Positions 1 through 64,000 of a DNA stretch of 64,000 nt are shown here, piece after piece. Each line of letters begins with the position of its first letter. Position 1 is the first letter of the stretch. The notes beneath the pieces are model-generated. The model worked only from the letters and a program-made list of their open reading frames with translations. It was not told where the DNA came from and searched no databases. The position numbers were made by a program, and so were the translations under genes. Source of the DNA: Nitrospirota bacterium (GTDB lineage Bacteria > Nitrospirota > Nitrospiria > SBBL01 > JAADHI01); contig JAJDBV010000005.1 of the NCBI GenBank assembly GCA_029261165.1, positions 17,707 through 81,706 of the forward strand. The letters run 5' to 3'.

Positions 1-752
1 CCTGCAACGCTCAGGGAGATAAGAACCAGAGAGGGGTTGGCGCGCCCCACCAATATTGCGGCCGGGGTTGTTGCAATTAAACTGCTCGGGAGAATAAAGG
101 TGAAGAATATTTTTCCCAGGCCGTGGTAGATCTCACGTGGGTAGCGTGCGGTATTGATGAAGTAATAGACCACGGTATTGAGTTCCTGTGATTTGACCAG
201 CCAGAAGACCAGGCTGTTGATGAGGAGGCAGAGGGCATAATAGATGACCAGTGAATTCACAAGCATTAAGAGATAAAAAGGAATACCGATCCAACTTGCA
301 TTGCTAAGATGTAAAAATCCGTAGACGACAAGTAGAAGTCCCATCAGGCCCTCTCCGAGGCTGTCCGTGAGGGAAACATGGCGGAAGGCCAGATGGGCGG
401 CTGGCGCGATGGGTGATGTGAGCATGACGTCGAAATTACCTGTGCGGACATAGTTTCCCAATTCTAGAAATCCTTTTCGAAAAGTGAGGTAGGCGAGCTC
501 CCGCACGATACCAACGCTCCCCACTAAGATCAAGGTCTGGTGAAAGGTCCAACCTCCAACGGTCTCGACGTTCCCATAAAGAATGGAAAAAAATAAGACA
601 TTCATCATCATGAAAAAAATATCCATGCCGACATTAATGGCAAAGTTTGCACGATAAATCATCTCATTCTTAAGGTTATGGCTTAAAAATGAGCGATAGA
701 GGGCGAAGTAACGGACAAATATTTTTGTCAATTTATTTACCAACAGCTTCAT
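1..752 (-). CDS. ABC-2 type transporter permease (3' end outside the window)
   Basis: Minus-strand reading from the CAT at 750-752: MKLLVNKLTKIFVRYFALYRSFLSHNLKNEMIYRAKFAINVGMDIFFMMMNVLFFSILYG..., hydrophobic, ABC-2 family-like; overlaps the next permease. Confidence 0.75.
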   Translation of the reverse strand, partial: MKLLVNKLTKIFVRYFALYRSFLSHNLKNEMIYRANFAINVGMDIFFMMMNVLFFSILYGNVETVGGWTFHQTLILVGSVGIVRELAYLTFRKGFLELGNYVRTGNFDVMLTSPIAPAAHLAFRHVSLTDSLGEGLMGLLLVVYGFLHLSNASWIGIPFYLLMLVNSLVIYYALCLLINSLVFWLVKSQELNTVVYYFINTARYPREIYHGLGKIFFTFILPSSLIATTPAAILVGRANPSLVLISLSVA

Positions 753-1527
753 AGCGTGTAATCCCGCGCCGTAAGGCAAACTGGAGAAAAAAGTAGAGAA
801 AAACAATCCAGCCCATTGCGATCAGGAAGCCGGGAAGCGGATTTGCTTCCTTTTCCAAAAAAATCTGAATGGGAAAGAAGACGAGAAAACGGAAGGGCAA
901 GGCATTCGCGACCACTTGAAAGGATACTGGAAAAAGATCCAGAGGAAGAAGTGCCCCCGCGAGGAAAAAGATACAATATTGGAGCATGTATTTGAATGAA
1001 TTGACTTTCACGATCCAGAAAGCAAGGATGCCAATTGCAAAATCAAACTCGAAAGCAAGAAGGCCGCCCAGGATCATAGAAAAAATAAAATAAACAAGAG
1101 ACAATCCGCTGCTTGGAAACGAAACATGTGCGATCAGAAGAAAAGACAGGATGGCTCCAACCACCAGGATAATGAGTCCTTCAAAGAGTTTTCCGGAAAG
1201 GTTGATTGTAAACCAATAGTGGAGATAGTTGACAGGCTTCACCAGGAAATTTGAAAAAGACCCTTCTGAGATCTGATCGCTGATTTCCCAACTGATATAT
1301 GAGAGGACCATGCTGTTGATGATCAACTGAAGGATGTAGTAGGTAATCAGGTCAGAGAGGGTGTAACTTCCGAGACTCTGGTTGCTGAGATATATTGCGT
1401 TCCAAAGATAAAGAAGCACAGAGATATGAAGTAAATTCCCAAGAATAGAAATGAATGTCGGACCCCGGTATTGGAGTGCATTCTGCCAGTTGACTTGAAA
1501 GACCGTCCAGTATTTACGCATCCGCAC
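733..1527 (-). CDS. ABC-2 type transporter permease
   Basis: 264 aa polytopic membrane protein, paralogous in style to the adjacent ORF; paired ABC-2 permeases. Confidence 0.8.
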   Translation of the reverse strand: MRMRKYWTVFQVNWQNALQYRGPTFISILGNLLHISVLLYLWNAIYLSNQSLGSYTLSDLITYYILQLIINSMVLSYISWEISDQISEGSFSNFLVKPVNYLHYWFTINLSGKLFEGLIILVVGAILSFLLIAHVSFPSSGLSLVYFIFSMILGGLLAFEFDFAIGILAFWIVKVNSFKYMLQYCIFFLAGALLPLDLFPVSFQVVANALPFRFLVFFPIQIFLEKEANPLPGFLIAMGWIVFLYFFLQFALRRGITRYEAVGK

Positions 1528-1875
1528 AGTATACCTTTGTAACGATTCGGCATGCCACTATTTTTATTCGACTCTCAATGAAAAAAACCTGTCTGCTTGT
1601 TTACTCCCTTTCCGGGCTTATTATGACTGATAAGACCAAAATCTGTCATCGATTGGGTAATCCTTTACATAGCTGACGTGTCGGAAACGCGATATCCGAG
1701 ATAAATAAGGGTCATTTTTCTAACAATATGGTGATCGTCCTAGGCATATTGAGGCATGCAAATTGCCTTATTACGGCAGAGCGCAGAAGGGGTTTGAAGA
1801 AACCCTCTCATTATCTCGTTTTCTGTGCGTGTTCGAAAAGGCGATCCTCGGAGAATCCGCGATCGCCGTTCATCC

Positions 1876-1975
1876 TTTGTTCAGAGCAAACCAGGGGAAA
1901 CCTTGGGACGCAGAGTGACGGAGCTAAAGGGGAAAAGGGTGAATGTCCTTTCCTTCATGCTTGCCGGGCCGCCAA
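1876..1975 (+). ncRNA. GEMM-I (c-di-GMP-I / cGAMP class) riboswitch aptamer
   Basis: Diagnostic core GCAAACC-AGGG-GAAA-CCTTGG-GACGCAGAG (1886-1915), P1b closed by a GAAA tetraloop, followed by a GCTAAAGG receptor-like segment and CCTTCATGCTTGCCGGGCCGCC. The base immediately before GCAAACC (1885) is A. Confidence 0.8.
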
Positions 1976-2004
1976 GGGGAAGCTCTTTGGCGGCTTTTTT
2001 TGTT
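1968..2004 (+). terminator. Intrinsic terminator / expression platform of the riboswitch
   Basis: GCCGCCAA...TTGGCGGC stem followed by TTTTTTTG; the 5' arm overlaps the 3' end of the aptamer. Confidence 0.8.
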
Positions 2005-2052
2005 TTGTGCCGATGAAAAGAGGGTATCTCAATTTTGTATGGGGGGGGGGAC

Positions 2053-4479
2053 ATGCAAAAAAAAATAAGATATTTCGTGATGAGATCTGGTGGTTTATTG
2101 ATCGTATTTTCGTCGTTCATCTTTTTGTCGTGTACAAATTCATCGAATTCAGATCCTGTTGCTCAGGACGATCTTCCCGGGATTGTCTTTGTAAAGCGTT
2201 CGGTCGATTCTCTGGGTGATCCTCTGGATCCTGTTGAATTTACCTCCGGGGGGGATCTCCATACCCTGGTTCCCGGAACCCCTTCAGGAAACCTTCAGAA
2301 TCTGACGACAGACCTCACCAATGGTGTTGGGGATGTTTCGGACCCTGAAGTCTTCCCGCAGACCGGTCAGGATTCATTCCGCCTTGTTTTTTCCTTGAAG
2401 CGCAACAGTACAGACAATTGGCACCTATATGAGGTGGTTGTCAATAAAGACGGAACCCGGGCCGCACCCCCGGAGCAACTCACCTGTGGGCTTTCCAACG
2501 AGGTGGAACCAGCCTATCTCCCGGATGGAAGGATCGTCTTCACCTCTGACCGACCAGGGCACCTTGATGAGTATGAACGGAGAAAATCCCATGTTCTTCA
2601 TATCCTGGACAGGAGTAAGGCAACCCTCCCGTCACAGCCCACTTGTGGCGATGCTGGCGAGATCGTTCAGATTTCCTTCAACCAGAGTCATGACCGAAAC
2701 CCTGTTGTCCTCAAGGATGGAACGATTCTCTTCAGCCGTTGGGAGCACCTTGGCCGAGTCAATAAGTTCACCCTTTTCTCAGTGGAGCCGGATGGAACGG
2801 ATCTTTTTGTCAAATATGGCTCACACTCGGGCGTCAATAGCTTTCTGAGTGCCCGTGAGTTATCCGATGGCCGATTGGTCTCCACGATGATGCCACTCAC
2901 GGGGACCTTTGAAGGGGGTGCCGTTGGTGTGCTCGACGTGGTCAATGAGGCCGACAATGCTCAGACAGCTTCACAGCAACTCACCAAACCACAGGTCATT
3001 CCCACGGGACGAACCCCCTCAGATTTCGGACGCTATTTCAGCACCTATCAGGTGCCGGATGGTTCGGATCGCTACTTGGTTTCCTATGCCACCGGGGCTG
3101 TCGTGCGTGACAGCATGATGAACCTCGTGGAAGAACCGTCCTATGGGCTCTGGATGCTCAATAATCGTGACGGAACCCTAAAGCCGATCAAGCTCCCGTC
3201 TGCGGGGACAAGAGAGGTCTACCTGGAGCCCATTCCGCTGATGGCGACCCCCGCAAATTTAATCCCCACGATGAAGACCCAGAAGACCGCGAACCGCAGC
3301 GCGATGGTACAGACGGGGGTCCTGGCGGCGGCCAGTGTCTACGACTCCGAGGCAAACCGGGCGCTCTCCGATGCCGTACTTGGGGTGACCATTCCGAGAG
3401 ATATTTCCGGGAACATCGACTTCAACGCACTGGTTGCGGATCCAGCGCTCCAAGTGGTCAAGGAGGTGCGGGTGATCGAAGCGGTTCCCAGCGATCCGGG
3501 CATTGGGAGAGAGGATATTGGCGCGACCCAGTTTGAACGGCAGAAAATCCTCGGCTATGCCCCCGTGGAGGCAGATGGTTCCTTCCGGATCACGGTTCCG
3601 GCAGATCGGGCGATTACATTGAATGTGGTCGATTCAAAAAGGCGTTCTTTCAAGGTGAAAGAAAACTGGCTGCAAGTGCGCCCTGGAGAGAACAAGACCT
3701 GTAATGGGTGCCACTCACCGAGGCGGGGAATGCCTCAACGTCTCGCAGCCGAGTCTATCGCGTTGAACAGAGCCGAATCGGCTCTGGCACCTCCGGCAAT
3801 TCCGGTTATTGACTACACGGACCATGTGCAGACGATCTTTACAGCCAAATGTGTTTCCTGCCACTCGGTTGCAAATATCAATGGGCCGGATGGCGGGCTG
3901 GAATTGGTTGGAGACCAGTCCGGCGCCGGATTCCCGCTTTCATATGATCAGCTTCTTGAGGGTTCAAACGGGTCCGACCTCGTGTCGCCGGGGGAATCCC
4001 GTCAAAGTCATCTCATCGAGCGGGTTTTTGGAGAGGAGTTAAGGGCCGGCGACACGCTTCCAGTCTCTGATCCTGCCAATCATGCGATGCTCCTTACAGA
4101 TCCGGAGAAGGAAATCCTGGTGGAATGGATCGACATGGGCGCCCAGTTTACCAACAAACAGGTCATTGCCAATACGGGGAGAAAGAATCTTGATCAGGTG
4201 GTTTTTCAAACGGCCATTCAAGCGATTCTTCAACAGCGCTGTGCGGGATGCCACGTCGCGGGGGGCGGGAGCAACTTTGTCTTGACCGGAAGCCTTGAGG
4301 GGGATCTGAATGCAACCGCATCCCGAACCAATGTCAGCGACCCGGCCAACAGCATCCTCCTTTTAAAGGCAATCGGAACGATTCCGATGCGCGTGAATGG
4401 GCTGCCGGTAACTCCTCCGTTGCTCTTGTCAGATCCGGATTACACGACGATTCTTAATTGGATCTCGGCAGCAAACTAG
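2053..4479 (+). CDS. HzsA-related multiheme c-type cytochrome lipoprotein with PD40-like N-terminal region
   Basis: Lipobox-like FLSC; TolB/PD40-like repeats (YLPDGRIVFTSDRPG); three CXXCH motifs (CNGCH, CVSCH, CAGCH). ATG at 2053 preferred over TTG at 2035. Confidence 0.75.
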   Translation: MQKKIRYFVMRSGGLLIVFSSFIFLSCTNSSNSDPVAQDDLPGIVFVKRSVDSLGDPLDPVEFTSGGDLHTLVPGTPSGNLQNLTTDLTNGVGDVSDPEVFPQTGQDSFRLVFSLKRNSTDNWHLYEVVVNKDGTRAAPPEQLTCGLSNEVEPAYLPDGRIVFTSDRPGHLDEYERRKSHVLHILDRSKATLPSQPTCGDAGEIVQISFNQSHDRNPVVLKDGTILFSRWEHLGRVNKFTLFSVEPDGTDLFVKYGSHSGVNSFLSARELSDGRLVSTMMPLTGTFEGGAVGVLDVVNEADNAQTASQQLTKPQVIPTGRTPSDFGRYFSTYQVPDGSDRYLVSYATGAVVRDSMMNLVEEPSYGLWMLNNRDGTLKPIKLPSAGTREVYLEPIPLMATPANLIPTMKTQKTANRSAMVQTGVLAAASVYDSEANRALSDAVLGVTIPRDISGNIDFNALVADPALQVVKEVRVIEAVPSDPGIGREDIGATQFERQKILGYAPVEADGSFRITVPADRAITLNVVDSKRRSFKVKENWLQVRPGENKTCNGCHSPRRGMPQRLAAESIALNRAESALAPPAIPVIDYTDHVQTIFTAKCVSCHSVANINGPDGGLELVGDQSGAGFPLSYDQLLEGSNGSDLVSPGESRQSHLIERVFGEELRAGDTLPVSDPANHAMLLTDPEKEILVEWIDMGAQFTNKQVIANTGRKNLDQVVFQTAIQAILQQRCAGCHVAGGGSNFVLTGSLEGDLNATASRTNVSDPANSILLLKAIGTIPMRVNGLPVTPPLLLSDPDYTTILNWISAAN

Positions 4480-5018
4480 TGAAAATGGGCTCGATTAAGG
4501 GGATCAACAATCAGGTGGTAAAAATGGTTCTCGGGATGAGAGGGGTCGCGATTTGTCCTTTTCCGGTGAGGAGGATTTGTGGCGGCCTCTTGGTGGGTTT
4601 TTTCCTTTTATTTAGTGGGGGATGCGGCCATGTTGAACCGGGAGAGGAAGGAGTCGCAGGAGGATTGGACCATACAACCTTCAAAAATACGATACAGCCG
4701 ATTCTGGACAACAGAGGCTGTTCTCAGAATGGGTGTCACTTTCGGGATAAAGTGAATCCCAATATCGGAGGACCGGGAGGAAGTTTTCGTCTCTTTATCT
4801 GCACAGGGAGCGATCCCTGCACACCTGGGGAGCTTCTGGCAAACCACGACTCCTCTGCGGGGATGAGCGATATCGTTAATCCGCCAAACAGCAAGCTTCT
4901 CACCAAGCCCCTGGCACTTCAGGGAGGCGGGGTGCAGCATTTGGGGGGAGAAATATTTTCAAGTACAACAGATCCGGATTATTTGACGGTGTTAAGTTGG
5001 ATACAGAGTCCGCTCTAG
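4458..5018 (+). CDS. Cytochrome c-like lipoprotein with CX4CH motif
   Basis: Lipobox-like GGCG; FKNTIQPILDNRGCSQNGCHFRD; C-terminal DPDYLTVLSWI shared with the upstream cytochrome. True start uncertain. Confidence 0.6.
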   Translation: MDLGSKLVKMGSIKGINNQVVKMVLGMRGVAICPFPVRRICGGLLVGFFLLFSGGCGHVEPGEEGVAGGLDHTTFKNTIQPILDNRGCSQNGCHFRDKVNPNIGGPGGSFRLFICTGSDPCTPGELLANHDSSAGMSDIVNPPNSKLLTKPLALQGGGVQHLGGEIFSSTTDPDYLTVLSWIQSPL

Positions 5019-5791
5019 GCTTATTGCCCCATAACGCAGGTTTCCGATCGGTATTTCTATTTCATTTGATAGGATTTCTGCTGATCGGGTTCCTGGCCTC
5101 GGCGACACCCGCATTCGGCGAGGAGGAAGTCGTTCAGGTTGTTGAACCCTTCCTGGAGATCCATACCGGGCCGGGGATGAGCTATCCGGTCTTCTACATT
5201 GGGGAGAAGGGGGAAGAGGTCCTTCTTCTGAAACGCCGAACAGATTGGTACAAGGTTCGCCTCCGTAATGGAAAAGAGGGTTGGGTCCATCGTCTCAAGA
5301 TCGATCTTACCCTTCGGGCCTCTGGGTTCCGGAAAGGCTGGGCCGAAAGGATCTATGACAAATATATTTCGAGGCGGCTCATGATGGGATGGGGAGGAGG
5401 AACCTTCGGTGGTGACCCCATTCTCACACTCAGAGCGACTTATTCCTTTACAGAGGTCCTGGCGTTGGAGGGAGGGGTCGGTTTGGCGACGGGTGATCTG
5501 GGAGGTACTGAACTCTATCAGGGTGGCCTGGTGTTCATCCCCTGGAGCGGCCCCTGGTTTTCTCTCCATGGAACAATTGGCGGAGGACGGGTTCAGGCCT
5601 CTCCCACCCCTCTTCTGATCAAAGCAACAAGTAAAGGTTTCTCGACCGCTTATGGCGGGATTGGTTTTTCCGCCCCGCTTTTTAGACGGCTGTTCTTACG
5701 CGGTGATTTTCGTAATTTTTCACTGTTTGTAAACCCCAAGCGCACCAGGGAGATTCAAGAATATACGCTGGGACTCTCTTTTGGATTTTAA
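4997..5791 (+). CDS. SH3-domain protein with C-terminal outer-membrane barrel-like region
   Basis: SH3b-like VEPFLEIHTGPGMSYPVFYIGEKGEEVLLLKRRTDWYKVRLRNGKEGWVH; C-terminal alternating beta pattern. Confidence 0.65.
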   Translation: MDTESALGLLPHNAGFRSVFLFHLIGFLLIGFLASATPAFGEEEVVQVVEPFLEIHTGPGMSYPVFYIGEKGEEVLLLKRRTDWYKVRLRNGKEGWVHRLKIDLTLRASGFRKGWAERIYDKYISRRLMMGWGGGTFGGDPILTLRATYSFTEVLALEGGVGLATGDLGGTELYQGGLVFIPWSGPWFSLHGTIGGGRVQASPTPLLIKATSKGFSTAYGGIGFSAPLFRRLFLRGDFRNFSLFVNPKRTREIQEYTLGLSFGF

Positions 5792-6476
5792 GGGAAAAGC
5801 ACTTATGTCTGGAAAAATATCAATTACACGACGGATCTCCAAGGCACTGGTCATTGGAATTATTTTCGGATTAATTTTTTCGCAAGGGGCGATTGCGGCC
5901 GCACAGAGTGGTGAATTTCTTCGGGGAGAAGACCCCTTGATCTCACCCCCAACAGAGGAGAGGGTTATCAAAGAAGCCGGAATCGATGCGGAATACATAG
6001 AGGTCAGCGCATTTTATGGATTGTACGCTCTGGATGGGTTTGCATCCTCGCCCGTCAGCGGTGCGAGGCTTGCCCTTCATTTAACAGAGGATATCTTTTT
6101 TGAAGGGAGCTACGGCATGACAGAGGCCGACCAGGAGGTCTTTGAGCGTTTGACCGCCCGGTTACTTCTTACCGATACAGAGATCATCTACTGGAATGTC
6201 AATGTGGCTTATAACCTCTTTCCCGGGCAGATTTTTCTAAGCCGTAAAAAGACGATTAATTCCACAATCTTTCTGATCGGGGGTTTGGGGCAAACGCAAG
6301 TCGATAACCGGGATCATTTCACAAGCAATTTTGGGATTGGATATCGGGCTTTTATCACAGACTGGCTTGATGCGCGGATCCAGTACACCGTCCATTCTTT
6401 TGAGACAGATCTGACCGGGGTGAAGGAGCGAATATACAACCTGGAGGGTACGGTTGGTCTTGCGATATTTTTCTAA
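5781..6476 (+). CDS. Outer membrane beta-barrel domain protein
   Basis: Signal peptide, barrel-like repeats, terminal hydrophobic/aromatic strand (GTVGLAIFF). Confidence 0.6.
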   Translation: MDFKGKALMSGKISITRRISKALVIGIIFGLIFSQGAIAAAQSGEFLRGEDPLISPPTEERVIKEAGIDAEYIEVSAFYGLYALDGFASSPVSGARLALHLTEDIFFEGSYGMTEADQEVFERLTARLLLTDTEIIYWNVNVAYNLFPGQIFLSRKKTINSTIFLIGGLGQTQVDNRDHFTSNFGIGYRAFITDWLDARIQYTVHSFETDLTGVKERIYNLEGTVGLAIFF

Positions 6477-6487
6477 GAGGAAATAAC

Positions 6488-6618
6488 CACTCAGCATGCC
6501 CCTCTTTTCCTCCATGGCGGCGTTGATGTGGTGCTCGAATCCTCGCGTAGTGAAACCTACGCTGTGGTTCTGCGTTCCTCACGCCTTGCCCTGAATAAAA
6601 ATAGTGGCATGCTGAGTG
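6488..6618 (-). repeat. MITE-like dispersed repeat, complete copy
   Basis: 13-bp perfect terminal inverted repeats CACTCAGCATGCC/GGCATGCTGAGTG. Interior (minus strand) TTCAGGGCAAGGCGTGAGGAACGCAGAACCACAGCGTAGG...CTACGCGAGGATTCGAGCACCAC matches 36.4 kb and 47.5 kb. Confidence 0.8.
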
Positions 6619-6642
6619 CTTACAAATTAAAAAGGACAGGAT

Positions 6643-7167
6643 ATGAGAAAGAACAGATTAAAAAGAGAGAGAAGGGTTTGGCTGGCCATTTTTTTGTTGA
6701 GCCTATCCCTTGCTGGGAACATAGATCATGCTGAAGGAGGAAGCAAGCCTCAGCATGCAGCAGACTTTACAGCAAAGAGCCTTTCCGGAGAGAACATTAA
6801 GCTGAGCGAGTTACGGGGGAAGGTGGTCCTCGTCAATTTTTGGGCAACCTGGTGTACCCCGTGCAAGAAGGAGCTTCCTTATTTTAACCGCCTGTATGCG
6901 AAGTATAAAAACGTGGGGCTCAAGGTCCTGGGTGTCAATCTCGACAAGGTCCGTTCCAAGGCCGTGAGGATGAGCAGTGCGATGGGTCTCTCCTTTCCGG
7001 TCCTGCTTGATCCGGCTGGAAGGGTCTCAGGTCTTTACAGGATCAGGAGCATGCCAACCACCTATGTCGTGGCCAAGGACGGGACGGTTCGTCATATCCA
7101 CTGGGGCTTTGGGCCGGATGAGCCAGCCCGGTATGAAGCAGAGATTCGAAATCTTCTTAAAGAGTAG
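6643..7167 (+). CDS. TlpA-family thiol-disulfide oxidoreductase
   Basis: VLVNFWATWCTPCKKELPYFNRLY active site; signal peptide. Confidence 0.9.
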   Translation: MRKNRLKRERRVWLAIFLLSLSLAGNIDHAEGGSKPQHAADFTAKSLSGENIKLSELRGKVVLVNFWATWCTPCKKELPYFNRLYAKYKNVGLKVLGVNLDKVRSKAVRMSSAMGLSFPVLLDPAGRVSGLYRIRSMPTTYVVAKDGTVRHIHWGFGPDEPARYEAEIRNLLKE

Positions 7168-7174
7168 CGTGTAA

Positions 7175-7405
7175 ATGAAGAATAGAAGCAGAATATTTGT
7201 CTTAATGATTACTTGTTTCATCGTCCTCGGAGGATTGACAGGATGTGCCGGCGTGAGGCCCTGGGAGCGTGAGATCATGGCCGATGAAACGATGAATTTT
7301 GACGCGGACCCTTTAGAGGAAGGCTGGCACCTTCATATCCAGGAGGTGAGGGAAGGAGCCCGGGGAGGGTACAGCGGGTCCGGGGGAGGATGTGGTTGTC
7401 GGTGA
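7175..7405 (+). CDS. DUF4266 small lipoprotein
   Basis: Lipobox LTGC, AGVRPWEREIMADETMNF, Gly/Cys tail GGYSGSGGGCGCR. Confidence 0.8.
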   Translation: MKNRSRIFVLMITCFIVLGGLTGCAGVRPWEREIMADETMNFDADPLEEGWHLHIQEVREGARGGYSGSGGGCGCR

Positions 7406-8532
7406 TGCGATCTCTTTTTGCAACTGGAGGCATACTCCTTGTCCTGGTCGTGACGATCGAGACCGCCACAGCCATAGAACCTGCAGATGAGACTGTTTCA
7501 GTTGGTTTTAATTTCTACGACGGCGGAGGGATTATGGTTCAGGGACCGGCCGTGATTGTCCGGAAGGATGTTCTTGACAAACTGTCGATAGAGGCTGGAG
7601 GTCGGGTGGATCTTGTGAGTTCGGCATCGATCGACGTGGTTACACAGGCCAGCCGCTATACAGAGAACCGTAAGGAATATTCAATCGGAACGAGCAGCAT
7701 CTTTGGGGACACGCTGATGACGACGGGTTATGCACGCAGTGATGAATCAGATTATATCTCTGACCTGCTCTCACTGAGTCTGGCCCATGACCTCATGGAC
7801 AAGAACCTGACCTTAACGATGAAGCTGGCCCGCTCCTGGGATCAGGTTGGAAGAAATGATGATCCCGCTTTTGGCTGGAAGGATTTCAACCGAACGATTT
7901 ACGCAGTTGGCGTTGCCCAATCCATGACAGCCCGATGGCTGGTGCAACTTAACTACGAGCTCACGGCCGACGAAGGCTTGATCAACAACCCATATCGGAG
8001 TGTCCTGACCCTTTCTGGAGGGACGGCGCCGGAGAACTACCCAGAGGCCAGAACGGGACATGCCTTTGTCGTGAGGACCGCTTATGGATTTCTCCCCGAT
8101 GATGCTGAAGGAGAAGGGGGGGGGAGGCGCTCGATCCAACTGGACTATAGATATTACCAGGATACCTTTGATATCCGATCTCACACCGGCAAGTTTTTAT
8201 ATCAGCACTATGTCTCTTCTGATTGGCTCCTGGGTTTCTCTTATCGGTACCATCGTCAGGGGGAGGCAAGCTTCTATGGAGACCGTCTCCCGACCACACA
8301 GATTTTTAAGGCGAGGGATAAAGAGCTTTCACGCTTTTCCGATCAGTGGATCGGCGGGTCGATCAAGTTCAAACCAGAGCAATGGCGATGGCGATCAATC
8401 GAAAATCCCTATTTTAAGCTGGGCTACAATTTCTTGATTTTTAATTACGATAATTTCACAGATCCCCGGACCGGGGGACTTTATTCGGTGAGGGCCAATG
8501 TACTACAAGCGAGTTTTGGTTTTAATTATTAG
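7390..8532 (+). CDS. DUF3570 outer-membrane-like protein
   Basis: Beta-barrel pattern; position between DUF4266 and ApbE; overlaps the DUF4266 ORF. Confidence 0.8.
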   Translation: MWLSVMRSLFATGGILLVLVVTIETATAIEPADETVSVGFNFYDGGGIMVQGPAVIVRKDVLDKLSIEAGGRVDLVSSASIDVVTQASRYTENRKEYSIGTSSIFGDTLMTTGYARSDESDYISDLLSLSLAHDLMDKNLTLTMKLARSWDQVGRNDDPAFGWKDFNRTIYAVGVAQSMTARWLVQLNYELTADEGLINNPYRSVLTLSGGTAPENYPEARTGHAFVVRTAYGFLPDDAEGEGGGRRSIQLDYRYYQDTFDIRSHTGKFLYQHYVSSDWLLGFSYRYHRQGEASFYGDRLPTTQIFKARDKELSRFSDQWIGGSIKFKPEQWRWRSIENPYFKLGYNFLIFNYDNFTDPRTGGLYSVRANVLQASFGFNY

Positions 8533-9532
8533 CCTGATGACCTTAGGGCTGATTGCGCATTTTCCAGAAGCGGCAGCTGAGACGAGAGAAGGACACCTGG
8601 TGACTGAAGAGCGGGCTCTGATGGGGACCCGGGTGTTGATCAAGGTCTTTGGCGATGATCGAAGTCGGATCGATCAGGCGATCCGTGCCGGGTTTGCCGA
8701 GGTGGTCCGATTAGAAAAACTCATGAGCAACTTTATCCCTGAGAGTGAGCTCTCCCGGATTAATCAAAACGCGGGCAGGGTCCCGGTCCCGGTCAGTCGG
8801 GAGCTTTTCAACTTGATCCGGAAGGCCATAGACTACTCCAAGTTGACCGATGGTGCTTTTGACCTCAGCTTTGCCTCGGTCGGAAAACTCTGGAACTTTC
8901 GAGCGGGGGTCGTTCCTTCTACCGAGGCGGTTAGAGAACGGCTTCATCTCGTGGATCACAAGAAGATTCGTTTAGACGAGAGTACATCCAGCATCTTCTT
9001 GACGCACAGCGGAATGGAAATCGGTCCAGGCGGAATCGGCAAGGGTTATGTTATGGATCGGACCATGGCCGTTCTGAAGAAACATGGCATCCATAACGCC
9101 ATGGTGATGGCCGGGGGAGACACTTTGATACGGGGTAAAAAGGGCAATGAGGCCTGGAAAGTCGGACTCCGAGACCCGAATAAGAAGAATGGCATCCTGG
9201 CGGTCCTGCCCTTGAAAGACGAGGCCATCTCGACTTCCGGGGACTATGAACGTTTTTTCATGAAAGACGGGGTCCGCTACCACCATATTCTGGATACAAA
9301 GACGGGTTTTCCGGCAAGGCTCTGCCGGAGCGTTACGATCCTGGCCCCGGATGCGACCACGAGTGACGCACTCTCCACCTCTGTTTTTGTCCTCGGTCCG
9401 GAGAAGGGGCTTGCGCTTATTAATCGCATAGACAGTGTTGATGCGATTATCGTCGGTCCTCAGGGCAAGATTCACCTCTCTTCCGGATTAACGGCCCTGG
9501 ACCTTAAATCGATAAATAAAAATGAGGAATAG
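8498..9532 (+). CDS. apbE: FAD:protein FMN transferase (ApbE family)
   Basis: ALMGTRVLIKVFG, GGIGKGYVMDR, STSGDYERFF, HHILDTKTGFPA motifs. Confidence 0.9.
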   Translation: MYYKRVLVLIISLMTLGLIAHFPEAAAETREGHLVTEERALMGTRVLIKVFGDDRSRIDQAIRAGFAEVVRLEKLMSNFIPESELSRINQNAGRVPVPVSRELFNLIRKAIDYSKLTDGAFDLSFASVGKLWNFRAGVVPSTEAVRERLHLVDHKKIRLDESTSSIFLTHSGMEIGPGGIGKGYVMDRTMAVLKKHGIHNAMVMAGGDTLIRGKKGNEAWKVGLRDPNKKNGILAVLPLKDEAISTSGDYERFFMKDGVRYHHILDTKTGFPARLCRSVTILAPDATTSDALSTSVFVLGPEKGLALINRIDSVDAIIVGPQGKIHLSSGLTALDLKSINKNEE

Positions 9533-9534
9533 TC

Positions 9535-10110
9535 ATGATCAATAAACTGATTGTTTGTTTTTTCACGCTTCTCCTTGTCGTTCCCACATGGGCCCAGGAA
9601 ACCCCGAAAGGTCGTCCGATGACGGCTTCGGAAACGGCTTCCGAGACAGTTCCCACTGACAGTCTCGAGAGCCTCGATCCAAAAATTCAAAGCTTGAAGG
9701 AAGAGATTCTGGCGCTCAACAGTCTTCTTTTCCGGTTGCAAGAGGATCTCCTTTTTCCGGAGGACTCTTCGCTTGTCGTCTTTCTCAGTGTCGAAGGGGG
9801 AAATTATTTCAATCTTGATTCGGTCAAGCTTCACCTGAACGATACCATGGTCTCGAGTTACCTTTACACACAACGGGAGGTCAGCGCACTTCGCAAGGGG
9901 GGTGTTCAGCGCCTCTATACAGGAAACATCAAGTCGGGTGCCCACCAATTGGTCGCGGTTTTCACGGGGACGGGCCCTCAAGAGAAAGACTACAAGCGGG
10001 CGGAGACAATTTCCATCGAGAAGAAAAAGGGTGCGCGGTTTATTAAGATCATTATCCGGGATGACGCGGATAAGAAGCAGCCTGAGTTTAAATATGAGAC
10101 GTGGGAGTAA
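9535..10110 (+). CDS. Secreted periplasmic protein of the TPR/TolQR cluster
   Basis: Signal peptide; start of a tightly packed co-directional gene run. Confidence 0.55.
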   Translation: MINKLIVCFFTLLLVVPTWAQETPKGRPMTASETASETVPTDSLESLDPKIQSLKEEILALNSLLFRLQEDLLFPEDSSLVVFLSVEGGNYFNLDSVKLHLNDTMVSSYLYTQREVSALRKGGVQRLYTGNIKSGAHQLVAVFTGTGPQEKDYKRAETISIEKKKGARFIKIIIRDDADKKQPEFKYETWE

Positions 10111-12028
10111 ATTGAACCGAAAGCCTGATCAGAAGATCCTGTTTTCATGGATGAAGGGTGTCGCCTTTTCCTTCATGTTGGTTCTTGTTCCGATCTGCTT
10201 GCATGCAGAGGGCGTGCTTTCAGAAGGAGATGCAGACCAGCAGAAATCATGGGAGGTCTTGAAAAGAGAGGCTTATTACCATTTCTTCCTCAAGGATTAT
10301 CTGACCGCGGCAACCCGTTTGAAGTTGATCGAGGCCTCGGGTGAGGCGGTGAATGACTTCAGGATCGTTAATGAAGTGAAGGTTCTTTTGGGCAGTCTTT
10401 ATCTGGCCTGGGGAATGGACCGATCTGCAATCCGTGTGTTCGGGGAATTGGACAAGCCGGGAGAGGAACGGAGTCAACTTCTCCTCAAGGTGGTCAAGGT
10501 GCAATACGAGCGTTCTCGTTATAAGGATGCCCTCGAGACATATAGATTATTTTTTCCAGAAGGGGGCGCAGCCCTGATTGAACAGCCCCGATATTTGGAT
10601 CAGGCGGAATACCTGGCCGGCTTGAACCATTATGCTGCAGGTTCAATTCGGGAAGGGGTCCAGAGGCTGAATAAAATTTCCCCGACCAGTCCGTATTTCC
10701 CCTATGCCCAACTGACACTGGCGAAATCCTATGTTCAGTTAAACGACTCTGCTCAATCGCTTCGCCTGCTCCGGACCTTGAGCGAAGTTGACACAGGCAG
10801 GAGTTCAGCACTGGTGACATTGACTGAGAAGAGTCGGCTTACATGGGGACAGCTTCTCATCGAAGAGAGAAATTTTGGAGAGGCACGGCGTGTCCTGGCA
10901 TTTATCCCCCAAGAGAGTCCCTTTTTCCCGGATTCCCTTTTCGGCATGGGCTGGACTCAGTTCAAGGAGGAAAAGCACCTGGAAGCGATACTCACCTTCC
11001 AGGATCTCATTAAGATCGCCCCGGATCATGACTATGCCCTAGAGGCCCTCACTGTCCTGGGTCATGGCTATAAAAAGTTGGGTGCTTTTCAAACAGCCAT
11101 CGACCATTACACTGAGGCCATTGAAATTTACGGTGAAAAGGTGTCAGAGATTCGTACATTTCAAAGGACGTTTGAGGACCCTGAGGCCTTCTCCCGTTTG
11201 TTAAGAGAATACGAGGATCAGAAAGGACCTCTGGTCGAATTTCTGAAGGACGATCGGATTCGATTCTGGGTAGGGCAATATGGTGACCTTATAAAGATGG
11301 AGTCTTATCTTCAAAAGAAATTACGCGACATGGGGGTTTTTGAAGTGCTGGTGGACCACCGGGAAGAGGTTTTCCGGAAATATCTTCCGAAGGTCCGCCG
11401 ATTCTTCAAGGAGACCCCCCTGAAGGGCTTGCGGAAAAAAGGAGAGGGCCTACGGAGAGATGTGAACCAGGCGGTCCAAAAGGAGGGCATCCTCTCTCTC
11501 GCCTCCGCCAACGAGGTTGAGACCTATGCCCTGTTATCCGAGGCGGTGTCACAGAGCCTTAGCCTGGGAGCGCAGATCGAGACTTTTGAAGGGGGGTCGG
11601 CCCCTGTTCTCGCGCAAAGAAAAGAATGGCATCGCGTTGATCGCTGGCTGAAGATCGCCCTGGGGGAGATGGTCTGGAAGATTACGACTGAGGTCCCGGG
11701 CAGGGCGGATGATCTTCGAAGGGATGTTCGGGTCGTCATGGCAGATCTTGAATTCATGGGGGAAAAACATGCCGGCCTGATCTCCTCTGTCCCCGCCTTG
11801 TCAGGGGAGATCGACGATTTCCGGCGTCGCATCAAGGCGGTCCGGGCCGAGCTGTTGGCACTGCGCGGCAAGGCCATCGCCTTGAGAGAGGCACTTCTTC
11901 CTCCACTTCAAGAGATCTTTCTTGGGGCATCGGAAAAGTGGATCAATCGGATTATGCGCCTGGTTGCTGTCGCGGAGTTGAGTCAGATACAGATTCTCGA
12001 TGGTCAAGACAGGAAGAGCGAACGATGA
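10094..12028 (+). CDS. Periplasmic TPR-repeat protein
   Basis: TPR-like helices (ALEALTVLGHGYKKLGAFQTAIDHYTEAIEIY). In-frame ATG at 10094 is a better start than 9902. Confidence 0.7.
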   Translation: MRRGSKLNRKPDQKILFSWMKGVAFSFMLVLVPICLHAEGVLSEGDADQQKSWEVLKREAYYHFFLKDYLTAATRLKLIEASGEAVNDFRIVNEVKVLLGSLYLAWGMDRSAIRVFGELDKPGEERSQLLLKVVKVQYERSRYKDALETYRLFFPEGGAALIEQPRYLDQAEYLAGLNHYAAGSIREGVQRLNKISPTSPYFPYAQLTLAKSYVQLNDSAQSLRLLRTLSEVDTGRSSALVTLTEKSRLTWGQLLIEERNFGEARRVLAFIPQESPFFPDSLFGMGWTQFKEEKHLEAILTFQDLIKIAPDHDYALEALTVLGHGYKKLGAFQTAIDHYTEAIEIYGEKVSEIRTFQRTFEDPEAFSRLLREYEDQKGPLVEFLKDDRIRFWVGQYGDLIKMESYLQKKLRDMGVFEVLVDHREEVFRKYLPKVRRFFKETPLKGLRKKGEGLRRDVNQAVQKEGILSLASANEVETYALLSEAVSQSLSLGAQIETFEGGSAPVLAQRKEWHRVDRWLKIALGEMVWKITTEVPGRADDLRRDVRVVMADLEFMGEKHAGLISSVPALSGEIDDFRRRIKAVRAELLALRGKAIALREALLPPLQEIFLGASEKWINRIMRLVAVAELSQIQILDGQDRKSER

Positions 12029-14850
12029 AAAGATTAGGCCTTCAAGGTGTCCACAGTATCCTCTTGGTCCTTCTACTCCAGGTGGGGTGCGTCGGACCGA
12101 AACCCTATCAGGTGACCGATGCGCGCATCCAGGGATTGGCTCGGGAGGTGTCTTTGCTCCGGTCTGAGCCCGTGGTCTCAAAAAAAGGCGAAGTGCTCAA
12201 AAAATACAAGGCCTTCTTATCAGAATACGGCCAGATGCCGTCCAGGCTGCGTGCACCTGCCCTGAAACGGCTCGGAGACCTTTACATGGCATCGGCCAAT
12301 GAGAAGTTTATTCGGGAGATGGAGGCCTATGAGGCACAACCTGAAGGCCCTCTTCCCCTGGTGGACTACCAAAGGGCGATCGAGACCTATAGCGTATTGC
12401 TTCGTTCCCATGATGAATATCCCGATAACGACAAAGCCCTCTATGCGCTTGCCAGGGCTTATGCGGAGAGTGGAGAAAGGGATTTGGCCCTTCCCCTGCT
12501 TGAACGGCTTATCAACCAATATCCGGCGAGCCCTCACAGATTGGAAACCTACTTCCGCTTGGGAGAGTATTACTTTGACCGGCATCGATACGAAAAAGCC
12601 GCAGAGGCCTACGCACAGACACTCTCCTGGAAAGACCCTTTTTTCCATGATAAGGCCCGGTACAAGCTGGGTTGGACCTTCTTTAAGATGAAGACCTATC
12701 CTGAAGCGATTGAACAGTTTCTTGCCCTGATTGAGAAGATGACGGCAACGCAGACCACTTTTTCTCCCGAAAACGGCACCCTGGTCTGGGAGGCCTTGAC
12801 CTATGTGACCAGCTCATTTCGAATCCTTGGGGGACCTTCAAAAGTGGCGGCCCATTTTAAGAAAAACGGTTCGCGAAGGTATGAAAAAGATCTCTACCTG
12901 ATGATGGGAAACCAGTACATGGCCGAAAAGCAGATCCAATCGGGAATCGAAACCTATGAAACCTTCATTCGGCAACATCCTCATGACGCGATCGCACCAA
13001 TTTTTTCTTCCTATGTCATCGAAGCCCATTTAAAGAGGGGGGAGGAGGAAAAAGCCCATCTTGCCCGGGTCCAACTGGTCAGGGATTACGCCTCTGGAGG
13101 GAGCTGGCACCGTGCCAATGACGTTGCGGCACGCCAGAGGGCGCGCCCTCTGGTGAAGTCGGAACTGCATGGCCTGGCCCTCTCGGCGCATGCCAGAGCC
13201 GAGAAAAAGAAGCAGAAGAAGCATTACCAGGAGGCTTCCACATGGTATCGGCAGTTTTTGCAGGCATTCCCAAAAGAGAAGGAATCTCCAGAGGTCCAAT
13301 TTTTATTAGGGGAAAGCCTGATGGCCCTGAAGCTATATGCCGATGCCGGGGCCGCCTTCATGACCTCTGCCTATGGTTATGCGGACAGAGGTCCGGAAAG
13401 AAAGGCGGCCTATGCCGCAGTGGTGGCTTATCAGAAAGTGAAGACGCTGAAGGGTGAGGCGCAGTTTGTCATCTTGTCGAAGCGATTTGCTGATAATTTT
13501 CCGACCGATCTTCAGACACCTCGGGTCTTGTTCAAGGCCTCTGAACTTCTCTTTGATCGGGAAAGATATCCCGGCGCAGCCGCAATCTTGGAGGAACTCC
13601 TGAGAGATTACCCAAAAGACAAGACGGCTTCAGCTTCTCGTAAACTGGTGGCCCATAGTTATATGAAAGGCAAGATGTTTGCGAAGGCGAGAAAGGCTTA
13701 CGGCCTTGCCGTCTCCTTTCTCCCCGCGACCGCTAAGAAGGAACGAAAAGAACTCTCCGACCTCCTGGTTGCGGCCATCTACAAAGAAGGAGAACGCCAG
13801 CGTGAAAATGGCCGTCCTGATCTGGCCGTCGTCCTTTTTCAGGATGTGTCCCGGGAGGGCCCGAAGAACGAACTGGCACCCGTGGCCCTCTTTGAGGCCG
13901 GATTGCTCTTCGAACTCTTGAAGCAGCCGGAAAAGGCGATTGAGACCTATCGCAAGCTGGTCCGGACCTATAAGCGCTCCCCGCTGGTGGGCAAGGCGAA
14001 TCTACAGGCCGGTCTTGCGTACGAATCTTTGGGCAAGGAACTCAAGGCGGCCGCGGCCTTTTCCGTGGCCGCCAGGCTGATCAAAGATAAAGAAGAGGTC
14101 CAGAACCTCCTTTGGACCGCTGCGCAACATTATGAAAAAGGAAGGAAATGGAACAAGAGCTATGCCACTTTCTCGCGCTTTATCAAACGGTTTCCAAAAC
14201 ATCGCGATGCCCCGGAAGCCCTTTTTAGAATGGCGCAGGCCCGGCAGAATACGGGAAAGCTCAAAGAGGCGAGAAAGCTATATAAGAGAATAATAAAGCA
14301 GGCACCCGGGACCCTGTTTGCCGCGCGGGCCCTCTTCCAGGAGGGGGAAGCGTCCTACAGGCGCTTCAAGGCCATCAAATTGAAAATTCCTTTGTCGAAG
14401 AGCCTTAAGAAGAAGACCCGAGCTTTTAAGGTGGTGATCAACCTCTATACGAAGGCAGTCGAGACGGGTGAACTTGAAGTCGTCACCGTCTCTGCCTATC
14501 GCCTGGGAGAGGTCTTCGAGCATTTCGCCGCTTCGTTGTTGAATGCCGAGCGCCCAAAAAATCTCAACGAAGAGCAGTTGGAGGAGTACATGTTTCAGTT
14601 GGAAGAGAAGGCCTATCCGTTTGAGGAAAAAGCCATCTCTGCCTATAAAAGCAATGTCCAACGTACGCAGCAGACCGCAGGTTTCTACAACGAATGGGTC
14701 AAGAAGAGCTACGATCGTCTTGCCGAGCTTCGTCCGGCCTTTTATCGAAGGGAAGAGCGTGCTGAACAGATCGTTTCCAATATCGATCCCAGGGTCTTCT
14801 CCAACAGAGCGGGGAAAGAGACGCTTGCGCGGGTAATGAAGGGTGACTGA
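12025..14850 (+). CDS. Large TPR-repeat lipoprotein
   Basis: Lipobox LQVGC; many TPRs (KALYALARAYAESGERDLALPLLERLINQYPASPH). ATGA overlap with the upstream gene. Confidence 0.75.
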   Translation: MKRLGLQGVHSILLVLLLQVGCVGPKPYQVTDARIQGLAREVSLLRSEPVVSKKGEVLKKYKAFLSEYGQMPSRLRAPALKRLGDLYMASANEKFIREMEAYEAQPEGPLPLVDYQRAIETYSVLLRSHDEYPDNDKALYALARAYAESGERDLALPLLERLINQYPASPHRLETYFRLGEYYFDRHRYEKAAEAYAQTLSWKDPFFHDKARYKLGWTFFKMKTYPEAIEQFLALIEKMTATQTTFSPENGTLVWEALTYVTSSFRILGGPSKVAAHFKKNGSRRYEKDLYLMMGNQYMAEKQIQSGIETYETFIRQHPHDAIAPIFSSYVIEAHLKRGEEEKAHLARVQLVRDYASGGSWHRANDVAARQRARPLVKSELHGLALSAHARAEKKKQKKHYQEASTWYRQFLQAFPKEKESPEVQFLLGESLMALKLYADAGAAFMTSAYGYADRGPERKAAYAAVVAYQKVKTLKGEAQFVILSKRFADNFPTDLQTPRVLFKASELLFDRERYPGAAAILEELLRDYPKDKTASASRKLVAHSYMKGKMFAKARKAYGLAVSFLPATAKKERKELSDLLVAAIYKEGERQRENGRPDLAVVLFQDVSREGPKNELAPVALFEAGLLFELLKQPEKAIETYRKLVRTYKRSPLVGKANLQAGLAYESLGKELKAAAAFSVAARLIKDKEEVQNLLWTAAQHYEKGRKWNKSYATFSRFIKRFPKHRDAPEALFRMAQARQNTGKLKEARKLYKRIIKQAPGTLFAARALFQEGEASYRRFKAIKLKIPLSKSLKKKTRAFKVVINLYTKAVETGELEVVTVSAYRLGEVFEHFAASLLNAERPKNLNEEQLEEYMFQLEEKAYPFEEKAISAYKSNVQRTQQTAGFYNEWVKKSYDRLAELRPAFYRREERAEQIVSNIDPRVFSNRAGKETLARVMKGD

Positions 14851-15524
14851 TGCAAATTTTTAGGCTGAAAGTCTGGGTGCCGATAGTTTTTTTTTTACTC
14901 CTTGGCTCAGGTTGTATCAAGGCGATCTCTCCACCGGTGGACCCTGTGATGTCTGTTCTTAAGGACCACGGGGCGATCACACCGGAACAGGAAGTGTTGG
15001 AGGAGAGCGAGGAGTCCGCACCAGATGCTGAGTTGGACGCAGTGTTGCTTCAATTCCAAAAAGGGATTCAGCTTCTTGAGGGCGGCAAGGCAAAGGAAGC
15101 CCGTTTGTTATTTGAAGCGCTTCGGGATCGTTATCCCGAAGTCAGTGTGATTCATAACAATCTGGGCGTCACTTACAAACGCTTAAACCTTCTGGATGAG
15201 GCAGCCGAGTCCTACCAAAAGGCAATTGATCTTCAAGGGGGAGGCTATACAGAAGCCCATTACAATCTTGCCATCGTCTTTCGAGAGCAGGGTGCCTTTC
15301 GGAAGGCCGAATCGGTTTACAAGGTGGTGATCGCCCTAAATCCCGAATTCCAGGATGCCCACTACAATTTGGCAGTTCTCTATGACCTTTATCTGGATGA
15401 GGCGGAAGAGGCGCTTCAGCATTATAGAAAATATATGGAACTTATTGATGGAAATCATCAGGAAATTGAACTATGGGTCGCGGCGCTTCAGAAACGTATC
15501 AATGTATCGGGAGGTAAAAAATGA
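14850..15524 (+). CDS. TPR-repeat lipoprotein
   Basis: Lipobox LLGSGC; VIHNNLGVTYKRLNLLDEAAESYQKAIDL. Confidence 0.75.
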   Translation: MQIFRLKVWVPIVFFLLLGSGCIKAISPPVDPVMSVLKDHGAITPEQEVLEESEESAPDAELDAVLLQFQKGIQLLEGGKAKEARLLFEALRDRYPEVSVIHNNLGVTYKRLNLLDEAAESYQKAIDLQGGGYTEAHYNLAIVFREQGAFRKAESVYKVVIALNPEFQDAHYNLAVLYDLYLDEAEEALQHYRKYMELIDGNHQEIELWVAALQKRINVSGGKK

Positions 15525-15859
15525 AGATGCTTACCCTGGGGACAATCGCTTCTATCTTATTTATATTCCTAACCGGGATTCATGGGTTTGCTGAGGAGGG
15601 AGAAAGGTCTAAAGGAGAAAACTTGGGCCAGGAGCGTGGCTTGGAGCGTCTGATGATGGGGGGCACGGAGATCCAGGGGACGGTAGAAAAACCGCATGTT
15701 GTTTATGTGGTCCCATGGAAAGAAGACACATCCCTGTCTCAACAGGAAATTTCATATGAACGAAGCTTTAGAGAGGAGATCCTAGAGCCGGTCGATCGCG
15801 ACCGTTTCCAACGTCAATGGGGGAATGGTCCCCGAACTTTGAAAGGAGGCCGTCGATGA
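15521..15859 (+). CDS. Small secreted protein of the TPR/TolQR cluster, unknown function
   Basis: Signal peptide; GGTEIQGTVEKPHVVYVVPWKED; overlaps both neighbours by a few bases. Confidence 0.55.
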   Translation: MKMLTLGTIASILFIFLTGIHGFAEEGERSKGENLGQERGLERLMMGGTEIQGTVEKPHVVYVVPWKEDTSLSQQEISYERSFREEILEPVDRDRFQRQWGNGPRTLKGGRR

Positions 15860-16617
15860 ATACGGTGGTGATTTTAATACAGTTTTATCGGGATGGTGGT
15901 GTTTTTATGTATCCTCTCGTCGGAATTTTGGCCATTTCTACCGCAATTGTTCTGGAGCGTTTTATCATTCTTATGCGGTCCGGAGTCAATGAACAGAAGC
16001 TATGGAATAAGATTTCTCCAGATCTCCGCTCATCGCGCCTGGATGAGGCGGCCCGCTCATGTTCCGCTTCCAGCAAGCCGCTGAGTCATGTCATCGCCGC
16101 AGGTATCGGGGGAATGAAGCATTCACTTTCCCGGGAAGGCATTCAGGGAACGATGGATGAGGCTGCCATGGAGGTGATGCCGAGATTGGAGGCCCGTCTC
16201 CATTATCTTCCCAATCTGGCCAATGTCGCAACGCTTCTCGGCCTCTTGGGGACCATTATCGGACTCATTCAGGCCTTTACCGCGGTTGCCGTGGCCGACC
16301 CTTCCCAGAAGGCCACACTACTTGCAAAGGGGATTTCCATGGCCATGAACACCACCGCCTTTGGCCTGGTTGTCGCCATTCCGATCATGCTGATATACAG
16401 CTTTCTTCAGGTGAAGACCAACCGGATTCTAGAAAGTCTGGATATTTACGCCTTAAAGCTTTTGAACCTCTCTTCCCAGTTGGGCACCAAAAAGGGTGTC
16501 CTCTCTGCGAATGGGGGAAGGCAGCGCCCGACGGCCCAGGGGTCAACCGGAGGGAAAAAAGCCGCCTGGAGCGCCGGTGATGCGCAGTTGGCCAAGGGGG
16601 GGAGTCATGCGAAGTAG
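15856..16617 (+). CDS. MotA/TolQ/ExbB proton channel family protein
   Basis: LATLLGLLGTIIGLIQAFTAVA and ISMAMNTTAFGLVVAIP motifs. Confidence 0.9.
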   Translation: MNTVVILIQFYRDGGVFMYPLVGILAISTAIVLERFIILMRSGVNEQKLWNKISPDLRSSRLDEAARSCSASSKPLSHVIAAGIGGMKHSLSREGIQGTMDEAAMEVMPRLEARLHYLPNLANVATLLGLLGTIIGLIQAFTAVAVADPSQKATLLAKGISMAMNTTAFGLVVAIPIMLIYSFLQVKTNRILESLDIYALKLLNLSSQLGTKKGVLSANGGRQRPTAQGSTGGKKAAWSAGDAQLAKGGSHAK

Positions 16618-17092
16618 GGAAGACCGCCGCGTCACCCGACGAAAAAACTCGGGAGACCTAACATTGAACATCACTCCTTTTCTAAATCTCATGGTGGTGT
16701 TGGTCCCGGTTCTTCTAAGCGGGGTGGTCTTCTCACGGGTGGCCATCCTGGAGATGAGTCTCCCTTCTGCACCGGGGAAAGAGGTACACGCGGAGGCGCC
16801 AAAAGAGACCTTTAAGCTGATCGTGACAATTCGTCAGGACGAATTGGTTGTCCGGGGTAGTGGTGTCGGAACCTCTCGCCTCCCCGGTAAGCATGGAAAA
16901 TACAACCTCAAAAAGCTGAGCGCACTCTTACAGCAGGTCAAAGGCAAGTATCCAAAAGAGAAGTCAGTGATCCTGCTCAGTGAGCCTGAGATCCCCTATG
17001 AATCTCTGATCGCGGTCATGGACATCTGTCGAGAAAACCAGAGGGATCTGCTCTTTCCGGAGATCTCAATCGGGGAGGTGAAATCGACATGA
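16607..17092 (+). CDS. ExbD/TolR family protein
   Basis: LTLNITPFLNLMVVLVPVLL single TM; position after TolQ/ExbB. Confidence 0.8.
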   Translation: MRSREDRRVTRRKNSGDLTLNITPFLNLMVVLVPVLLSGVVFSRVAILEMSLPSAPGKEVHAEAPKETFKLIVTIRQDELVVRGSGVGTSRLPGKHGKYNLKKLSALLQQVKGKYPKEKSVILLSEPEIPYESLIAVMDICRENQRDLLFPEISIGEVKST

Positions 17093-17589
17093 ATCGAATG
17101 AGATGTTTACAGAAGAGGCAGAGGCGAAGCCCTGCTGTTCAGCTTTCACTCACCAGTCTGATGGATATCTTCACCATTCTCCTCCTCTTTTTATTGATGC
17201 AAATGGGAGACGAAGGGATGGCCCTTCCGACTTCAGAACAGATGAATCTTCCCGCCTCCACCTCGCGGGAGAATCCCGCTCCCACGGTCATCATCATGGT
17301 CACGGAGAAGGAGATCCTTCTTGAAGGAAAGCCGATCATGAGTATAAAAGAAGCGATCAATATGGAGGGTTCCATTCTCCATCCGGTAAAGGAGGCGCTG
17401 ACCCGGCTGGCCGAGCAAACCAAGTATCTTGCCAGTCAGAATGCTTCGGTAAAATTTACGGGAAAAATCACGGTGATGGGGGATCGAAAGATTCCCTTCC
17501 GGCTTCTGAAAAAAGTGATGAATACCTGCGCACAAGCGGAATTTCCGAACATCGCCCTGGCGGTGACGAAGAAAGAGGAAATGGGTTAA
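17089..17589 (+). CDS. ExbD/TolR family protein (second copy)
   Basis: VQLSLTSLMDIFTILLLFLLMQM single TM; TolR-like C-terminus. Confidence 0.8.
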   Translation: MNRMRCLQKRQRRSPAVQLSLTSLMDIFTILLLFLLMQMGDEGMALPTSEQMNLPASTSRENPAPTVIIMVTEKEILLEGKPIMSIKEAINMEGSILHPVKEALTRLAEQTKYLASQNASVKFTGKITVMGDRKIPFRLLKKVMNTCAQAEFPNIALAVTKKEEMG

Positions 17590-17599
17590 GGAGGCAAGT

Positions 17600-18604
17600 A
17601 TGTCTTATCTTGAGCGCCAAGAAGAAGTCCTCTTCCGGAAGATGCTCCGGTATTCCCTGGGATTCTATCTTGTGTTGAGTCTCGTCATTGCTGTGGTTAA
17701 ACTTCCGATGCCTAAACCGACGGATATTCGGGATCTTCCCAAGCGGGTGGCCAAGTTGATCATGGAGCCGCCGAAAGTGACGCCCGCGCCGCCGGTTCCA
17801 AAGAAGATCAAGCCGAAGCCGGTGGTCAAGCCCAAGGGTTTAGGGAAGAAAAAACCGAAGGGAAGCCCCAAGCTTAAGATTTCAAAGAGAAAAACCGTTA
17901 AGAAAAAAGTGCCCCCGCCGACCTCCGTACAGCGGAACCGGGAGATTGTCAAAAAGAGCGGACTCCTTGCCTCTCTGGTTGGCGCAGAGATCGCGGGAAA
18001 CCTGGACAGCATCATGGATGATAAGCGGCTGGACAAAGCCCTCTCCCAGCCCAATGTTATTTCAGCCCCTGTCCGAAAAGGAAGCCGTCGGCCGGCCATG
18101 AGCAAAAGCGGCTCCACAAACACAAAACTTGCGGATAAGAAGATCGCGAAATTCGGAACACTGAAGAAGAAGGATCGTGTCCAGCTTGCAAAACGGGAAA
18201 AAGTCACTGTCACCCATCTTGGTGGGACCGGGGGGGAAAGTGGTTCTGGAGGGCCGGGCCACGGACTTGGCGGCGGGGTGGGTGTTCGACTCAGTGGGGG
18301 TGGTTCGGGAACCGCTGTCATAGACTATGACGCCATTGCCCGTGTGGTTGAAAAATACAAGGGAGGCCTTGTCTACCTCTATAACAAGGAGCTTCGGTCG
18401 AACCCGATTCTGAAGGGGACAGTGACCGTAGAGTTTTCCATTGACGACAACGGAAAGGTCGTTGAGGCACGCGTGGTCAACAGCAGCATGGACCATGCAC
18501 GCTTGGAAAAGGCGCTTGCCAGGCGGATCAAGCGGTGGAAATTCCCCAAACTCTTTGACGGGATCATCGTTGTGACCTACCCGTTTGTATTCTTCCCGGT
18601 GTAG
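17600..18604 (+). CDS. TonB-like energy transducer with AgmX/PglI-type C-terminal domain
   Basis: N-terminal TM, Pro/Lys-rich linker, C-terminal AIARVVEKYKGGLVYLYNKELRSNPILKGTVTVEFSIDDNGKVVEARVVNSSM. Confidence 0.8.
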   Translation: MSYLERQEEVLFRKMLRYSLGFYLVLSLVIAVVKLPMPKPTDIRDLPKRVAKLIMEPPKVTPAPPVPKKIKPKPVVKPKGLGKKKPKGSPKLKISKRKTVKKKVPPPTSVQRNREIVKKSGLLASLVGAEIAGNLDSIMDDKRLDKALSQPNVISAPVRKGSRRPAMSKSGSTNTKLADKKIAKFGTLKKKDRVQLAKREKVTVTHLGGTGGESGSGGPGHGLGGGVGVRLSGGGSGTAVIDYDAIARVVEKYKGGLVYLYNKELRSNPILKGTVTVEFSIDDNGKVVEARVVNSSMDHARLEKALARRIKRWKFPKLFDGIIVVTYPFVFFPV

Positions 18605-18767
18605 AAACCTCGTAACGATTCAGCACACCCTCCTTCTTTGGTTACGACAGGATGCTTGACTTTTCCGGTATTCCTGATACCGTACGTCCAGAAATCAGAC
18701 ATGGGTTTTGATGACAGGTAGTTGATGCTTGAGTTATTCATTCAAGCATTTTTCGAGGAGGCATCCC

Positions 18768-19493
18768 ATGGGGATTGAAGAGGGCGGTATTGATCGGATC
18801 ACGGGTGCAATGCACCGGCCTATTGAACAATTTACGGAACAGATGCGCGGTTTGGCCGCAGCAAATGGACTGGCTTTAACACTCTATGGTGCCATTACGG
18901 GAGGTTCATTCAATAAAAAACGACATACAGTGCGGAGTATTTTTGTCCTGAAAAAGGTGGATCTGGAGATGCTGCGTCAGCTGGCCAAAAACGGCATGAA
19001 ACTCGGCAAGGCCGGGATTGCCGCACCATTAATCATGACCCCCGAATACATCGAAGCCTCTTTGGATACCTTCCCTCTGGAATTGATCGAAATGCAACAG
19101 AGCCACATTACCCTTTTCGGAGAGGATTACTTCAAGAAGCTTTCATTCAATGACGATCATATTCGCCATGCCTGTGAGCGTGAGTTGAAGAGCATCCTGA
19201 TCGGGATGCGTCAGGGGCTGTTGGCTGCGGCAGGGCGAGAAAAACTCTTCGCCGAAGTGGAGGCCGATATGGCGGAACGTCTCATTCGCACACTTCGGGG
19301 TATTCTCTGGTTAAAAGGGCAGAAAGAATCCCATCCGGCATTAGAGGTGGCTTCCGAAGTGGAGAAGGTGATCGAATTTAAACTGCCCGGATTGAAAGAC
19401 GCCCTCAGTGAAGCGGGGGAACATGGCTGGGACGCGTTCAGAATGCTTTATGGTGAAATCGAAGTTCTTGTAGAGATTGTCGATGCGTGGTAG
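18768..19493 (+). CDS. Hypothetical protein, possibly nucleotidyltransferase-like
   Basis: ORF with GAGGAGG-like SD upstream of ATG 18768; LALTLYGAITGGSF segment. No firm family call. Confidence 0.55.
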   Translation: MGIEEGGIDRITGAMHRPIEQFTEQMRGLAAANGLALTLYGAITGGSFNKKRHTVRSIFVLKKVDLEMLRQLAKNGMKLGKAGIAAPLIMTPEYIEASLDTFPLELIEMQQSHITLFGEDYFKKLSFNDDHIRHACERELKSILIGMRQGLLAAAGREKLFAEVEADMAERLIRTLRGILWLKGQKESHPALEVASEVEKVIEFKLPGLKDALSEAGEHGWDAFRMLYGEIEVLVEIVDAW

Positions 19494-20292
19494 ACGCCTT
19501 TATAAACTCCTCCCAATCCTTATGCTCCTTGGCCTTGGCTTGCCGTCTCTCTCAAGTGGAGAAGTCACCGTCCGGGATCCTGGACGTTTTGTCATCGATC
19601 AGGCCGGTATTATCAACGGGGGAATCGAACAGGGGATGGAGGGCTGGCTGCGTGAGTTGGAACAGAAGACGTCTGCTCAGATCAAGGTCTTAACGGTGCA
19701 GAGTACGGACGGTGAAGACGTCTTCGGGTTCGCACAGCGTCACGCGGAACTCTGGAAGCTGGGTCGGGCAAAGAAGGACAATGGTGCTTTGATTTTGCTC
19801 GCCTTGAAAGAGCGTCAGGTGAGGGTTCATGTGGGCTATGGCCTGGAAGGGGTGCTTCCGGATTCATGGGCCGGTTCTGCCTCGCGGGCGGTCGCGCAAC
19901 AATTTTTTAAACAAGGGCAATTTGGTGAGGGACTCCATCGTTTGACGGTCATCATCGCAAACAAGGTGGCCGATTCGCAACAAGTAAAACTCAGCGGCAT
20001 TCCCCCCCATCGCATGCGAGTTCAACGGCGCTCCCGTGGAAGGGGGGGCTTCCTAGGCGGATTATTTCCCTTATTGATTATGTATTTTCTCTTTTCATCG
20101 ATGGGCCGCCGCCGTGGCTACTCGCGGTGGGGGGGCGGTGGCGGGATGATGACCGGACTCCTGCTGGGCAGCATGCTGGGAGGAAGGCGCTCCGGGTGGG
20201 GCGGTGGGTCGTCGGTTGGAGGTGGATTTGGCGGTGGTTCTTTTGGAGGTGGGGGTGGGTTTGGCGGCGGTGGCGGCGGCGCAAGTTGGTAG
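19477..20292 (+). CDS. TPM-domain (YgcG-like) protein
   Basis: FVIDQAGIINGGIEQGMEGWLRELEQKTSAQIKVLTVQS; Gly-rich C-terminus GGGGGFGGGGGGASW. Confidence 0.85.
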   Translation: MSMRGRRLYKLLPILMLLGLGLPSLSSGEVTVRDPGRFVIDQAGIINGGIEQGMEGWLRELEQKTSAQIKVLTVQSTDGEDVFGFAQRHAELWKLGRAKKDNGALILLALKERQVRVHVGYGLEGVLPDSWAGSASRAVAQQFFKQGQFGEGLHRLTVIIANKVADSQQVKLSGIPPHRMRVQRRSRGRGGFLGGLFPLLIMYFLFSSMGRRRGYSRWGGGGGMMTGLLLGSMLGGRRSGWGGGSSVGGGFGGGSFGGGGGFGGGGGGASW

Positions 20293-20350
20293 TGCTGTTC
20301 CAGCGTGCTCACTTTCTGCTATTATTGTGCAGTGAGTTTGGAGAGATCGA

Positions 20351-20929
20351 ATGAGTGCAAAGCGGGTGCTTTTGATTGTCCTAGGGGGGATTCTTGTCAC
20401 GGTCCTGATGGCCGGGGGCTGCGTTTACTCCGGATACAACAAGGCGATTACCTATGACGAAGATGTGAAGAGCCGTTGGGCGCAGGTGGAAAACCAGTTG
20501 CAGCGTCGCTTCGAGTTAATCCCGAATCTGGTGGAGACCGTCAAGGGGGTTGCCGGTCAGGAAGAGAAGATCTTCCTGGGTGTGGCCGAGGCACGCAAAT
20601 CCTATTTTCAGGCCGATTCGATTGGAGAAAAAGCCCGGGCGGCCGGCGGAATGGAATCGGCCCTTTCCCGTTTGTTGGTGTTGCGGGAGACCTATCCTCA
20701 GCTCAAATCCGATGCGTCCTTCCTGAAATTACAGGATCAACTGGAGGGAACGGAGAACCGGCTTTCTGTTGAACGAAAACGGTATAACGATGCTGTAAAG
20801 CTATTGAATACCTTTACGCGAAAGCTCCTCGGGCGCGTCTACGCGAGCCTGGCGGGTGTGGAGAAGGCTGAATACTTTGAAATTGGAGAAGAGGCAAGGA
20901 GCACGCCAAAGGTGAAATTCGGGGAGTAG
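20351..20929 (+). CDS. lemA: LemA family protein
   Basis: SGYNKAITYDEDVKSRWAQVENQLQRRFELIPNLVETVKG. Confidence 0.92.
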   Translation: MSAKRVLLIVLGGILVTVLMAGGCVYSGYNKAITYDEDVKSRWAQVENQLQRRFELIPNLVETVKGVAGQEEKIFLGVAEARKSYFQADSIGEKARAAGGMESALSRLLVLRETYPQLKSDASFLKLQDQLEGTENRLSVERKRYNDAVKLLNTFTRKLLGRVYASLAGVEKAEYFEIGEEARSTPKVKFGE

Positions 20930-20958
20930 ATGTTTGCACTCTGTCTTGTGAGCAGCGA

Positions 20959-21026
20959 TTGAAGTTAGAAGTGGCGTAGTGAAACGATCCATGTCACTCC
21001 CTCTTTCTCGAGCGTCGTGTTTCCAC
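20959..21026 (+). repeat. Direct repeat copy A flanking the DUF6883-like/DUF4926-like pair
   Basis: TTGAAGTTAGAAGTGGCGTAGTGAAACGATCCATGTCACTCCCTCTTTCTCG... resembles 21761-21828 (TTGAGTTGGAAGTGGAGTTGTGAAACGATCCATGTTACTCC...). Confidence 0.7.
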
Positions 21027-21051
21027 GAATTCGAAAGATGCTGATACAACA

Positions 21052-21387
21052 GTGAAACTGGCAAATGTTGACAGGGCTGTAATTCAAAAAGAAAAGATAC
21101 AAGACTATCTATTGTCGCAGTCTCATCCTATTGGCCGTTTCAAAGCGCAGTTCTTTCGGTCTCTTGGCTATTCATCGGATACTTGGGAACTTATTGAAGC
21201 GGAGATCCGAGGCCTGCTGGGCAACGAAGCGCAAGAAGGTGGAGAAACCGAATACGGGAATAAATATGAAATTCGGGGAGAGATTTCCGGTCGAACGGGG
21301 CGGAAGGAAGAGATCGTAACAGCCTGGATCGTCTTGAAAGGCGAGGATTTTCCCCGATTCATCACGGCATATCCTGGAGACAAATAA
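21052..21387 (+). CDS. DUF6883-like protein
   Basis: DYLLSQSHPIGRFKAQFFRSLGYS...EIVTAWIVLKGEDFPRFITAYP; GTG start; overlaps the next gene. Confidence 0.65.
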   Translation: MKLANVDRAVIQKEKIQDYLLSQSHPIGRFKAQFFRSLGYSSDTWELIEAEIRGLLGNEAQEGGETEYGNKYEIRGEISGRTGRKEEIVTAWIVLKGEDFPRFITAYPGDK

Positions 21388-21617
21388 TGAGTATTAAAGT
21401 TTTAGATACGGTTGTTTTGCAGAGAGATTTGCCAGATCATGGGTTAAAGCGAGGAGACATTGGAGCCGTTGTCGAAGTATACGTGCCTGATGGGGTTGAA
21501 GTGGAGTTTGTGACGGGGGCGGGGCGAACTCAGGCTGTGGTCACGCTGAAGTGTGGAGACGTCCGTTCCGTGAATGACTCGGAAATCCTTGCTGTGCGGT
21601 CTCTCGATGCGGCATAG
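21387..21617 (+). CDS. DUF4926-like protein
   Basis: KVLDTVVLQRDLPDHGLKRGDIGAVVEVYVPDGVEVEFVTGAGRTQAVVTL. Confidence 0.75.
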   Translation: MSIKVLDTVVLQRDLPDHGLKRGDIGAVVEVYVPDGVEVEFVTGAGRTQAVVTLKCGDVRSVNDSEILAVRSLDAA

Positions 21618-21666
21618 GGTACCATAGGCGGGGTGGTCGCTTGTTGAGCTGGCCGTGTAATTGGGT

Positions 21667-21783
21667 GTGACCGATCAGGCTGTTCAGAAGTGGGAGCGGT
21701 CCGGCACCCATCCAAAAGTTTATACTCTTAATCGGGTAAGGGAGGCCTTGGGGAAGCGGCTTGAGTTGGAAGTGGAGTTGTGA
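21667..21783 (+). pseudogene. 3' remnant of an XRE/HTH antitoxin-type gene
   Basis: Translates VTDQAVQKWERSGTHPKVYTLNRVREALGKRLELEVEL*, a C-terminal XRE fragment with no intact 5' part. Confidence 0.6.
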
Positions 21784-21828
21784 AACGATCCATGTTACTC
21801 CTTTTTTCTCCTGTGCCGTTTTTCCGTG
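21761..21828 (+). repeat. Direct repeat copy B
   Basis: See copy A at 20959. Confidence 0.7.
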
Positions 21829-22130
21829 GGGCTAAACTCCTCATGTAGGCTGATATGCTCCAGGTTATACTGAATCCTGAATCTTCTCCACCCGCCTAAT
21901 GCACTAAATTTATGACAGTTAACAAGGTAAAGACGCGACCCCATATTTTCCATAATAGAATGTTTCCGGAAGAAGTAGTATCATGCAACTATAGTAAGCT
22001 CCCATTCCTACCACTTGCCCTCATTGTGAGGACTGTACATTCTTGCGATGTTCGTATGCTATAACAGATCCTTATGCAACAATTGATCAATAGAAAAAAA
22101 TAGGACAAAACCGCGGGGTCTATCTGAGAA

Positions 22131-23318
22131 ATGCCGCAAATCAAACACACCATACTTTATTGGGCACGGGAAACTTCAAAGCTTTCCATTGAAGATGCTG
22201 CCCACAAGCTGAATATCACCGACAGCAAAACGGCAAGCGCATCAGAAAAACTAATCGCATTTGAGAAAGGCAGAAAATCGCCATCCAGATCTTTGCTACT
22301 TCGAATGTCCAAGCTCTATCACCGACCACTTTTGACATTTTACCTTGATCAGCCACCAAGAACAGGTGATCGGGGTGAGGATTTTCGTACACATCCTGAT
22401 CACTTTAAAGAGGAAGAAAATTCTCATGTGGATGTATTAATTCGGGATATTAAAGCCCGTCAAAGTACTGTCCGGGAAACCTTAATTGATGAAGATGAAG
22501 AAATTCGTTTGGATTTTATTGGTAAATATACTGTTGAGCATGGCGTGATGCAAATTGTCCAAACACTTCGGGAAATACTAGATATAGACCTCAATGAATA
22601 TCGCTCCCAACCTAGTATTAAAGAAGCCTTCAAACTCTTACGCCAACAAGCAGAATCGGCAGGAATTTTTATTTTACTCAAAGGAAACTTAGGGTCTTAC
22701 CATAGCAATATTGATGTTAAAACCTTTCGAGGATTCGTGCTTTCTGATGATATAGCGCCCTTTATTGTTATCAATAATCGAGACGCCGAATCGGCATGGT
22801 CTTTTACTCTAGTTCATGAGATGGCTCATCTCATATTAGGTCAAACAGGTATCAGCGGAGCATACGCAGAAAATCAAATAGAGAAATTTTGCAATAATGT
22901 TGCCAGTGAATTTATGCTGCCAGCAACCGAGTTTGAGGCCTTTCATCTACCCAACCTTGATTTTGATTCCCTCAGCACTGAAATTTCCGAATATGCCCTT
23001 TCGAAAAAGCTCAGTAGCTCCCATATTTCTTACCGACTCTATCGCCGAGGAGATATCAATAAGCCGTTATGGGAACGCCTGCGGGAATATTACTATGAGA
23101 AATGGCAAGATCAACGTAAAACATCCAAAGAGAAAAATAAGGAGAATGATGGGGGACCAAATTACTATGTTGTACATCGGTATAAACTTGGGGCTTTAGT
23201 CGAGTTAGTGCAGCGGTTGACCTATTCGGGAGCTTTAACGACTACAAAAGCTGGAATGTTACTGGATGTGAAACCGCTTAAGGTGCATCGATTATTTGAG
23301 CGCGAGCAACCCGCATAA
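22131..23318 (+). CDS. XRE-ImmA/IrrE family metallo-endopeptidase
   Basis: N-terminal HTH-like region; zinc peptidase motif SFTLVHEMAHLILG. Confidence 0.9.
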   Translation: MPQIKHTILYWARETSKLSIEDAAHKLNITDSKTASASEKLIAFEKGRKSPSRSLLLRMSKLYHRPLLTFYLDQPPRTGDRGEDFRTHPDHFKEEENSHVDVLIRDIKARQSTVRETLIDEDEEIRLDFIGKYTVEHGVMQIVQTLREILDIDLNEYRSQPSIKEAFKLLRQQAESAGIFILLKGNLGSYHSNIDVKTFRGFVLSDDIAPFIVINNRDAESAWSFTLVHEMAHLILGQTGISGAYAENQIEKFCNNVASEFMLPATEFEAFHLPNLDFDSLSTEISEYALSKKLSSSHISYRLYRRGDINKPLWERLREYYYEKWQDQRKTSKEKNKENDGGPNYYVVHRYKLGALVELVQRLTYSGALTTTKAGMLLDVKPLKVHRLFEREQPA

Positions 23319-23329
23319 GGGATTATGTA

Positions 23330-23845
23330 TTGTTATATCTGCTGGATGCGAACACACTGATTGATGCTAAACGGGATTATTACCCAATACATCGTGTGCC
23401 TGAATTCTGGGAATGGCTTGGTTTTCATGGGCAACAAGGCAGCATCAAAATTCCTATTGAAGTGTATGAAGAATTTTCGGACAAAGCTAAGGATGATAAA
23501 AAAGATGATTTGGCTATATGGGCAGAGCAAGCGGAAGTCAAGAAAGCGTTGTTGTTTGAAGAGGAAGCAGAACAGGATTTGGTTGCTCGGATTACTTATG
23601 GCGGATATGTTGCCAACCCGACTGATGATGAGCTGAAAAAAATCGGTCGCGATCCATTTCTATTGTCCTACGCGCTTAAAGACTTGGAAAACCGCTGTAT
23701 TGTAACCACAGAAGCTTCAAAGCCTTCTAGGAAGGGTGCAAATCGCCATATCCCTAATGTATGCAAGGATTTTGGGATACTTTGCATAAATAATTTTCAG
23801 ATGATTAAAGAAATGAATTTCAGCACTAGTTGGAATAATATTTAG
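23330..23845 (+). CDS. DUF4411 / PIN-like protein (putative toxin)
   Basis: LYLLDANTLIDAKRDYYPI...FWEWL; GRDPFLLSYA; VTTEASKPSR. Confidence 0.85.
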   Translation: MLYLLDANTLIDAKRDYYPIHRVPEFWEWLGFHGQQGSIKIPIEVYEEFSDKAKDDKKDDLAIWAEQAEVKKALLFEEEAEQDLVARITYGGYVANPTDDELKKIGRDPFLLSYALKDLENRCIVTTEASKPSRKGANRHIPNVCKDFGILCINNFQMIKEMNFSTSWNNI

Positions 23846-23848
23846 TCC

Positions 23849-23883
23849 AATATGAGACAGAATTATTAATTCTGTCTCATATT
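23849..23883. terminator. Perfect 16-bp inverted repeat with 3-nt loop
   Basis: AATATGAGACAGAATT-ATT-AATTCTGTCTCATATT immediately after the DUF4411 stop. Confidence 0.6.
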
Positions 23884-23904
23884 GTCACCAGATTCTTCCT
23901 TGTT

Positions 23905-24000
23905 CTGTCATTCCGGCCAGTGAGCCGGAATCCAGGTTTTTGAATAAGACCGGAACCATTGCAACGTTCCCTGGATGGCGGATCAAGTCCGGCATGACAA
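23905..24000. repeat. Palindromic TGTCATTCCGG...CCGGCATGACA element
   Basis: CTGTCATTCCGGCCAGTGAGCCGGAATCCAGG...CCCTGGATGGCGGATCAAGTCCGGCATGACAA. Confidence 0.65.
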
Positions 24001-24079
24001 TATCAGTAGAGTTTTGATCGTGGCTTGGGGCCTGTTTTGAGAACCGTGGTGGGGAGGGGTTTGGGTCTGTGATTAGGAT

Positions 24080-24718
24080 TTAATTCCGCTCCCAGAGCAT
24101 CAGGAGTTCTTTCCCGTCCCGATCCGGAAAGGAACGGGGGGTCTTTTCTAATCGAAGTGTAAACTGGGGCGAGAAACGCTCGATCAGTTCCTCTCGCGTA
24201 CAGCCGAAGGGCGGCCCGCTTTCGGCTTGAATATGGTAGAAGATCCCGATTAGACTGCCTCCCGGCCGGATCAGCCTTGCGACCGTCTCGACATAGTTTT
24301 CCCTCAGCTTGGGGTTGAATGCGCAGAAAAAGGTGTGCTCAAAGATCCAGTCATAGGGACCGAATTCCTTCCCCGGGAGATTGAAAAAATCGGCCTGGAT
24401 GAAGCGAATCTTATGAAGCCCCTCCCGCGCAGCCAGTAGTGCCGCCTCCCGAATTGCTCCTTCGGTAATATCCATGCCCGTCACCTCAAACCCGGTTCTG
24501 GCCAGCGCCCGTGCTTCGTGTCCCCGGCCGCATCCCGGGACGAGGACGCTTCCGGCTTGAATTTGATGATCTTGTAAGAGATCCGTCAGGCCCATCGAAG
24601 CCGCGCCCTGGTCCCATCCGGTATCTCCGTTCTGGTATCTCGCTTCCCAAAAAGCCGCATTGACTTCTTCTTCGACGCGACCGATATGAGGATAGCGTTC
24701 TTCTTTTCCTTTATTCAT
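24080..24718 (-). CDS. SAM-dependent methyltransferase, TPMT-like
   Basis: FWEARYQNGDTGWDQG, VLVPGCGRGHEARALARTGFEVTGMDIT. Confidence 0.85.
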   Translation of the reverse strand: MNKGKEERYPHIGRVEEEVNAAFWEARYQNGDTGWDQGAASMGLTDLLQDHQIQAGSVLVPGCGRGHEARALARTGFEVTGMDITEGAIREAALLAAREGLHKIRFIQADFFNLPGKEFGPYDWIFEHTFFCAFNPKLRENYVETVARLIRPGGSLIGIFYHIQAESGPPFGCTREELIERFSPQFTLRLEKTPRSFPDRDGKELLMLWERN

Positions 24719-24724
24719 AAGGGC

Positions 24725-25333
24725 TTAGAGTGAAAGGGAAGGTGTGCCTGCCAGTCTGGCTTCATACGCGCTGACCTTTTCTTCATTTTTAAGCGTCAGG
24801 TCGATGTCATCGAGGCCTCTCAGGAGAGTGTTTTTTCGAAAGGGATCGATTTCGATCTTTAAATTGATGCCGTCATTCGAGGTGATGTGCTCTTTTTCCA
24901 GGTCGATGTCCAGGCTGTAGCCGGATGTCTGGCGAACTTTCTGAAAGAGGGCTTCGATTTGGTCTTCGCTGAGGCAGACTGGGAGAATGCCATTTTTGAA
25001 GCAGTTGTTGTAGAAGATATCTGCGAAAGAGGGCGCGATGATGCAGCGAAAACCGTAATCCCTTAGCGCCCAGGGGGCATGCTCACGGGAAGACCCGCAG
25101 CCGAAGTTTGCTCTTGCAATCAGGATGGCTGCATCCTGGTAGCGCTCAGCGTTCATCTCAAAGGCGGGGTCCTGTTTTTTGCCGTCAATAAAACGCCAGT
25201 CGTAGAAGAGGAATTGACCGAAGCCTGTCCGTTCAATCCTTTTTAAAAATTGCTTGGGGATAATCTGGTCGGTATCCACATCCGGAAGGTCGAGCGGCGC
25301 AACAATGCCTTGTAATCTTGTAAAGGGCTCCAT
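24725..25333 (-). CDS. leuD: 3-isopropylmalate dehydratase small subunit
   Basis: [40 protein letters not shown]. Confidence 0.96.
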
Positions 25334-26746
25334 CTAGCTTTCCTCCTGCGGTGTATACTGACGAATATCCACAAAATGCCCTTCAACTGCAGCCGCGGCG
25401 GCCATGAGCGGACTGACCAGGTGGGTTCGGCCTCCTTTTCCCTGGCGTCCTTCAAAATTACGGTTGGAGGTCGAGGCGCAGCGCTCTCCCGGTTCGAGGG
25501 TATCGGGGTTCATTCCGAGACACATCGAACAGCCCGATTCGCGCCACTCAAATCCTGCCTCTCTGAAGATCCGATCAAGACCCTCTCTTTCCGCTTTCTG
25601 TTTTATTTTCTGTGAGCCGGGAACGACCATGGCGTCTACTTTAGAAGAGACCTGCCTTCCCTTCACAAAGTTTGCCGCCCGGCGGAGGTCTTCTATCCGG
25701 GAGTTTGTACAGGAACCGATGAAGACCCGAGTGATCCCGATCTCTTCAATCGGCATATCTGCCTTAAGTCCCATGTATTCCAGTGCCCTCTCGGCCGATT
25801 TTCTTTGATTGGCATCGGGCAGATTGTCCGGATTCGGGACACGTGCGTCAATCGAGGCGACCTGACCGGGATTCGTTCCCCAGGTGACCTGAGGAGCCAA
25901 TGAGGCGACATCAAGGGTTAAGGTCCGATCAAATGATGCACCGGGATCGCTGGGGAGTTTCTTCCACTGAGCGACCGCCGCATCGAAATCAGCCGGGGCG
26001 TATCGCCGTCCACGCAGATAGTGAAAGGTCTTCTCATCGGGGGCGATCATCCCTGCGCGGGCACCCCCTTCGATGGACATATTACAGATCGTCATGCGTT
26101 CTTCCATGCTCAGTTCCCGAATGGCTTCCCCGCCGTATTCGATGACATAGCCTGCGCCGCCTGCCGTGCCGATCCGGCCGATGATTGAGAGGACCATATC
26201 CTTTGCTTCAACCCCGTAAGGCCTCTGACCTTTGATCTCGATCAGGAAAGTCTTTGGTTTTTCCTGAAGGAGACATTGGGTGGCCAGGACATGTTCCACT
26301 TCGCTGGTGCCGATGCCGAAGGCCAGTGCGCCAAATGCCCCGTGTGTGGATGTGTGGCTGTCGCCGCAGACCAGAGTGACTCCCGGAAGCGTGAGTCCCA
26401 GATCGGGGCCGATCACATGGACGATTCCATGATCGGGGCTTTTCAGATCAAAAAGGGTGACACCGAACTCCCGGCAGTTTTCCGACAGCGTTTCAATCTG
26501 TTTTGCAGAGGTCAAATCTTCAATCGGCAGAGACCGGTCCGTGGTCGGGACATTATGGTCGGGTGTGGCAAAGGTCAACTCCGGACGGCGAACACGACGA
26601 CCGGAGAGTCTTAGTCCCTCGAAGGCCTGGGGAGAAGTGACTTCGTGCACCAAGTGGCGATCGATATAAAGGAGGGAAGGCCGCCCCGGTTCTTCATGAA
26701 CGAGATGGTCCCCCCATATCTTTTCAAGCATCGTCTTTGCGGGCAT
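25334..26746 (-). CDS. leuC: 3-isopropylmalate dehydratase large subunit
   Basis: [55 protein letters not shown]. Confidence 0.97.
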
Positions 26747-26870
26747 ATAATTTTCCTGAAATTATAGAGTATAAGATGTCACAGGCGGATTGAAATGATT
26801 ACTCATTTTTGCACAGAAAGGCCATGAGCGCAAGCCTAATTCCCTTGCCTGGTCCCTTTGTATGGATGCA

Positions 26871-27593
26871 TCAGGGATTCGACACCGCTTTGTTCTCAAG
26901 CAAGTCATTCAAAGGGCAGTCGGTGCAGTCCGGCGTCTTTTTACAGAACTGCTTCCCGGTCATGACAATCAGGGCGTGATATTCATTGTACAGGTCTGTT
27001 CTGCCTCGGAGTCCTTCCATAAGGTACTTCTGAAGCTTCTGGTAATTATCCGCAGGATCAATATGGCTGTGTCGTTCGAATAACCTTCGGGTATAGGTAT
27101 CTATGACGAAAACAGGGGCTTTCCCCGCATAAAGCAGGATCGCGTCGGCTGTTTCCGGGCCGATTCCCCTGACGGAAAGAAGCTTCTCCCTCAAGGCCTC
27201 CCACTTTTCCGACAGCATGTCGTCTACGGAACCGCCGTATCCTTCAAAAATAAATGCCATCAAGGCCTTGATTCGGCGTGCTTTGACATTAAAATAACCG
27301 CTCGATCGGATCAGTGAGGAAAGCTTCTTTTCAGGTATATGATAAAGTGCGTCCGGATGAAGAAGATCCTTTTCTTTTAATTGAGATAGGGTCTTCTCCA
27401 CATTTTTCCAGGAAGTGTTTTGCGTTAGAATGGCACCGACCATGACCTCGAAAGGGGTTTCAGCCGGCCACCAGTGTTGTGGGCCGAAGTGGGTGTAGAG
27501 GCGATCATAAATCTCAACGATTTCGTGTCTTTTTGAGGAGGTTTTCCTAGGAGGAAGGTTTGTTCTCGTTTTTTCCATGGTTGAGGCCGTCAT
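26871..27593 (-). CDS. Endonuclease III-like HhH-GPD protein
   Basis: VMVGAILTQNTSWKNVEKTL, LLSVRGIGPETADAILLYAGKAPVFVIDTYTRRL, C-terminal Cys cluster. Confidence 0.88.
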   Translation of the reverse strand: MTASTMEKTRTNLPPRKTSSKRHEIVEIYDRLYTHFGPQHWWPAETPFEVMVGAILTQNTSWKNVEKTLSQLKEKDLLHPDALYHIPEKKLSSLIRSSGYFNVKARRIKALMAFIFEGYGGSVDDMLSEKWEALREKLLSVRGIGPETADAILLYAGKAPVFVIDTYTRRLFERHSHIDPADNYQKLQKYLMEGLRGRTDLYNEYHALIVMTGKQFCKKTPDCTDCPLNDLLENKAVSNP

Positions 27594-27916
27594 TCTGTTT
27601 CAAGGGACGTATTGTCCCGAACCCACTTCAGGTAATCAGCGGAGCCGGCGGAAATTGGCAGGGCAATAATCTCCGGAACATCATAGCTATGATGTTGTTT
27701 GACTGAATGAGAGAGTTTTTCAAAAAGGGCGGCGCGGCTTTTCAGGAGGATCAGGGTCTCCTCTTCTCGGCAGACCTTCCCCTCCCATGAAAAGAAAGAG
27801 GTCACCGAAGGAAGGATATTCGCGCAGGCTGCCAACTTCTTTTCCACCATGAGCCGGCCTATTTTTTCAGCTTCTTTTCGCGTCGCCGTTGTGATGAAAA
27901 CAACAATTTCATCCAT
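27590..27916 (-). CDS. cutA: Divalent cation tolerance protein CutA
   Basis: EIVVFITTATRKEAEKIGRLMVEKKLAACANILP. Internal Met at 27916 is the likely start. Confidence 0.9.
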   Translation of the reverse strand: MDEIVVFITTATRKEAEKIGRLMVEKKLAACANILPSVTSFFSWEGKVCREEETLILLKSRAALFEKLSHSVKQHHSYDVPEIIALPISAGSADYLKWVRDNTSLETE

Positions 27917-28812
27917 CAGGAAGCACCTCGGAGGGAGGTGGAAAGACCGATCTTCCATGCGCCTTTTTCTAAAAAGGCTTCAATGGTTTGACGGTGGGCC
28001 TTATTTATCAAGTTTGTGTGAGAAATTCCTTTTCTTTTTGCGTAGTCTGAAAGCGTAATGATTTCCATGCCTTCAAGATAGGCCAGTCTTTTGTGATAAC
28101 TGTTCGTAAGGGCCTTCCCGATAATTTCCTGCATGATAGCCGCCTTTTTTTGTTTATCAAACTCCTCAAAGGCATCATAATATGATGCTCGGTCTATAAA
28201 CTTAATATTGATAGGCACAAAACCCTCTCTCGTAAGGAGATAATTGTTGATTGCTCTGCCAATGCGGCCATTTCCGTCTACAAATGGATGAATGTGTTCA
28301 AATGTAAGATGTAGGAGGGAAACTCTTTTTATAATGTTTTCATTGGAGGTTGCGTTATATTGAACGAGCATTGCCTCTAGTGCGGTTCTCACTTGTTTTG
28401 GATCCAAAGCAATGTGGTTCCCAACGCGTACCCACTCGTCCTCGTTTCGGAATCGACCTGCAACATCATCGCGAATATTTGAGAGAAGCGTTTTGTGTAG
28501 AAAAAGAATCATCTCCAGGTCTAATTCTTTTTCTTTTGCCTTTATATTTATATAAGAAACGACGCGCGCCAAATTTTTTGCTTCAAATAATTCTCTTTCA
28601 GAAATATACCGGTCCAAGTTTATTTGTAATAATATTTTTTCTGTTTCTTCAAGATTAAGCGTGCTGTTTTCAATGGCATTGGAGTTATAAACCTGCTCTG
28701 CGACTTCTGCCTCACTTAAGAGTCTCAGAAGGGACGCTTTTTTTACAGCGGCTTGATAATATCGTGCTCGGAGAGATTGGATCTTGCTGAAGACCTTTAG
28801 CGTTTTTGCCAT
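27916..28812 (-). CDS. Fic family protein
   Basis: Fic motif HPFVDGNGRIGR; N-terminal SNAIENSTLNLEETEKIL. Confidence 0.93.
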   Translation of the reverse strand: MAKTLKVFSKIQSLRARYYQAAVKKASLLRLLSEAEVAEQVYNSNAIENSTLNLEETEKILLQINLDRYISERELFEAKNLARVVSYINIKAKEKELDLEMILFLHKTLLSNIRDDVAGRFRNEDEWVRVGNHIALDPKQVRTALEAMLVQYNATSNENIIKRVSLLHLTFEHIHPFVDGNGRIGRAINNYLLTREGFVPINIKFIDRASYYDAFEEFDKQKKAAIMQEIIGKALTNSYHKRLAYLEGMEIITLSDYAKRKGISHTNLINKAHRQTIEAFLEKGAWKIGLSTSLRGAS

Positions 28813-28997
28813 GATTTTATCTTATTACATGTTCACGATATTGTCAATATAACCGTGAATATGTGGCCATATTCGCGCTATTTTCATGGTTTTGATGTGT
28901 TTCGTGACCGATGAAGGTTCTATGGGCTTACGCTTAGGCTGGAGACGCTGTTGTCGTGCGCCGAAAGATTATTGGTCTTTGCTGAAGCAGTTTCAAC

Positions 28998-29073
28998 TGG
29001 GGTGAGTGAAGGGACTCGAACCCTCAACCGCTGGAGCCACAGACCAGTGCTCTACCATTGAGCTACACCCACC
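28998..29073 (-). tRNA. tRNA-His (GTG)
   Basis: Reverse complement GGTGGGTGTAGCTCAATGGTAGAGCACTGGTCTGTGGCTCCAGCGGTTGAGGGTTCGAGTCCCTTCACTCACCCCA: cloverleaf arms, GTG anticodon, extra G-1 paired with C73, encoded CCA. Confidence 0.92.
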
Positions 29074-29332
29074 ACAAGAAAGTGGGCGGATTATATCACA
29101 GATGTTTTTTGAATTGAAAGACGTTATCACGGCCCGGACCTGGATCTTTGGGGAAACCGCCGATGGCTAGCGCGAGACCCATCCACCTGAAGTACTGCGT
29201 TATCGTCCAAACGGGCTCCTCACCGTACAGCACGTACGCCTCGGTCGCCCTTATGGCCTCTGGCCTTGTCTTTCAGACGACTTGACAGTTTCGCCTCTTG
29301 CGGAAAGAAAATGATCTACCTATAGTGGAAAG

Positions 29333-30898
29333 ATGATGGCTTCGCTAAAAAACCTCCAGGATCAAGTTTCCGATATCCGGGCTCGTCTTCCTTTTCTCCG
29401 CGCATTGGAAACCGCCTTCCCAACGGGGGAAATCTATCTTGTCGGCGGGGCGGTTCGCGATCTCCTTCTGCATCGTGAAACAAAAGATTATGACTTCCTG
29501 GTCCGACATGTTAAGGCGTCCGCTCTGCGTGAATTTCTGAAAGTCCATGGAAAGGTCAGTTGGGTGGGTAAAAATTTTGGGGTTTATAAGTTTTATCCGA
29601 ACGCATTATCCTTTCAGGAACCGCTTGTTCAGGAACCGCTTGGGGAGGCGATCGACATGGCTTTGCCTCGAACGGAGGAGTCCTTTTCCCGGTCCGGGTC
29701 TCAAAAAGGAGGCTATAAAGACTTTGAGGTGAAGACGGATCCTGCACTTTCCGTAGAGGAAGACCTGCAGCGTCGTGATTTTACCATAAATGCCATGGCG
29801 GCCGATTTGAAAAACGGTGGCCTAATTGATCCCTTCGGGGGCCTGCAGGACTTGGAAGCCGGTCTCTTGCGTGCGGTCGGCGATCCTGTCCTTCGCTTTA
29901 GAGAGGACAGCTCCCGTCTCTTGCGAGGCCTCCGCTTTGCCTGTCAGTTTGGGTTTTCCCTAGAAAAAAAGAGCTGGGCCGCCCTGAGGCACTGTATCGA
30001 CCAGTTAAACGCAACGGGGGAAGAGGGCTCTTTCATCGTCCCCCGTGAAACCATCGCGAAGGAGTTTCTCAAGGCGATGGTTTCAGACCCCGTTCTTGCT
30101 TTCGATCTTTGGGATCAGAGCGGGTCCTTTCAGGTGTTGATTCCGGAGTTGCTTCCCATGAAAGACTGCCCTCAACCGAAAAATTTCCATTCTGAGGGAG
30201 ACGTCTGGACCCACACGCGCCTGGCCCTTTCCCAATTGAAAACTCAAATATTCAAGGAAGAGTTCGGTCTTGATATTGACGCTGAAATTGTTCTGGCCGT
30301 TCTCTTTCATGACATTGCAAAGCCGGTGACGATACAGACTCCGGAGAAGGACGGGACAGACCGGATTCGCTTCAATCACCACGACCGTATCGGCGCCCGA
30401 ATGGCGCGTGAGATTGTGCTGCGGCTTAAGTTATCCTCCATGCCGCGCGAGAGCGGGTATTATATAGACGGGGACGCGCTCGGATGGCTGATCGGCAGCC
30501 ACCTTATTTTGGTTCAAGGCGAGGTGGACCGGATGCGGGCCGCAACCCTTGAGAAATACTTTATGAACCCGCAACGGCCCAGCAAAAAACTGATGCAGTT
30601 GATCTTCTGCGACGGGAGTGCAACTGTCCCGGCCTCAGGGAAACCGCAGCTTCTTCATTACAGGCAGGTGAAGAATCGGCTTGCGCGTATTCAAGCCCTC
30701 ACGGCGGAACGTGCAAAAATCCCCCGGCCGCTGCTGACCGGGACCGATGTGATGAAGTCTTTCCAGATTGTAGCAGGACCAAAGGTGGGGGAACTCCTGG
30801 CACTGGTCCGGGAAGAACAGCTCTCCGGCCGGATATCAAGCCGCGAAGAAGCGATTATTTTTTTACAAAACCAGAATGAAAAGGGATCAGATTCGTAA
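29333..30898 (+). CDS. CCA-adding/poly(A) polymerase-family tRNA nucleotidyltransferase with HD domain
   Basis: IYLVGGAVRDLLLHRETKDYDFLVRH; RRDFTINAMAADL; HDIAKP. Confidence 0.9.
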   Translation: MMASLKNLQDQVSDIRARLPFLRALETAFPTGEIYLVGGAVRDLLLHRETKDYDFLVRHVKASALREFLKVHGKVSWVGKNFGVYKFYPNALSFQEPLVQEPLGEAIDMALPRTEESFSRSGSQKGGYKDFEVKTDPALSVEEDLQRRDFTINAMAADLKNGGLIDPFGGLQDLEAGLLRAVGDPVLRFREDSSRLLRGLRFACQFGFSLEKKSWAALRHCIDQLNATGEEGSFIVPRETIAKEFLKAMVSDPVLAFDLWDQSGSFQVLIPELLPMKDCPQPKNFHSEGDVWTHTRLALSQLKTQIFKEEFGLDIDAEIVLAVLFHDIAKPVTIQTPEKDGTDRIRFNHHDRIGARMAREIVLRLKLSSMPRESGYYIDGDALGWLIGSHLILVQGEVDRMRAATLEKYFMNPQRPSKKLMQLIFCDGSATVPASGKPQLLHYRQVKNRLARIQALTAERAKIPRPLLTGTDVMKSFQIVAGPKVGELLALVREEQLSGRISSREEAIIFLQNQNEKGSDS

Positions 30899-30953
30899 CC
30901 GGGATCACCGTTGACAACCCGATTGACCCGGTGCTACTATCGGCGCTACCTCT

Positions 30954-33902
30954 ATGGAAACAAAGAAGAAATATAAAGATACGCTCAATCTTCCGAAGAC
31001 CGACTTTCCGATGCGGGCCAACCTTACGCAAAAGGAAGTTACGGCGCTGGCCCACTGGGAAAAAGAAGGGCTTTATGCCCGGATACAGGCCAGCCGTGCC
31101 AATCAGGAGAAATATATCCTTCACGATGGTCCCCCGTATGCCAACGGACATCTCCATATCGGCCACGCCCTCAACAAGATCCTAAAAGATATCATCGTAA
31201 AATCAAAGACCATGAGTGGTTTTGCCGCCCCCTATGTTCCGGGCTGGGACTGTCATGGTCTCCCGATTGAACATCAGGTCCTCAAGGCGCTCGGTGGGAA
31301 AAAAAGGGAAATGACCAAGGTTCAGATCCGGCAGCGCTGCCGGGAGTATGCCGATAAATATGTCAAGATCCAGCGTGAGGAATTCAAGCGCCTTGGCGTG
31401 TTTGGCGATTGGGACGACCCTTATCTGACGATGGATCCGGATTATGAGGCGGCCATCGTCCGTGAGTTCGGGAAGGTTGTCGCTTCCGGCGGGGTCTATA
31501 AAGGGAAAAAGCCGGTCCTCTGGTGCCCTGTCAATGAAACCGCCCTGGCCGAAGCGGAGGTCGAATACGCCGATCACACCTCGCCATCAGTCTATGTGAA
31601 GTTTCCTCTGACCCTTTCACCCTCCGAACTTTCATCCGGTGATAGCTTGGGTATCCCGTTTCCTGATGAAGTGTCGCGGGTTTCGCTCGTTATCTGGACG
31701 ACCACGCCTTGGACCTTGCCTGCCAATCAGGGGGTCTGTCTTCATCCCAGATATGACTATGATTTTGTGAAGGTCGGCAAAGAAGTCTATGTGGTTGCAA
31801 GCGCGTTGGTGGAGGCTGTTTCCGAGGCCTGCGGCTGGGAGAAATATGAACGATTGGGCTCTCAAAAGGGGAGCGAGGGATTTGAAGGGCTTGAGTGCGC
31901 ACACCCCATGATGGCTGAGCAAGGATCTCAGGTGGTGGTTGGGGATTTTGTGACTCTTGAGCAAGGGACAGGCATTGTCCATATCGCACCGGGACACGGA
32001 CAGGAAGATTATCAACTGGCGGTAGAATACGCGACCCCTAAAAAGATGGACGTTCTCTCCAGAAAGCTTGATGTCTTTGCTCCTGTGAATGATCAGGGCC
32101 GGTTTACAAGTGCGGTCATCGATGCCGATTTGGTTGGTTTGAAAGTTTTTGAAGCGAATCCGGTCATCATTAAAAAACTCATAGAGAAGGGCCTTCTCCT
32201 GGGTCAAGGTTCACTCTCGCATTCCTACCCCCATTGTTGGCGTTGCAAAAATGCAGTGATCTTTCGGGCTACGGAGCAGTGGTTTATCTCAGTAGACGGT
32301 GGAAATTTGCGCGGTGAGGCGATCAAGGCCATTGAGAGCGAAATCCAATGGATTCCGAAATGGGGGAAAGACCGGATTCTGGGGATGATGGAGACGCGCC
32401 CCGACTGGTGTATCTCGCGCCAGCGTGTCTGGGGTGTGCCGATCGTCGCTTTTACCTGTTTGGACTGTGGGAAGGTTCTGGTTTCTTCTGAAATTGCTTC
32501 TCATGTTGCGGATCAGATGGAGAAAGAAGGGGGAAGCGACATCTGGTTTTCAAAAGCGGCCGAAGCCCTTCTTCCGGAGGGAAGATCGTGTCTGCGCTGC
32601 AAGGGAAGCCGATTTGAAAAGGAGAATGATATCCTCGATGTCTGGTTCGAATCGGGGGTGAGCCATGCCGCCGTCTTAAAGAGACGGCCTGAACTCACCT
32701 GGCCTGCCGATCTTTATCTGGAGGGCTCCGACCAGCACCGGGGCTGGTTTCACAGCAGCCTGCTGGCGGCCTTGAAGACGGATCGGCGTTCCCCCTATAA
32801 AGCGGTCTTGACGCATGGGTTTACCGTCGATGGCTCGGGGAAAAAGATGTCTAAATCGGCTGGGAATGTGATCGCGCCGGAAGAGGTCATCAAAAAGTAT
32901 GGGGCGGAGATCCTCCGCCTTTGGGTGGCGGCGACCGATTTCAGGGAAGATGTTCGTATCTCGTCGGACATCCTGATGCAGCTTGCTGAAGCCTACCGGA
33001 AGATCCGGAATACCTGCCGTTTTCTACTGGGAAATCTCTATGATTATCATCCGGAATCGGCTCCTTTCCCGGAGGCGGATTTAAGTGACATCGACCGCTG
33101 GGCACTCGGACGTCTCCAGATTCTCAACGAGAAGGTTCAGCGGGCCTATCGTGAATCGGAATTTCATATTGTCTTTCACGCCTTGAATAATTTCTGTGCG
33201 GTTGATCTCTCCTCTTTCTATCTGGACATCCTGAAAGACCGGCTGTATACCGCCGGGGCAGATGCGCCGGAAAGGCGGGCCGCCCAGGCCGTGATGCAGG
33301 AAATTTTGCTTGCCCTGGTCCGTCTGATGGCCCCGATCCTTTCTTTTACCGCCGATGAGATCTGGCAATATCTTCCTGAGAACTTGAAGACGGAGTCTAG
33401 TGTTCATCTCACCGAATTTCCGGAGCTGAAGGATCTTTCGACAATCGAAGCGGGAGACGAAGAAAAAGACTGGAGCAAGCTGATTCGGGTTCGGGATGAA
33501 GTCGCGCGTGTCCTCGAGGAAGCCCGAAAGGACAAAAAAATCGGGAATTCATTGGAAGCAGGGGTGCACCTCTTTGTAAAGCCTGTGCTCTATGATCTCC
33601 TCAAGGGACAGCGTAGGATGCTTCCCGCTTTCTTCATTGTTTCTCAGGTGGACTTCTCCCCTTGGGAGGACCAGAAAATGCGTATTCAGGAAAACGGAGA
33701 TGCTGATCCGGGAGCGCCGAAGTGGACCCTTTCTACGACTTTGGATGAGGAGGGTTTGCGCATAGATGTGGCACAGGCGCGGGGCGAAAAGTGTGGACGG
33801 TGCTGGACCTATCAGGAGAGTGTCGGTCGGGATACAACACACCCCACCCTGTGTCGACGTTGCACGGAGGTTGTCATTGCGAGCGGCATCAACACGGGGT
33901 AA
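30954..33902 (+). CDS. ileS: Isoleucyl-tRNA synthetase
   Basis: PYANGHLHIGHALNKILKD, GSGKKMSKSAGN, C-terminal Cys zinc motif. Confidence 0.97.
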   Translation: METKKKYKDTLNLPKTDFPMRANLTQKEVTALAHWEKEGLYARIQASRANQEKYILHDGPPYANGHLHIGHALNKILKDIIVKSKTMSGFAAPYVPGWDCHGLPIEHQVLKALGGKKREMTKVQIRQRCREYADKYVKIQREEFKRLGVFGDWDDPYLTMDPDYEAAIVREFGKVVASGGVYKGKKPVLWCPVNETALAEAEVEYADHTSPSVYVKFPLTLSPSELSSGDSLGIPFPDEVSRVSLVIWTTTPWTLPANQGVCLHPRYDYDFVKVGKEVYVVASALVEAVSEACGWEKYERLGSQKGSEGFEGLECAHPMMAEQGSQVVVGDFVTLEQGTGIVHIAPGHGQEDYQLAVEYATPKKMDVLSRKLDVFAPVNDQGRFTSAVIDADLVGLKVFEANPVIIKKLIEKGLLLGQGSLSHSYPHCWRCKNAVIFRATEQWFISVDGGNLRGEAIKAIESEIQWIPKWGKDRILGMMETRPDWCISRQRVWGVPIVAFTCLDCGKVLVSSEIASHVADQMEKEGGSDIWFSKAAEALLPEGRSCLRCKGSRFEKENDILDVWFESGVSHAAVLKRRPELTWPADLYLEGSDQHRGWFHSSLLAALKTDRRSPYKAVLTHGFTVDGSGKKMSKSAGNVIAPEEVIKKYGAEILRLWVAATDFREDVRISSDILMQLAEAYRKIRNTCRFLLGNLYDYHPESAPFPEADLSDIDRWALGRLQILNEKVQRAYRESEFHIVFHALNNFCAVDLSSFYLDILKDRLYTAGADAPERRAAQAVMQEILLALVRLMAPILSFTADEIWQYLPENLKTESSVHLTEFPELKDLSTIEAGDEEKDWSKLIRVRDEVARVLEEARKDKKIGNSLEAGVHLFVKPVLYDLLKGQRRMLPAFFIVSQVDFSPWEDQKMRIQENGDADPGAPKWTLSTTLDEEGLRIDVAQARGEKCGRCWTYQESVGRDTTHPTLCRRCTEVVIASGINTG

Positions 33903-34407
33903 ATTTCTCTTTCTCGTCTTGATCGGGGGAGGCGTCATCCTCTTGGATCAGGTCAGCAAGTTTTATATTCATCAGGCCTTCCGCCTCCACGAATCGAGAG
34001 CGATCATTGACGGGTTTTTTTCCCTGACCTATATTCGGAATCCGGGTGCGGCCTTCGGTCTGTTCGCGGAGCAGGATGAAGGATTTCGCAGCATTTTTTT
34101 TGCCGTGGTCTCCGTCATTGCCCTCTGCCTTCTGGCCTATTTTTTCTGGGAAACACCCAAAGAAGAAACCCTTGGCCTGGTTGCCATCTCTCTCTTGTTT
34201 GGCGGTGCCATCGGGAATATGATCGACCGTTTCCGCCTGGGAGAGGTCATCGATTTTCTTGATTTTTATGTCGGCCAAAGCCACTGGCCGGCATTCAATG
34301 TTGCCGATTCTTCCATTACTGCCGGCATTTCCCTCCTTTTGTTTCATGTTTATTTCCAGAAGGATGGCGTTACCGGTCGAACGCCCGAAACCCGCCGAGA
34401 GGGATAG
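33877..34407 (+). CDS. lspA: Lipoprotein signal peptidase (signal peptidase II)
   Basis: LLDQVSKFYIHQAF, IRNPGAAFGLF, GGAIGNMIDR, FNVADSSI. Likely TTG start at 33877 after GGAGG, overlapping the ileS 3' end. Confidence 0.9.
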   Translation: MRAASTRGKFLFLVLIGGGVILLDQVSKFYIHQAFRLHESRAIIDGFFSLTYIRNPGAAFGLFAEQDEGFRSIFFAVVSVIALCLLAYFFWETPKEETLGLVAISLLFGGAIGNMIDRFRLGEVIDFLDFYVGQSHWPAFNVADSSITAGISLLLFHVYFQKDGVTGRTPETRREG

Positions 34408-34412
34408 CCTGC

Positions 34413-35351
34413 ATGTCTTCCTTCCCTCCCTCTCCGCTCCTTGTTTCATCTCAGAGCCAATGCGACCGGCTTGACCTTTATCTGATCAAGCGGGGCGTCC
34501 CGCTTTCGCGGGCCCGTATCCAGAAACTGATTGCCGAGGGGCTGATCCGGCTCAACGGGACCCTGACAAAGGCAAGTTTCCGCGTCAGGGAGGGGGATCA
34601 GATCGAGATTTGCGTCCCTCCTCCAGAGCCGCTTGAACTGATCCCGGAAGCCATCCCGCTCGACCTCCTTTACGAAGATGAATCCCTCCTGATTGTGAAC
34701 AAACCGGCGGGCATGGTAGTTCACCCCGCGCCGGGGCATGACCAGGGAACGCTCGTCCATGCGCTGCTCCATCATTGCCGTGATCTTCCGGGGATTGGGG
34801 GGCGGGAACGTCCCGGCATCGTTCACCGGCTGGATAAGGAAACCTCTGGCGTGATGGTGGTGGCAAAGACGGATCTCGCTCACCAACGCTTGTCGAAGCA
34901 GTTTAAAGACCATAGCATTGCCCGGCGCTATCTCACCCTCGTCTGCGGAATCATCCGAAAAAAAGAGGGACGGATTGTCCTTGCGATTGGCCGGGACCGT
35001 GTGGATCGGAAAAAGATTTCGGCCCGAACCGGGCATCCCCGTGCCTCGGAGACCGCATTTATTGTTCGGGAAAGGCTCAAGGAGGCGACCCTTCTGGAGG
35101 TCTATCCGAAAACAGGACGGACCCATCAGATCAGGGTCCACATGGCCCATCTCGGCCATCCCGTCCTTGGGGATAAGGTTTACGGGGGAAAATCTGCCAG
35201 AAAATGCGGGGTTCTTTGTGAGCGACAGATGCTCCATGCAGAAGTACTTGGATTCGTTCATCCAGTCTCGAACGAGGAGATGACCTTTTCAGCCCCGATT
35301 CCGCCCGATATGCAGTCCGTTCTGGAAACACTTCGGAGTCTTAGAGGATGA
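34413..35351 (+). CDS. rluD: RluA/RluD family pseudouridine synthase
   Basis: S4-like N-terminus, GIVHRLDKETSGVMVVAKT, TGRTHQIRVH. Confidence 0.93.
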   Translation: MSSFPPSPLLVSSQSQCDRLDLYLIKRGVPLSRARIQKLIAEGLIRLNGTLTKASFRVREGDQIEICVPPPEPLELIPEAIPLDLLYEDESLLIVNKPAGMVVHPAPGHDQGTLVHALLHHCRDLPGIGGRERPGIVHRLDKETSGVMVVAKTDLAHQRLSKQFKDHSIARRYLTLVCGIIRKKEGRIVLAIGRDRVDRKKISARTGHPRASETAFIVRERLKEATLLEVYPKTGRTHQIRVHMAHLGHPVLGDKVYGGKSARKCGVLCERQMLHAEVLGFVHPVSNEEMTFSAPIPPDMQSVLETLRSLRG

Positions 35352-36004
35352 CCCGTGTTGAAATAGACAAGATCATGGCCATCTTGAAGAAGGAAGCCGG
35401 GCGACTGAAGGTCCCCGTCGTCGGACTGATTGCTGAAGAGACTCAAGATCCATTCAAAGTTCTGATTTCCTGCCTGCTCAGTCTGCGTACGCGGGACGAA
35501 ACAACGGCTGCCGCCTCGGAACGCTTATATCAGATTGCAGAGACCCCCGCCGCCATCCTGAAACTTACGCAGGAAAAAATTGAGAAGGCGATTTATCCCG
35601 TCTCTTTTTATCGAAACAAGTCGCGCCATATTCTTGCCATTTGCCAAATATTGGAAGACGAATATGCTGGAAAAGTCCCGAATCAACTGGAACCCCTGCT
35701 CAAGCTTCCGGGGGTGGGGAGAAAGACCGCCAACCTCGTTGTCACCGTAGCATACAACCTCCCGGGGATCTGTGTGGATACCCATGTCCACCGCATTTCT
35801 AACCGCTTGGGACTCATCCGGACGCTTACCCCGGACGAGAGTGAAATAGCATTGCGAAAGAAGCTCCCCCCAAAATACTGGATTGAATATAACGATATCC
35901 TCGTCCCCTACGGTCAGTATATCTGCACTCCGCTTTCCCCCTTCTGCAGCCGCTGTGCGGTTATCAAGTTCTGCAAGCAGGAGGGCGTAAAAAAGCACCG
36001 GTGA
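35348..36004 (+). CDS. nth: Endonuclease III
   Basis: LISCLLSLRTRDETT, LPGVGRKTANLVVTVA, VDTHVHRISNRLGL, CxxxxxxCxxCxxxxxC. Confidence 0.94.
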   Translation: MTRVEIDKIMAILKKEAGRLKVPVVGLIAEETQDPFKVLISCLLSLRTRDETTAAASERLYQIAETPAAILKLTQEKIEKAIYPVSFYRNKSRHILAICQILEDEYAGKVPNQLEPLLKLPGVGRKTANLVVTVAYNLPGICVDTHVHRISNRLGLIRTLTPDESEIALRKKLPPKYWIEYNDILVPYGQYICTPLSPFCSRCAVIKFCKQEGVKKHR

Positions 36005-36075
36005 TTCGTTCCGATCATTATGAGAGTTCGTGTCCTACTTTACAGCAACACCGCTTGTGATAGACTTTATGGTGT

Positions 36076-36363
36076 ATGGAATATGCTGCCTCAAGAGGAC
36101 GTCCTTCCGCAATACTGCAACTGACCATTCTTGGAAAAGAATACCAGGTTGCTGAAGACCGGCTGATCTGGATTTTCCAGGACCTGGGCTTTCTTCAGTC
36201 TGCCAGCCGGTTTTGCTGGAATGGAGACTGCAAGAACTGCACAATCACTTACCTCACGTCTGCCGGAGAGAAATCAACGGAACGTGCCTGCCAAACCACA
36301 GCCCAAGACGGAATGATCATCACAAATATGCCAACAGAATATTACAGAGAAGAGCGGTCTTAA
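36076..36363 (+). CDS. Small 2Fe-2S ferredoxin-like protein
   Basis: SRFCWNGDCKNCTITYLTSAGEKSTERACQT Cys pattern. Confidence 0.7.
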   Translation: MEYAASRGRPSAILQLTILGKEYQVAEDRLIWIFQDLGFLQSASRFCWNGDCKNCTITYLTSAGEKSTERACQTTAQDGMIITNMPTEYYREERS

Positions 36364-36412
36364 TCTTTACGTTCTTGTCTGTATTTAACTTCTAAAATTG
36401 AGGAGGAGTGTA

Positions 36413-36668
36413 TGGGTTCAGATCGTCCAGGTTTTACGTCAGGGCAAGGCACGAGGCGCGCAGAACCGGAGCGTAGGTTTTCTACGTGAGGATTGAAGAA
36501 CCCCGCCCAATATGGTCGGATTCTCCTACCCGAGAGGAAGTAAACCTCTATATTTATTCACTCGTTAACACCGTCCCAAAAGGACGGTGATTGTGCGCGC
36601 TATGCGTGTTCGAGCACCGCAGCAACGCAGTCAGGGCGTGAAAGATGGGCGATCTGAGCCCTTACACA
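36413..36668. repeat. Composite copy of the dispersed TIR repeat
   Basis: TIRs GGGTTCAGATCG/CGATCTGAGCCC; interior GTCAGGGCAAGGCACGAGGCGCGCAGAACCGGAGCGTAGGTTTTCTACGTGAGGATT plus a second half-copy TGCGTGTTCGAGCACCGCAGCAACGC. Confidence 0.7.
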
Positions 36669-37579
36669 AAGGTGAGCCATTCGGGGTGGTCATTCGATTT
36701 TCCGCGAACGATATCAAAGAAGGCCGTCTGGAGTGCTTGCGTCACCGGTCCCGGCTTTCCGGTCCCGATCGTCCGTCCATCGACCTCCCGGATGGGTGTG
36801 ACCTCGGCGGCGGTCCCGGTGAAAAAGGCCTCATCGGCCAGGTAAAGATCGTCCCGCGTAAACCGTTCTTCCGCAATCTTGATGTTTCGTTCCCGGGCCA
36901 GTTGGAGGATGGCTTCCCGTGTAATCCCTTCAAGGATGGAGGAGGTCATCGGGGTGGTTTTTAAGGTGCCATTTCGGACGATAAAAATGTTCTCGCCGGG
37001 ACCTTCGGTCACATATCCTTCCGTATCGAGCAGGACGGCCTCATCAAATCCGGCTTCTTTTGCCTCCCGCTTCGCCAATTGGGAGTTGACATAATATCCG
37101 GTGACCTTTGCACGCGTCAGGCTGATATTGACATGGTGTCGCGCGAACGAGGAAACGGTTACTCGGATGCCGCGTTTGATCCCTTCATCCCCAAGGTAGG
37201 TTCCCCACGGCCAGACTGCAATGGAAAGATGAATCGGCGCGTCCTTGGCGTAGAGGCCCATTTCCCCATATCCAATGAACGCCAGCGGCCGAATATAGCC
37301 TTCATCCAGGTGGTTCTCTCGGACCGTCTCGATGACTGCTGTTTCGATCTCCTTTTGAGAGAAAGGGATTTTCATCTGGACGACATGGGCCGATCTTAAA
37401 AGACGTGCGGCATGTTCCTGCAAACGAAAAATGGCTGTTCCAGATTTCCCTTTATAGCATCGGATGCCTTCAAATACCCCCAGGCCGTAGTGAAGAGTAT
37501 GAGTCAGAACATGGACTTTGGCCTCCTCCCAGGGGACGAGTTTTCCGTCCATCCAGATCAACGCGGTACTTTTAAGCAC
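36662..37579 (-). CDS. ilvE: Branched-chain amino acid aminotransferase
   Basis: LIWMDGKLVPWEEAKVHVLTHTLHYGLGVFEGIR; GPGENIFIVRNG. GTG start at 37579 after AAGGAAG is likely. Confidence 0.93.
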   Translation of the reverse strand: MLKSTALIWMDGKLVPWEEAKVHVLTHTLHYGLGVFEGIRCYKGKSGTAIFRLQEHAARLLRSAHVVQMKIPFSQKEIETAVIETVRENHLDEGYIRPLAFIGYGEMGLYAKDAPIHLSIAVWPWGTYLGDEGIKRGIRVTVSSFARHHVNISLTRAKVTGYYVNSQLAKREAKEAGFDEAVLLDTEGYVTEGPGENIFIVRNGTLKTTPMTSSILEGITREAILQLARERNIKIAEERFTRDDLYLADEAFFTGTAAEVTPIREVDGRTIGTGKPGPVTQALQTAFFDIVRGKSNDHPEWLTFV

Positions 37580-37765
37580 ATCACTTCCTTTCGATAAGCG
37601 GATCTTACATTGCAAGGATTCAGAAAACTTATTTTTCTCATGGCTGTGTTGCTGTGGTGTTTCGAACCCCACCGACCAGACAAATGTCTATCGTGATGTT
37701 CCGTGCGTCTCGCCCTGGAGGGATGGGTCTCGCGAAGCCAAATGGCGTTATGTTGGATGGTGAAT

Positions 37766-38050
37766 CTATTTTTTCTTTCTGCGCTGTATTTTTCTCAGGC
37801 TGCGCAATTGCTTTGTAAGCAAAACCGCCCGTGGTCCTCCTTTTCGCCCGGTCAAGAGCCAGTCGGTGCTGACCCGCCCCAGCGAGGCGATACGGACCAG
37901 GAGATCCGGGGAGGGGATACGTCCCCGTTCATATCGGCTGATATAGTTTTGTTTTTTTACGTCGAGGACTTTTGCAAATTCGGTTTGGGTCCGTTTTCCG
38001 CGCACAGCCCTAATCCGTTCTCCCACTTTTTCAGGGGATATTTTTTCCAT
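37766..38050 (-). CDS. XRE-family HTH transcriptional regulator
   Basis: GERIRAVRGKRTQTEFAKVLDVKKQNYISRYERGRIPSPDLLVRIA. Confidence 0.85.
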   Translation of the reverse strand: MEKISPEKVGERIRAVRGKRTQTEFAKVLDVKKQNYISRYERGRIPSPDLLVRIASLGRVSTDWLLTGRKGGPRAVLLTKQLRSLRKIQRRKKK

Positions 38051-38123
38051 TTTTGTTACCTCCTCATATCAGGCATCGTGATTGTCTTTTATTTCGTATT
38101 CACCCTTAAAGACAGACTATTCT

Positions 38124-38143
38124 CATAGAGTATATACTCTATG
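38124..38143. promoter_or_regulatory. Perfect 20-bp palindrome, probable operator
   Basis: CATAGAGTATATACTCTATG upstream of the XRE gene; a second small palindrome AAGTATACTT follows. Confidence 0.6.
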
Positions 38144-38461
38144 TGCTTATTAAAGTATACTTGATGGTAAATTTGAATGTCAAGGGACTTTGGTGTTTCT
38201 CCAGAGTTGCTGGGTGGTCTTGCATGGTTTTTTCGCCCCCGCTCAAAAACCGAAACGTTGAGACAAGTAAATTGGAGCGCCTCCCTTTTCCAAATGGAAA
38301 ACGCTCCGTTTATTCTCAGCCATTCCATGTAAATTGTCCTTCTGGAATCTTTGTGGATGTACGGGTTATATTTTTCTTTACCAGTGCATGAACAGTGCAT
38401 GAATTTTACTTAGGAAGGAAGGTTTAAGTCCAATAGGGATATCCTAAGATTACATGTTTTC

Positions 38462-38490
38462 TTGACATAATTAAGGTATACGAGTACCCT
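38462..38490 (+). promoter_or_regulatory. Candidate sigma70-like promoter for the cytochrome-porin gene
   Basis: TTGACA-17 nt-TACCCT, about 150 nt upstream of the start codon. Confidence 0.35.
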
Positions 38491-38643
38491 TTTACGGAAG
38501 GTTGTTCTACTCGAACCCTGAACTTCCTTTTCAAAGGGTAATTAAGTGTTTAGTTCGATCTGTTTCAGGTTGAGAGTACCAGGCGTATTTGGAGTGGGGC
38601 CGGGTTTCTTTATGAAGCTTTCCAAAAAATAAGGAGGAAGTGG

Positions 38644-39789
38644 ATGAAAAAGTCAATCTTTTATGTATTGATGTTCACGTTTGTTGTTTCGGCAGGATTT
38701 GCCACCCTGAGGGTGGACGAAGCTTCTGCGATGCCCGGTTTTGCCCGAAAATATGATGCCCCCTGTTCGTCGTGCCATATCGCGTTCCCAAAACTGAATT
38801 CATTTGGGATTGAGTTTAAGCAGCGCGGCTACCGAATGGAGGATGAAGGGCCGGGCGAACCTGTCTGGAAATTACCGGGAATTCCGATTGGGGGCGTGGC
38901 CCACCTCGTCTTTGTAAACAAAGATGGCCCCACAAAAAAAGTGAGCAAGTTAAAACCAGGTGGCCTGGAGTTCTTTTTCGGGGGCGTCCTGGCTCCAAAC
39001 GTTTCCTTCTTTGGGGACTTTGGCGCGGATGTGGACGCAGGTGAGTCCTTAACCCCCGATGTCGTCTTTGTTATTTTTGATGACATCGTTTCAGACAGCC
39101 GCCTCAACCTGAAGGTGGGTGCCATTGACATCGACTTCCCCTTTCTTTCCGATCCGCGTTCTCCCACGCATGCAGGGTATCTTGCCCGCCTGGATGCCGG
39201 AGGAGGAGATGGGGTCACGCTGGGGAGAAGGGCCGTGGAGGTCAATGGGTTTTTTGAAGATTCCAAAACACGATATGCCCTCGGAATCGGAAATACTGCC
39301 GTGACTAATACCGAAAACAGCATTGGGGCCATTCATGCGTGGGTCACCCAGGACTTCGAATTGATGGGCTTTGAACAAAGCGTCGGGGGCATCATCTCTC
39401 TTGATAAAAGTGGAGACGAACTTACCCTTACCGATGATGACACATCCGCATACGGTGGCGTCCTTGATCTGCATTACGGCCTTTCCGGGCTGATCCTGGC
39501 CTATTATAACTATAACGGAAACGCGCTCATTGCTGAGGCCGATGTCAAAAGCGGACTCGCCGAAGTCCTTCACTCCTTTTCAGAAAAATTAGTCGGCATC
39601 GCCCGATATGATTTTCAGGATACAGACGGGACCTCTGAGGAAAAGACACAATATACCGTGGACTTGACGTATTTTATCCAGCCCAATGTAAAAACAAAGG
39701 TTGAGTACGCCAACCTGGAGGAAACAGATGCGCTAGGGGCGGTGACAAAAACGAAGACCACAATGCTTATCCTGGGCGTCGGGTTCTAA
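38644..39789 (+). CDS. Monoheme cytochrome-porin fusion (Cyc2-like architecture)
   Basis: Signal peptide then MPGFARKYDAPCSSCHIAFPKLNSFGIEFKQRGYRM (one CXXCH) and a barrel-like region ending MLILGVGF. Confidence 0.7.
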   Translation: MKKSIFYVLMFTFVVSAGFATLRVDEASAMPGFARKYDAPCSSCHIAFPKLNSFGIEFKQRGYRMEDEGPGEPVWKLPGIPIGGVAHLVFVNKDGPTKKVSKLKPGGLEFFFGGVLAPNVSFFGDFGADVDAGESLTPDVVFVIFDDIVSDSRLNLKVGAIDIDFPFLSDPRSPTHAGYLARLDAGGGDGVTLGRRAVEVNGFFEDSKTRYALGIGNTAVTNTENSIGAIHAWVTQDFELMGFEQSVGGIISLDKSGDELTLTDDDTSAYGGVLDLHYGLSGLILAYYNYNGNALIAEADVKSGLAEVLHSFSEKLVGIARYDFQDTDGTSEEKTQYTVDLTYFIQPNVKTKVEYANLEETDALGAVTKTKTTMLILGVGF

Positions 39790-40139
39790 GAAAGTACTGT
39801 CTGTGATGCGCGTCATCTCTCCAAGTAGATACTGAGATGGCGCGCATCCAGTCTGATTTGTAACTCCAAAAAGTAGCGCCCACTCCCATCCCGATATTTT
39901 CCCCTAAAAAGCCTATTCGTCTGCTCCATAAATTTTATCCCTTTCACAAAAACTTTGTTCATCAGATTCGCCAAAAATTGCCAAAAGACTCTAAAGTTTC
40001 TTAGGCTCCTACCCGATATATTGAGTAATCGTCACAAGTGGAGGGGGTTTCTAGCATATCTCCTTCATAACACTTAGGTCGGGTATCTTTGAAATTTATA
40101 ATGAATTTGTTGACAAAATTATTTTGAGAGACAGATGCC

Positions 40140-42038
40140 TTGAATTTTGGTCTAAAGAACTTCACTTCTAATCTGAGTTTAGGGCGAAGAATACTGATAT
40201 CAACTGTACTTTTGATGTTGGTTTCCATCACGGCAACAGTCTACCTGGTTAACTCTTCAGTCAAACGTGAAGCAGAAGAAGGCCTCCTGATCGATTTGAG
40301 ACAAACCCAAACGATCTTCCTGTCCTTCTTGTCCTTTCAGGAAAAAGAGTCACTCTTAAAGAACCGTCTCCTTAGTAAAATCTCCTTTGTAAGGGCCTTG
40401 GTCATGGGAAAAAATCCTGATGCGATTGGCCAATTTGCTCAAGATACCCTCAAGAAGACTGGAAGTGATCTTGTGATATTCACGGATGGAAAGGGGAGCA
40501 CTCTCGCCAGGACGGATAAGAAGGAACACGGGGAAGATTTGTCCGATTCTTCTTCAGTGAGCAAGGCAATGGAGGGAGGAGAGGGAAATGGGCTTTTCAT
40601 CGGTCGCTCTGGGATTTATCAGATCAATTCTCTTCCGATTAAGGCAGGTCCGACAATACAAGGGACAGTGTCCCTGGGCAAGAAGATAGATGATGAATAT
40701 GTCAATAAGATCACGAAGATGACCCAGAGTAAGATCTCCTTTGTATCTAGAGGGACAGTGATTGCATCTGCATGGGGGAAAGAAGAGCGAAAAATTTTAG
40801 AGGAAACCTTAAACCGCTTGCAGGATTTTATTCAGGAGACCCTTCGATCTGGAGTCGCCAGTGCCCCCTTTGACATGAAGATCGGTAATGAAACATATTC
40901 CTCGTTGCTCCTTCCTATTCAGAATATTAAGCAAGACTCTGCTGAAGTTTACTTGATACAAACCTCTAAAGATAAAGCGATGATCATCCGAGATAGCCTT
41001 CAACAACTCATGTTGGTCATCGGTTTAATCTCTGTCGTCATCGCCGTCATCGCCAGCATGATGGTTGCCAAACAGATTTCAAATCCTATCACAGTCCTGG
41101 TCGGCGTCTCGAATGCGATCTCAAAGGGAGATCTCTCGGTCTCCAGCAAGGTTGATCAGCTGGTTGACGAAAGAGGAGACGAAGTCGGGGTGTTGGCAAA
41201 AAGCTTTTCAAGGATGATTTCAGGTCTTAAAAAAGAAGCTGCTCAGAGTATTGAAATTGCTAGTGTCGCAGAAAAGGTTGAGTCGGCATCCACAGATCTT
41301 CTCAACACGAGTAAAGCGATGCAAAAGAATGCAGAGGGGACAACACATCAGGCGGCACTTGTCGCCGAGATCAGTGATACAACGAATGCGAGCGTACAGG
41401 CTGTCTCGGCTTCTGCCCGGGAGATGTCAGCCACCGTTGTGGAGATTTCAAAAAATGTCCAGGAAGTGAATCAGATTACCGCTCAAGCCGTTACCATGTC
41501 TGAAACGATGTGTGGAATTATTTCAAAGCTCGATTTGTCCAGTGTAGAAATCGGGAAGATCATCAAGGTCATAAGTTCCATCGCTGGGCAAACGAACCTA
41601 CTGGCGTTGAACGCGACGATCGAAGCGGCCCGTGCCGGTGAGGCTGGAAAAGGGTTCGCAGTGGTTGCCACTGAGGTCAAAGACCTGGCAAGTGAAACGA
41701 CTGATGCAACCACCAAAATCCGTAAGCAAATTGAAAGAATACAGTTCGATACTAAAGAGGCGGTTGATGCTATCAATCAAATTAGCAAAATCATTCATCG
41801 TAACAATGACATCACAACATCAATTGCGAGCGCGGTTGAGGAACAATCTGTAACGACGGACGAGATCAGTAGTAATATGACTATTGCGGCAGAAGGGACC
41901 GAGAAAGTTGTTCTTGAAACCCAGAAAATTATTAACACCGCAGACAGTACTCTCAAGGAAGCAGACAGCATTGGTGAAGAATCGTCCGATCTGACAAAAA
42001 TGGCAGGTAGACTGACAAGTCTATCAAGGAACGCATAG
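40140..42038 (+). CDS. Methyl-accepting chemotaxis protein (Cache-like sensor, HAMP, MA)
   Basis: Two TMs, [57 protein letters not shown] start. Confidence 0.9.
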
Positions 42039-42143
42039 CTTTTGTCTCTCGGAGTCAATGCTGAAAAGACTCAGGTTCAGCGGCAGCGTTGTCTATGAAG
42101 AGAAAGAATCAGTGAATCAAATATTGTTCTAAGATAACCGTTA

Positions 42144-42647
42144 ATGGAGGTGAATATCATGTATGAAGGCCATCGTATCTCAGATAAAACAGAGCAAAAC
42201 ACTAAAAGGCATCCGTTACGACGATTAATTTCTTTCTTTTTTTTTCTCCTTCTCACCAATGCAGCTCATGCCGAACCCGTTCTCACGGGGATGATTGGAT
42301 CCATTATTATTGATGAGTATGAGATTAGACTCGAAGGAGAGATATCCCCCGGGAAACATACCCTTCATGTCAAAAATATCGGGTCCATGCTACACGAAGT
42401 GGTCATATTTAAACTCAAGGAAGGGACCGATGCCACAGATTTCAAGTCAGTCATCAGCGCCGGTGGATCTCTGAGGAAGGTTGGAAAAATGAAAGGCAAC
42501 ATGCCGCCCATTGCGTTTGGGACGACTGGGCGCGTAACCGCTACTTTTGACGCTGGTAACTATCTTCTTCTCTGCTTCCAGGTCGATATGAAATCCGGTC
42601 AGCCGCATTTTATGATAGGGATGCTTCACGAATTTTCTGTATCATGA
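42144..42647 (+). CDS. Cupredoxin-like secreted protein
   Basis: Signal peptide; LHEVVIFKL and LLLCFQVDMKSGQPHFMIGM possible type-1 copper ligands. Confidence 0.6.
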   Translation: MEVNIMYEGHRISDKTEQNTKRHPLRRLISFFFFLLLTNAAHAEPVLTGMIGSIIIDEYEIRLEGEISPGKHTLHVKNIGSMLHEVVIFKLKEGTDATDFKSVISAGGSLRKVGKMKGNMPPIAFGTTGRVTATFDAGNYLLLCFQVDMKSGQPHFMIGMLHEFSVS

Positions 42648-42839
42648 AAGACCGGGTTCTACTCCTTAGGGAGTTCAGAAGTAGCGGTAATGCTTCTCTG
42701 GTCAGCTCATGAGACTGCCATTGTCTCAAGCTCTAAAGTTCCCATTGCTCTCAACCGATAAAAAGCGTAGACGGCCCGAATAGGGACACCATATGAAGAC
42801 AAGTAAGATTAATCAATCACACAAAAGGAGGATCGTCCG

Positions 42840-43415
42840 ATGTTTGTAAAACTATTGGTTTCGGGTTTGCTGTTGATTTTCATGACGACATTAAGCTGGG
42901 CGGGAACGATTTCCGGATCTGTAACCGCATTCGGAAAGGGCAAGAAAAATGCCGCTGTTCATCTTGTGGGGGTAAAGGGAAGCGTTTCCCCACCTAAAAA
43001 GCATGCAACAATGGTTCAAAAGAACCAAAAGTATATCCCCCGAGTCTTACCGGTCGTTAAGGGCACGACTGTCGATTTCCCAAATAAAGATACCGTGTTT
43101 CACAATGCATTTTCTCTCACTCCCAACGCCACCTTTGATTTAGGGACCTATGGACCGGGGAAAAACCCGAATGCCAATTTCGCTGCTGCAGGGAATGTAG
43201 ACATATTCTGTAATATGCACGAGCAGATGCGCGGCATCATCCTTGTGCTGGATCATCCCTATTTCGACTTGACCAGCAAGAAAGGGAAATTCGAGATTAA
43301 GGATGTTCCGGCGGGAACCTACAAAATACGTGCATGGGTTAACCCGGATAAATCAAAAGAGATGGAGGTTATCGTTGCCGCTTCAGGGACAGTTACGGTC
43401 GATTTTGGTCTCTAG
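42840..43415 (+). CDS. Plastocyanin/cupredoxin-like secreted protein
   Basis: FPNKDTVFHNAFSL and VDIFCNMHEQMRG type-1 copper pattern; C-terminal carboxypeptidase-regulatory-like segment FEIKDVPAGTYKIRAWV. Confidence 0.75.
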   Translation: MFVKLLVSGLLLIFMTTLSWAGTISGSVTAFGKGKKNAAVHLVGVKGSVSPPKKHATMVQKNQKYIPRVLPVVKGTTVDFPNKDTVFHNAFSLTPNATFDLGTYGPGKNPNANFAAAGNVDIFCNMHEQMRGIILVLDHPYFDLTSKKGKFEIKDVPAGTYKIRAWVNPDKSKEMEVIVAASGTVTVDFGL

Positions 43416-43486
43416 AGGGGTCGCTAATCATAGCATGATCTTTCTTTTCCCATTTTTGTTGATTAAACTAATTTTAAAGGGACAGG

Positions 43487-45745
43487 ATGAACCTGAGTTT
43501 GAAAAAGTTTACTTCCAGTCTGAGTTTGGGTCGAAGAATCCTAATATCAAGCGTGGTATTGATGCTGGTCTCCATAATGACCACGGTTTTACTGGTCAAC
43601 TCATCTGTCAGGGGTGAAGTAGAGGAAGACCTTCTTCTTGACCTGGAGCAGGCCCAAACGATCTTCATGTCTTTCCTTTCCTCACAGGGAAAAGAGTCGG
43701 CCTTGAAAAACCGCCTGCTCACCAAAATTTCTTTTGTCAGGGCACTGGTCATGGGGAAAAATCCTGATGCAATTCTCCAATTCGCACAAGATACCCTTAA
43801 GAATACCGAAAGTGACCTCGTGATGTTTACGGACGGGGACGGGAGCACCCTAGCAAGGACGGATACGAAGGAGCATGGCGAAGACCTGTCCGGGTTTTTA
43901 CCAGTGGGGAAGGCAATGCTGGGGAAGGAAGGTCATGGGCTTCTTAGTGGAAGCTCCGGAGTCTATCAGATTAATACACTTCCCATTAAGGCAGGCCCGA
44001 CAATCCAGGGAACAATATCTTTGGGAAATAAAATTGACGATCCCTATGTCAGTAAGATTTCAGATATGGCCCAGAGTAAGATCTCCTTCATATCCAAGGG
44101 CAGTGTGGTTGCTTCCGTTTGGGGGCAAAAGGAACGGACGGATTTAATGAAAATCATGGCGGGCATGAAGGATGTTGTTCAGAAAACGACTCATAGCGGA
44201 ACGCCTAGCGCGCCTTTCGAGATGAAAATTGGATCTGAAACATTCACCTCCGTATTTCTCCCTGTTCAGGAAGACGCCCAGGAATCTGCTGGGATCTACT
44301 TGATTCAAATCTCCAAAGATAAGGCGATGATTATCCGAGACAACATCTATCAGCTTATGTTGATTATTGGTTTGGTCTCTATCCTGATTGCTGTTGCCGT
44401 TAGTATGGTTGTTGCCAAGCAGATCTCACGCCCAATTACAGTTCTGGTAGGAGTGTCGAATGCGGTCTCGAAAGGGGATCTTTCAGTGTCCGGGCAGGTT
44501 GAGCAGATGGTCCTGGAAAGGGGTGATGAAGTCGGGGTACTGGCAAATAGTTTTTCCAAAATGATCTCAGGTATGAAGAAAGAGGAAGCCCGGAAGGTTC
44601 AAATGGCGCGTGTATCGGCAATGGTTGAAAATGCATCTGACAACCTTATCTTTGTTGACAATGATATGATATTGACTTACATGAATCCGGCAGCACAAAA
44701 TAGTTTTCACAAGATCGCGCACCTTCTTTCTGCCTCCGTTGAGTCCATGCTTGGAAGACCATTTTCCCTATTTCTAGAAGATGATGATGCGAAGAGGCAT
44801 TTGGATACGAACCTTAATGACGGTCCACATAATTCTAAAGTTACTCTGGGTGATGAAATCCTATATATAACCACGACCCCGATCTTTGACCACAAACAAG
44901 AAAGGATCGGAACAATGACGAATTGGAAAATAATTACGAAACAAATACGGATGGAAACGTCATTAAGCGAGGCCACTGTTTCCGTCACTTCTGCATCAGA
45001 AGGGCTCCTCAATTCAAGTCAAGAAATGCGAAAAAATGCAGAAGTGACTTCATCTCAGGCAAAGCTTGTCGCTGAAATTAGTGACAAAGCGAACATGAGT
45101 GTGCAGGCCATCTCGGAGTCCACCAAAGAGATGTCGACCACCGTCGAAGAAATCTCGAGAAATGTCCAGGAGGTAAATCATATTTCAGGGCAAGCAGTCG
45201 ACATGTCCCTATCAATGAACGAAACCATTAGAAGACTTGATACATCTAGCGTGAAAATTGGAAAGATTATCACGCTAATTAGCACCATCGCTAAAAAAAC
45301 AGACTTGCTGGCGCTTAACGCAACGATTGAGGCGGCCCGCGCCGGTGACGTTGGAAAAGGTTTTGCCGTCGTTGCAAGCGAAGTGAAGGATTTGGCAAAG
45401 GGAACAAGTGTGGCAACCGATGAAATTCGTATACAGATCAAAGAGATACAATCCAATACAAAGGAGGCTGTAACTGCAATCAATCAAATTTCCGAGATCA
45501 TAAACCGTAACAATGAGATTACGACATCAATCGCGGGAGCGGTAGAGGAACAGTCCGTAACGACAAGAGAGATTAGTACGAATATGTCTACTGCGGCAGT
45601 AGGAACCGAAAAGGTCGTTTCTGAAATCCAGAAAATTCTTGCTGCCTCTGAAAATACTCTCAAAGAGGCGGAAAGTGTTGGAAACGAATCATACGGTCTC
45701 ACCAAAATGGCAGAGGAACTCACAAGTTTATCGGAAAAAGTATAG
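43487..45745 (+). CDS. Methyl-accepting chemotaxis protein with added PAS-like domain
   Basis: N-terminus closely similar to 40140..42038; HAMP; PAS-like [58 protein letters not shown]. Confidence 0.9.
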
Positions 45746-45967
45746 CGTTCGGTGCATTCATGTTTACATTATAGAGAATATATAGAATCACTCCTTGGGT
45801 TCTGGACTTACAGTTGCTGTATTTCTAGAGTATAGAAATCTCTGAGCAACGTCTATTATGACGCAACGATCCTTTCTCAGGGGAAGTTTTGGTCCCATTT
45901 TTTGAGTTAATTCGAGGATTGGCTACGCCTTGCCGAGGAAAGAGCGGGAATGATATAATTCTCATTT

Positions 45968-46450
45968 TTGAGGCGAACCATGTCTTCCAGGCTCAGCAGG
46001 TTTTTGACCGTATCGGGATGGGTCCTTCTCTCGGTCGGGAGTATCCGTTTTTATCGGGTGCTTCGTGGCCACGCGGAAGATCCCAAATTTGCACCCCACC
46101 TCCTGGTGACGCTCCTGTCTTTGTGGATCGCGTCATCTATCCTCCGCGTCGGTCTGCGAAAAAAAGAGTTGAGCAAAAGAGTCGCCATTACACTGATCCG
46201 TTCCGGCTCCATCCTCCTGATGATCTGGAGCTACCGCTTTTTCCTCTCGATAAAAACGATGTCGCAGACTGGCAGCTCTTTCCTTCTCTATCTGTCCCCT
46301 TTCTACATCGTTTTTGGGTCGGTTGTCATGTGTGCCGGGCTGCGGATCAGTCGGACTCTCCGGAAGAATGGCGCTGTGGCCGCCTCCTCTCCGAAGCAAT
46401 CTTTGGCCGAGAACTTTACCGAAGATCCTATCGATGGCTCCCAGTCCTGA
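45968..46450 (+). CDS. Hypothetical membrane protein
   Basis: 160 aa with several hydrophobic segments. Confidence 0.45.
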   Translation: MRRTMSSRLSRFLTVSGWVLLSVGSIRFYRVLRGHAEDPKFAPHLLVTLLSLWIASSILRVGLRKKELSKRVAITLIRSGSILLMIWSYRFFLSIKTMSQTGSSFLLYLSPFYIVFGSVVMCAGLRISRTLRKNGAVAASSPKQSLAENFTEDPIDGSQS

Positions 46451-46542
46451 CTCAGACCGTACACCCTGAGACAGGATCTTTTCTTGCCAGCAAATAAATG
46501 ATAAAATTTGTCCTGGGTTAATTCTTGGAGGGTGTCAGAGCC

Positions 46543-47538
46543 ATGGCAGTCCGGTTTAAAGATTATTACGAAGTCCTCGGTGTTTCACGGGATGCTTCCG
46601 GAAAAGAAATCAAGGAGGCTTTCCGCCGTCTGGCCCGACAGACCCATCCGGACCTCAATGCCGGCAAGGGGAAGAAGGGGGCTGAAGCCCGCTTTAAAGA
46701 GATCAATGAGGCCTACGAAGTCCTTGGAAATGCGGAAAAAAGGGCAAAATATAATCGCCTTGGCGCGCAATGGCAGGAAGGGATGCCGTTTCAAGCCCAA
46801 GGCGGCCCGGGGTCTTCAGGGGTTCATTTTGAAGGGGAGGGCCGCAGCGGTTTTTCGGATTTCTTTGAATCTATTTTTGGCGGAGAGTCGCAGGCTTTTG
46901 AAAAGTCATCTGCCCGTCCGGCGCGGCGTGGTGAGAATATCTCTTCCGACATGGCCTTGACACTGGAAGAAGCAAAGAGTGGAACCCGGCGGCATTACAA
47001 AATGCAGAGACAGTTTCCCTGCCCTGACTGCGGTGGCCGAGGACGTCAGGGCAGAACGGTCTGCAGGCGTTGTGCGGGGAGGGGAAGCCTCCTCGGGGGA
47101 AAAGACCTGAGTGTTACCATCCCGGCCGGTGTCCGCGAAGGGGATAAGATCCGGTTGGCCGGGCAGGGGAATCCGGGAGAGGAGGGTGGTCCTCCGGGAG
47201 ACCTTTTTATCCGGATCAAATACCAGCCGCATGATGTTTTTTCCGTTTACGGTGACCGTATTGAAATGACGCTCGATGTAATGCCCTGGGAGGCTGCGTT
47301 GGGGGCAAGTGTGAAGGTTGCAACGCTGCATGGTGATGTCCTCTTGAAGATTCCTGCCGGGAGTCAGGGGGCACAGCCCTTCCGGCTGCGGGAAAAGGGT
47401 CTGGGTTCACGAGAGGGGAAGAATGGAGACCTGTTGGTTCGCCTACAGATCAAACTGCCGGAAAAGATCACGGACGAGGCGAAAACGCTTTATGAAGACT
47501 TGGCACGTCTGGAAAATGACAAAAAGGTTGGTGGGTAA
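46543..47538 (+). CDS. DnaJ C-terminal domain protein (CbpA/DnaJ-like)
   Basis: KDYYEVLGVSRDASGKEIKEAFRRLARQTHPDLN; zinc-finger-like Cys pairs (CPDC, CRRC); DnaJ C-domain. Confidence 0.9.
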   Translation: MAVRFKDYYEVLGVSRDASGKEIKEAFRRLARQTHPDLNAGKGKKGAEARFKEINEAYEVLGNAEKRAKYNRLGAQWQEGMPFQAQGGPGSSGVHFEGEGRSGFSDFFESIFGGESQAFEKSSARPARRGENISSDMALTLEEAKSGTRRHYKMQRQFPCPDCGGRGRQGRTVCRRCAGRGSLLGGKDLSVTIPAGVREGDKIRLAGQGNPGEEGGPPGDLFIRIKYQPHDVFSVYGDRIEMTLDVMPWEAALGASVKVATLHGDVLLKIPAGSQGAQPFRLREKGLGSREGKNGDLLVRLQIKLPEKITDEAKTLYEDLARLENDKKVGG

Positions 47539-47672
47539 CAGTTCAGCATGCCTGGATAAGGATTCAGGGCAAGGCGCGAGGAGCGCAGAACCGCAGCGTA
47601 GTCTATGCGTGAGGATTCGAGCACCACAGCAACGACGCCATGGAGCCTTAGATGGGTGACTTGAACCGTTAC
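47535..47672 (+). repeat. Dispersed TIR repeat copy
   Basis: Ends GTAACAGTTCA/TTGAACCGTTAC; interior ATTCAGGGCAAGGCGCGAGGAGCGCAGAACCGCAGCGTAG...GAGGATTCGAGCACCACAGCAACGACGCCATGGAG. Confidence 0.8.
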
Positions 47673-47681
47673 AGAGGTGGC

Positions 47682-47813
47682 ATGGCGAAACGCCTCTCTA
47701 AACTCATAACAAAATGGCGGCGGACTCGAATAAAGACCTACATGATCCTCTCTATTATCCTTTTTTCTGCCCTTATTATTGCAAATCTCTTCTTTTTGCG
47801 CCGGTTTTTTTAG
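47682..47813 (+). CDS. Small (43 aa) single-TM protein
   Basis: ATG after GAGGTGGC: MAKRLSKLITKWRRTRIKTYMILSIILFSALIIANLFFLRRFF*. Confidence 0.45.
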   Translation: MAKRLSKLITKWRRTRIKTYMILSIILFSALIIANLFFLRRFF

Positions 47814-49308
47814 GCGCAAAATCCCCTTCTCGAATCATTCCGCAGATGACTTCCAACTCATGACTGAGTGAACGATCTCCCCGAAGCGGAGGAATCCTGG
47901 AACGAAGTGTCCGAACCGCTTCCGCGACGCCCCGGCCCGCCTTCAGAGGCGTGTGGAAGCCAACCCCTTCTGCGGCGGCGAAAAGTTCGACGGCCAGGAT
48001 GCGTTCGACATTGGAGATGATCTGATCCAGCTTGAGAGCCGATCCCATCGCCATGCTGACATAGTCTTCCTGGTTGACCGAAGTCGGGATTGAATCGACC
48101 GAAGCCGGGTGGGCCAGTAGCTTGCATTCCGACGCCAGCGCCGCGGCGGCAACCTGAGGCATCATCAGGCCGGAGTGTAGTCCTGGATGGCGGGTCAAAA
48201 AGGGGGGGAGATCGATGCACTCCGGGTCGATCAACTGGGCGATCCGCCGCTCCGAGATGACCCCCAGATGAGTCATGGCGATTGCCAGAAAGTCGAGGGC
48301 CAGAGCAATCGGATGGCCATGAAAATTTCCTCCCGGAATAATCTGTTCTTCCTCCGGAAAGACAATCGGGTTATCCGTCACGCTGTTCATCTCAACAGAC
48401 AGGGTCTGCTTGACTGTAGCGACGGCATCACGTACCGCGCCATGCACCTGGGGTATACACCTGATTGAGTAAGGGTCCTGCACGCGGTTGCAAGCAATAT
48501 GGGAGTTGCGGATCTCACTGTCTGACAGGAGGTTTCGGATATTCTCAGCCACTTTAAGCTGCCCGGGATAGGGGCGGAGGGCCTGAATTTTCGGATCGAA
48601 GGCCGTCGGTGTTCCCATCAAGGCCTCCAGCGACATCGCCCCGGCCACATCTGCGGTTTCCATCAGCCGCTCAGCGGTTAAGAGCGAAAGAAGGCCGAGT
48701 GTCAGCGCCCCCTGAGTTCCATTCACCAGAGAGAGCCCCTCTTTTGCCTCCAGGACAATGGAGGAGATTCCGGCCCGTTTAAGGGCCGTCTTTCCTAAAA
48801 GGCGTTTCCCTTTAAAAAAAGCTTCCCCTTCCCCGATCAGGAGGAGGGCGAGGTGGGCCAAGGGAATCAGATCGCCGCTTGCCCCGACCGACCCTCGACT
48901 CGGGATGACCGGATGAAGCGATTGGTTGAGCATCTGAATCAGGCGCTCGACAATCACAGGGCGGACGCCGGAATAGCCTCGGGCCAGGACCTGAGCCCTC
49001 AGGAGGATCATGCCGCGTACCTGGATCTCGGAAAGAGGCGGGCCGAATCCGCAGGAATGGCTCCGAACCAGGTTAACCTGAAGTTGGGCGATTTCCGACT
49101 CGGATATTTTCTGGTCGGCCAGTTTGCCGAACCCGGTGGTGACGCCGTAGACGACCTCGTGCCGTGAAAGCGTCTTTTCCACCACCCGGCGTGAGCGCTT
49201 CATCGTAGAGATCACAGATCGGGACAGGCGGATGGGACGGTATTTGAAGACCACATCGTAAAAACCGGAAAAGGATAAAGGGTCCCCTGAGAGGGTCAGG
49301 TGTTTCAT
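47776..49308 (-). CDS. hutH: Histidine/aromatic ammonia-lyase
   Basis: MIO motif region SRGSVGASGDLIPLAHLAL; YGVTTGFGKLADQKI. Met at 49308 is the likely start. Confidence 0.88.
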   Translation of the reverse strand: MKHLTLSGDPLSFSGFYDVVFKYRPIRLSRSVISTMKRSRRVVEKTLSRHEVVYGVTTGFGKLADQKISESEIAQLQVNLVRSHSCGFGPPLSEIQVRGMILLRAQVLARGYSGVRPVIVERLIQMLNQSLHPVIPSRGSVGASGDLIPLAHLALLLIGEGEAFFKGKRLLGKTALKRAGISSIVLEAKEGLSLVNGTQGALTLGLLSLLTAERLMETADVAGAMSLEALMGTPTAFDPKIQALRPYPGQLKVAENIRNLLSDSEIRNSHIACNRVQDPYSIRCIPQVHGAVRDAVATVKQTLSVEMNSVTDNPIVFPEEEQIIPGGNFHGHPIALALDFLAIAMTHLGVISERRIAQLIDPECIDLPPFLTRHPGLHSGLMMPQVAAAALASECKLLAHPASVDSIPTSVNQEDYVSMAMGSALKLDQIISNVERILAVELFAAAEGVGFHTPLKAGRGVAEAVRTLRSRIPPLRGDRSLSHELEVICGMIREGDFAPKKTGAKRRDLQ

Positions 49309-49517
49309 CTCGGCATCCCGCATCGTAATTTTTAAAATTATAAGAGATTCTGAGGATGAATGCAATTTGTTACGCCGATTCATCTTGACACGCATTCCTG
49401 AACCAAGTACGATCAAGCGGACACGAAGATGTGTCCGACGATGACGTCCCCCCTATGAAATAGATACGATTCAGGGTGGGGCGTTTTTTTTTCTTTTTTT
49501 CCTCTCCAGGAGGGACG

Positions 49518-50531
49518 ATGCCGATTCATAAAGCGGGTCCGGATGACTTGGTGGGTTCCAGTCCAGTCATGAAGGCGGTTCTGGAAGAGATTGCCCAGGT
49601 GGCGCCCAGCAAGGCGACGGTTCTCTTGCGGGGGGAAAGCGGCACGGGAAAAGAACGGATTGCCAAACTGATCCACCAGGGCAGTACGCGTGCAGACAAA
49701 CCCTTTGTCCGGGTCAACTGCGCGGCACTCTCTGAAACCCTGATCGAAAGTGAACTCTTCGGTCATGAAAAGGGGGCTTTTACCGGCGCGATTCAGAAGA
49801 GGAAGGGCCGCTTCGAACTGGCCGACAAGGGAACGATCTTTCTCGATGAGATCGGCGATCTTCCGCCGTCGGTTCAGGTGAAGCTGCTTCGTGTCCTGCA
49901 GGAGATGGAGTTTGAGCGGGTTGGCGGGGTTGAGAACGTGAAGGTCGATGTCCGCACGATCGCTGCCACCCACCGGGACCTGGAGACTGCGGTAATGGAA
50001 GGGACTTTTCGACAGGATCTTTACTACAGGCTGAATGTTGTGCCGGTTCAGCTTCCACCGCTTCGCGAGCGAAGAGAGGACATCCCGCTCCTGCTCGACT
50101 ACTTCCTTGTTAAATTTAATAGAGAAAACAACAAGGCGGTCCGGTTGAGGGCAGAGCTGATCCGCCTCCTGACTCGGTATGACTGGCCCGGAAATGTCAG
50201 GGAGCTGGAAAACAGTGTCGAGCGGCTCGTCGTCCTTGCCAGAGAGGGCTGGGTTTCTCTCCAAAATATCCCCTACGCCATCGCCACCTACTTTAATGAT
50301 ATCCGCCAGGTGACGCCCATGACCCGGACAGTGGGTCAATCGGCGCGATCCGGCTGGGAAAGCCCTTCGTTGTCTGAATCCTTGCAGGGGATGGAAAGAG
50401 AGGCCCTCAAAAAGGCGCTGGAGCGATGCGGCTGGGTCCAGGCGCGGGCGGCCCGCACTCTTGGGATGACGCCGAGGCAGGTGGCCTATAAAATCAGAAA
50501 ATACAAACTCATTCCGGACGAGTTCTTTTAA
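49518..50531 (+). CDS. Sigma54-dependent transcriptional activator (AAA+ and Fis HTH), no N-terminal sensor domain evident
   Basis: [46 protein letters not shown]-terminal [24 protein letters not shown]. Confidence 0.9.
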
Positions 50532-50869
50532 TTAGATTTATCATGCGAGTGGAGGATATCCCAAAAGGGCTAAAAGTGCTTGACAAATGGGTGTTAATCG
50601 GGTAAAAATTTTGACGGTGAATCTGTTTTATACGTATGTAGCATCTTTTGAATGGTCTCATTTTTTCTCCAGGGGGGCAGGTTTAGCGTTTGGTTGGGAG
50701 AGGTGCTGTGGGAGAGGGTCCCCCTTTTTCTGCAGTTTGTATCTGTGAATCACCCGTTTGTTTGAAGACCTTCGGAGATTTTTTAATAAAGGGAAGACAG
50801 ACACATCAGCCGGTTCTGGTATGACTGAGGGCCGATTTCAATGCAACGTGAATTAAGGGGGGAATACGA

Positions 50870-51913
50870 ATGAAGATGAAGTATCTCGTTTTTAGCTTGT
50901 TGTTCGCAGGTTCTTTGATTGTAGGGGGCACAGGGGTTGCTCAGGCCGATGACCTAAAGATCAGTGGTTTTGCCGATGTTATCCTGACCTTGACGGATGA
51001 GGCCAATGAAACACCGGCCAGCGTTGGTTGTAGCAATCCAGCCGGAGTGGGAAGCACCACAAACTGTACTGAATCACAATTCAGGGTCAATGCCGAGGTT
51101 GACTTTGAGAAGACAGCCGGTGATATCACTTTCAGACTAGATCTCGATTTTCCAGGGAATGGTAGCGCGAACCTTGGCGGTGGAAACCTTGAGCAAGCCA
51201 ACTTCTCCCTGGGCGTTCTTGAGGGTGCGGACCTGGGACTTAGATTGACCGGTGGTATCTTCAACTCTCCCGTCGGTTATGAAGCCCAGGATGCTCCAGA
51301 TGAGCATCAGGTGACCCATGGTCAGCTCTGGGGACTGGTTCCTTCCAACCTCGCAGGGCTTCAGCTTGCGGGCGGAAAGGACATGATCACTGGAAGTGTC
51401 ATCTTTGCGAATGACTTTAATGATCCTCTCAATACCGGTGCTGCGCATGTCGGCGAGGAAAACAGCCTTGGCTTTACCCTTGGATTCAGCCCGATGCATG
51501 CGGCAAATCTGTCCATCGGCTGGTTGGACTCCGGGATTCTTCCGACCGAGGCGGTTCTTGACGTTGTTCTCTCAGGAATGGTTGAAGCGACACCGGAGAT
51601 CGGGCTCCACTATGCCGTGGAATACCTTGAAGATGAAGTGAACGAAGGTTTGGGCCTTACGGTCAATGCGACCCACGGCAAGCATATGCTGACCGTCCGC
51701 TACGACACCGTTGAAGTGGATGCAGCAGCAGCGGTAGTGCCTGCCGGTACAACTGCAGGCCAAGAAACATCAAGTCTGACGGTTGCGCTTATTTGCAACG
51801 CGAAGGAAGGCTTAAGCACGAGACTGGAGTGGAGAACGAATGATAACGACACTGCGGTAACCACCAATCCTGATACCGATCTGGTGCAGCTCCAGTTTGT
51901 CGCAACATTCTAG
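50870..51913 (+). CDS. Outer membrane porin-like beta-barrel
   Basis: Signal peptide AQA-DDLKISGFADVILT; repeated beta pattern; ends LVQLQFVATF. Confidence 0.75.
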   Translation: MKMKYLVFSLLFAGSLIVGGTGVAQADDLKISGFADVILTLTDEANETPASVGCSNPAGVGSTTNCTESQFRVNAEVDFEKTAGDITFRLDLDFPGNGSANLGGGNLEQANFSLGVLEGADLGLRLTGGIFNSPVGYEAQDAPDEHQVTHGQLWGLVPSNLAGLQLAGGKDMITGSVIFANDFNDPLNTGAAHVGEENSLGFTLGFSPMHAANLSIGWLDSGILPTEAVLDVVLSGMVEATPEIGLHYAVEYLEDEVNEGLGLTVNATHGKHMLTVRYDTVEVDAAAAVVPAGTTAGQETSSLTVALICNAKEGLSTRLEWRTNDNDTAVTTNPDTDLVQLQFVATF

Positions 51914-51943
51914 ACCCCTTGTTTCTTAGAGGGTCGTTTGGTA

Positions 51944-51987
51944 CTTAAAGCGGCCCGCCGTCAATGGCGGGCCGCTTTAAGCTTTTA
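51944..51987 (+). terminator. Strong intrinsic terminator
   Basis: CTTAAAGCGGCCCGCC-GTCAAT-GGCGGGCCGCTTTAAG then CTTTT. Confidence 0.85.
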
Positions 51988-52093
51988 GATGAAAAGCACT
52001 CGATGAGGAGTACGAAGTATATGCTCAATGATGAGTATCCAATTAGGTTGACAGGAAAGAAAAAAACACCTATTAGATACTTAGGAGAAAAAA

Positions 52094-53437
52094 ATGAAAC
52101 GTCTTCGAAATTTGAGCTTTATTGGACTTCTCGCCACATTGTTACTCGCCTTTGCCCTCCCTCTCTGGGCACAAGATAAACCGCCAACCGCCTCAGATGT
52201 ACAGACCAATGCCAACTTTGTCTGGACCCTCATCGCCGCCTTCCTTGTCTTTTTTATGCAGGCCGGTTTTGCCACAGTAGAGGCCGGGTTTACCCGTGCG
52301 AAAAATTGTGTCAATATTCTGATGAAAAATCTTTTCGATTTTTCCTTCGGCAGCCTGGCCTTTTGGGCCGTCGGCTTCGGATTAATGTTTGGCACCTCCG
52401 CCGGGGGGTTCATCGGCACTGACGGATTTTTTATGAGCGATCCCGGAAACCATGGGGATTGGCTCTATGCTTTCTGGATGTTCCAGTGCGTCTTTGCCGC
52501 AACGGCCGCCACGATCGTCTCCGGTGCGATGGCGGAGCGGACGAAGTTTTCTTCATATGTTATCACCAGTGCGGTTGTCTGCGCGGTGATCTATCCGGTC
52601 TTTGGGAGCTGGGCCTGGGGCAGTCTGCTCAATGGAAGCGGCTGGCTGGAAGGGCTTGGCTTCATCGACTTCGCCGGGTCAACCGTGGTTCATTCGGTGG
52701 GTGGCTGGGTTGGCTTGGCAGGCGCCATGGTTCTTGGCCCGCGCATTGGAAAGTATGGCAAGGATGGAAAAACGCGGGCGATTCCGGGTCACAGCATGCC
52801 CTTGGCCGCGCTCGGGGTTTTCATCCTCTGGTTCGGATGGTTCGGATTTAATCCCGGGAGCACGACGACGGCCACAACAGACATTGCACGCATTGCCGTC
52901 AACACCAATCTGGCCGCAGCTGCCGGCGCGATTGCTGCCATGATCCTGACCTGGATGCGTTATGGAAAACCCGATCTCGGCATGGCCTTAAACGGCGCCT
53001 TGGCTGGATTGGTGGCCATTACGGCGGGCTGCTACAATGTTTCCCCGTTAAGCGCTGTGATCATCGGACTCCTGGGTGGGATTCTCGTGGTCTTCTCCGT
53101 TGGCTTTCTGGACAAGCTAAAGATTGATGATCCGGTCGGTGCTGTTTCCGTTCACGGAGTCTGCGGGGCATGGGGAACCCTTGCCGCGGGTCTTTTTAAT
53201 GAAGGCGGATTCAGCATGAGCATCGTCGGGGTCCAGCTTGTGGGAATCGCGGCGGCCTTTATCTGGGCTTTTGGGTCAAGCTTTATTCTCTTCAAAGTCA
53301 TCAAGGCAACCGTGGGCCTTCGAGTGACTGCGGAAGAGGAATTTGCCGGTCTTGACATTCTCGAACATGGGAATGCAGCCTATCCTGAATTTGCGGTCAG
53401 CATGATCTCGGCATCAAACCCGGGAGAGAGAGAGTAG
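52094..53437 (+). CDS. amtB: Ammonium transporter
   Basis: FVWTLIAAFLVFFMQAGFATVEAGFTRAKN, WFGWFGFNPGS, VSVHGVCGAWGTLAAGLF. Confidence 0.96.
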   Translation: MKRLRNLSFIGLLATLLLAFALPLWAQDKPPTASDVQTNANFVWTLIAAFLVFFMQAGFATVEAGFTRAKNCVNILMKNLFDFSFGSLAFWAVGFGLMFGTSAGGFIGTDGFFMSDPGNHGDWLYAFWMFQCVFAATAATIVSGAMAERTKFSSYVITSAVVCAVIYPVFGSWAWGSLLNGSGWLEGLGFIDFAGSTVVHSVGGWVGLAGAMVLGPRIGKYGKDGKTRAIPGHSMPLAALGVFILWFGWFGFNPGSTTTATTDIARIAVNTNLAAAAGAIAAMILTWMRYGKPDLGMALNGALAGLVAITAGCYNVSPLSAVIIGLLGGILVVFSVGFLDKLKIDDPVGAVSVHGVCGAWGTLAAGLFNEGGFSMSIVGVQLVGIAAAFIWAFGSSFILFKVIKATVGLRVTAEEEFAGLDILEHGNAAYPEFAVSMISASNPGERE

Positions 53438-53479
53438 GAAAATCAATAACTGCGAAAAATATACAGCACGCAAGGGTAA

Positions 53480-53830
<351 letters not shown>

Positions 53831-53861
53831 CCCAGCCGGGATTGGCTTTTAAACGTAATGA

Positions 53862-53889
53862 CAAGGGGAGACCGTTGCGGTCTCCCCTT
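53862..53889 (+). terminator. Hairpin terminator after glnK
   Basis: AAGGGGAGACC-GTTGC-GGTCTCCCCTT; T-tract is weak. Confidence 0.6.
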
Positions 53890-54189
53890 CCCTCCCGTAG
53901 CCCCCTCCGTTGGCTTGGCGTGTGACCCGGTAGTGCGTTCTTGGTCTTTGCCTTTCCGCTCATTGACAAAACAGGCATAATTAGTATAGTTATAATACCG
54001 GTTCGATGATCCCTTTTTTACGTTTATGGGATAGGTCCGTACATGCATGGCACGCCTTCCAAAAAGTGTATTCCATTCTTTTTTGAAAACCTGCCTTGAG
54101 GACCCTTGCGCGGGGGATTCAATTCTGATTTAAGTTTTTTAGTCGAATACCGATAAGTATCCGAGGTCAGTTTCCGATCAAGGAGTGAA

Positions 54190-55716
54190 ATGGATATCGA
54201 ATCAATCAGGCCCTTACTGGTCTTACTTGTGTCCCTGGCGGGCGCGGTTCTGATTCTTATCTTCAGAAAAGACCCCAATACAAGAGAGGGATGCTCCCTT
54301 ACAGCGGCTGTTCTCAAGTGTCTGCTCGTGGTCAGCATGGTTCCGGCGGTCCTTTCAGGAAAAGCCTATTCCTATACGCTCCTGACCTTCCTGCCCGGGG
54401 TTTCACTGTCTCTTCGGGTTGATGCCCTGGGGCTCATTTTTGCCCTGACCGCATCTATTTTATGGATCTTAAATACTTTCTATTCCATTGGCTACATGCG
54501 CGCGCACCATGAGCCTAAGCAGACCCGCTTCTATACCTGTTTTGCCCTCACTCTCTCTGCGACGATGGGAGTGGCTTTTTCTGCAAACCTGGTCACGATG
54601 TACCTTTTTTACGAAATATTAACCTTCGTGACCTATCCTCTGGTGGCTCATAATCAAACGAAGGTTGCCTATGGCGGTGCAAATAAGTATTTTTTCTACC
54701 TCCTGGGAACCTCGACGGCCTTCTTGCTGCCGGCGATCATTTTAACCTACAGCCTCTCTGGAAACGGGGACTTTAATCCGGCCGGAATTCTGCCGCCGGG
54801 GGCAAACCCCCTCCTCTTGATGTTTATTTTCTTTCTCTTCCTGTTTGGCATCGGAAAGGCCGCCGTCATGCCCGTGCATGCCTGGCTCCCCTCTGCCATG
54901 GTGGCGCCGACACCGGTGAGTGCGCTTCTTCATGCCGTGGCGGTTGTGAACACCGGGGTTTTCTGTGTACTTCGGGTGATCTTTCATGTCTTTGGCGTGG
55001 ATTTGATGGGGACTTTAAACCTGGGAGTGTTTGTGGCCGGCCTGGCCTCCTTTACGATATTGACAGCCTCATGTATTGCTCTCACGCGGGATAATTTGAA
55101 AGAACGCCTTGCCTTCTCCACCATCAGCCAGTTGTCTTATATTGTTTTGGGCGGCGCGCTCCTCTCTTCGAGTGGCATGGCCGGCGGGGTTCTGCATATT
55201 GCGAACCATGCTTTTGCCAAGATCACCCTCTTTTTTTGTGCCGGGGCCATCTATGTCGCCACGGATAAAACAAAAATTTCACAATTGGACGGTATCGGAC
55301 GGAGGATGCCCTGGACGATGACGGCCTTTTCCATCGGGACGTTGACCATGATCGGCGTTCCGCTTTCCGGTGGATTTGTCAGTAAATGGTATCTGGCCAT
55401 GGGTTCGATTGAGGCAGAGATGGGCGTTATCCTCTTAGTCCTTTTTTCGAGTACCCTCCTCAATGCTGCCTACTTTGTTCCGATTATCTACAAGGCTTTT
55501 TTCAACGCCCCTCCGGAAGAAGAAGGGAGTCACGACCTTCCCCACGGACTGGCCTATGCTGCCGCCGGGGATAAGGACGGTGGTGGCAGTTCACTTCATA
55601 CGCAGGAGGCCTCTTATTTCATTGTCGTTCCGCTGATGGTGACGGCCATGATTTCTTTAATCCTCGGGATGTTTCCTGACATCCTCTTGGGACTGGTTCG
55701 ACAGGTGACAGGATGA
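54190..55716 (+). CDS. MrpD/NuoN-like proton-conducting antiporter-type subunit (extra copy)
   Basis: GKAAVMPVHAWLPSAMVAPTPVSALLHAVAVVNTGVF; polytopic. Confidence 0.88.
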   Translation: MDIESIRPLLVLLVSLAGAVLILIFRKDPNTREGCSLTAAVLKCLLVVSMVPAVLSGKAYSYTLLTFLPGVSLSLRVDALGLIFALTASILWILNTFYSIGYMRAHHEPKQTRFYTCFALTLSATMGVAFSANLVTMYLFYEILTFVTYPLVAHNQTKVAYGGANKYFFYLLGTSTAFLLPAIILTYSLSGNGDFNPAGILPPGANPLLLMFIFFLFLFGIGKAAVMPVHAWLPSAMVAPTPVSALLHAVAVVNTGVFCVLRVIFHVFGVDLMGTLNLGVFVAGLASFTILTASCIALTRDNLKERLAFSTISQLSYIVLGGALLSSSGMAGGVLHIANHAFAKITLFFCAGAIYVATDKTKISQLDGIGRRMPWTMTAFSIGTLTMIGVPLSGGFVSKWYLAMGSIEAEMGVILLVLFSSTLLNAAYFVPIIYKAFFNAPPEEEGSHDLPHGLAYAAAGDKDGGGSSLHTQEASYFIVVPLMVTAMISLILGMFPDILLGLVRQVTG

Positions 55717-55961
55717 GCCGCAAACAAACACCGGAAGATCAGGTCAAAAAGAAAAAGCGGGTGAAGGTCCTGGCATCCATGCTGGGCCTCCTGATGTTCC
55801 TGGACTGGTTCGCGCCGCGGCACCATGCACATTTTTTCTGGGATTCCATCCCGGGCTTTTCGGCCGTGTTCGGCTTCATTGCCTGCGCGATTCTGGTTTT
55901 TTTCTCCAAGGGGATCGGACATGCCTTTTTGATGAAGCGGGAGGACTACTACGATGATTGA
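55713..55961 (+). CDS. Small membrane protein in the Mrp operon
   Basis: 82 aa with two hydrophobic segments, overlapping both neighbours. Confidence 0.65.
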   Translation: MSRKQTPEDQVKKKKRVKVLASMLGLLMFLDWFAPRHHAHFFWDSIPGFSAVFGFIACAILVFFSKGIGHAFLMKREDYYDD

Positions 55962-58251
55962 GTGGATCCATCCCGCACTTGTCTTTTTCGCGACGGCGGC
56001 CCTTGTGCCTTTCGTAAAGGGAAAAGGAAAATCGATCCTCCTGATCGGATTTCCCGCTTTGGCATTCTTTTCTTTGATGCTCTTCCCCGATGGCAACTAC
56101 GGTGTCTTCACGATTGGCGGGTTTGAGGTTGTCTTTGGGCGGGTCGATAAGCTCAGCCGGGTCTTCGCCTATGTCTTTACTCTGATGGGCAGCGTCGGGA
56201 TGGTCTACGCCCTTCATGTCAAACAAAAGGGCCAGCACATCGCGGCCCTGATTTATGGCGGCGGCGCCCTCGGATCGATTTTTGCCGGTGACCTTTTATC
56301 CCTCTTTGTTTTCTGGGAAATCATGGCCTTCTCCTCTGTTTTCCTGGTCTGGTACGGCGGGGAAAAATCCTGGGCAAACGGCCTGCGCTACTTGATGGTC
56401 CATACCTTCGGAGGACTCTGTCTCCTGGGGGGGATCGTTATTTTTGCCGGTCAGACTGGCAGTATTGCGTTTAATGCCATTCCCGCCTCAGGCTTGGGCG
56501 GCTGGCTCATTCTGATCGGTTTTTTGATCAATGCCGGTGCCCCTCCCCTCCATGCCTGGCTGCCCGATGCTTATCCGGTTGGGAGCATTACCGGGACCAT
56601 CTTCCTCTCTTCATTCACCACGAAGACCGCCGTGTATGTTCTTGCACGGGGCTTTGCCGGGACCGAAGTGCTGATGTGGGTCGGGGTGATCATGGCCCTC
56701 TACGGGGTTGTGTATGCCATGCTGGAGAACAATATCCGCAAGCTGCTTGCCTACCACATTATCAGTCAGGTCGGCTTCATGGTGGCCGGAATCGGTGTCG
56801 GCACTGAACTCGCGATTAACGGCGCGGTGGCACATGCCTTTGCCCATATTCTCTACAAAGCCCTCTTGATGATGGGGATGGGTTCCGTTATCTTCATGAC
56901 CGGAAAACGAAAGGGGACAGAGCTGGGCGGACTTTATCGGACGATGCCCTTGACCTTCGGCCTCTTTATGGTCGGTGGTTTTTCCATCTCGGGGGTTCCC
57001 TTTCTCTCCGGTTTTATCAGTAAATCAATGGTTATCTCGGGCGCGGCCGCGGCACATTATCCCTTTGTGGTGCTCTTGCTGACCCTGGCTGCCGCCGGGA
57101 CTTTTCTCTCAACGACACTGAAACTGCCCTATGCCGTTTTTATGGGAGAAGACAAGGGGATCAAGGCTGCTGATCCACCCGGGAATATGCTCCTTGGAAT
57201 GGGCCTGGCCGCGTTTATCTGCATCTTACTGGGTGTGATGCCGAATCTCCTTTATCAGCTTCTGCCTTTTCCGGTCGATTACCATCCCTATACAGCGGAG
57301 CATTTGCTTGGATCGTTCCAGCTCTTGCTGGCGACGCTACTGGGTTTCACCCTCTTTTTGTACAAGCTTCATCCGGAAAACACGATCAGTGTTGATACCG
57401 ATTGGGTGTATCGTAAAGGGGTCGTCTGGTTTCAGCAACTCAAAAACCCGCTTCAGGGAATCAAGGTGCTTCGATACAAGGATTTTTTGCAGGGTCTTAC
57501 GCTATTCTCCCGGCAAGTCTCACAACGTATTCAAAGCGGGTATTTAAAACACGCTCTGGTGATGATTATCTCGTTTGTCATGCTATCGACCTTGCTCTTT
57601 TCCTTGTTCAAGGGATGGACCTTAAGTCTTGATTCTCTGATGCAAACTGATCTCACGCTGTCGCAGCTCTTGGTTTTTGTGTTGATCATCAGTAGCACAC
57701 TGGCGACGGTTTTATTTAAAAGCCGTATCGCAGCCGTCCTCTCTCTCGGAATGACGGGATTTTTTGTTGCCTTCTTCTATGTTTTGATGGGGGCACCGGA
57801 TTTGGCACTCACGCAATATCTTGTCGAAGCGGTTTCCGTGATCTTAATCCTGCTCGCATTTTATTATCTGCCCGCCTACTTTGAAGAAAAGACGGCACCG
57901 GCGTCAAAAATGACCGATATTGCGGTCTCACTCCTGGTCGGCATTGTGATGACCTTTTACATGCTGATGGTCATGGACAGTCATCTCACCAAATCGATCG
58001 CGAGCTACTATCTGGAGATGAGTGAGAAGCTGGCGGGAGGCCGAAATGTGGTGAACGTGGTGATCGTCGATTTCAGGGGCTTTGATACCATGTTCGAGAT
58101 TGCCGTTTTTTCCATTGCGGCCCTGGGGATCTTCGGAATGCTGAAGTTGAACAAGAAGAAAGCCCCGATTCAGAGGGAAGCGGCTTTGAACGGAAGTCTG
58201 AAACGGGAACAGATTGAAGAAGCGGTTCAAAGGGAGGTGACTTCGAAATGA
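55954..58251 (+). CDS. mrpA: Mrp-type Na+/H+ antiporter subunit A
   Basis: INAGAPPLHAWLPDAYPVGSITGTIFLSSFTTKTAVYVLARGF; C-terminal MrpA/MbhE-like GAPDLALTQYLVEAVSVILILLAFYYLP. Confidence 0.88.
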   Translation: MIEWIHPALVFFATAALVPFVKGKGKSILLIGFPALAFFSLMLFPDGNYGVFTIGGFEVVFGRVDKLSRVFAYVFTLMGSVGMVYALHVKQKGQHIAALIYGGGALGSIFAGDLLSLFVFWEIMAFSSVFLVWYGGEKSWANGLRYLMVHTFGGLCLLGGIVIFAGQTGSIAFNAIPASGLGGWLILIGFLINAGAPPLHAWLPDAYPVGSITGTIFLSSFTTKTAVYVLARGFAGTEVLMWVGVIMALYGVVYAMLENNIRKLLAYHIISQVGFMVAGIGVGTELAINGAVAHAFAHILYKALLMMGMGSVIFMTGKRKGTELGGLYRTMPLTFGLFMVGGFSISGVPFLSGFISKSMVISGAAAAHYPFVVLLLTLAAAGTFLSTTLKLPYAVFMGEDKGIKAADPPGNMLLGMGLAAFICILLGVMPNLLYQLLPFPVDYHPYTAEHLLGSFQLLLATLLGFTLFLYKLHPENTISVDTDWVYRKGVVWFQQLKNPLQGIKVLRYKDFLQGLTLFSRQVSQRIQSGYLKHALVMIISFVMLSTLLFSLFKGWTLSLDSLMQTDLTLSQLLVFVLIISSTLATVLFKSRIAAVLSLGMTGFFVAFFYVLMGAPDLALTQYLVEAVSVILILLAFYYLPAYFEEKTAPASKMTDIAVSLLVGIVMTFYMLMVMDSHLTKSIASYYLEMSEKLAGGRNVVNVVIVDFRGFDTMFEIAVFSIAALGIFGMLKLNKKKAPIQREAALNGSLKREQIEEAVQREVTSK

Positions 58252-58670
58252 CCTCGCTGATCTTTAAATCAATCACGAAAACGGTGTCGCCTATTTTGAT
58301 GATCTTTTCCCTTTATCTGCTTTTGAGAGGACACCAAATGCCGGGGGGTGGGTTCATCGCCGGCCTGATGACCTCGGCCGGACTGGTCTTGATTTATCTT
58401 GCCTATGGCTGTGACTTTTTTGACTGGCACAAGCGGAGCCGGTTTTTTTACTATCTCTTCTCCGGAGGGCTGGCACTCTCTTTTCTGACTGGACTTGCCG
58501 GACTTTTCATCGGTGGTACTTTTTTAAAAAGCGGGGTGGCCCACGTGGAGATGCCCTTCATTCACGAAAGCTGGGAATTCGCCTCCGCGGGAATATTTGA
58601 CATCGGGGTCTATCTGGTGGTCTGCGGTGTGTGTGTTTCGCTCATGACCTTGTTGGGGGAAGAGGAATGA
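58248..58670 (+). CDS. mrpB: Mrp antiporter subunit B
   Basis: SIYLLLRGHQMPGGGFIAGLMTSAG-type motif (LYLLLRGHQMPGGGFIAGL). Confidence 0.92.
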   Translation: MTSLIFKSITKTVSPILMIFSLYLLLRGHQMPGGGFIAGLMTSAGLVLIYLAYGCDFFDWHKRSRFFYYLFSGGLALSFLTGLAGLFIGGTFLKSGVAHVEMPFIHESWEFASAGIFDIGVYLVVCGVCVSLMTLLGEEE

Positions 58671-59005
58671 AACTTTTACTGCCGGTGGTGATTGGTGTTT
58701 TATTTGGCGGCGGAACCTACCTGATGTTGAAAAAAAATATCCTCAAGCTCGTCCTGGGCCTGGGTCTGATTTCGCACGGGGCCAATGTGCTCTTGATCAG
58801 TTCGGGCTGGATCGGTGCGGGAGCGGTACCGATTCTGGGCCAGGATGGGACGGAGGGCTTTGTGGATCCGGTTCCCCAGGCACTGGTCTTAACGGCCATC
58901 GTTATCGGTTTTGCGGCGCTGGCATTTTTGCTGGTCTTGGCCATTCGGGTCTATCGGGATTTAAAAACAGCAGATATTTCAGAGATAAGGGGACAACGCG
59001 GATGA
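58669..59005 (+). CDS. mrpC: Mrp antiporter subunit C
   Basis: NuoK-like LVLGLGLISHGANVLLIS; DPVPQALVLTAIVIGFAALAFLLVL. The ATG at 58669 overlaps the mrpB stop. Confidence 0.9.
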
Positions 59006-60483
59006 CACACTTATTGGTCTTGCCCATCCTCATCCCGCTTGGAACAGCCATTGTCCTGCTCCTGCTCCGTGCAAATCCGATGGGGCGGCGTATTGTCATC
59101 GGCATTTCCGGTCTGTCGATTCTTGTGGCGGATATCGTACTGCTTACATCAATTTATCAAAAGGGTATTCACTCCTATCAGGTCGGGGGCTGGTCTGCCC
59201 CCTTCGGCATTGTCATGGTGGGTGATTTGCTCAGCGGGATCATGCTGGTGTTGGCCTCTGTTATTTCGCTATCTGCCCTGAGCTATTCCTTCGGGTATTT
59301 AAAAAAAGAAGCGCAGCAAGCCTTGTTTCATCCGCTTTTTTTCTTTATGTGGGCGGGGACGAACGGTGCCTTTCTCACCGGGGACATCTTCAATCTCTTT
59401 GTCATGTTTGAAGTGATGTTGATGTCGATTTATGCCCTCTTGGTGATGCTTGGAGAAAAAAAACAAATCGAAGCCGGCTTCAAACTGATCAGCATGGGGC
59501 TTTTTACCTCTGCCCTGTTCCTGGCCGCCGCAGGAGGGATCTACGCCTTTGCAGGTACCCTCAACATGGCGGACCTGGCACTTAAAATAAAACCCCATGT
59601 GGACCATCCCCTCGTCAGCGCCATTGCCATGATGTTCATCGGTGTCTTCGGCCTGAAAGCCGCCATGATGCCGTTTCATTTCTGGCTGCCGGACGTCCAC
59701 TCTGCCGCACCGACGCCGATCAGTGCCATGCTTTCAGGGATACTGATCAAGGTGGGGGTCTATGCCATCATCCGTGTGTTCTGCCTGATTTTTGTCGATC
59801 TGCAGGGCTATTTTCAGGGTTTTATTTTGACGATGGCTTGTATTACGATGTTTGTCGGGGCCCTGGGTGCGGTTGCTCAAACCGATATAAAGCGCCTCCT
59901 GGCTTACAGCAGTGTCAGTCAAATCGGGTATATCCTCATGGGAGTCGGATTCTTTACCGTGGGGGGCATGAGTGCCGCGCTCTTCTATATCATCAGCCAC
60001 GGGGTGATCAAGTCCTCACTTTTTCTGGCCGCTGGAATTCTGAAAAAGATGCGGGGAAGCACGGAGATGTCTGACCATGGAGACATGATCAATACCTCCC
60101 CCGCCTTTACCACCATATTTTTTATCGGGGTGATCTCTCTTGGGGGTATTCCGCCTTCCGGTGGGTTCTTTATGAAGTTTCAACTCATTAAGGCGGGACT
60201 CGACGGCGCCTTCTACATTCCCGTCATTGTCGCCTTCATGGTGAGTTTGATGACCTTGTTTTATCTCTTCCGGTCGTGGCAGAAGATTTGCCTTTCCGGT
60301 CCTCCGCAGGGAAATCCTCTTGCAAGACCTTCGGTCAAACTGCTCATTCCGGTTGGAATTCTGGCCATGCTGTGCCTGGTCCTGGGCCTTGCGGCGTCGC
60401 CGGTAAGCGGATTGACCCAGGCCGCGGCGGAACAACTTTTTTCGCCGGAACTCTATATTCGTGCAGTCATGGGGGCGATGTAA
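59002..60483 (+). CDS. mrpD: Mrp antiporter subunit D
   Basis: GLKAAMMPFHFWLPDVHSAAPTPISAMLSGILIKVGVYAIIR. Confidence 0.93.
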   Translation: MTHLLVLPILIPLGTAIVLLLLRANPMGRRIVIGISGLSILVADIVLLTSIYQKGIHSYQVGGWSAPFGIVMVGDLLSGIMLVLASVISLSALSYSFGYLKKEAQQALFHPLFFFMWAGTNGAFLTGDIFNLFVMFEVMLMSIYALLVMLGEKKQIEAGFKLISMGLFTSALFLAAAGGIYAFAGTLNMADLALKIKPHVDHPLVSAIAMMFIGVFGLKAAMMPFHFWLPDVHSAAPTPISAMLSGILIKVGVYAIIRVFCLIFVDLQGYFQGFILTMACITMFVGALGAVAQTDIKRLLAYSSVSQIGYILMGVGFFTVGGMSAALFYIISHGVIKSSLFLAAGILKKMRGSTEMSDHGDMINTSPAFTTIFFIGVISLGGIPPSGGFFMKFQLIKAGLDGAFYIPVIVAFMVSLMTLFYLFRSWQKICLSGPPQGNPLARPSVKLLIPVGILAMLCLVLGLAASPVSGLTQAAAEQLFSPELYIRAVMGAM

Positions 60484-61001
60484 TGCGTAAACATCTTTTT
60501 CTCAATATTGTGCTCGCCTTCATTTGGTGTCTGCTTCAGGAAAACCTGAGGATTCATGAGTTTTTGATTGGCGCCCTCCTGGGTTATGGCGTTGTCCGTC
60601 TGCTGAAACCGGTGCTGGACGATGGGGGTGTGGAGGGGAAAACATCTCGGTCTGCCCTTGGATTTAAAAGGTATTCCAGAATATTTCTCCACACGCTCCG
60701 GTACATCTTTGTCTTTGTCTACGAGGTAATCAAGGCAAACCTTCAGGTGGTCAAGATTGTGCTTTCTCCCAAGCTCAATATCACACCGGGCATTATTGCC
60801 TACAAGATGGATGTTGAATCGGATGCGGGGATTACGCTCCTGGCCAATTCGATTACCTTAACGCCAGGCACCTTGACCGTGGATGTGTCGAAAGATAAAG
60901 AGACGTTGTATATTCATGCCCTCCACATGGAGGATGCCCGTGTGCTGGAGCTTTCGATCAAGAATTCTCTGGAACGTTATTCCAAAGAGGTGATGGGATG
61001 A
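60483..61001 (+). CDS. mrpE: Mrp antiporter subunit E
   Basis: MRKHLFLNIVLAFIWCLLQENLRIHEFLIGALLGYGVVRLL; TPGIIAY...LLANSITLTPGTLTVDV. Confidence 0.92.
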   Translation: MRKHLFLNIVLAFIWCLLQENLRIHEFLIGALLGYGVVRLLKPVLDDGGVEGKTSRSALGFKRYSRIFLHTLRYIFVFVYEVIKANLQVVKIVLSPKLNITPGIIAYKMDVESDAGITLLANSITLTPGTLTVDVSKDKETLYIHALHMEDARVLELSIKNSLERYSKEVMG

Positions 61002-61273
61002 TCGATCTTTACGCGACAATTGCCTTCATGGTGCTGGCTCTTTCCCTGGCTTCTTGTTTTTATCGCTTGTTTATTGGCCCGACCTTGCCGGATCGTGTTG
61101 TGGCAATAGACACGATGACAACGATTATTATTGCCATGATTGCCGTTTACTGTATTAAAGAAGGAAACGCCATATTTTATGACGCCATCCTGGTCTTGTC
61201 TATTTTAGGTTTTGTGGGTACGGTGTCGATGGCAAAATTTTTAGCAAAAGGGAGGAAAATCTTTGACCAGTGA
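60998..61273 (+). CDS. mrpF: Mrp antiporter subunit F
   Basis: RLFIGPTLPDRVVAIDTMTTIIIAMIAVY. Confidence 0.93.
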   Translation: MIDLYATIAFMVLALSLASCFYRLFIGPTLPDRVVAIDTMTTIIIAMIAVYCIKEGNAIFYDAILVLSILGFVGTVSMAKFLAKGRKIFDQ

Positions 61274-61628
61274 ATTCCTGGTACCGTTGTTTCTAGCCCT
61301 GGGCCTGTTTTTCATCGGGGCGGGCTGTCTGGGTCTGTATCGCATGCCGGATCTGTTTTGCAGGATGCATGCGACCAGTAAAGCCACAACCCTGGGGCTG
61401 GTGTTCATCCTGATGGCGACCTTCATGCATCTGGGATTTGAAACCGTTGGTCTGAAGGCGGTCCTCGCCATTGTTTTTGCGTTTCTCACAGCCCCGGTCG
61501 GTGCACACCTTATTTCAAGAGCGGCCTACCAACGGGGGATCAAACTCCATGACCGCACCATTGCGGATGAGCTGCGCGTCCTCTATCCCGAAAATGAGCA
61601 GAATGGCCCGCTGAAAGATTTAGACTGA
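61263..61628 (+). CDS. mrpG: Mrp antiporter subunit G
   Basis: FIGAGCLGLYRMPDLFCRMHATSKATTLG; LTAPVGAHLISRAAY. Confidence 0.93.
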   Translation: MTSEFLVPLFLALGLFFIGAGCLGLYRMPDLFCRMHATSKATTLGLVFILMATFMHLGFETVGLKAVLAIVFAFLTAPVGAHLISRAAYQRGIKLHDRTIADELRVLYPENEQNGPLKDLD

Positions 61629-61814
61629 CAGAAGGTGCTGGGGGCTGGGGGCAGGAACGTCAAAAGATTTTAAAACCCTCTGACCTGACTGTTCCCCGAC
61701 AACTGTCCCCTGTGCACTTTGTTAGGCCTGTCTCCAGCAACCCTCTCCTTCTTCCCCTTTTTGTTTTTTCTTGACAGAGTCGAGGCGATTCGCTACTCTC
61801 CTCGAGAGATTCCT

Positions 61815-62264
61815 ATGACGATAAGCATCGCTTCAGATCACGCCGGTTTTGAATTTAAGCGCCTTATTCTCGCATACCTTTCTGAAAAAGACATTGAATA
61901 TATTGACTATGGGACCACTAACAATGATTCGGTCGATTACCCTGACTACGCCATTAAGGTGGCAGAATCGGTCTCAAGAGAGGAGATAGATCGCGGCATC
62001 CTGATTTGCGGTACGGGGATCGGCATGTCGATTGTCGCGAACAAGTTTCATGGTGTTCGCGCGGCCCTCTGCCATGATGCCGAGACGGCCGAGGCGAGCC
62101 GTCAGCATAATGATGCGAATATTCTCGTTCTGGGGGGACGTGTTCTTGATGAGCAGGTTGCCCTTTCGATCGTCGAGATCTGGCTTAAAACGGAGTTTTC
62201 AGGCGGACGCCATCAGAAACGTCTTGAAAAGATAAAAGAACTGGAAACCCTTGCAGGGGAGTGA
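61815..62264 (+). CDS. rpiB: Ribose-5-phosphate isomerase B
   Basis: ISIASDHAGFEFKRLILAYL; LICGTGIGMSIVANK; SRQHNDANILVLGGRV. In-frame ATG at 61815. Confidence 0.95.
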   Translation: MTISIASDHAGFEFKRLILAYLSEKDIEYIDYGTTNNDSVDYPDYAIKVAESVSREEIDRGILICGTGIGMSIVANKFHGVRAALCHDAETAEASRQHNDANILVLGGRVLDEQVALSIVEIWLKTEFSGGRHQKRLEKIKELETLAGE

Positions 62265-62272
62265 GCATTTAA

Positions 62273-63523
62273 ATGGAAAATGAAGAGGCGTATTGTCTCA
62301 AGTCAGTTGATCCGGAAGTTGAAGCGGCCATCGTCCACGAATGCGAGCGGGAAGAGGATAAGGTCGTGCTCATCGCGTCTGAGAATGTGGTGAGCCGAGC
62401 GGTCCTGGAGGCCCAGGGTTCACTCTTAACCAATAAATATGCCGAAGGCTATCCCGGTCGCCGATACTATGGTGGATGTCAGTTTGTCGATGTGGTTGAG
62501 ACCTTGGCGGTCGAACGGGCCAAGGAACTTTTCGGGGCTGAGCACGCCAACGTGCAGGCTCATTCCGGTTCTCAGGCCAATATGGCCGTCTATTTTGCGA
62601 TGCTGGAGCCGGGAGATACCATCTTGGGGATGAGCCTTGCGCATGGCGGACATCTGACCCACGGTCATCCGGTTAACTTTTCCGGAAAACTGTACCGTAT
62701 TGTTTCCTACGGGGTTCAGAAGGAGACCGGGCGGATCGATTATGACGAAGTGCTGAAATTGGCAGAAGCCGAACGGCCCAAGATGATCGTTGCGGGGGCA
62801 TCGGCCTATTCACGCCGGATTGATTTCGAAAAATTTCGGGAAATCGCGGATGCCGTCGGTGCGTACCTCATGGTGGACATGGCCCATATTGCCGGTCTTG
62901 TGGCGGCCAAGGTGCATCCTTCCCCCGTCCCCTATGCTGACTTCGTTACGACCACCACCCATAAAACGCTCCGGGGGCCGCGTGGCGGGATGATTCTTTG
63001 TAAAGAGGCCTTCGCCAAGGCGATTAACAAGACGATCTTTCCGGGCATTCAGGGCGGGCCGCTCATGCATGTTATCGCGGCGAAGGCGGTTGCGCTAAAA
63101 GAAGCCCTGGGGGAGGAATTCGTTACATATCAGCGGCAGGTTGTTGGAAACGCGTCGGCCCTGGCCTCAGAGTTGATCTCTAAGGGATACCAGATTATCT
63201 CTGGTGGGACCGATACCCATCTGATGCTCGTTGATCTCTGTGGTCATGAAATCACGGGAAAAGAGGCGGAGGAGGCCCTCGACCTGGCGGGAATTACGGT
63301 CAACAAGAATGCCATCCCTTTTGATCAACGACCGCCGTCACAGGCGAGTGGGATCCGCCTTGGAACGCCGATTGTGACCACGCGGGGGATGAAAGAGAAA
63401 GAGATGGGAGAGATCGCCGCCTTGATCGACACCGCACTTCGGCAGAGAAATGACCCAGCGGTATTGGAAACGGTCCGGGAAAAGAGTCAAATGCTTTGCC
63501 GACAGTTCCCCTTATTAACTTAA
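62273..63523 (+). CDS. glyA: Serine hydroxymethyltransferase
   Basis: [51 protein letters not shown]. Confidence 0.97.
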
Positions 63524-63544
63524 ATTTCCTGGAGTATCAGACCC

Positions 63545-64000
63545 TTGCATTGCCCATTTTGCAATCAGCTTGAAGACAAGGTTGTCGATTCCCGTCTCAG
63601 TCGTGAGGGAGAGGTCATCCGCCGCCGCCGGGAGTGTCTTGCCTGTCATCGCAGGTTCACGACCTATGAACGGGTCGAAGAGTCCCTTCCGATGGTGATT
63701 AAGAAAGATGGGCGTCGTGAGACCTTTGATCGGCAGAAAATTTTTTCAGGCCTGAAGCGGGCCTGTGAAAAACGTCCGATCAGCGTCGATTATCTCGAGT
63801 CGGTTGTCAGGAAAATAGAGAAACATGTTCAGGATCGAGGTGAGAGCGAAGTTGAAAGCCGTGTTGTTGGAGAAGAGGTAATGCGGCAACTTCATGCTTT
63901 GGATCAGGTCGCCTATGTTCGCTTTGCTTCTGTCACTAGAGTGTTCAAGGATGTCAATCAGTTCATGTCTGTGTTGAAATCTCTCCTGAATGATTCGGGA
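63545..64000 (+). CDS. nrdR: Transcriptional repressor NrdR (runs past the window end)
   Basis: TTG start: (M)[65 protein letters not shown]...; missing from the ORF track. Confidence 0.93.

Follow-up and report, generated by a model that had tools for sequence, protein, structure and literature searches.

A predicted cGAMP-responsive GEMM-Ib riboswitch upstream of a cytochrome gene cluster in a Nitrospirota genome

Introduction

Most descriptions of 3',3'-cGAMP riboswitches and of Hypr cyclases concern Geobacter and other bacteria formerly classed as Deltaproteobacteria. The Geobacter GEMM-Ib (c-AMP-GMP) riboswitches, of which Gs1761 (pgcA) and Gm0970 are examples, combine the GEMM-I fold with A20, A47 and C92, act as ON switches through a P1 helix that overlaps a terminator, control genes for extracellular electron transfer, and are also used in tandem (PMC6456294). 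In Geobacter, deletion of gacA lowers the expression of all GEMM-Ib-controlled genes, and a lesion in the terminator bypasses cGAMP (PMC6456294). In the crystallised cGAMP riboswitch Gs1761 the corresponding triad is A14/A41/C75 (PMC6274999). The signature of Hypr enzymes is a Ser or Thr replacing D344 of PleD, together with an intact GGDE[F/Y] motif (PMC6456294, PMC9140294). Canonical c-di-GMP-I aptamers (RF01051; Vc2) have the same fold and carry G20 instead of A20.

Here we analyse a GEMM-I RNA in a member of the Nitrospirota, a host outside the Desulfuromonadota. We found no earlier report of a cGAMP riboswitch in Nitrospirota in the open-access literature, although absence there is no proof of novelty.

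Results

A GEMM-I aptamer with adenine at position 20

The window (the whole 64-kb stretch of DNA that was analysed) comes from a 2.9-Mb MAG of 89 contigs, 95% complete, that belongs to the Nitrospirota, class Nitrospiria, and to the same order as Ca. Manganitrophus, probably Ca. Troglogloeales (PMC9040806). Its match to RF01051 (Table 1) exceeds the gathering threshold of 35 bits in Rfam cmscan, with E-values of 1.3e-6 for the whole window against 4227 families and of 1.4e-8 for the genome, and the only other Rfam match in the 64 kb is one tRNA. Chance or artefact as the source of the match is ruled out by Rfam and by synteny. That the element is a GEMM-I riboswitch is a near certainty.

The 5' part of the aptamer reads CCTTTG-TTCAG-A-GCAAACC-AGGG-GAAA-CCTT-GGGACGC-A. 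For the alignment we used the Vc2 numbering, A18-G19-G20-G21-CAAACC ... C46-A47 ... C92; the aligned stretch in the window is CAGAGCAAACC, and A1885, directly 5' of GCAAACC, falls on position 20. A47 and C92 are likewise present, so that the A20/A47/C92 core of cGAMP-type GEMM-Ib RNAs is complete. The segment from G21 to C46 has the same length in the other GEMM-I RNAs that match our fixed-length pattern (see below). The initial annotation had proposed a GEMM-I core with a GAAA-capped P1b and an A at the specificity position, and both proposals are borne out by the covariance model and the Vc2/Rfam alignment; the limits of the element needed correction, from 1876-2004 to 1874-2001. Compared with its Geobacter counterparts, the window aptamer differs in its canonical GCAAACC/GGGACGCAGAG core and its CCTTTG P1 strand.

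Table 1. Features of the locus and candidate cGAMP synthases of the same genome. Positions are those of the window unless a contig is given.
Feature	Position	Strand	Basis
GEMM-I aptamer RF01051	1875..1976	+	Rfam, 49.3 bits
P1 5' strand CCTTTG	1874..1879	+	Pairs with 1973-1978 once the terminator 3' arm is removed; covaries across A20 relatives
Vc2 position 20 = A, ligand-specificity base (G in c-di-GMP aptamers)	1885	+	Sequence, Rfam alignment
G21-C46 segment, P1b hairpin and GAAA tetraloop	1886..1911	+	Sequence, fold
A47, stacked between both bases of the dinucleotide ligand	1912	+	Rfam alignment; = A41 of Gs1761 (PMC6274999)
P1a helix and variable loop	1914..1970	+	Rfam alignment, fold
C92, pairs with ligand guanine	1972	+	Rfam alignment; = C75 of Gs1761 (PMC6274999)
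P1 3' strand, part of terminator 5' arm	1973..1978	+	Folds with and without terminator
Intrinsic terminator overlapping P1 3' strand and C92	1966..2001	+	Scan, folds
First gene under predicted control: lipoprotein carrying a PD40 propeller, hydrazine-synthase-alpha (HzsA)-like middle domain, three CXXCH	2053..4479	+	Pfam PF18582 (1.2e-17), PF07676, PF13442
Lipoprotein with one C-x4-CH motif	4524..5018	+	Syntenic in six relatives
SH3 and outer-membrane barrel protein; second outer-membrane barrel protein (TIGR04565)	5039..6476	+	
TlpA-like thioredoxin, DUF4266 (7175-7405), DUF3570 (7390-8532), ApbE (8498-9532)	6643..9532	+	
Unknown, three TPR, unknown, TolQ/ExbB, two ExbD/TolR, TonB-like with AgmX/PglI C-terminus	9535..18604	+	Order conserved
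GAF-GGDEF protein L024	G000:C75		Ser348 + GGDEF
GAF-GGDEF protein L027	G000:C58		Ser348 + GGDEF

An overlapping terminator

The stem-loop of the terminator (1966-1996) has 14 pairs in the scan and a free energy of -22.0 kcal/mol, and is followed by seven T (1995-2001). It corresponds to the terminator GCCGCCAA/TTGGCGGC-T7 that the initial annotation had placed across the 3' edge of the aptamer. In MFE folding, the RNA lacking the terminator 3' arm adopts the GEMM-I fold with P1 formed between 1874-1879 and 1973-1978, whereas inclusion of that arm lets the terminator win and P1 is lost; the strand 1973-1978 is common to both computed structures, which are mutually exclusive, and the pattern is conserved. 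Since the 3' strand of P1 and C92 are shared by aptamer and terminator, ligand binding should antiterminate, and an ON switch of this kind is very likely from the computed folds and from the recurrence of the P1/terminator overlap in A20 RNAs, in line with the geometry first proposed. We dropped folding energy as evidence, the MFE z-scores being unremarkable (-1.1 and +1.0) and not significant; our argument relies instead on the covariance model and on comparative data. A promoter scan of the upstream region gave nothing above shuffled sequences and no consensus promoter.

A conserved gene cluster downstream

Downstream of the terminator lie 17 co-directional genes (cytochrome, flavinylation and TolQR/AgmX) whose order is kept in six relatives from three families: in G003, G005 (to the contig end), G024 and G029, and in G023 and G028, where ExbB/ExbD are not detectable. 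This conserved order supports a single operon spanning 2053-18604, and strengthens the earlier suggestion that control might reach several genes downstream. The earlier description of the cluster as a multiheme cytochrome operon is loose, multiheme being an overstatement for a first gene with three CXXCH and a second with one C-x4-CH. The succession TlpA-DUF4266-DUF3570-ApbE is known as a module for extracytosolic flavinylation and thiol electron transfer (PMC8238504). Our literature search found no paper describing the combination of an HzsA-like cytochrome with TlpA/DUF4266/DUF3570/ApbE and TolQ-TolR-TolR-AgmX.

An A20 riboswitch precedes the homologous operon in the window, in G023 and in G028, and is missing from the other six homologous loci. 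Being present at three of nine loci, it has been gained or lost; and as the operons of six of the eight other genomes do without it, its control is not obligatory.

Three further observations concern these genes. TolQ-TolR-TolR-AgmX forms a motor-like set that resembles parts of the myxobacterial Glt/Agl machinery. The DUF3570 protein, although ApbE adjoins it, seems to have no clean flavinylation motif of the form [S/T]GA[S/T]; visual inspection shows SSAS and TQAS. Finally, the ribosome-binding region of the first gene contains a run of ten G (2041-2050), two bases 5' of the start codon ATG, and slippage there could alter translation.

A20 aptamers in the host genome, in Nitrospiria and beyond

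The host genome holds six GEMM-I aptamers; position 20 is G in four of them and A in two. The four G20 paralogues, which share fold and clan with the window aptamer, have RF03167 as best family match, differ from it in their P1 sequences, and precede an approximately 870-aa lipoprotein, a PilX-like protein and short proteins. The second A20 aptamer (G000:C61:18980; L166 position 2991, G000:C61:18990) scores a sub-threshold 29.6 bits, has a long P1a insert and is followed by a gene for a fibronectin type III (fn3) surface protein, as identified by Pfam.

We surveyed A20 and G20 forms in 43 genomes with a fixed-length core pattern, for which the reversed control is almost zero. It replaced a looser one, AGCAAAN{4,9}GNAAN{4,9}GRCGC, which was too noisy, with control matches in most genomes. 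A20 forms occur in families f1, f5, f7, f10, f11 and f12, with the consensus CCTTTGCTCAGAGCAAACC-N4-GAAA-N4-GGGACGCAGAGCAACGGGGCTAAAG...ATGCCCGCCGAGCCGCCAAAGG...TTTGGCGGCTTTTTT. In f5, the Ca. Manganitrophus type, A20 forms outnumber those of the c-di-GMP (G20) type: the five larger genomes have six to eight plausible A20 matches each versus one G20, and the sixth (72% complete) has three plausible A20 matches. The aptamers of relatives are often in tandem, as in Geobacter (PMC6456294), whereas the window copy is single. P1 varies together with its partner strand (CTTTG/CAAAG, CTCTG/CAGAG, GCTG/CAGC), with paired changes at pair 3 (TA 41, CG 19, AT 1), pair 4 (TA 56, GC 8) and pair 5 (CG 58, TA 7), and a crude finder scored an overlapping terminator in 74 of 115 A20 RNAs. 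By simple motif matching, which Pfam confirmed only for the genes in the window and for a single fn3 protein, fn3-like or cytochrome genes follow 30 of 55 A20 loci versus none of 22 G20 loci.

The same subtype and architecture are also found in MAGs of Gemmatimonadota, deltaproteobacteria and Geobacteraceae, with overlapping terminators at many of the Gemmatimonadota loci (L242, L247-L249, L251, L255, L256, L258, L262, L271, L279, L284, L292, L293, L297). A separate case is that of two near-identical GEMM-I paralogues of G20 architecture, L217 (G035:C18:32430-37770) and L219 (G035:C62:88830-94100), with A and G respectively at position 20; they precede different lipoproteins and may represent a natural single-base specificity switch.

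Candidate cGAMP synthases

The initial annotation had pointed to a genome search for a Hypr GGDEF cyclase as a check, and the outcome is positive at the level of the sequence signature: among 29 GGDEF domains in the genome, two, those of L024 and L027, combine Ser348 with an intact GGDEF, in the motifs GHLMGS...GGDEF and GHLTGS...GGDEF, where canonical enzymes have Asp at the Ser site. Both proteins thus carry the Hypr signature and are predicted to be Hypr-type cGAMP synthases. They resemble the Hypr enzymes GacA (GSU1658), Gmet_1914 and Bd0367 in this respect, but bear an N-terminal GAF domain in place of the receiver domain of GacA. The best PDB match of L024 is 6d9m, the solved Hypr domain from Geobacter (E 4e-48 versus 4e-35 for the next), and the two align at the Ser. 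No SMODS/CD-NTase that could serve as an alternative source of cGAMP was found in the genome.

Orthologues of L024 are present in 30 of 120 genomes of the class, its own included, at 52-91% identity and with Ser in all 30; those of L027 were found in f1 and f5. Among the class genomes examined, A20 aptamers occur in 21 of 30 with an L024 orthologue versus none of 13 without, an association with a Fisher p of 2e-5 that ignores phylogeny and has a p of 0.06 at the family level. Ser348 enzymes also accompany A20 in many deltaproteobacterial and Nitrospirota MAGs.

Discussion

The element described here is best explained as a GEMM-Ib riboswitch that would turn on, in response to cGAMP, the operon starting at 2053, a reading to which we give a probability of about three in four. 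We propose that the leader would fold co-transcriptionally into the GEMM-I aptamer, whose A20/A47/C92 pocket should prefer 3',3'-cGAMP. Bound ligand would hold P1 and C92 in place, thereby occupying the 5' arm of the terminator, so that RNA polymerase would read on; when ligand is missing, the stronger hairpin would form and transcription would stop near 2001. The operon would then be expressed from the cytochrome lipoprotein onward, probably through 18604, and one or both of the GAF-GGDEF enzymes encoded elsewhere in the genome would be the likely source of cGAMP. Relative to the Geobacter systems, what would come under control first is a gene of another kind, an HzsA-like propeller-cytochrome lipoprotein, by means of a predicted cGAMP ligand.

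That this ligand is cGAMP is likely from the bases of the pocket and their company in the genome, but A20 by itself does not prove it. The G20A variant of Vc2 is promiscuous, and an A20 ON switch that works by the same antitermination could in the cell respond mainly to c-di-GMP, or to both dinucleotides. C-di-GMP should be plentiful in this organism, which has many ordinary GGDEF proteins, most of its 29 domains having Asp at the selectivity site. The Gemmatimonadota point the same way: Ser348 is present in one MAG (G135), but reading of the GGDEF loci did not find it in six others (G120, G126, G129, G130, G138 and G140), whose sites hold Asp, Asn or His, or are low-scoring and unclassifiable. 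The A20 aptamers of these MAGs are the main loose end of this work, and could reflect another synthase, a different ligand, or loci that were missed because the MAGs are incomplete. We nonetheless consider this reading unlikely for the window aptamer, as A20 tracks the Ser348 enzyme in the Nitrospiria and is kept across a class-wide subtype whose consensus and controlled genes are unlike those of the co-resident G20 aptamers. That the aptamer is a degenerate or non-functional relic and the operon is expressed from elsewhere is very improbable: its score is below that of its closest relatives (49 versus 65 bits), no upstream consensus promoter was found and the same operon exists elsewhere without it, but the ligand-contact bases, P1, P1b with its GAAA loop and the terminator are all intact, and the pairing of this riboswitch with this gene persists in another family, where the protein is 67% identical.

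Beyond this locus, we think it rather probable that Nitrospirota outside the Nitrospirales run a full cGAMP network, in which a dedicated and widely conserved Hypr synthase of GAF-GGDEF type, with a regulon of several A20 riboswitches in each genome, would control fn3 surface proteins and electron-transfer cytochromes. The presence of A20 and G20 aptamers in one genome provides a ready set for in vitro tests. A riboswitch and a synthase co-conserved in Nitrospirota, lithotrophic manganese oxidisers among them, would extend the cGAMP pathway to another phylum, and would hint at the surface electron-transfer genes that these bacteria, most of them uncultured, switch on together. Given a full network of the kind outlined above, cGAMP would signal more generally that a cell lives on a solid electron donor or acceptor, and would not be peculiar to Geobacter and related bacteria.

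Follow-up and report, generated by a model that had tools for sequence, protein, structure and literature searches.

The window, the whole 64,000-nucleotide stretch of Nitrospirota DNA analyzed here, carries at 9535-18604 nine plus-strand genes, designated A to I, all of them present and each set off from the next by a short gap or overlap (A/B, -17 nt; B/C, -4; C/D, -1; D/E, -4; E/F, -4; F/G, -11; G/H, -4; H/I, +10). Open reading frame, Pfam, and NCBIfam evidence agrees with the first-pass annotation on the composition of these mostly overlapping genes, and the coordinates it gave for the nine are accurate. The unit is longer than it proposed, however, with eight redox and outer-membrane genes lying directly upstream, starting at about 2053. 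All gaps in the stretch from the TlpA gene to I are 10 nt or less, and a gap of 166 nt precedes TlpA, after two cytochromes and two outer-membrane proteins. The likely start positions of B, C, F, and G are 10094, 12025, 15856, and 16607. The features are, in order:

1966..1996, plus strand: terminator-like hairpin just upstream of the 17-gene unit (14-pair stem, T tail; a consensus match only)
2053..4479, plus strand: HzsA-like cytochrome lipoprotein (PD40 repeats; HZS_alpha middle domain PF18582, 64.7 bits; three CxxCH haem motifs)
4458..5018, plus strand: small cytochrome-like lipoprotein, start uncertain (one C-x4-CH motif)
4997..5791, plus strand: SH3 domain plus outer-membrane beta-barrel (SH3_3, 37.9 bits; TIGR04565 weak, below cut-off)
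5781..6476, plus strand: outer-membrane beta-barrel of the OMP_myx_plus family (TIGR04565, 114 bits; cut-off, 60)
6643..7167, plus strand: TlpA/ResA-like thioredoxin (AhpC-TSA, 107.9 bits)
7175..7405, plus strand: DUF4266 lipoprotein with a CxC end (PF14086, 68 bits; CGC end kept in orthologs)
7390..8532, plus strand: DUF3570 probable outer-membrane barrel (PF12094, 90 bits)
8498..9532, plus strand: ApbE, FAD:protein FMN transferase (PF02424, 285 bits)
9535..10110, plus strand: A, secreted; one helix, then an Ig/transthyretin-like beta-sandwich in the AlphaFold2 model
10094..12028, plus strand: B, secreted TPR protein, GltC-like in position and architecture (TPR matches)
12025..14850, plus strand: C, long TPR lipoprotein, GltD-like in position and architecture (TPR_6, 110 bits; YbgF-like repeats)
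14850..15524, plus strand: D, TPR lipoprotein, GltE-like (TPRs)
15521..15859, plus strand: E, small secreted protein (motif EIxGxxEKPxxxYxVPWK, from alignment)
15856..16617, plus strand: F, AglR/TolQ-like channel subunit (MotA_ExbB PF01618, 98 bits; cut-off, 22.9)
16607..17092, plus strand: G, ExbD/TolR-like, transmembrane Asp replaced by Asn (PF02472, 51 bits; cut-off, 25.4)
17089..17589, plus strand: H, ExbD/TolR-like, transmembrane Asp retained (PF02472, 48 bits; cut-off, 25.4)
17600..18604, plus strand: I, TonB/GltG-like transducer (TonB_C, 33.6 bits, cut-off 24.6; NF033768, 89.9 bits, cut-off 40)

Protein I combines one transmembrane helix, a Lys/Pro- and Gly-rich linker, and an AgmX/PglI C-terminal domain (NCBIfam NF033768). 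Comparison with solved structures related F to TolQ and, by a weak match, I to TonB2; in the alignment, the island I proteins do not have the transmembrane His of TonB and TolA. A lipobox is present in D and is atypical in the C protein of the window (LLLQVGC), although good in most C orthologs. Neither A nor E matched a family in Pfam or NCBIfam. The E motif is a form common to E proteins across core complexes, and the model of A (AlphaFold2; mean pLDDT, 75) comprises a signal peptide, a helix, and a beta-sandwich. Foldseek searches with that model returned adhesin and transthyretin-like sandwiches below significance (best E value, 9e-3), and against solved structures there were coiled-coil hits only and no credible match.

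These parts correspond to the core complex of the Agl/Glt machinery of Myxococcus xanthus, which consists of GltC, GltD, GltE, GltG, and AglR, Q, and S, is encoded in one region with one extra gene in Geobacter and non-deltaproteobacteria, and was described in 2011 as a conserved complex of unknown function ancestral to the gliding and spore-coat machines (PMC3169522). As in that complex, a single cluster holds one TolQ-like and two TolR-like genes, a GltG-like TonB protein with a transmembrane helix and a TonB/AgmX tail, TPR proteins at the positions that GltC, GltD, and GltE would occupy, and extra genes; the class of F, the AglR-type channel, is set by a tree without AglR. In that tree, the core-complex F proteins (31 rows) form one clade separate from the genome's own and Escherichia coli TolQ/ExbB (99/89), within which the island F sequences are a single group (92/100). 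The extra gene of the core complex that is absent from Myxococcales could be A or E. Unlike the complexes in the 2011 report, which came from Delta-, Gamma-, and Betaproteobacteria and Fibrobacteres (PMC3169522), the cluster described here is from Nitrospirota, has A and E as secreted extras, is fused to a redox island, and usually has a G protein without the proton-site Asp. It is very probable that A-I is a machine of the core-complex type, here found across Nitrospirota, and the proton-motive-force-driven envelope machine that the first-pass annotation proposed is supported. The claim is one of membership in a class and not of orthology part by part, as TPR matches alone cannot assign B, C, and D. 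The Glt equivalog models all scored below their cut-offs (GltC, 24.5 of 450 bits, with B; GltE, 35.9 of 225, with D; GltG, 83 of 650; GltJ, 29.5 of 450), no GltF-, GltH-, GltI-, or GltK-like gene was recognized at the locus, and a complete Agl-Glt gliding machine, which would include the Group A genes (GltA, B, F, and H-K), was rejected as an assignment, with no other Glt model listed there.

Other motor systems share parts of this layout. The vWA force transducers also pair TPR proteins with one TolQ-like gene, two heterologous TolR-like genes, and a tethered transducer, but that transducer carries a vWA domain (PMC12204202) where I has a TonB-like AgmX/PglI tail. Assignment to Tol-Pal was rejected (TolQ, 76 of 221 bits; TolR, 25 of 127 bits; no TolB or Pal in the cluster), as was assignment to a TonB-ExbB-ExbD importer (ExbB, 50 of 206 bits; ExbD, 28.9 of 123 bits; no receptor domain in the island).

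The full block reads cytochrome (HzsA-like)-cytochrome-SH3/barrel-barrel-TlpA-DUF4266-DUF3570-ApbE-A-B-C-D-E-F-G-H-I. Nine genomes of families f1, f10, and f11 (G000, G002, G004, G005, G007, G022, G023, G027, and G028) keep its gene order and strand at about 37 to 72% protein identity, and the A-I order is kept in three further genera at about 19 to 43% identity. Such conservation across diverged genomes argues that the cluster is not due to chance, and the linkage to a cytochrome island that the first-pass annotation suspected holds in all nine, which carry both parts as one block; synteny in relatives, to which it had also looked, is present. Its further suggestion that surface contact is coupled to electron transfer would be speculative, the observed result being linkage that is conserved. 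The block is split over two contigs in G004 and G005, and the G007 contig stops short of the cytochromes. No second cytochrome was recognized in G022, G023, or G027, and a few small or diverged genes were uncalled in single genomes. A search of 58 genomes found close I homologs (53 to 62% identity) in nine besides the window's own (2.9 Mb, 89 contigs) and none in any genome of the large family f6. A contig scan that used an alignment and narrow peptide patterns gave matches only in Nitrospirota; the island is shared by records named as Manganitrophaceae, Nitrospira sp., and Nitrospirota/Nitrospiria metagenome-assembled genomes. Searches of plasmids gave zero matches to A or I. In G019 (contig C109, L046), a partial, broken I remnant with stop codons has the look of a decaying island.

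The eight upstream genes are rich in surface and redox proteins. Lipoboxes occur in most orthologs of the cytochromes, DUF4266, C, and D (six of eight for the HzsA-like cytochrome and four of five for the small one, whose CSQNGCH motif has equivalents in orthologs). An outer-membrane location is predicted for DUF3570 and both barrels; the structural model of DUF3570 is strand rich, and its low confidence (pLDDT, 52.5) makes it too weak for use. The related small barrels at 4997-5791 and 5781-6476 may recall GltA and GltB, a paralogous pair in M. xanthus. On the hydrazine synthase alpha equivalog, the HzsA-like protein reaches 100 bits, far under the cut-off of 800, and is therefore not to be named that enzyme. 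Strong HZS_alpha matches (E value, 1e-17 or better) were confined to these islands and one 3.2-kb contig.

Together, the ApbE, DUF3570, CxC-ended DUF4266, and thioredoxin-like genes of the island resemble the DsbD/DUF3570/DUF4266/thioredoxin/ApbE clusters of the flavinylation literature, in which DUF3570 of Chlorobium luteolum is a proven ApbE substrate via two [S/T]GA[S/T] motifs (PMC8238504). The island differs from those clusters in being without DsbD and in its DUF3570 motifs: [ST]GA[ST] is absent from the window protein and its eight orthologs, which have SSAS and TQAS (TQGS in one), and is present in 9 of 17 other Nitrospirota DUF3570 proteins examined. Flavinylation of the island DUF3570 is thus doubtful, and the retention of ApbE alongside the variant motifs suggests that the enzyme either accepts the variant or modifies something else. 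The DUF3570 proteins of L151, L152, L153, L157, and L160, with no ApbE in view, also have altered motifs in which G is replaced (TSAT, SSAT, TSAS), as in the island. The main text of the flavinylation study mentions neither TolQ nor TPR proteins (PMC8238504), and none of the papers searched joins TolQ/TPR genes to DUF3570, ApbE, or HzsA.

The identity of the machine is well supported, and what it does can be proposed from its parts and neighbors. By homology, F and the G/H pair would form an inner-membrane proton channel that acts on I through its one transmembrane helix, the long linker of I taking the TonB-like tail through the periplasm. A scaffold in the periplasm and outer membrane would be supplied by the secreted protein B and the lipoproteins C and D, together with A and E; its partner would be the complex of cytochromes, DUF3570, and barrels, in or on the outer membrane, encoded by the same gene block. 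The motor would then most likely power the assembly, positioning, or lateral movement of a surface redox complex. We favor this model, in which proton flow powers the placement or movement of a redox complex at the surface and not propulsion of the cell, with a probability of roughly 0.5, and the chances that the machine acts on the adjoining redox proteins at all are about even. Domain content, gene overlaps, the conserved 17-gene order, the F clade, and the lipoboxes and barrels support it. A lineage in which the core complex is locked to defined surface redox proteins provides a concrete cargo candidate and extends the range of the complex to Nitrospirota. The stronger proposal, that the dedicated task of an Agl/Glt-type machine is to build or move an electron-transfer complex of the outer membrane, which would be the first redox cargo of the motor class, is tentative and rather doubtful; if true, it would give an orphan core complex a function.

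The two halves of the block also occur apart. Clusters of A-I in the same order without adjoining redox genes are found in G104, G108, and G386; core complexes without A are frequent (e.g., L163, L165, L166, L177, and L179-L181), as are DUF3570/DUF4266/TlpA clusters without a core complex (L145-L161). Because each module is found alone and both are joined in the block, the island appears to be a stable fusion of two modules. Of 396 Nitrospirota genomes, 13 have A, 28 have DUF4266, and 9 have both, but kinship makes these counts non-independent, so that adjacency is the stronger point. Two independent modules could merely share transcription, the core complex having a different surface cargo, much as the spore coat polymer is handled by Nfs, and the common separation of the modules, which is consistent with linkage by co-regulation only, counts against the model that we favor. 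The sub-cut-off scores of the Glt equivalog models and the doubtful flavinylation of the island DUF3570 weigh against it as well. The independent-module reading is further supported by the pair formed by a giant protein and a 1,723-aa OmpA/barrel protein that precedes the nine genes in G386, with a similar pair, bearing DUF11 and SdrD_B repeats, preceding A in G126. Such linkage again involves surface proteins and was for that reason counted in favor of a surface partner. We consider independent modules unlikely, given that one block with short overlaps is kept over three families and that in no sampled genome was a strong HZS_alpha gene found beside DUF3570 without core-complex genes. Such a giant repeat protein and an OmpA/barrel protein of about 1,700 aa lie directly upstream of A in other Nitrospirota families (L077, 11716-19900; L080, 880-12314, with DUF11/SdrD_B).

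A TonB-like energizer that opens or loads DUF3570 or the small barrels so that a metal, polymer, or lipoprotein substrate crosses the outer membrane would account for the TonB_C/AgmX tail of I, for barrels within the same gene block, and for the iron transporters near some DUF3570 clusters (PMC8238504). It is nonetheless improbable: no island protein has a TonB-dependent receptor domain, which also rules out the ordinary TonB import that the first-pass annotation had weighed against its own reading; simple TonB systems do not include three TPR proteins; and I is without the His noted above. Gliding, in which the motor would drive Glt-like proteins along the envelope and propel the cell, has in its favor a motor and transducer composition the same as that of AglRQS/GltG and two small upstream barrels reminiscent of GltA/GltB, but this part of the first-pass annotation is very unlikely to be right, given the sub-cut-off GltC, GltE, GltG, and GltJ scores, the lack of recognized GltF/H/I/K-like genes in the locus, the judgment of Luciano et al. 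in 2011 that motility by the core complex alone is unlikely (PMC3169522), and fixed partner genes that are redox genes.

Whatever is moved, the motor genes provide examples from nature of motor sharing and of a channel with perhaps a single proton site. In G022 and G027 (98 to 99% complete), the island runs D-(E)-I, without F, G, or H; in each genome, the sole close relative of F (52 to 53% identity) belongs to another, paralogous cluster that has B-I genes of its own, and every other channel protein is only 25 to 29% identical to F. We infer that these islands use a motor in trans from the paralogous cluster. In M. xanthus, experiments demonstrated an AglR-GltG interaction and one motor serving both Glt and Nfs (PMC3858216). 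Nfs is a paralogous complex without motor genes of its own, the motor being encoded elsewhere, and the f10 islands are laid out alike; here, by contrast, gene content is the basis for proposing that a motor is shared, and a redox island takes the place of the polysaccharide as partner. The transmembrane helix of I is closer to that of the paralogous cluster in the motor-less islands (identity, 0.29 to 0.31) than in seven motor-bearing islands (0.08 to 0.27), a likeness that is only suggestive, as both genomes belong to a single genus. Further motor-less clusters are present in G001, G058, G067, G075, and contig C26 of the window's own genome, and these would likewise draw on a motor in trans. 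Overall, core complexes that lack channel genes of their own recur over several families (L044, 15266-17237; L045, 15703-17824; L056, 2303-7606; L167, L168, L171, and L174).

Of 32 complexes surveyed (35 rows, from which three conventional ExbD rows belonging to the window's own genome were set aside), 28 have Asn in G at the transmembrane Asp site of TolR/ExbD, and all 32 have Asp there in H. In M. xanthus, proton conductance is lost in the AglQ D28N mutant (PMC3858216), so that G carries what amounts to a naturally occurring version of this change, and the channel may, on this residue pattern, work with one proton site. In the G386 cluster (L077), the channel gene F is present in two copies, at 273-1037 and 3641-4300.
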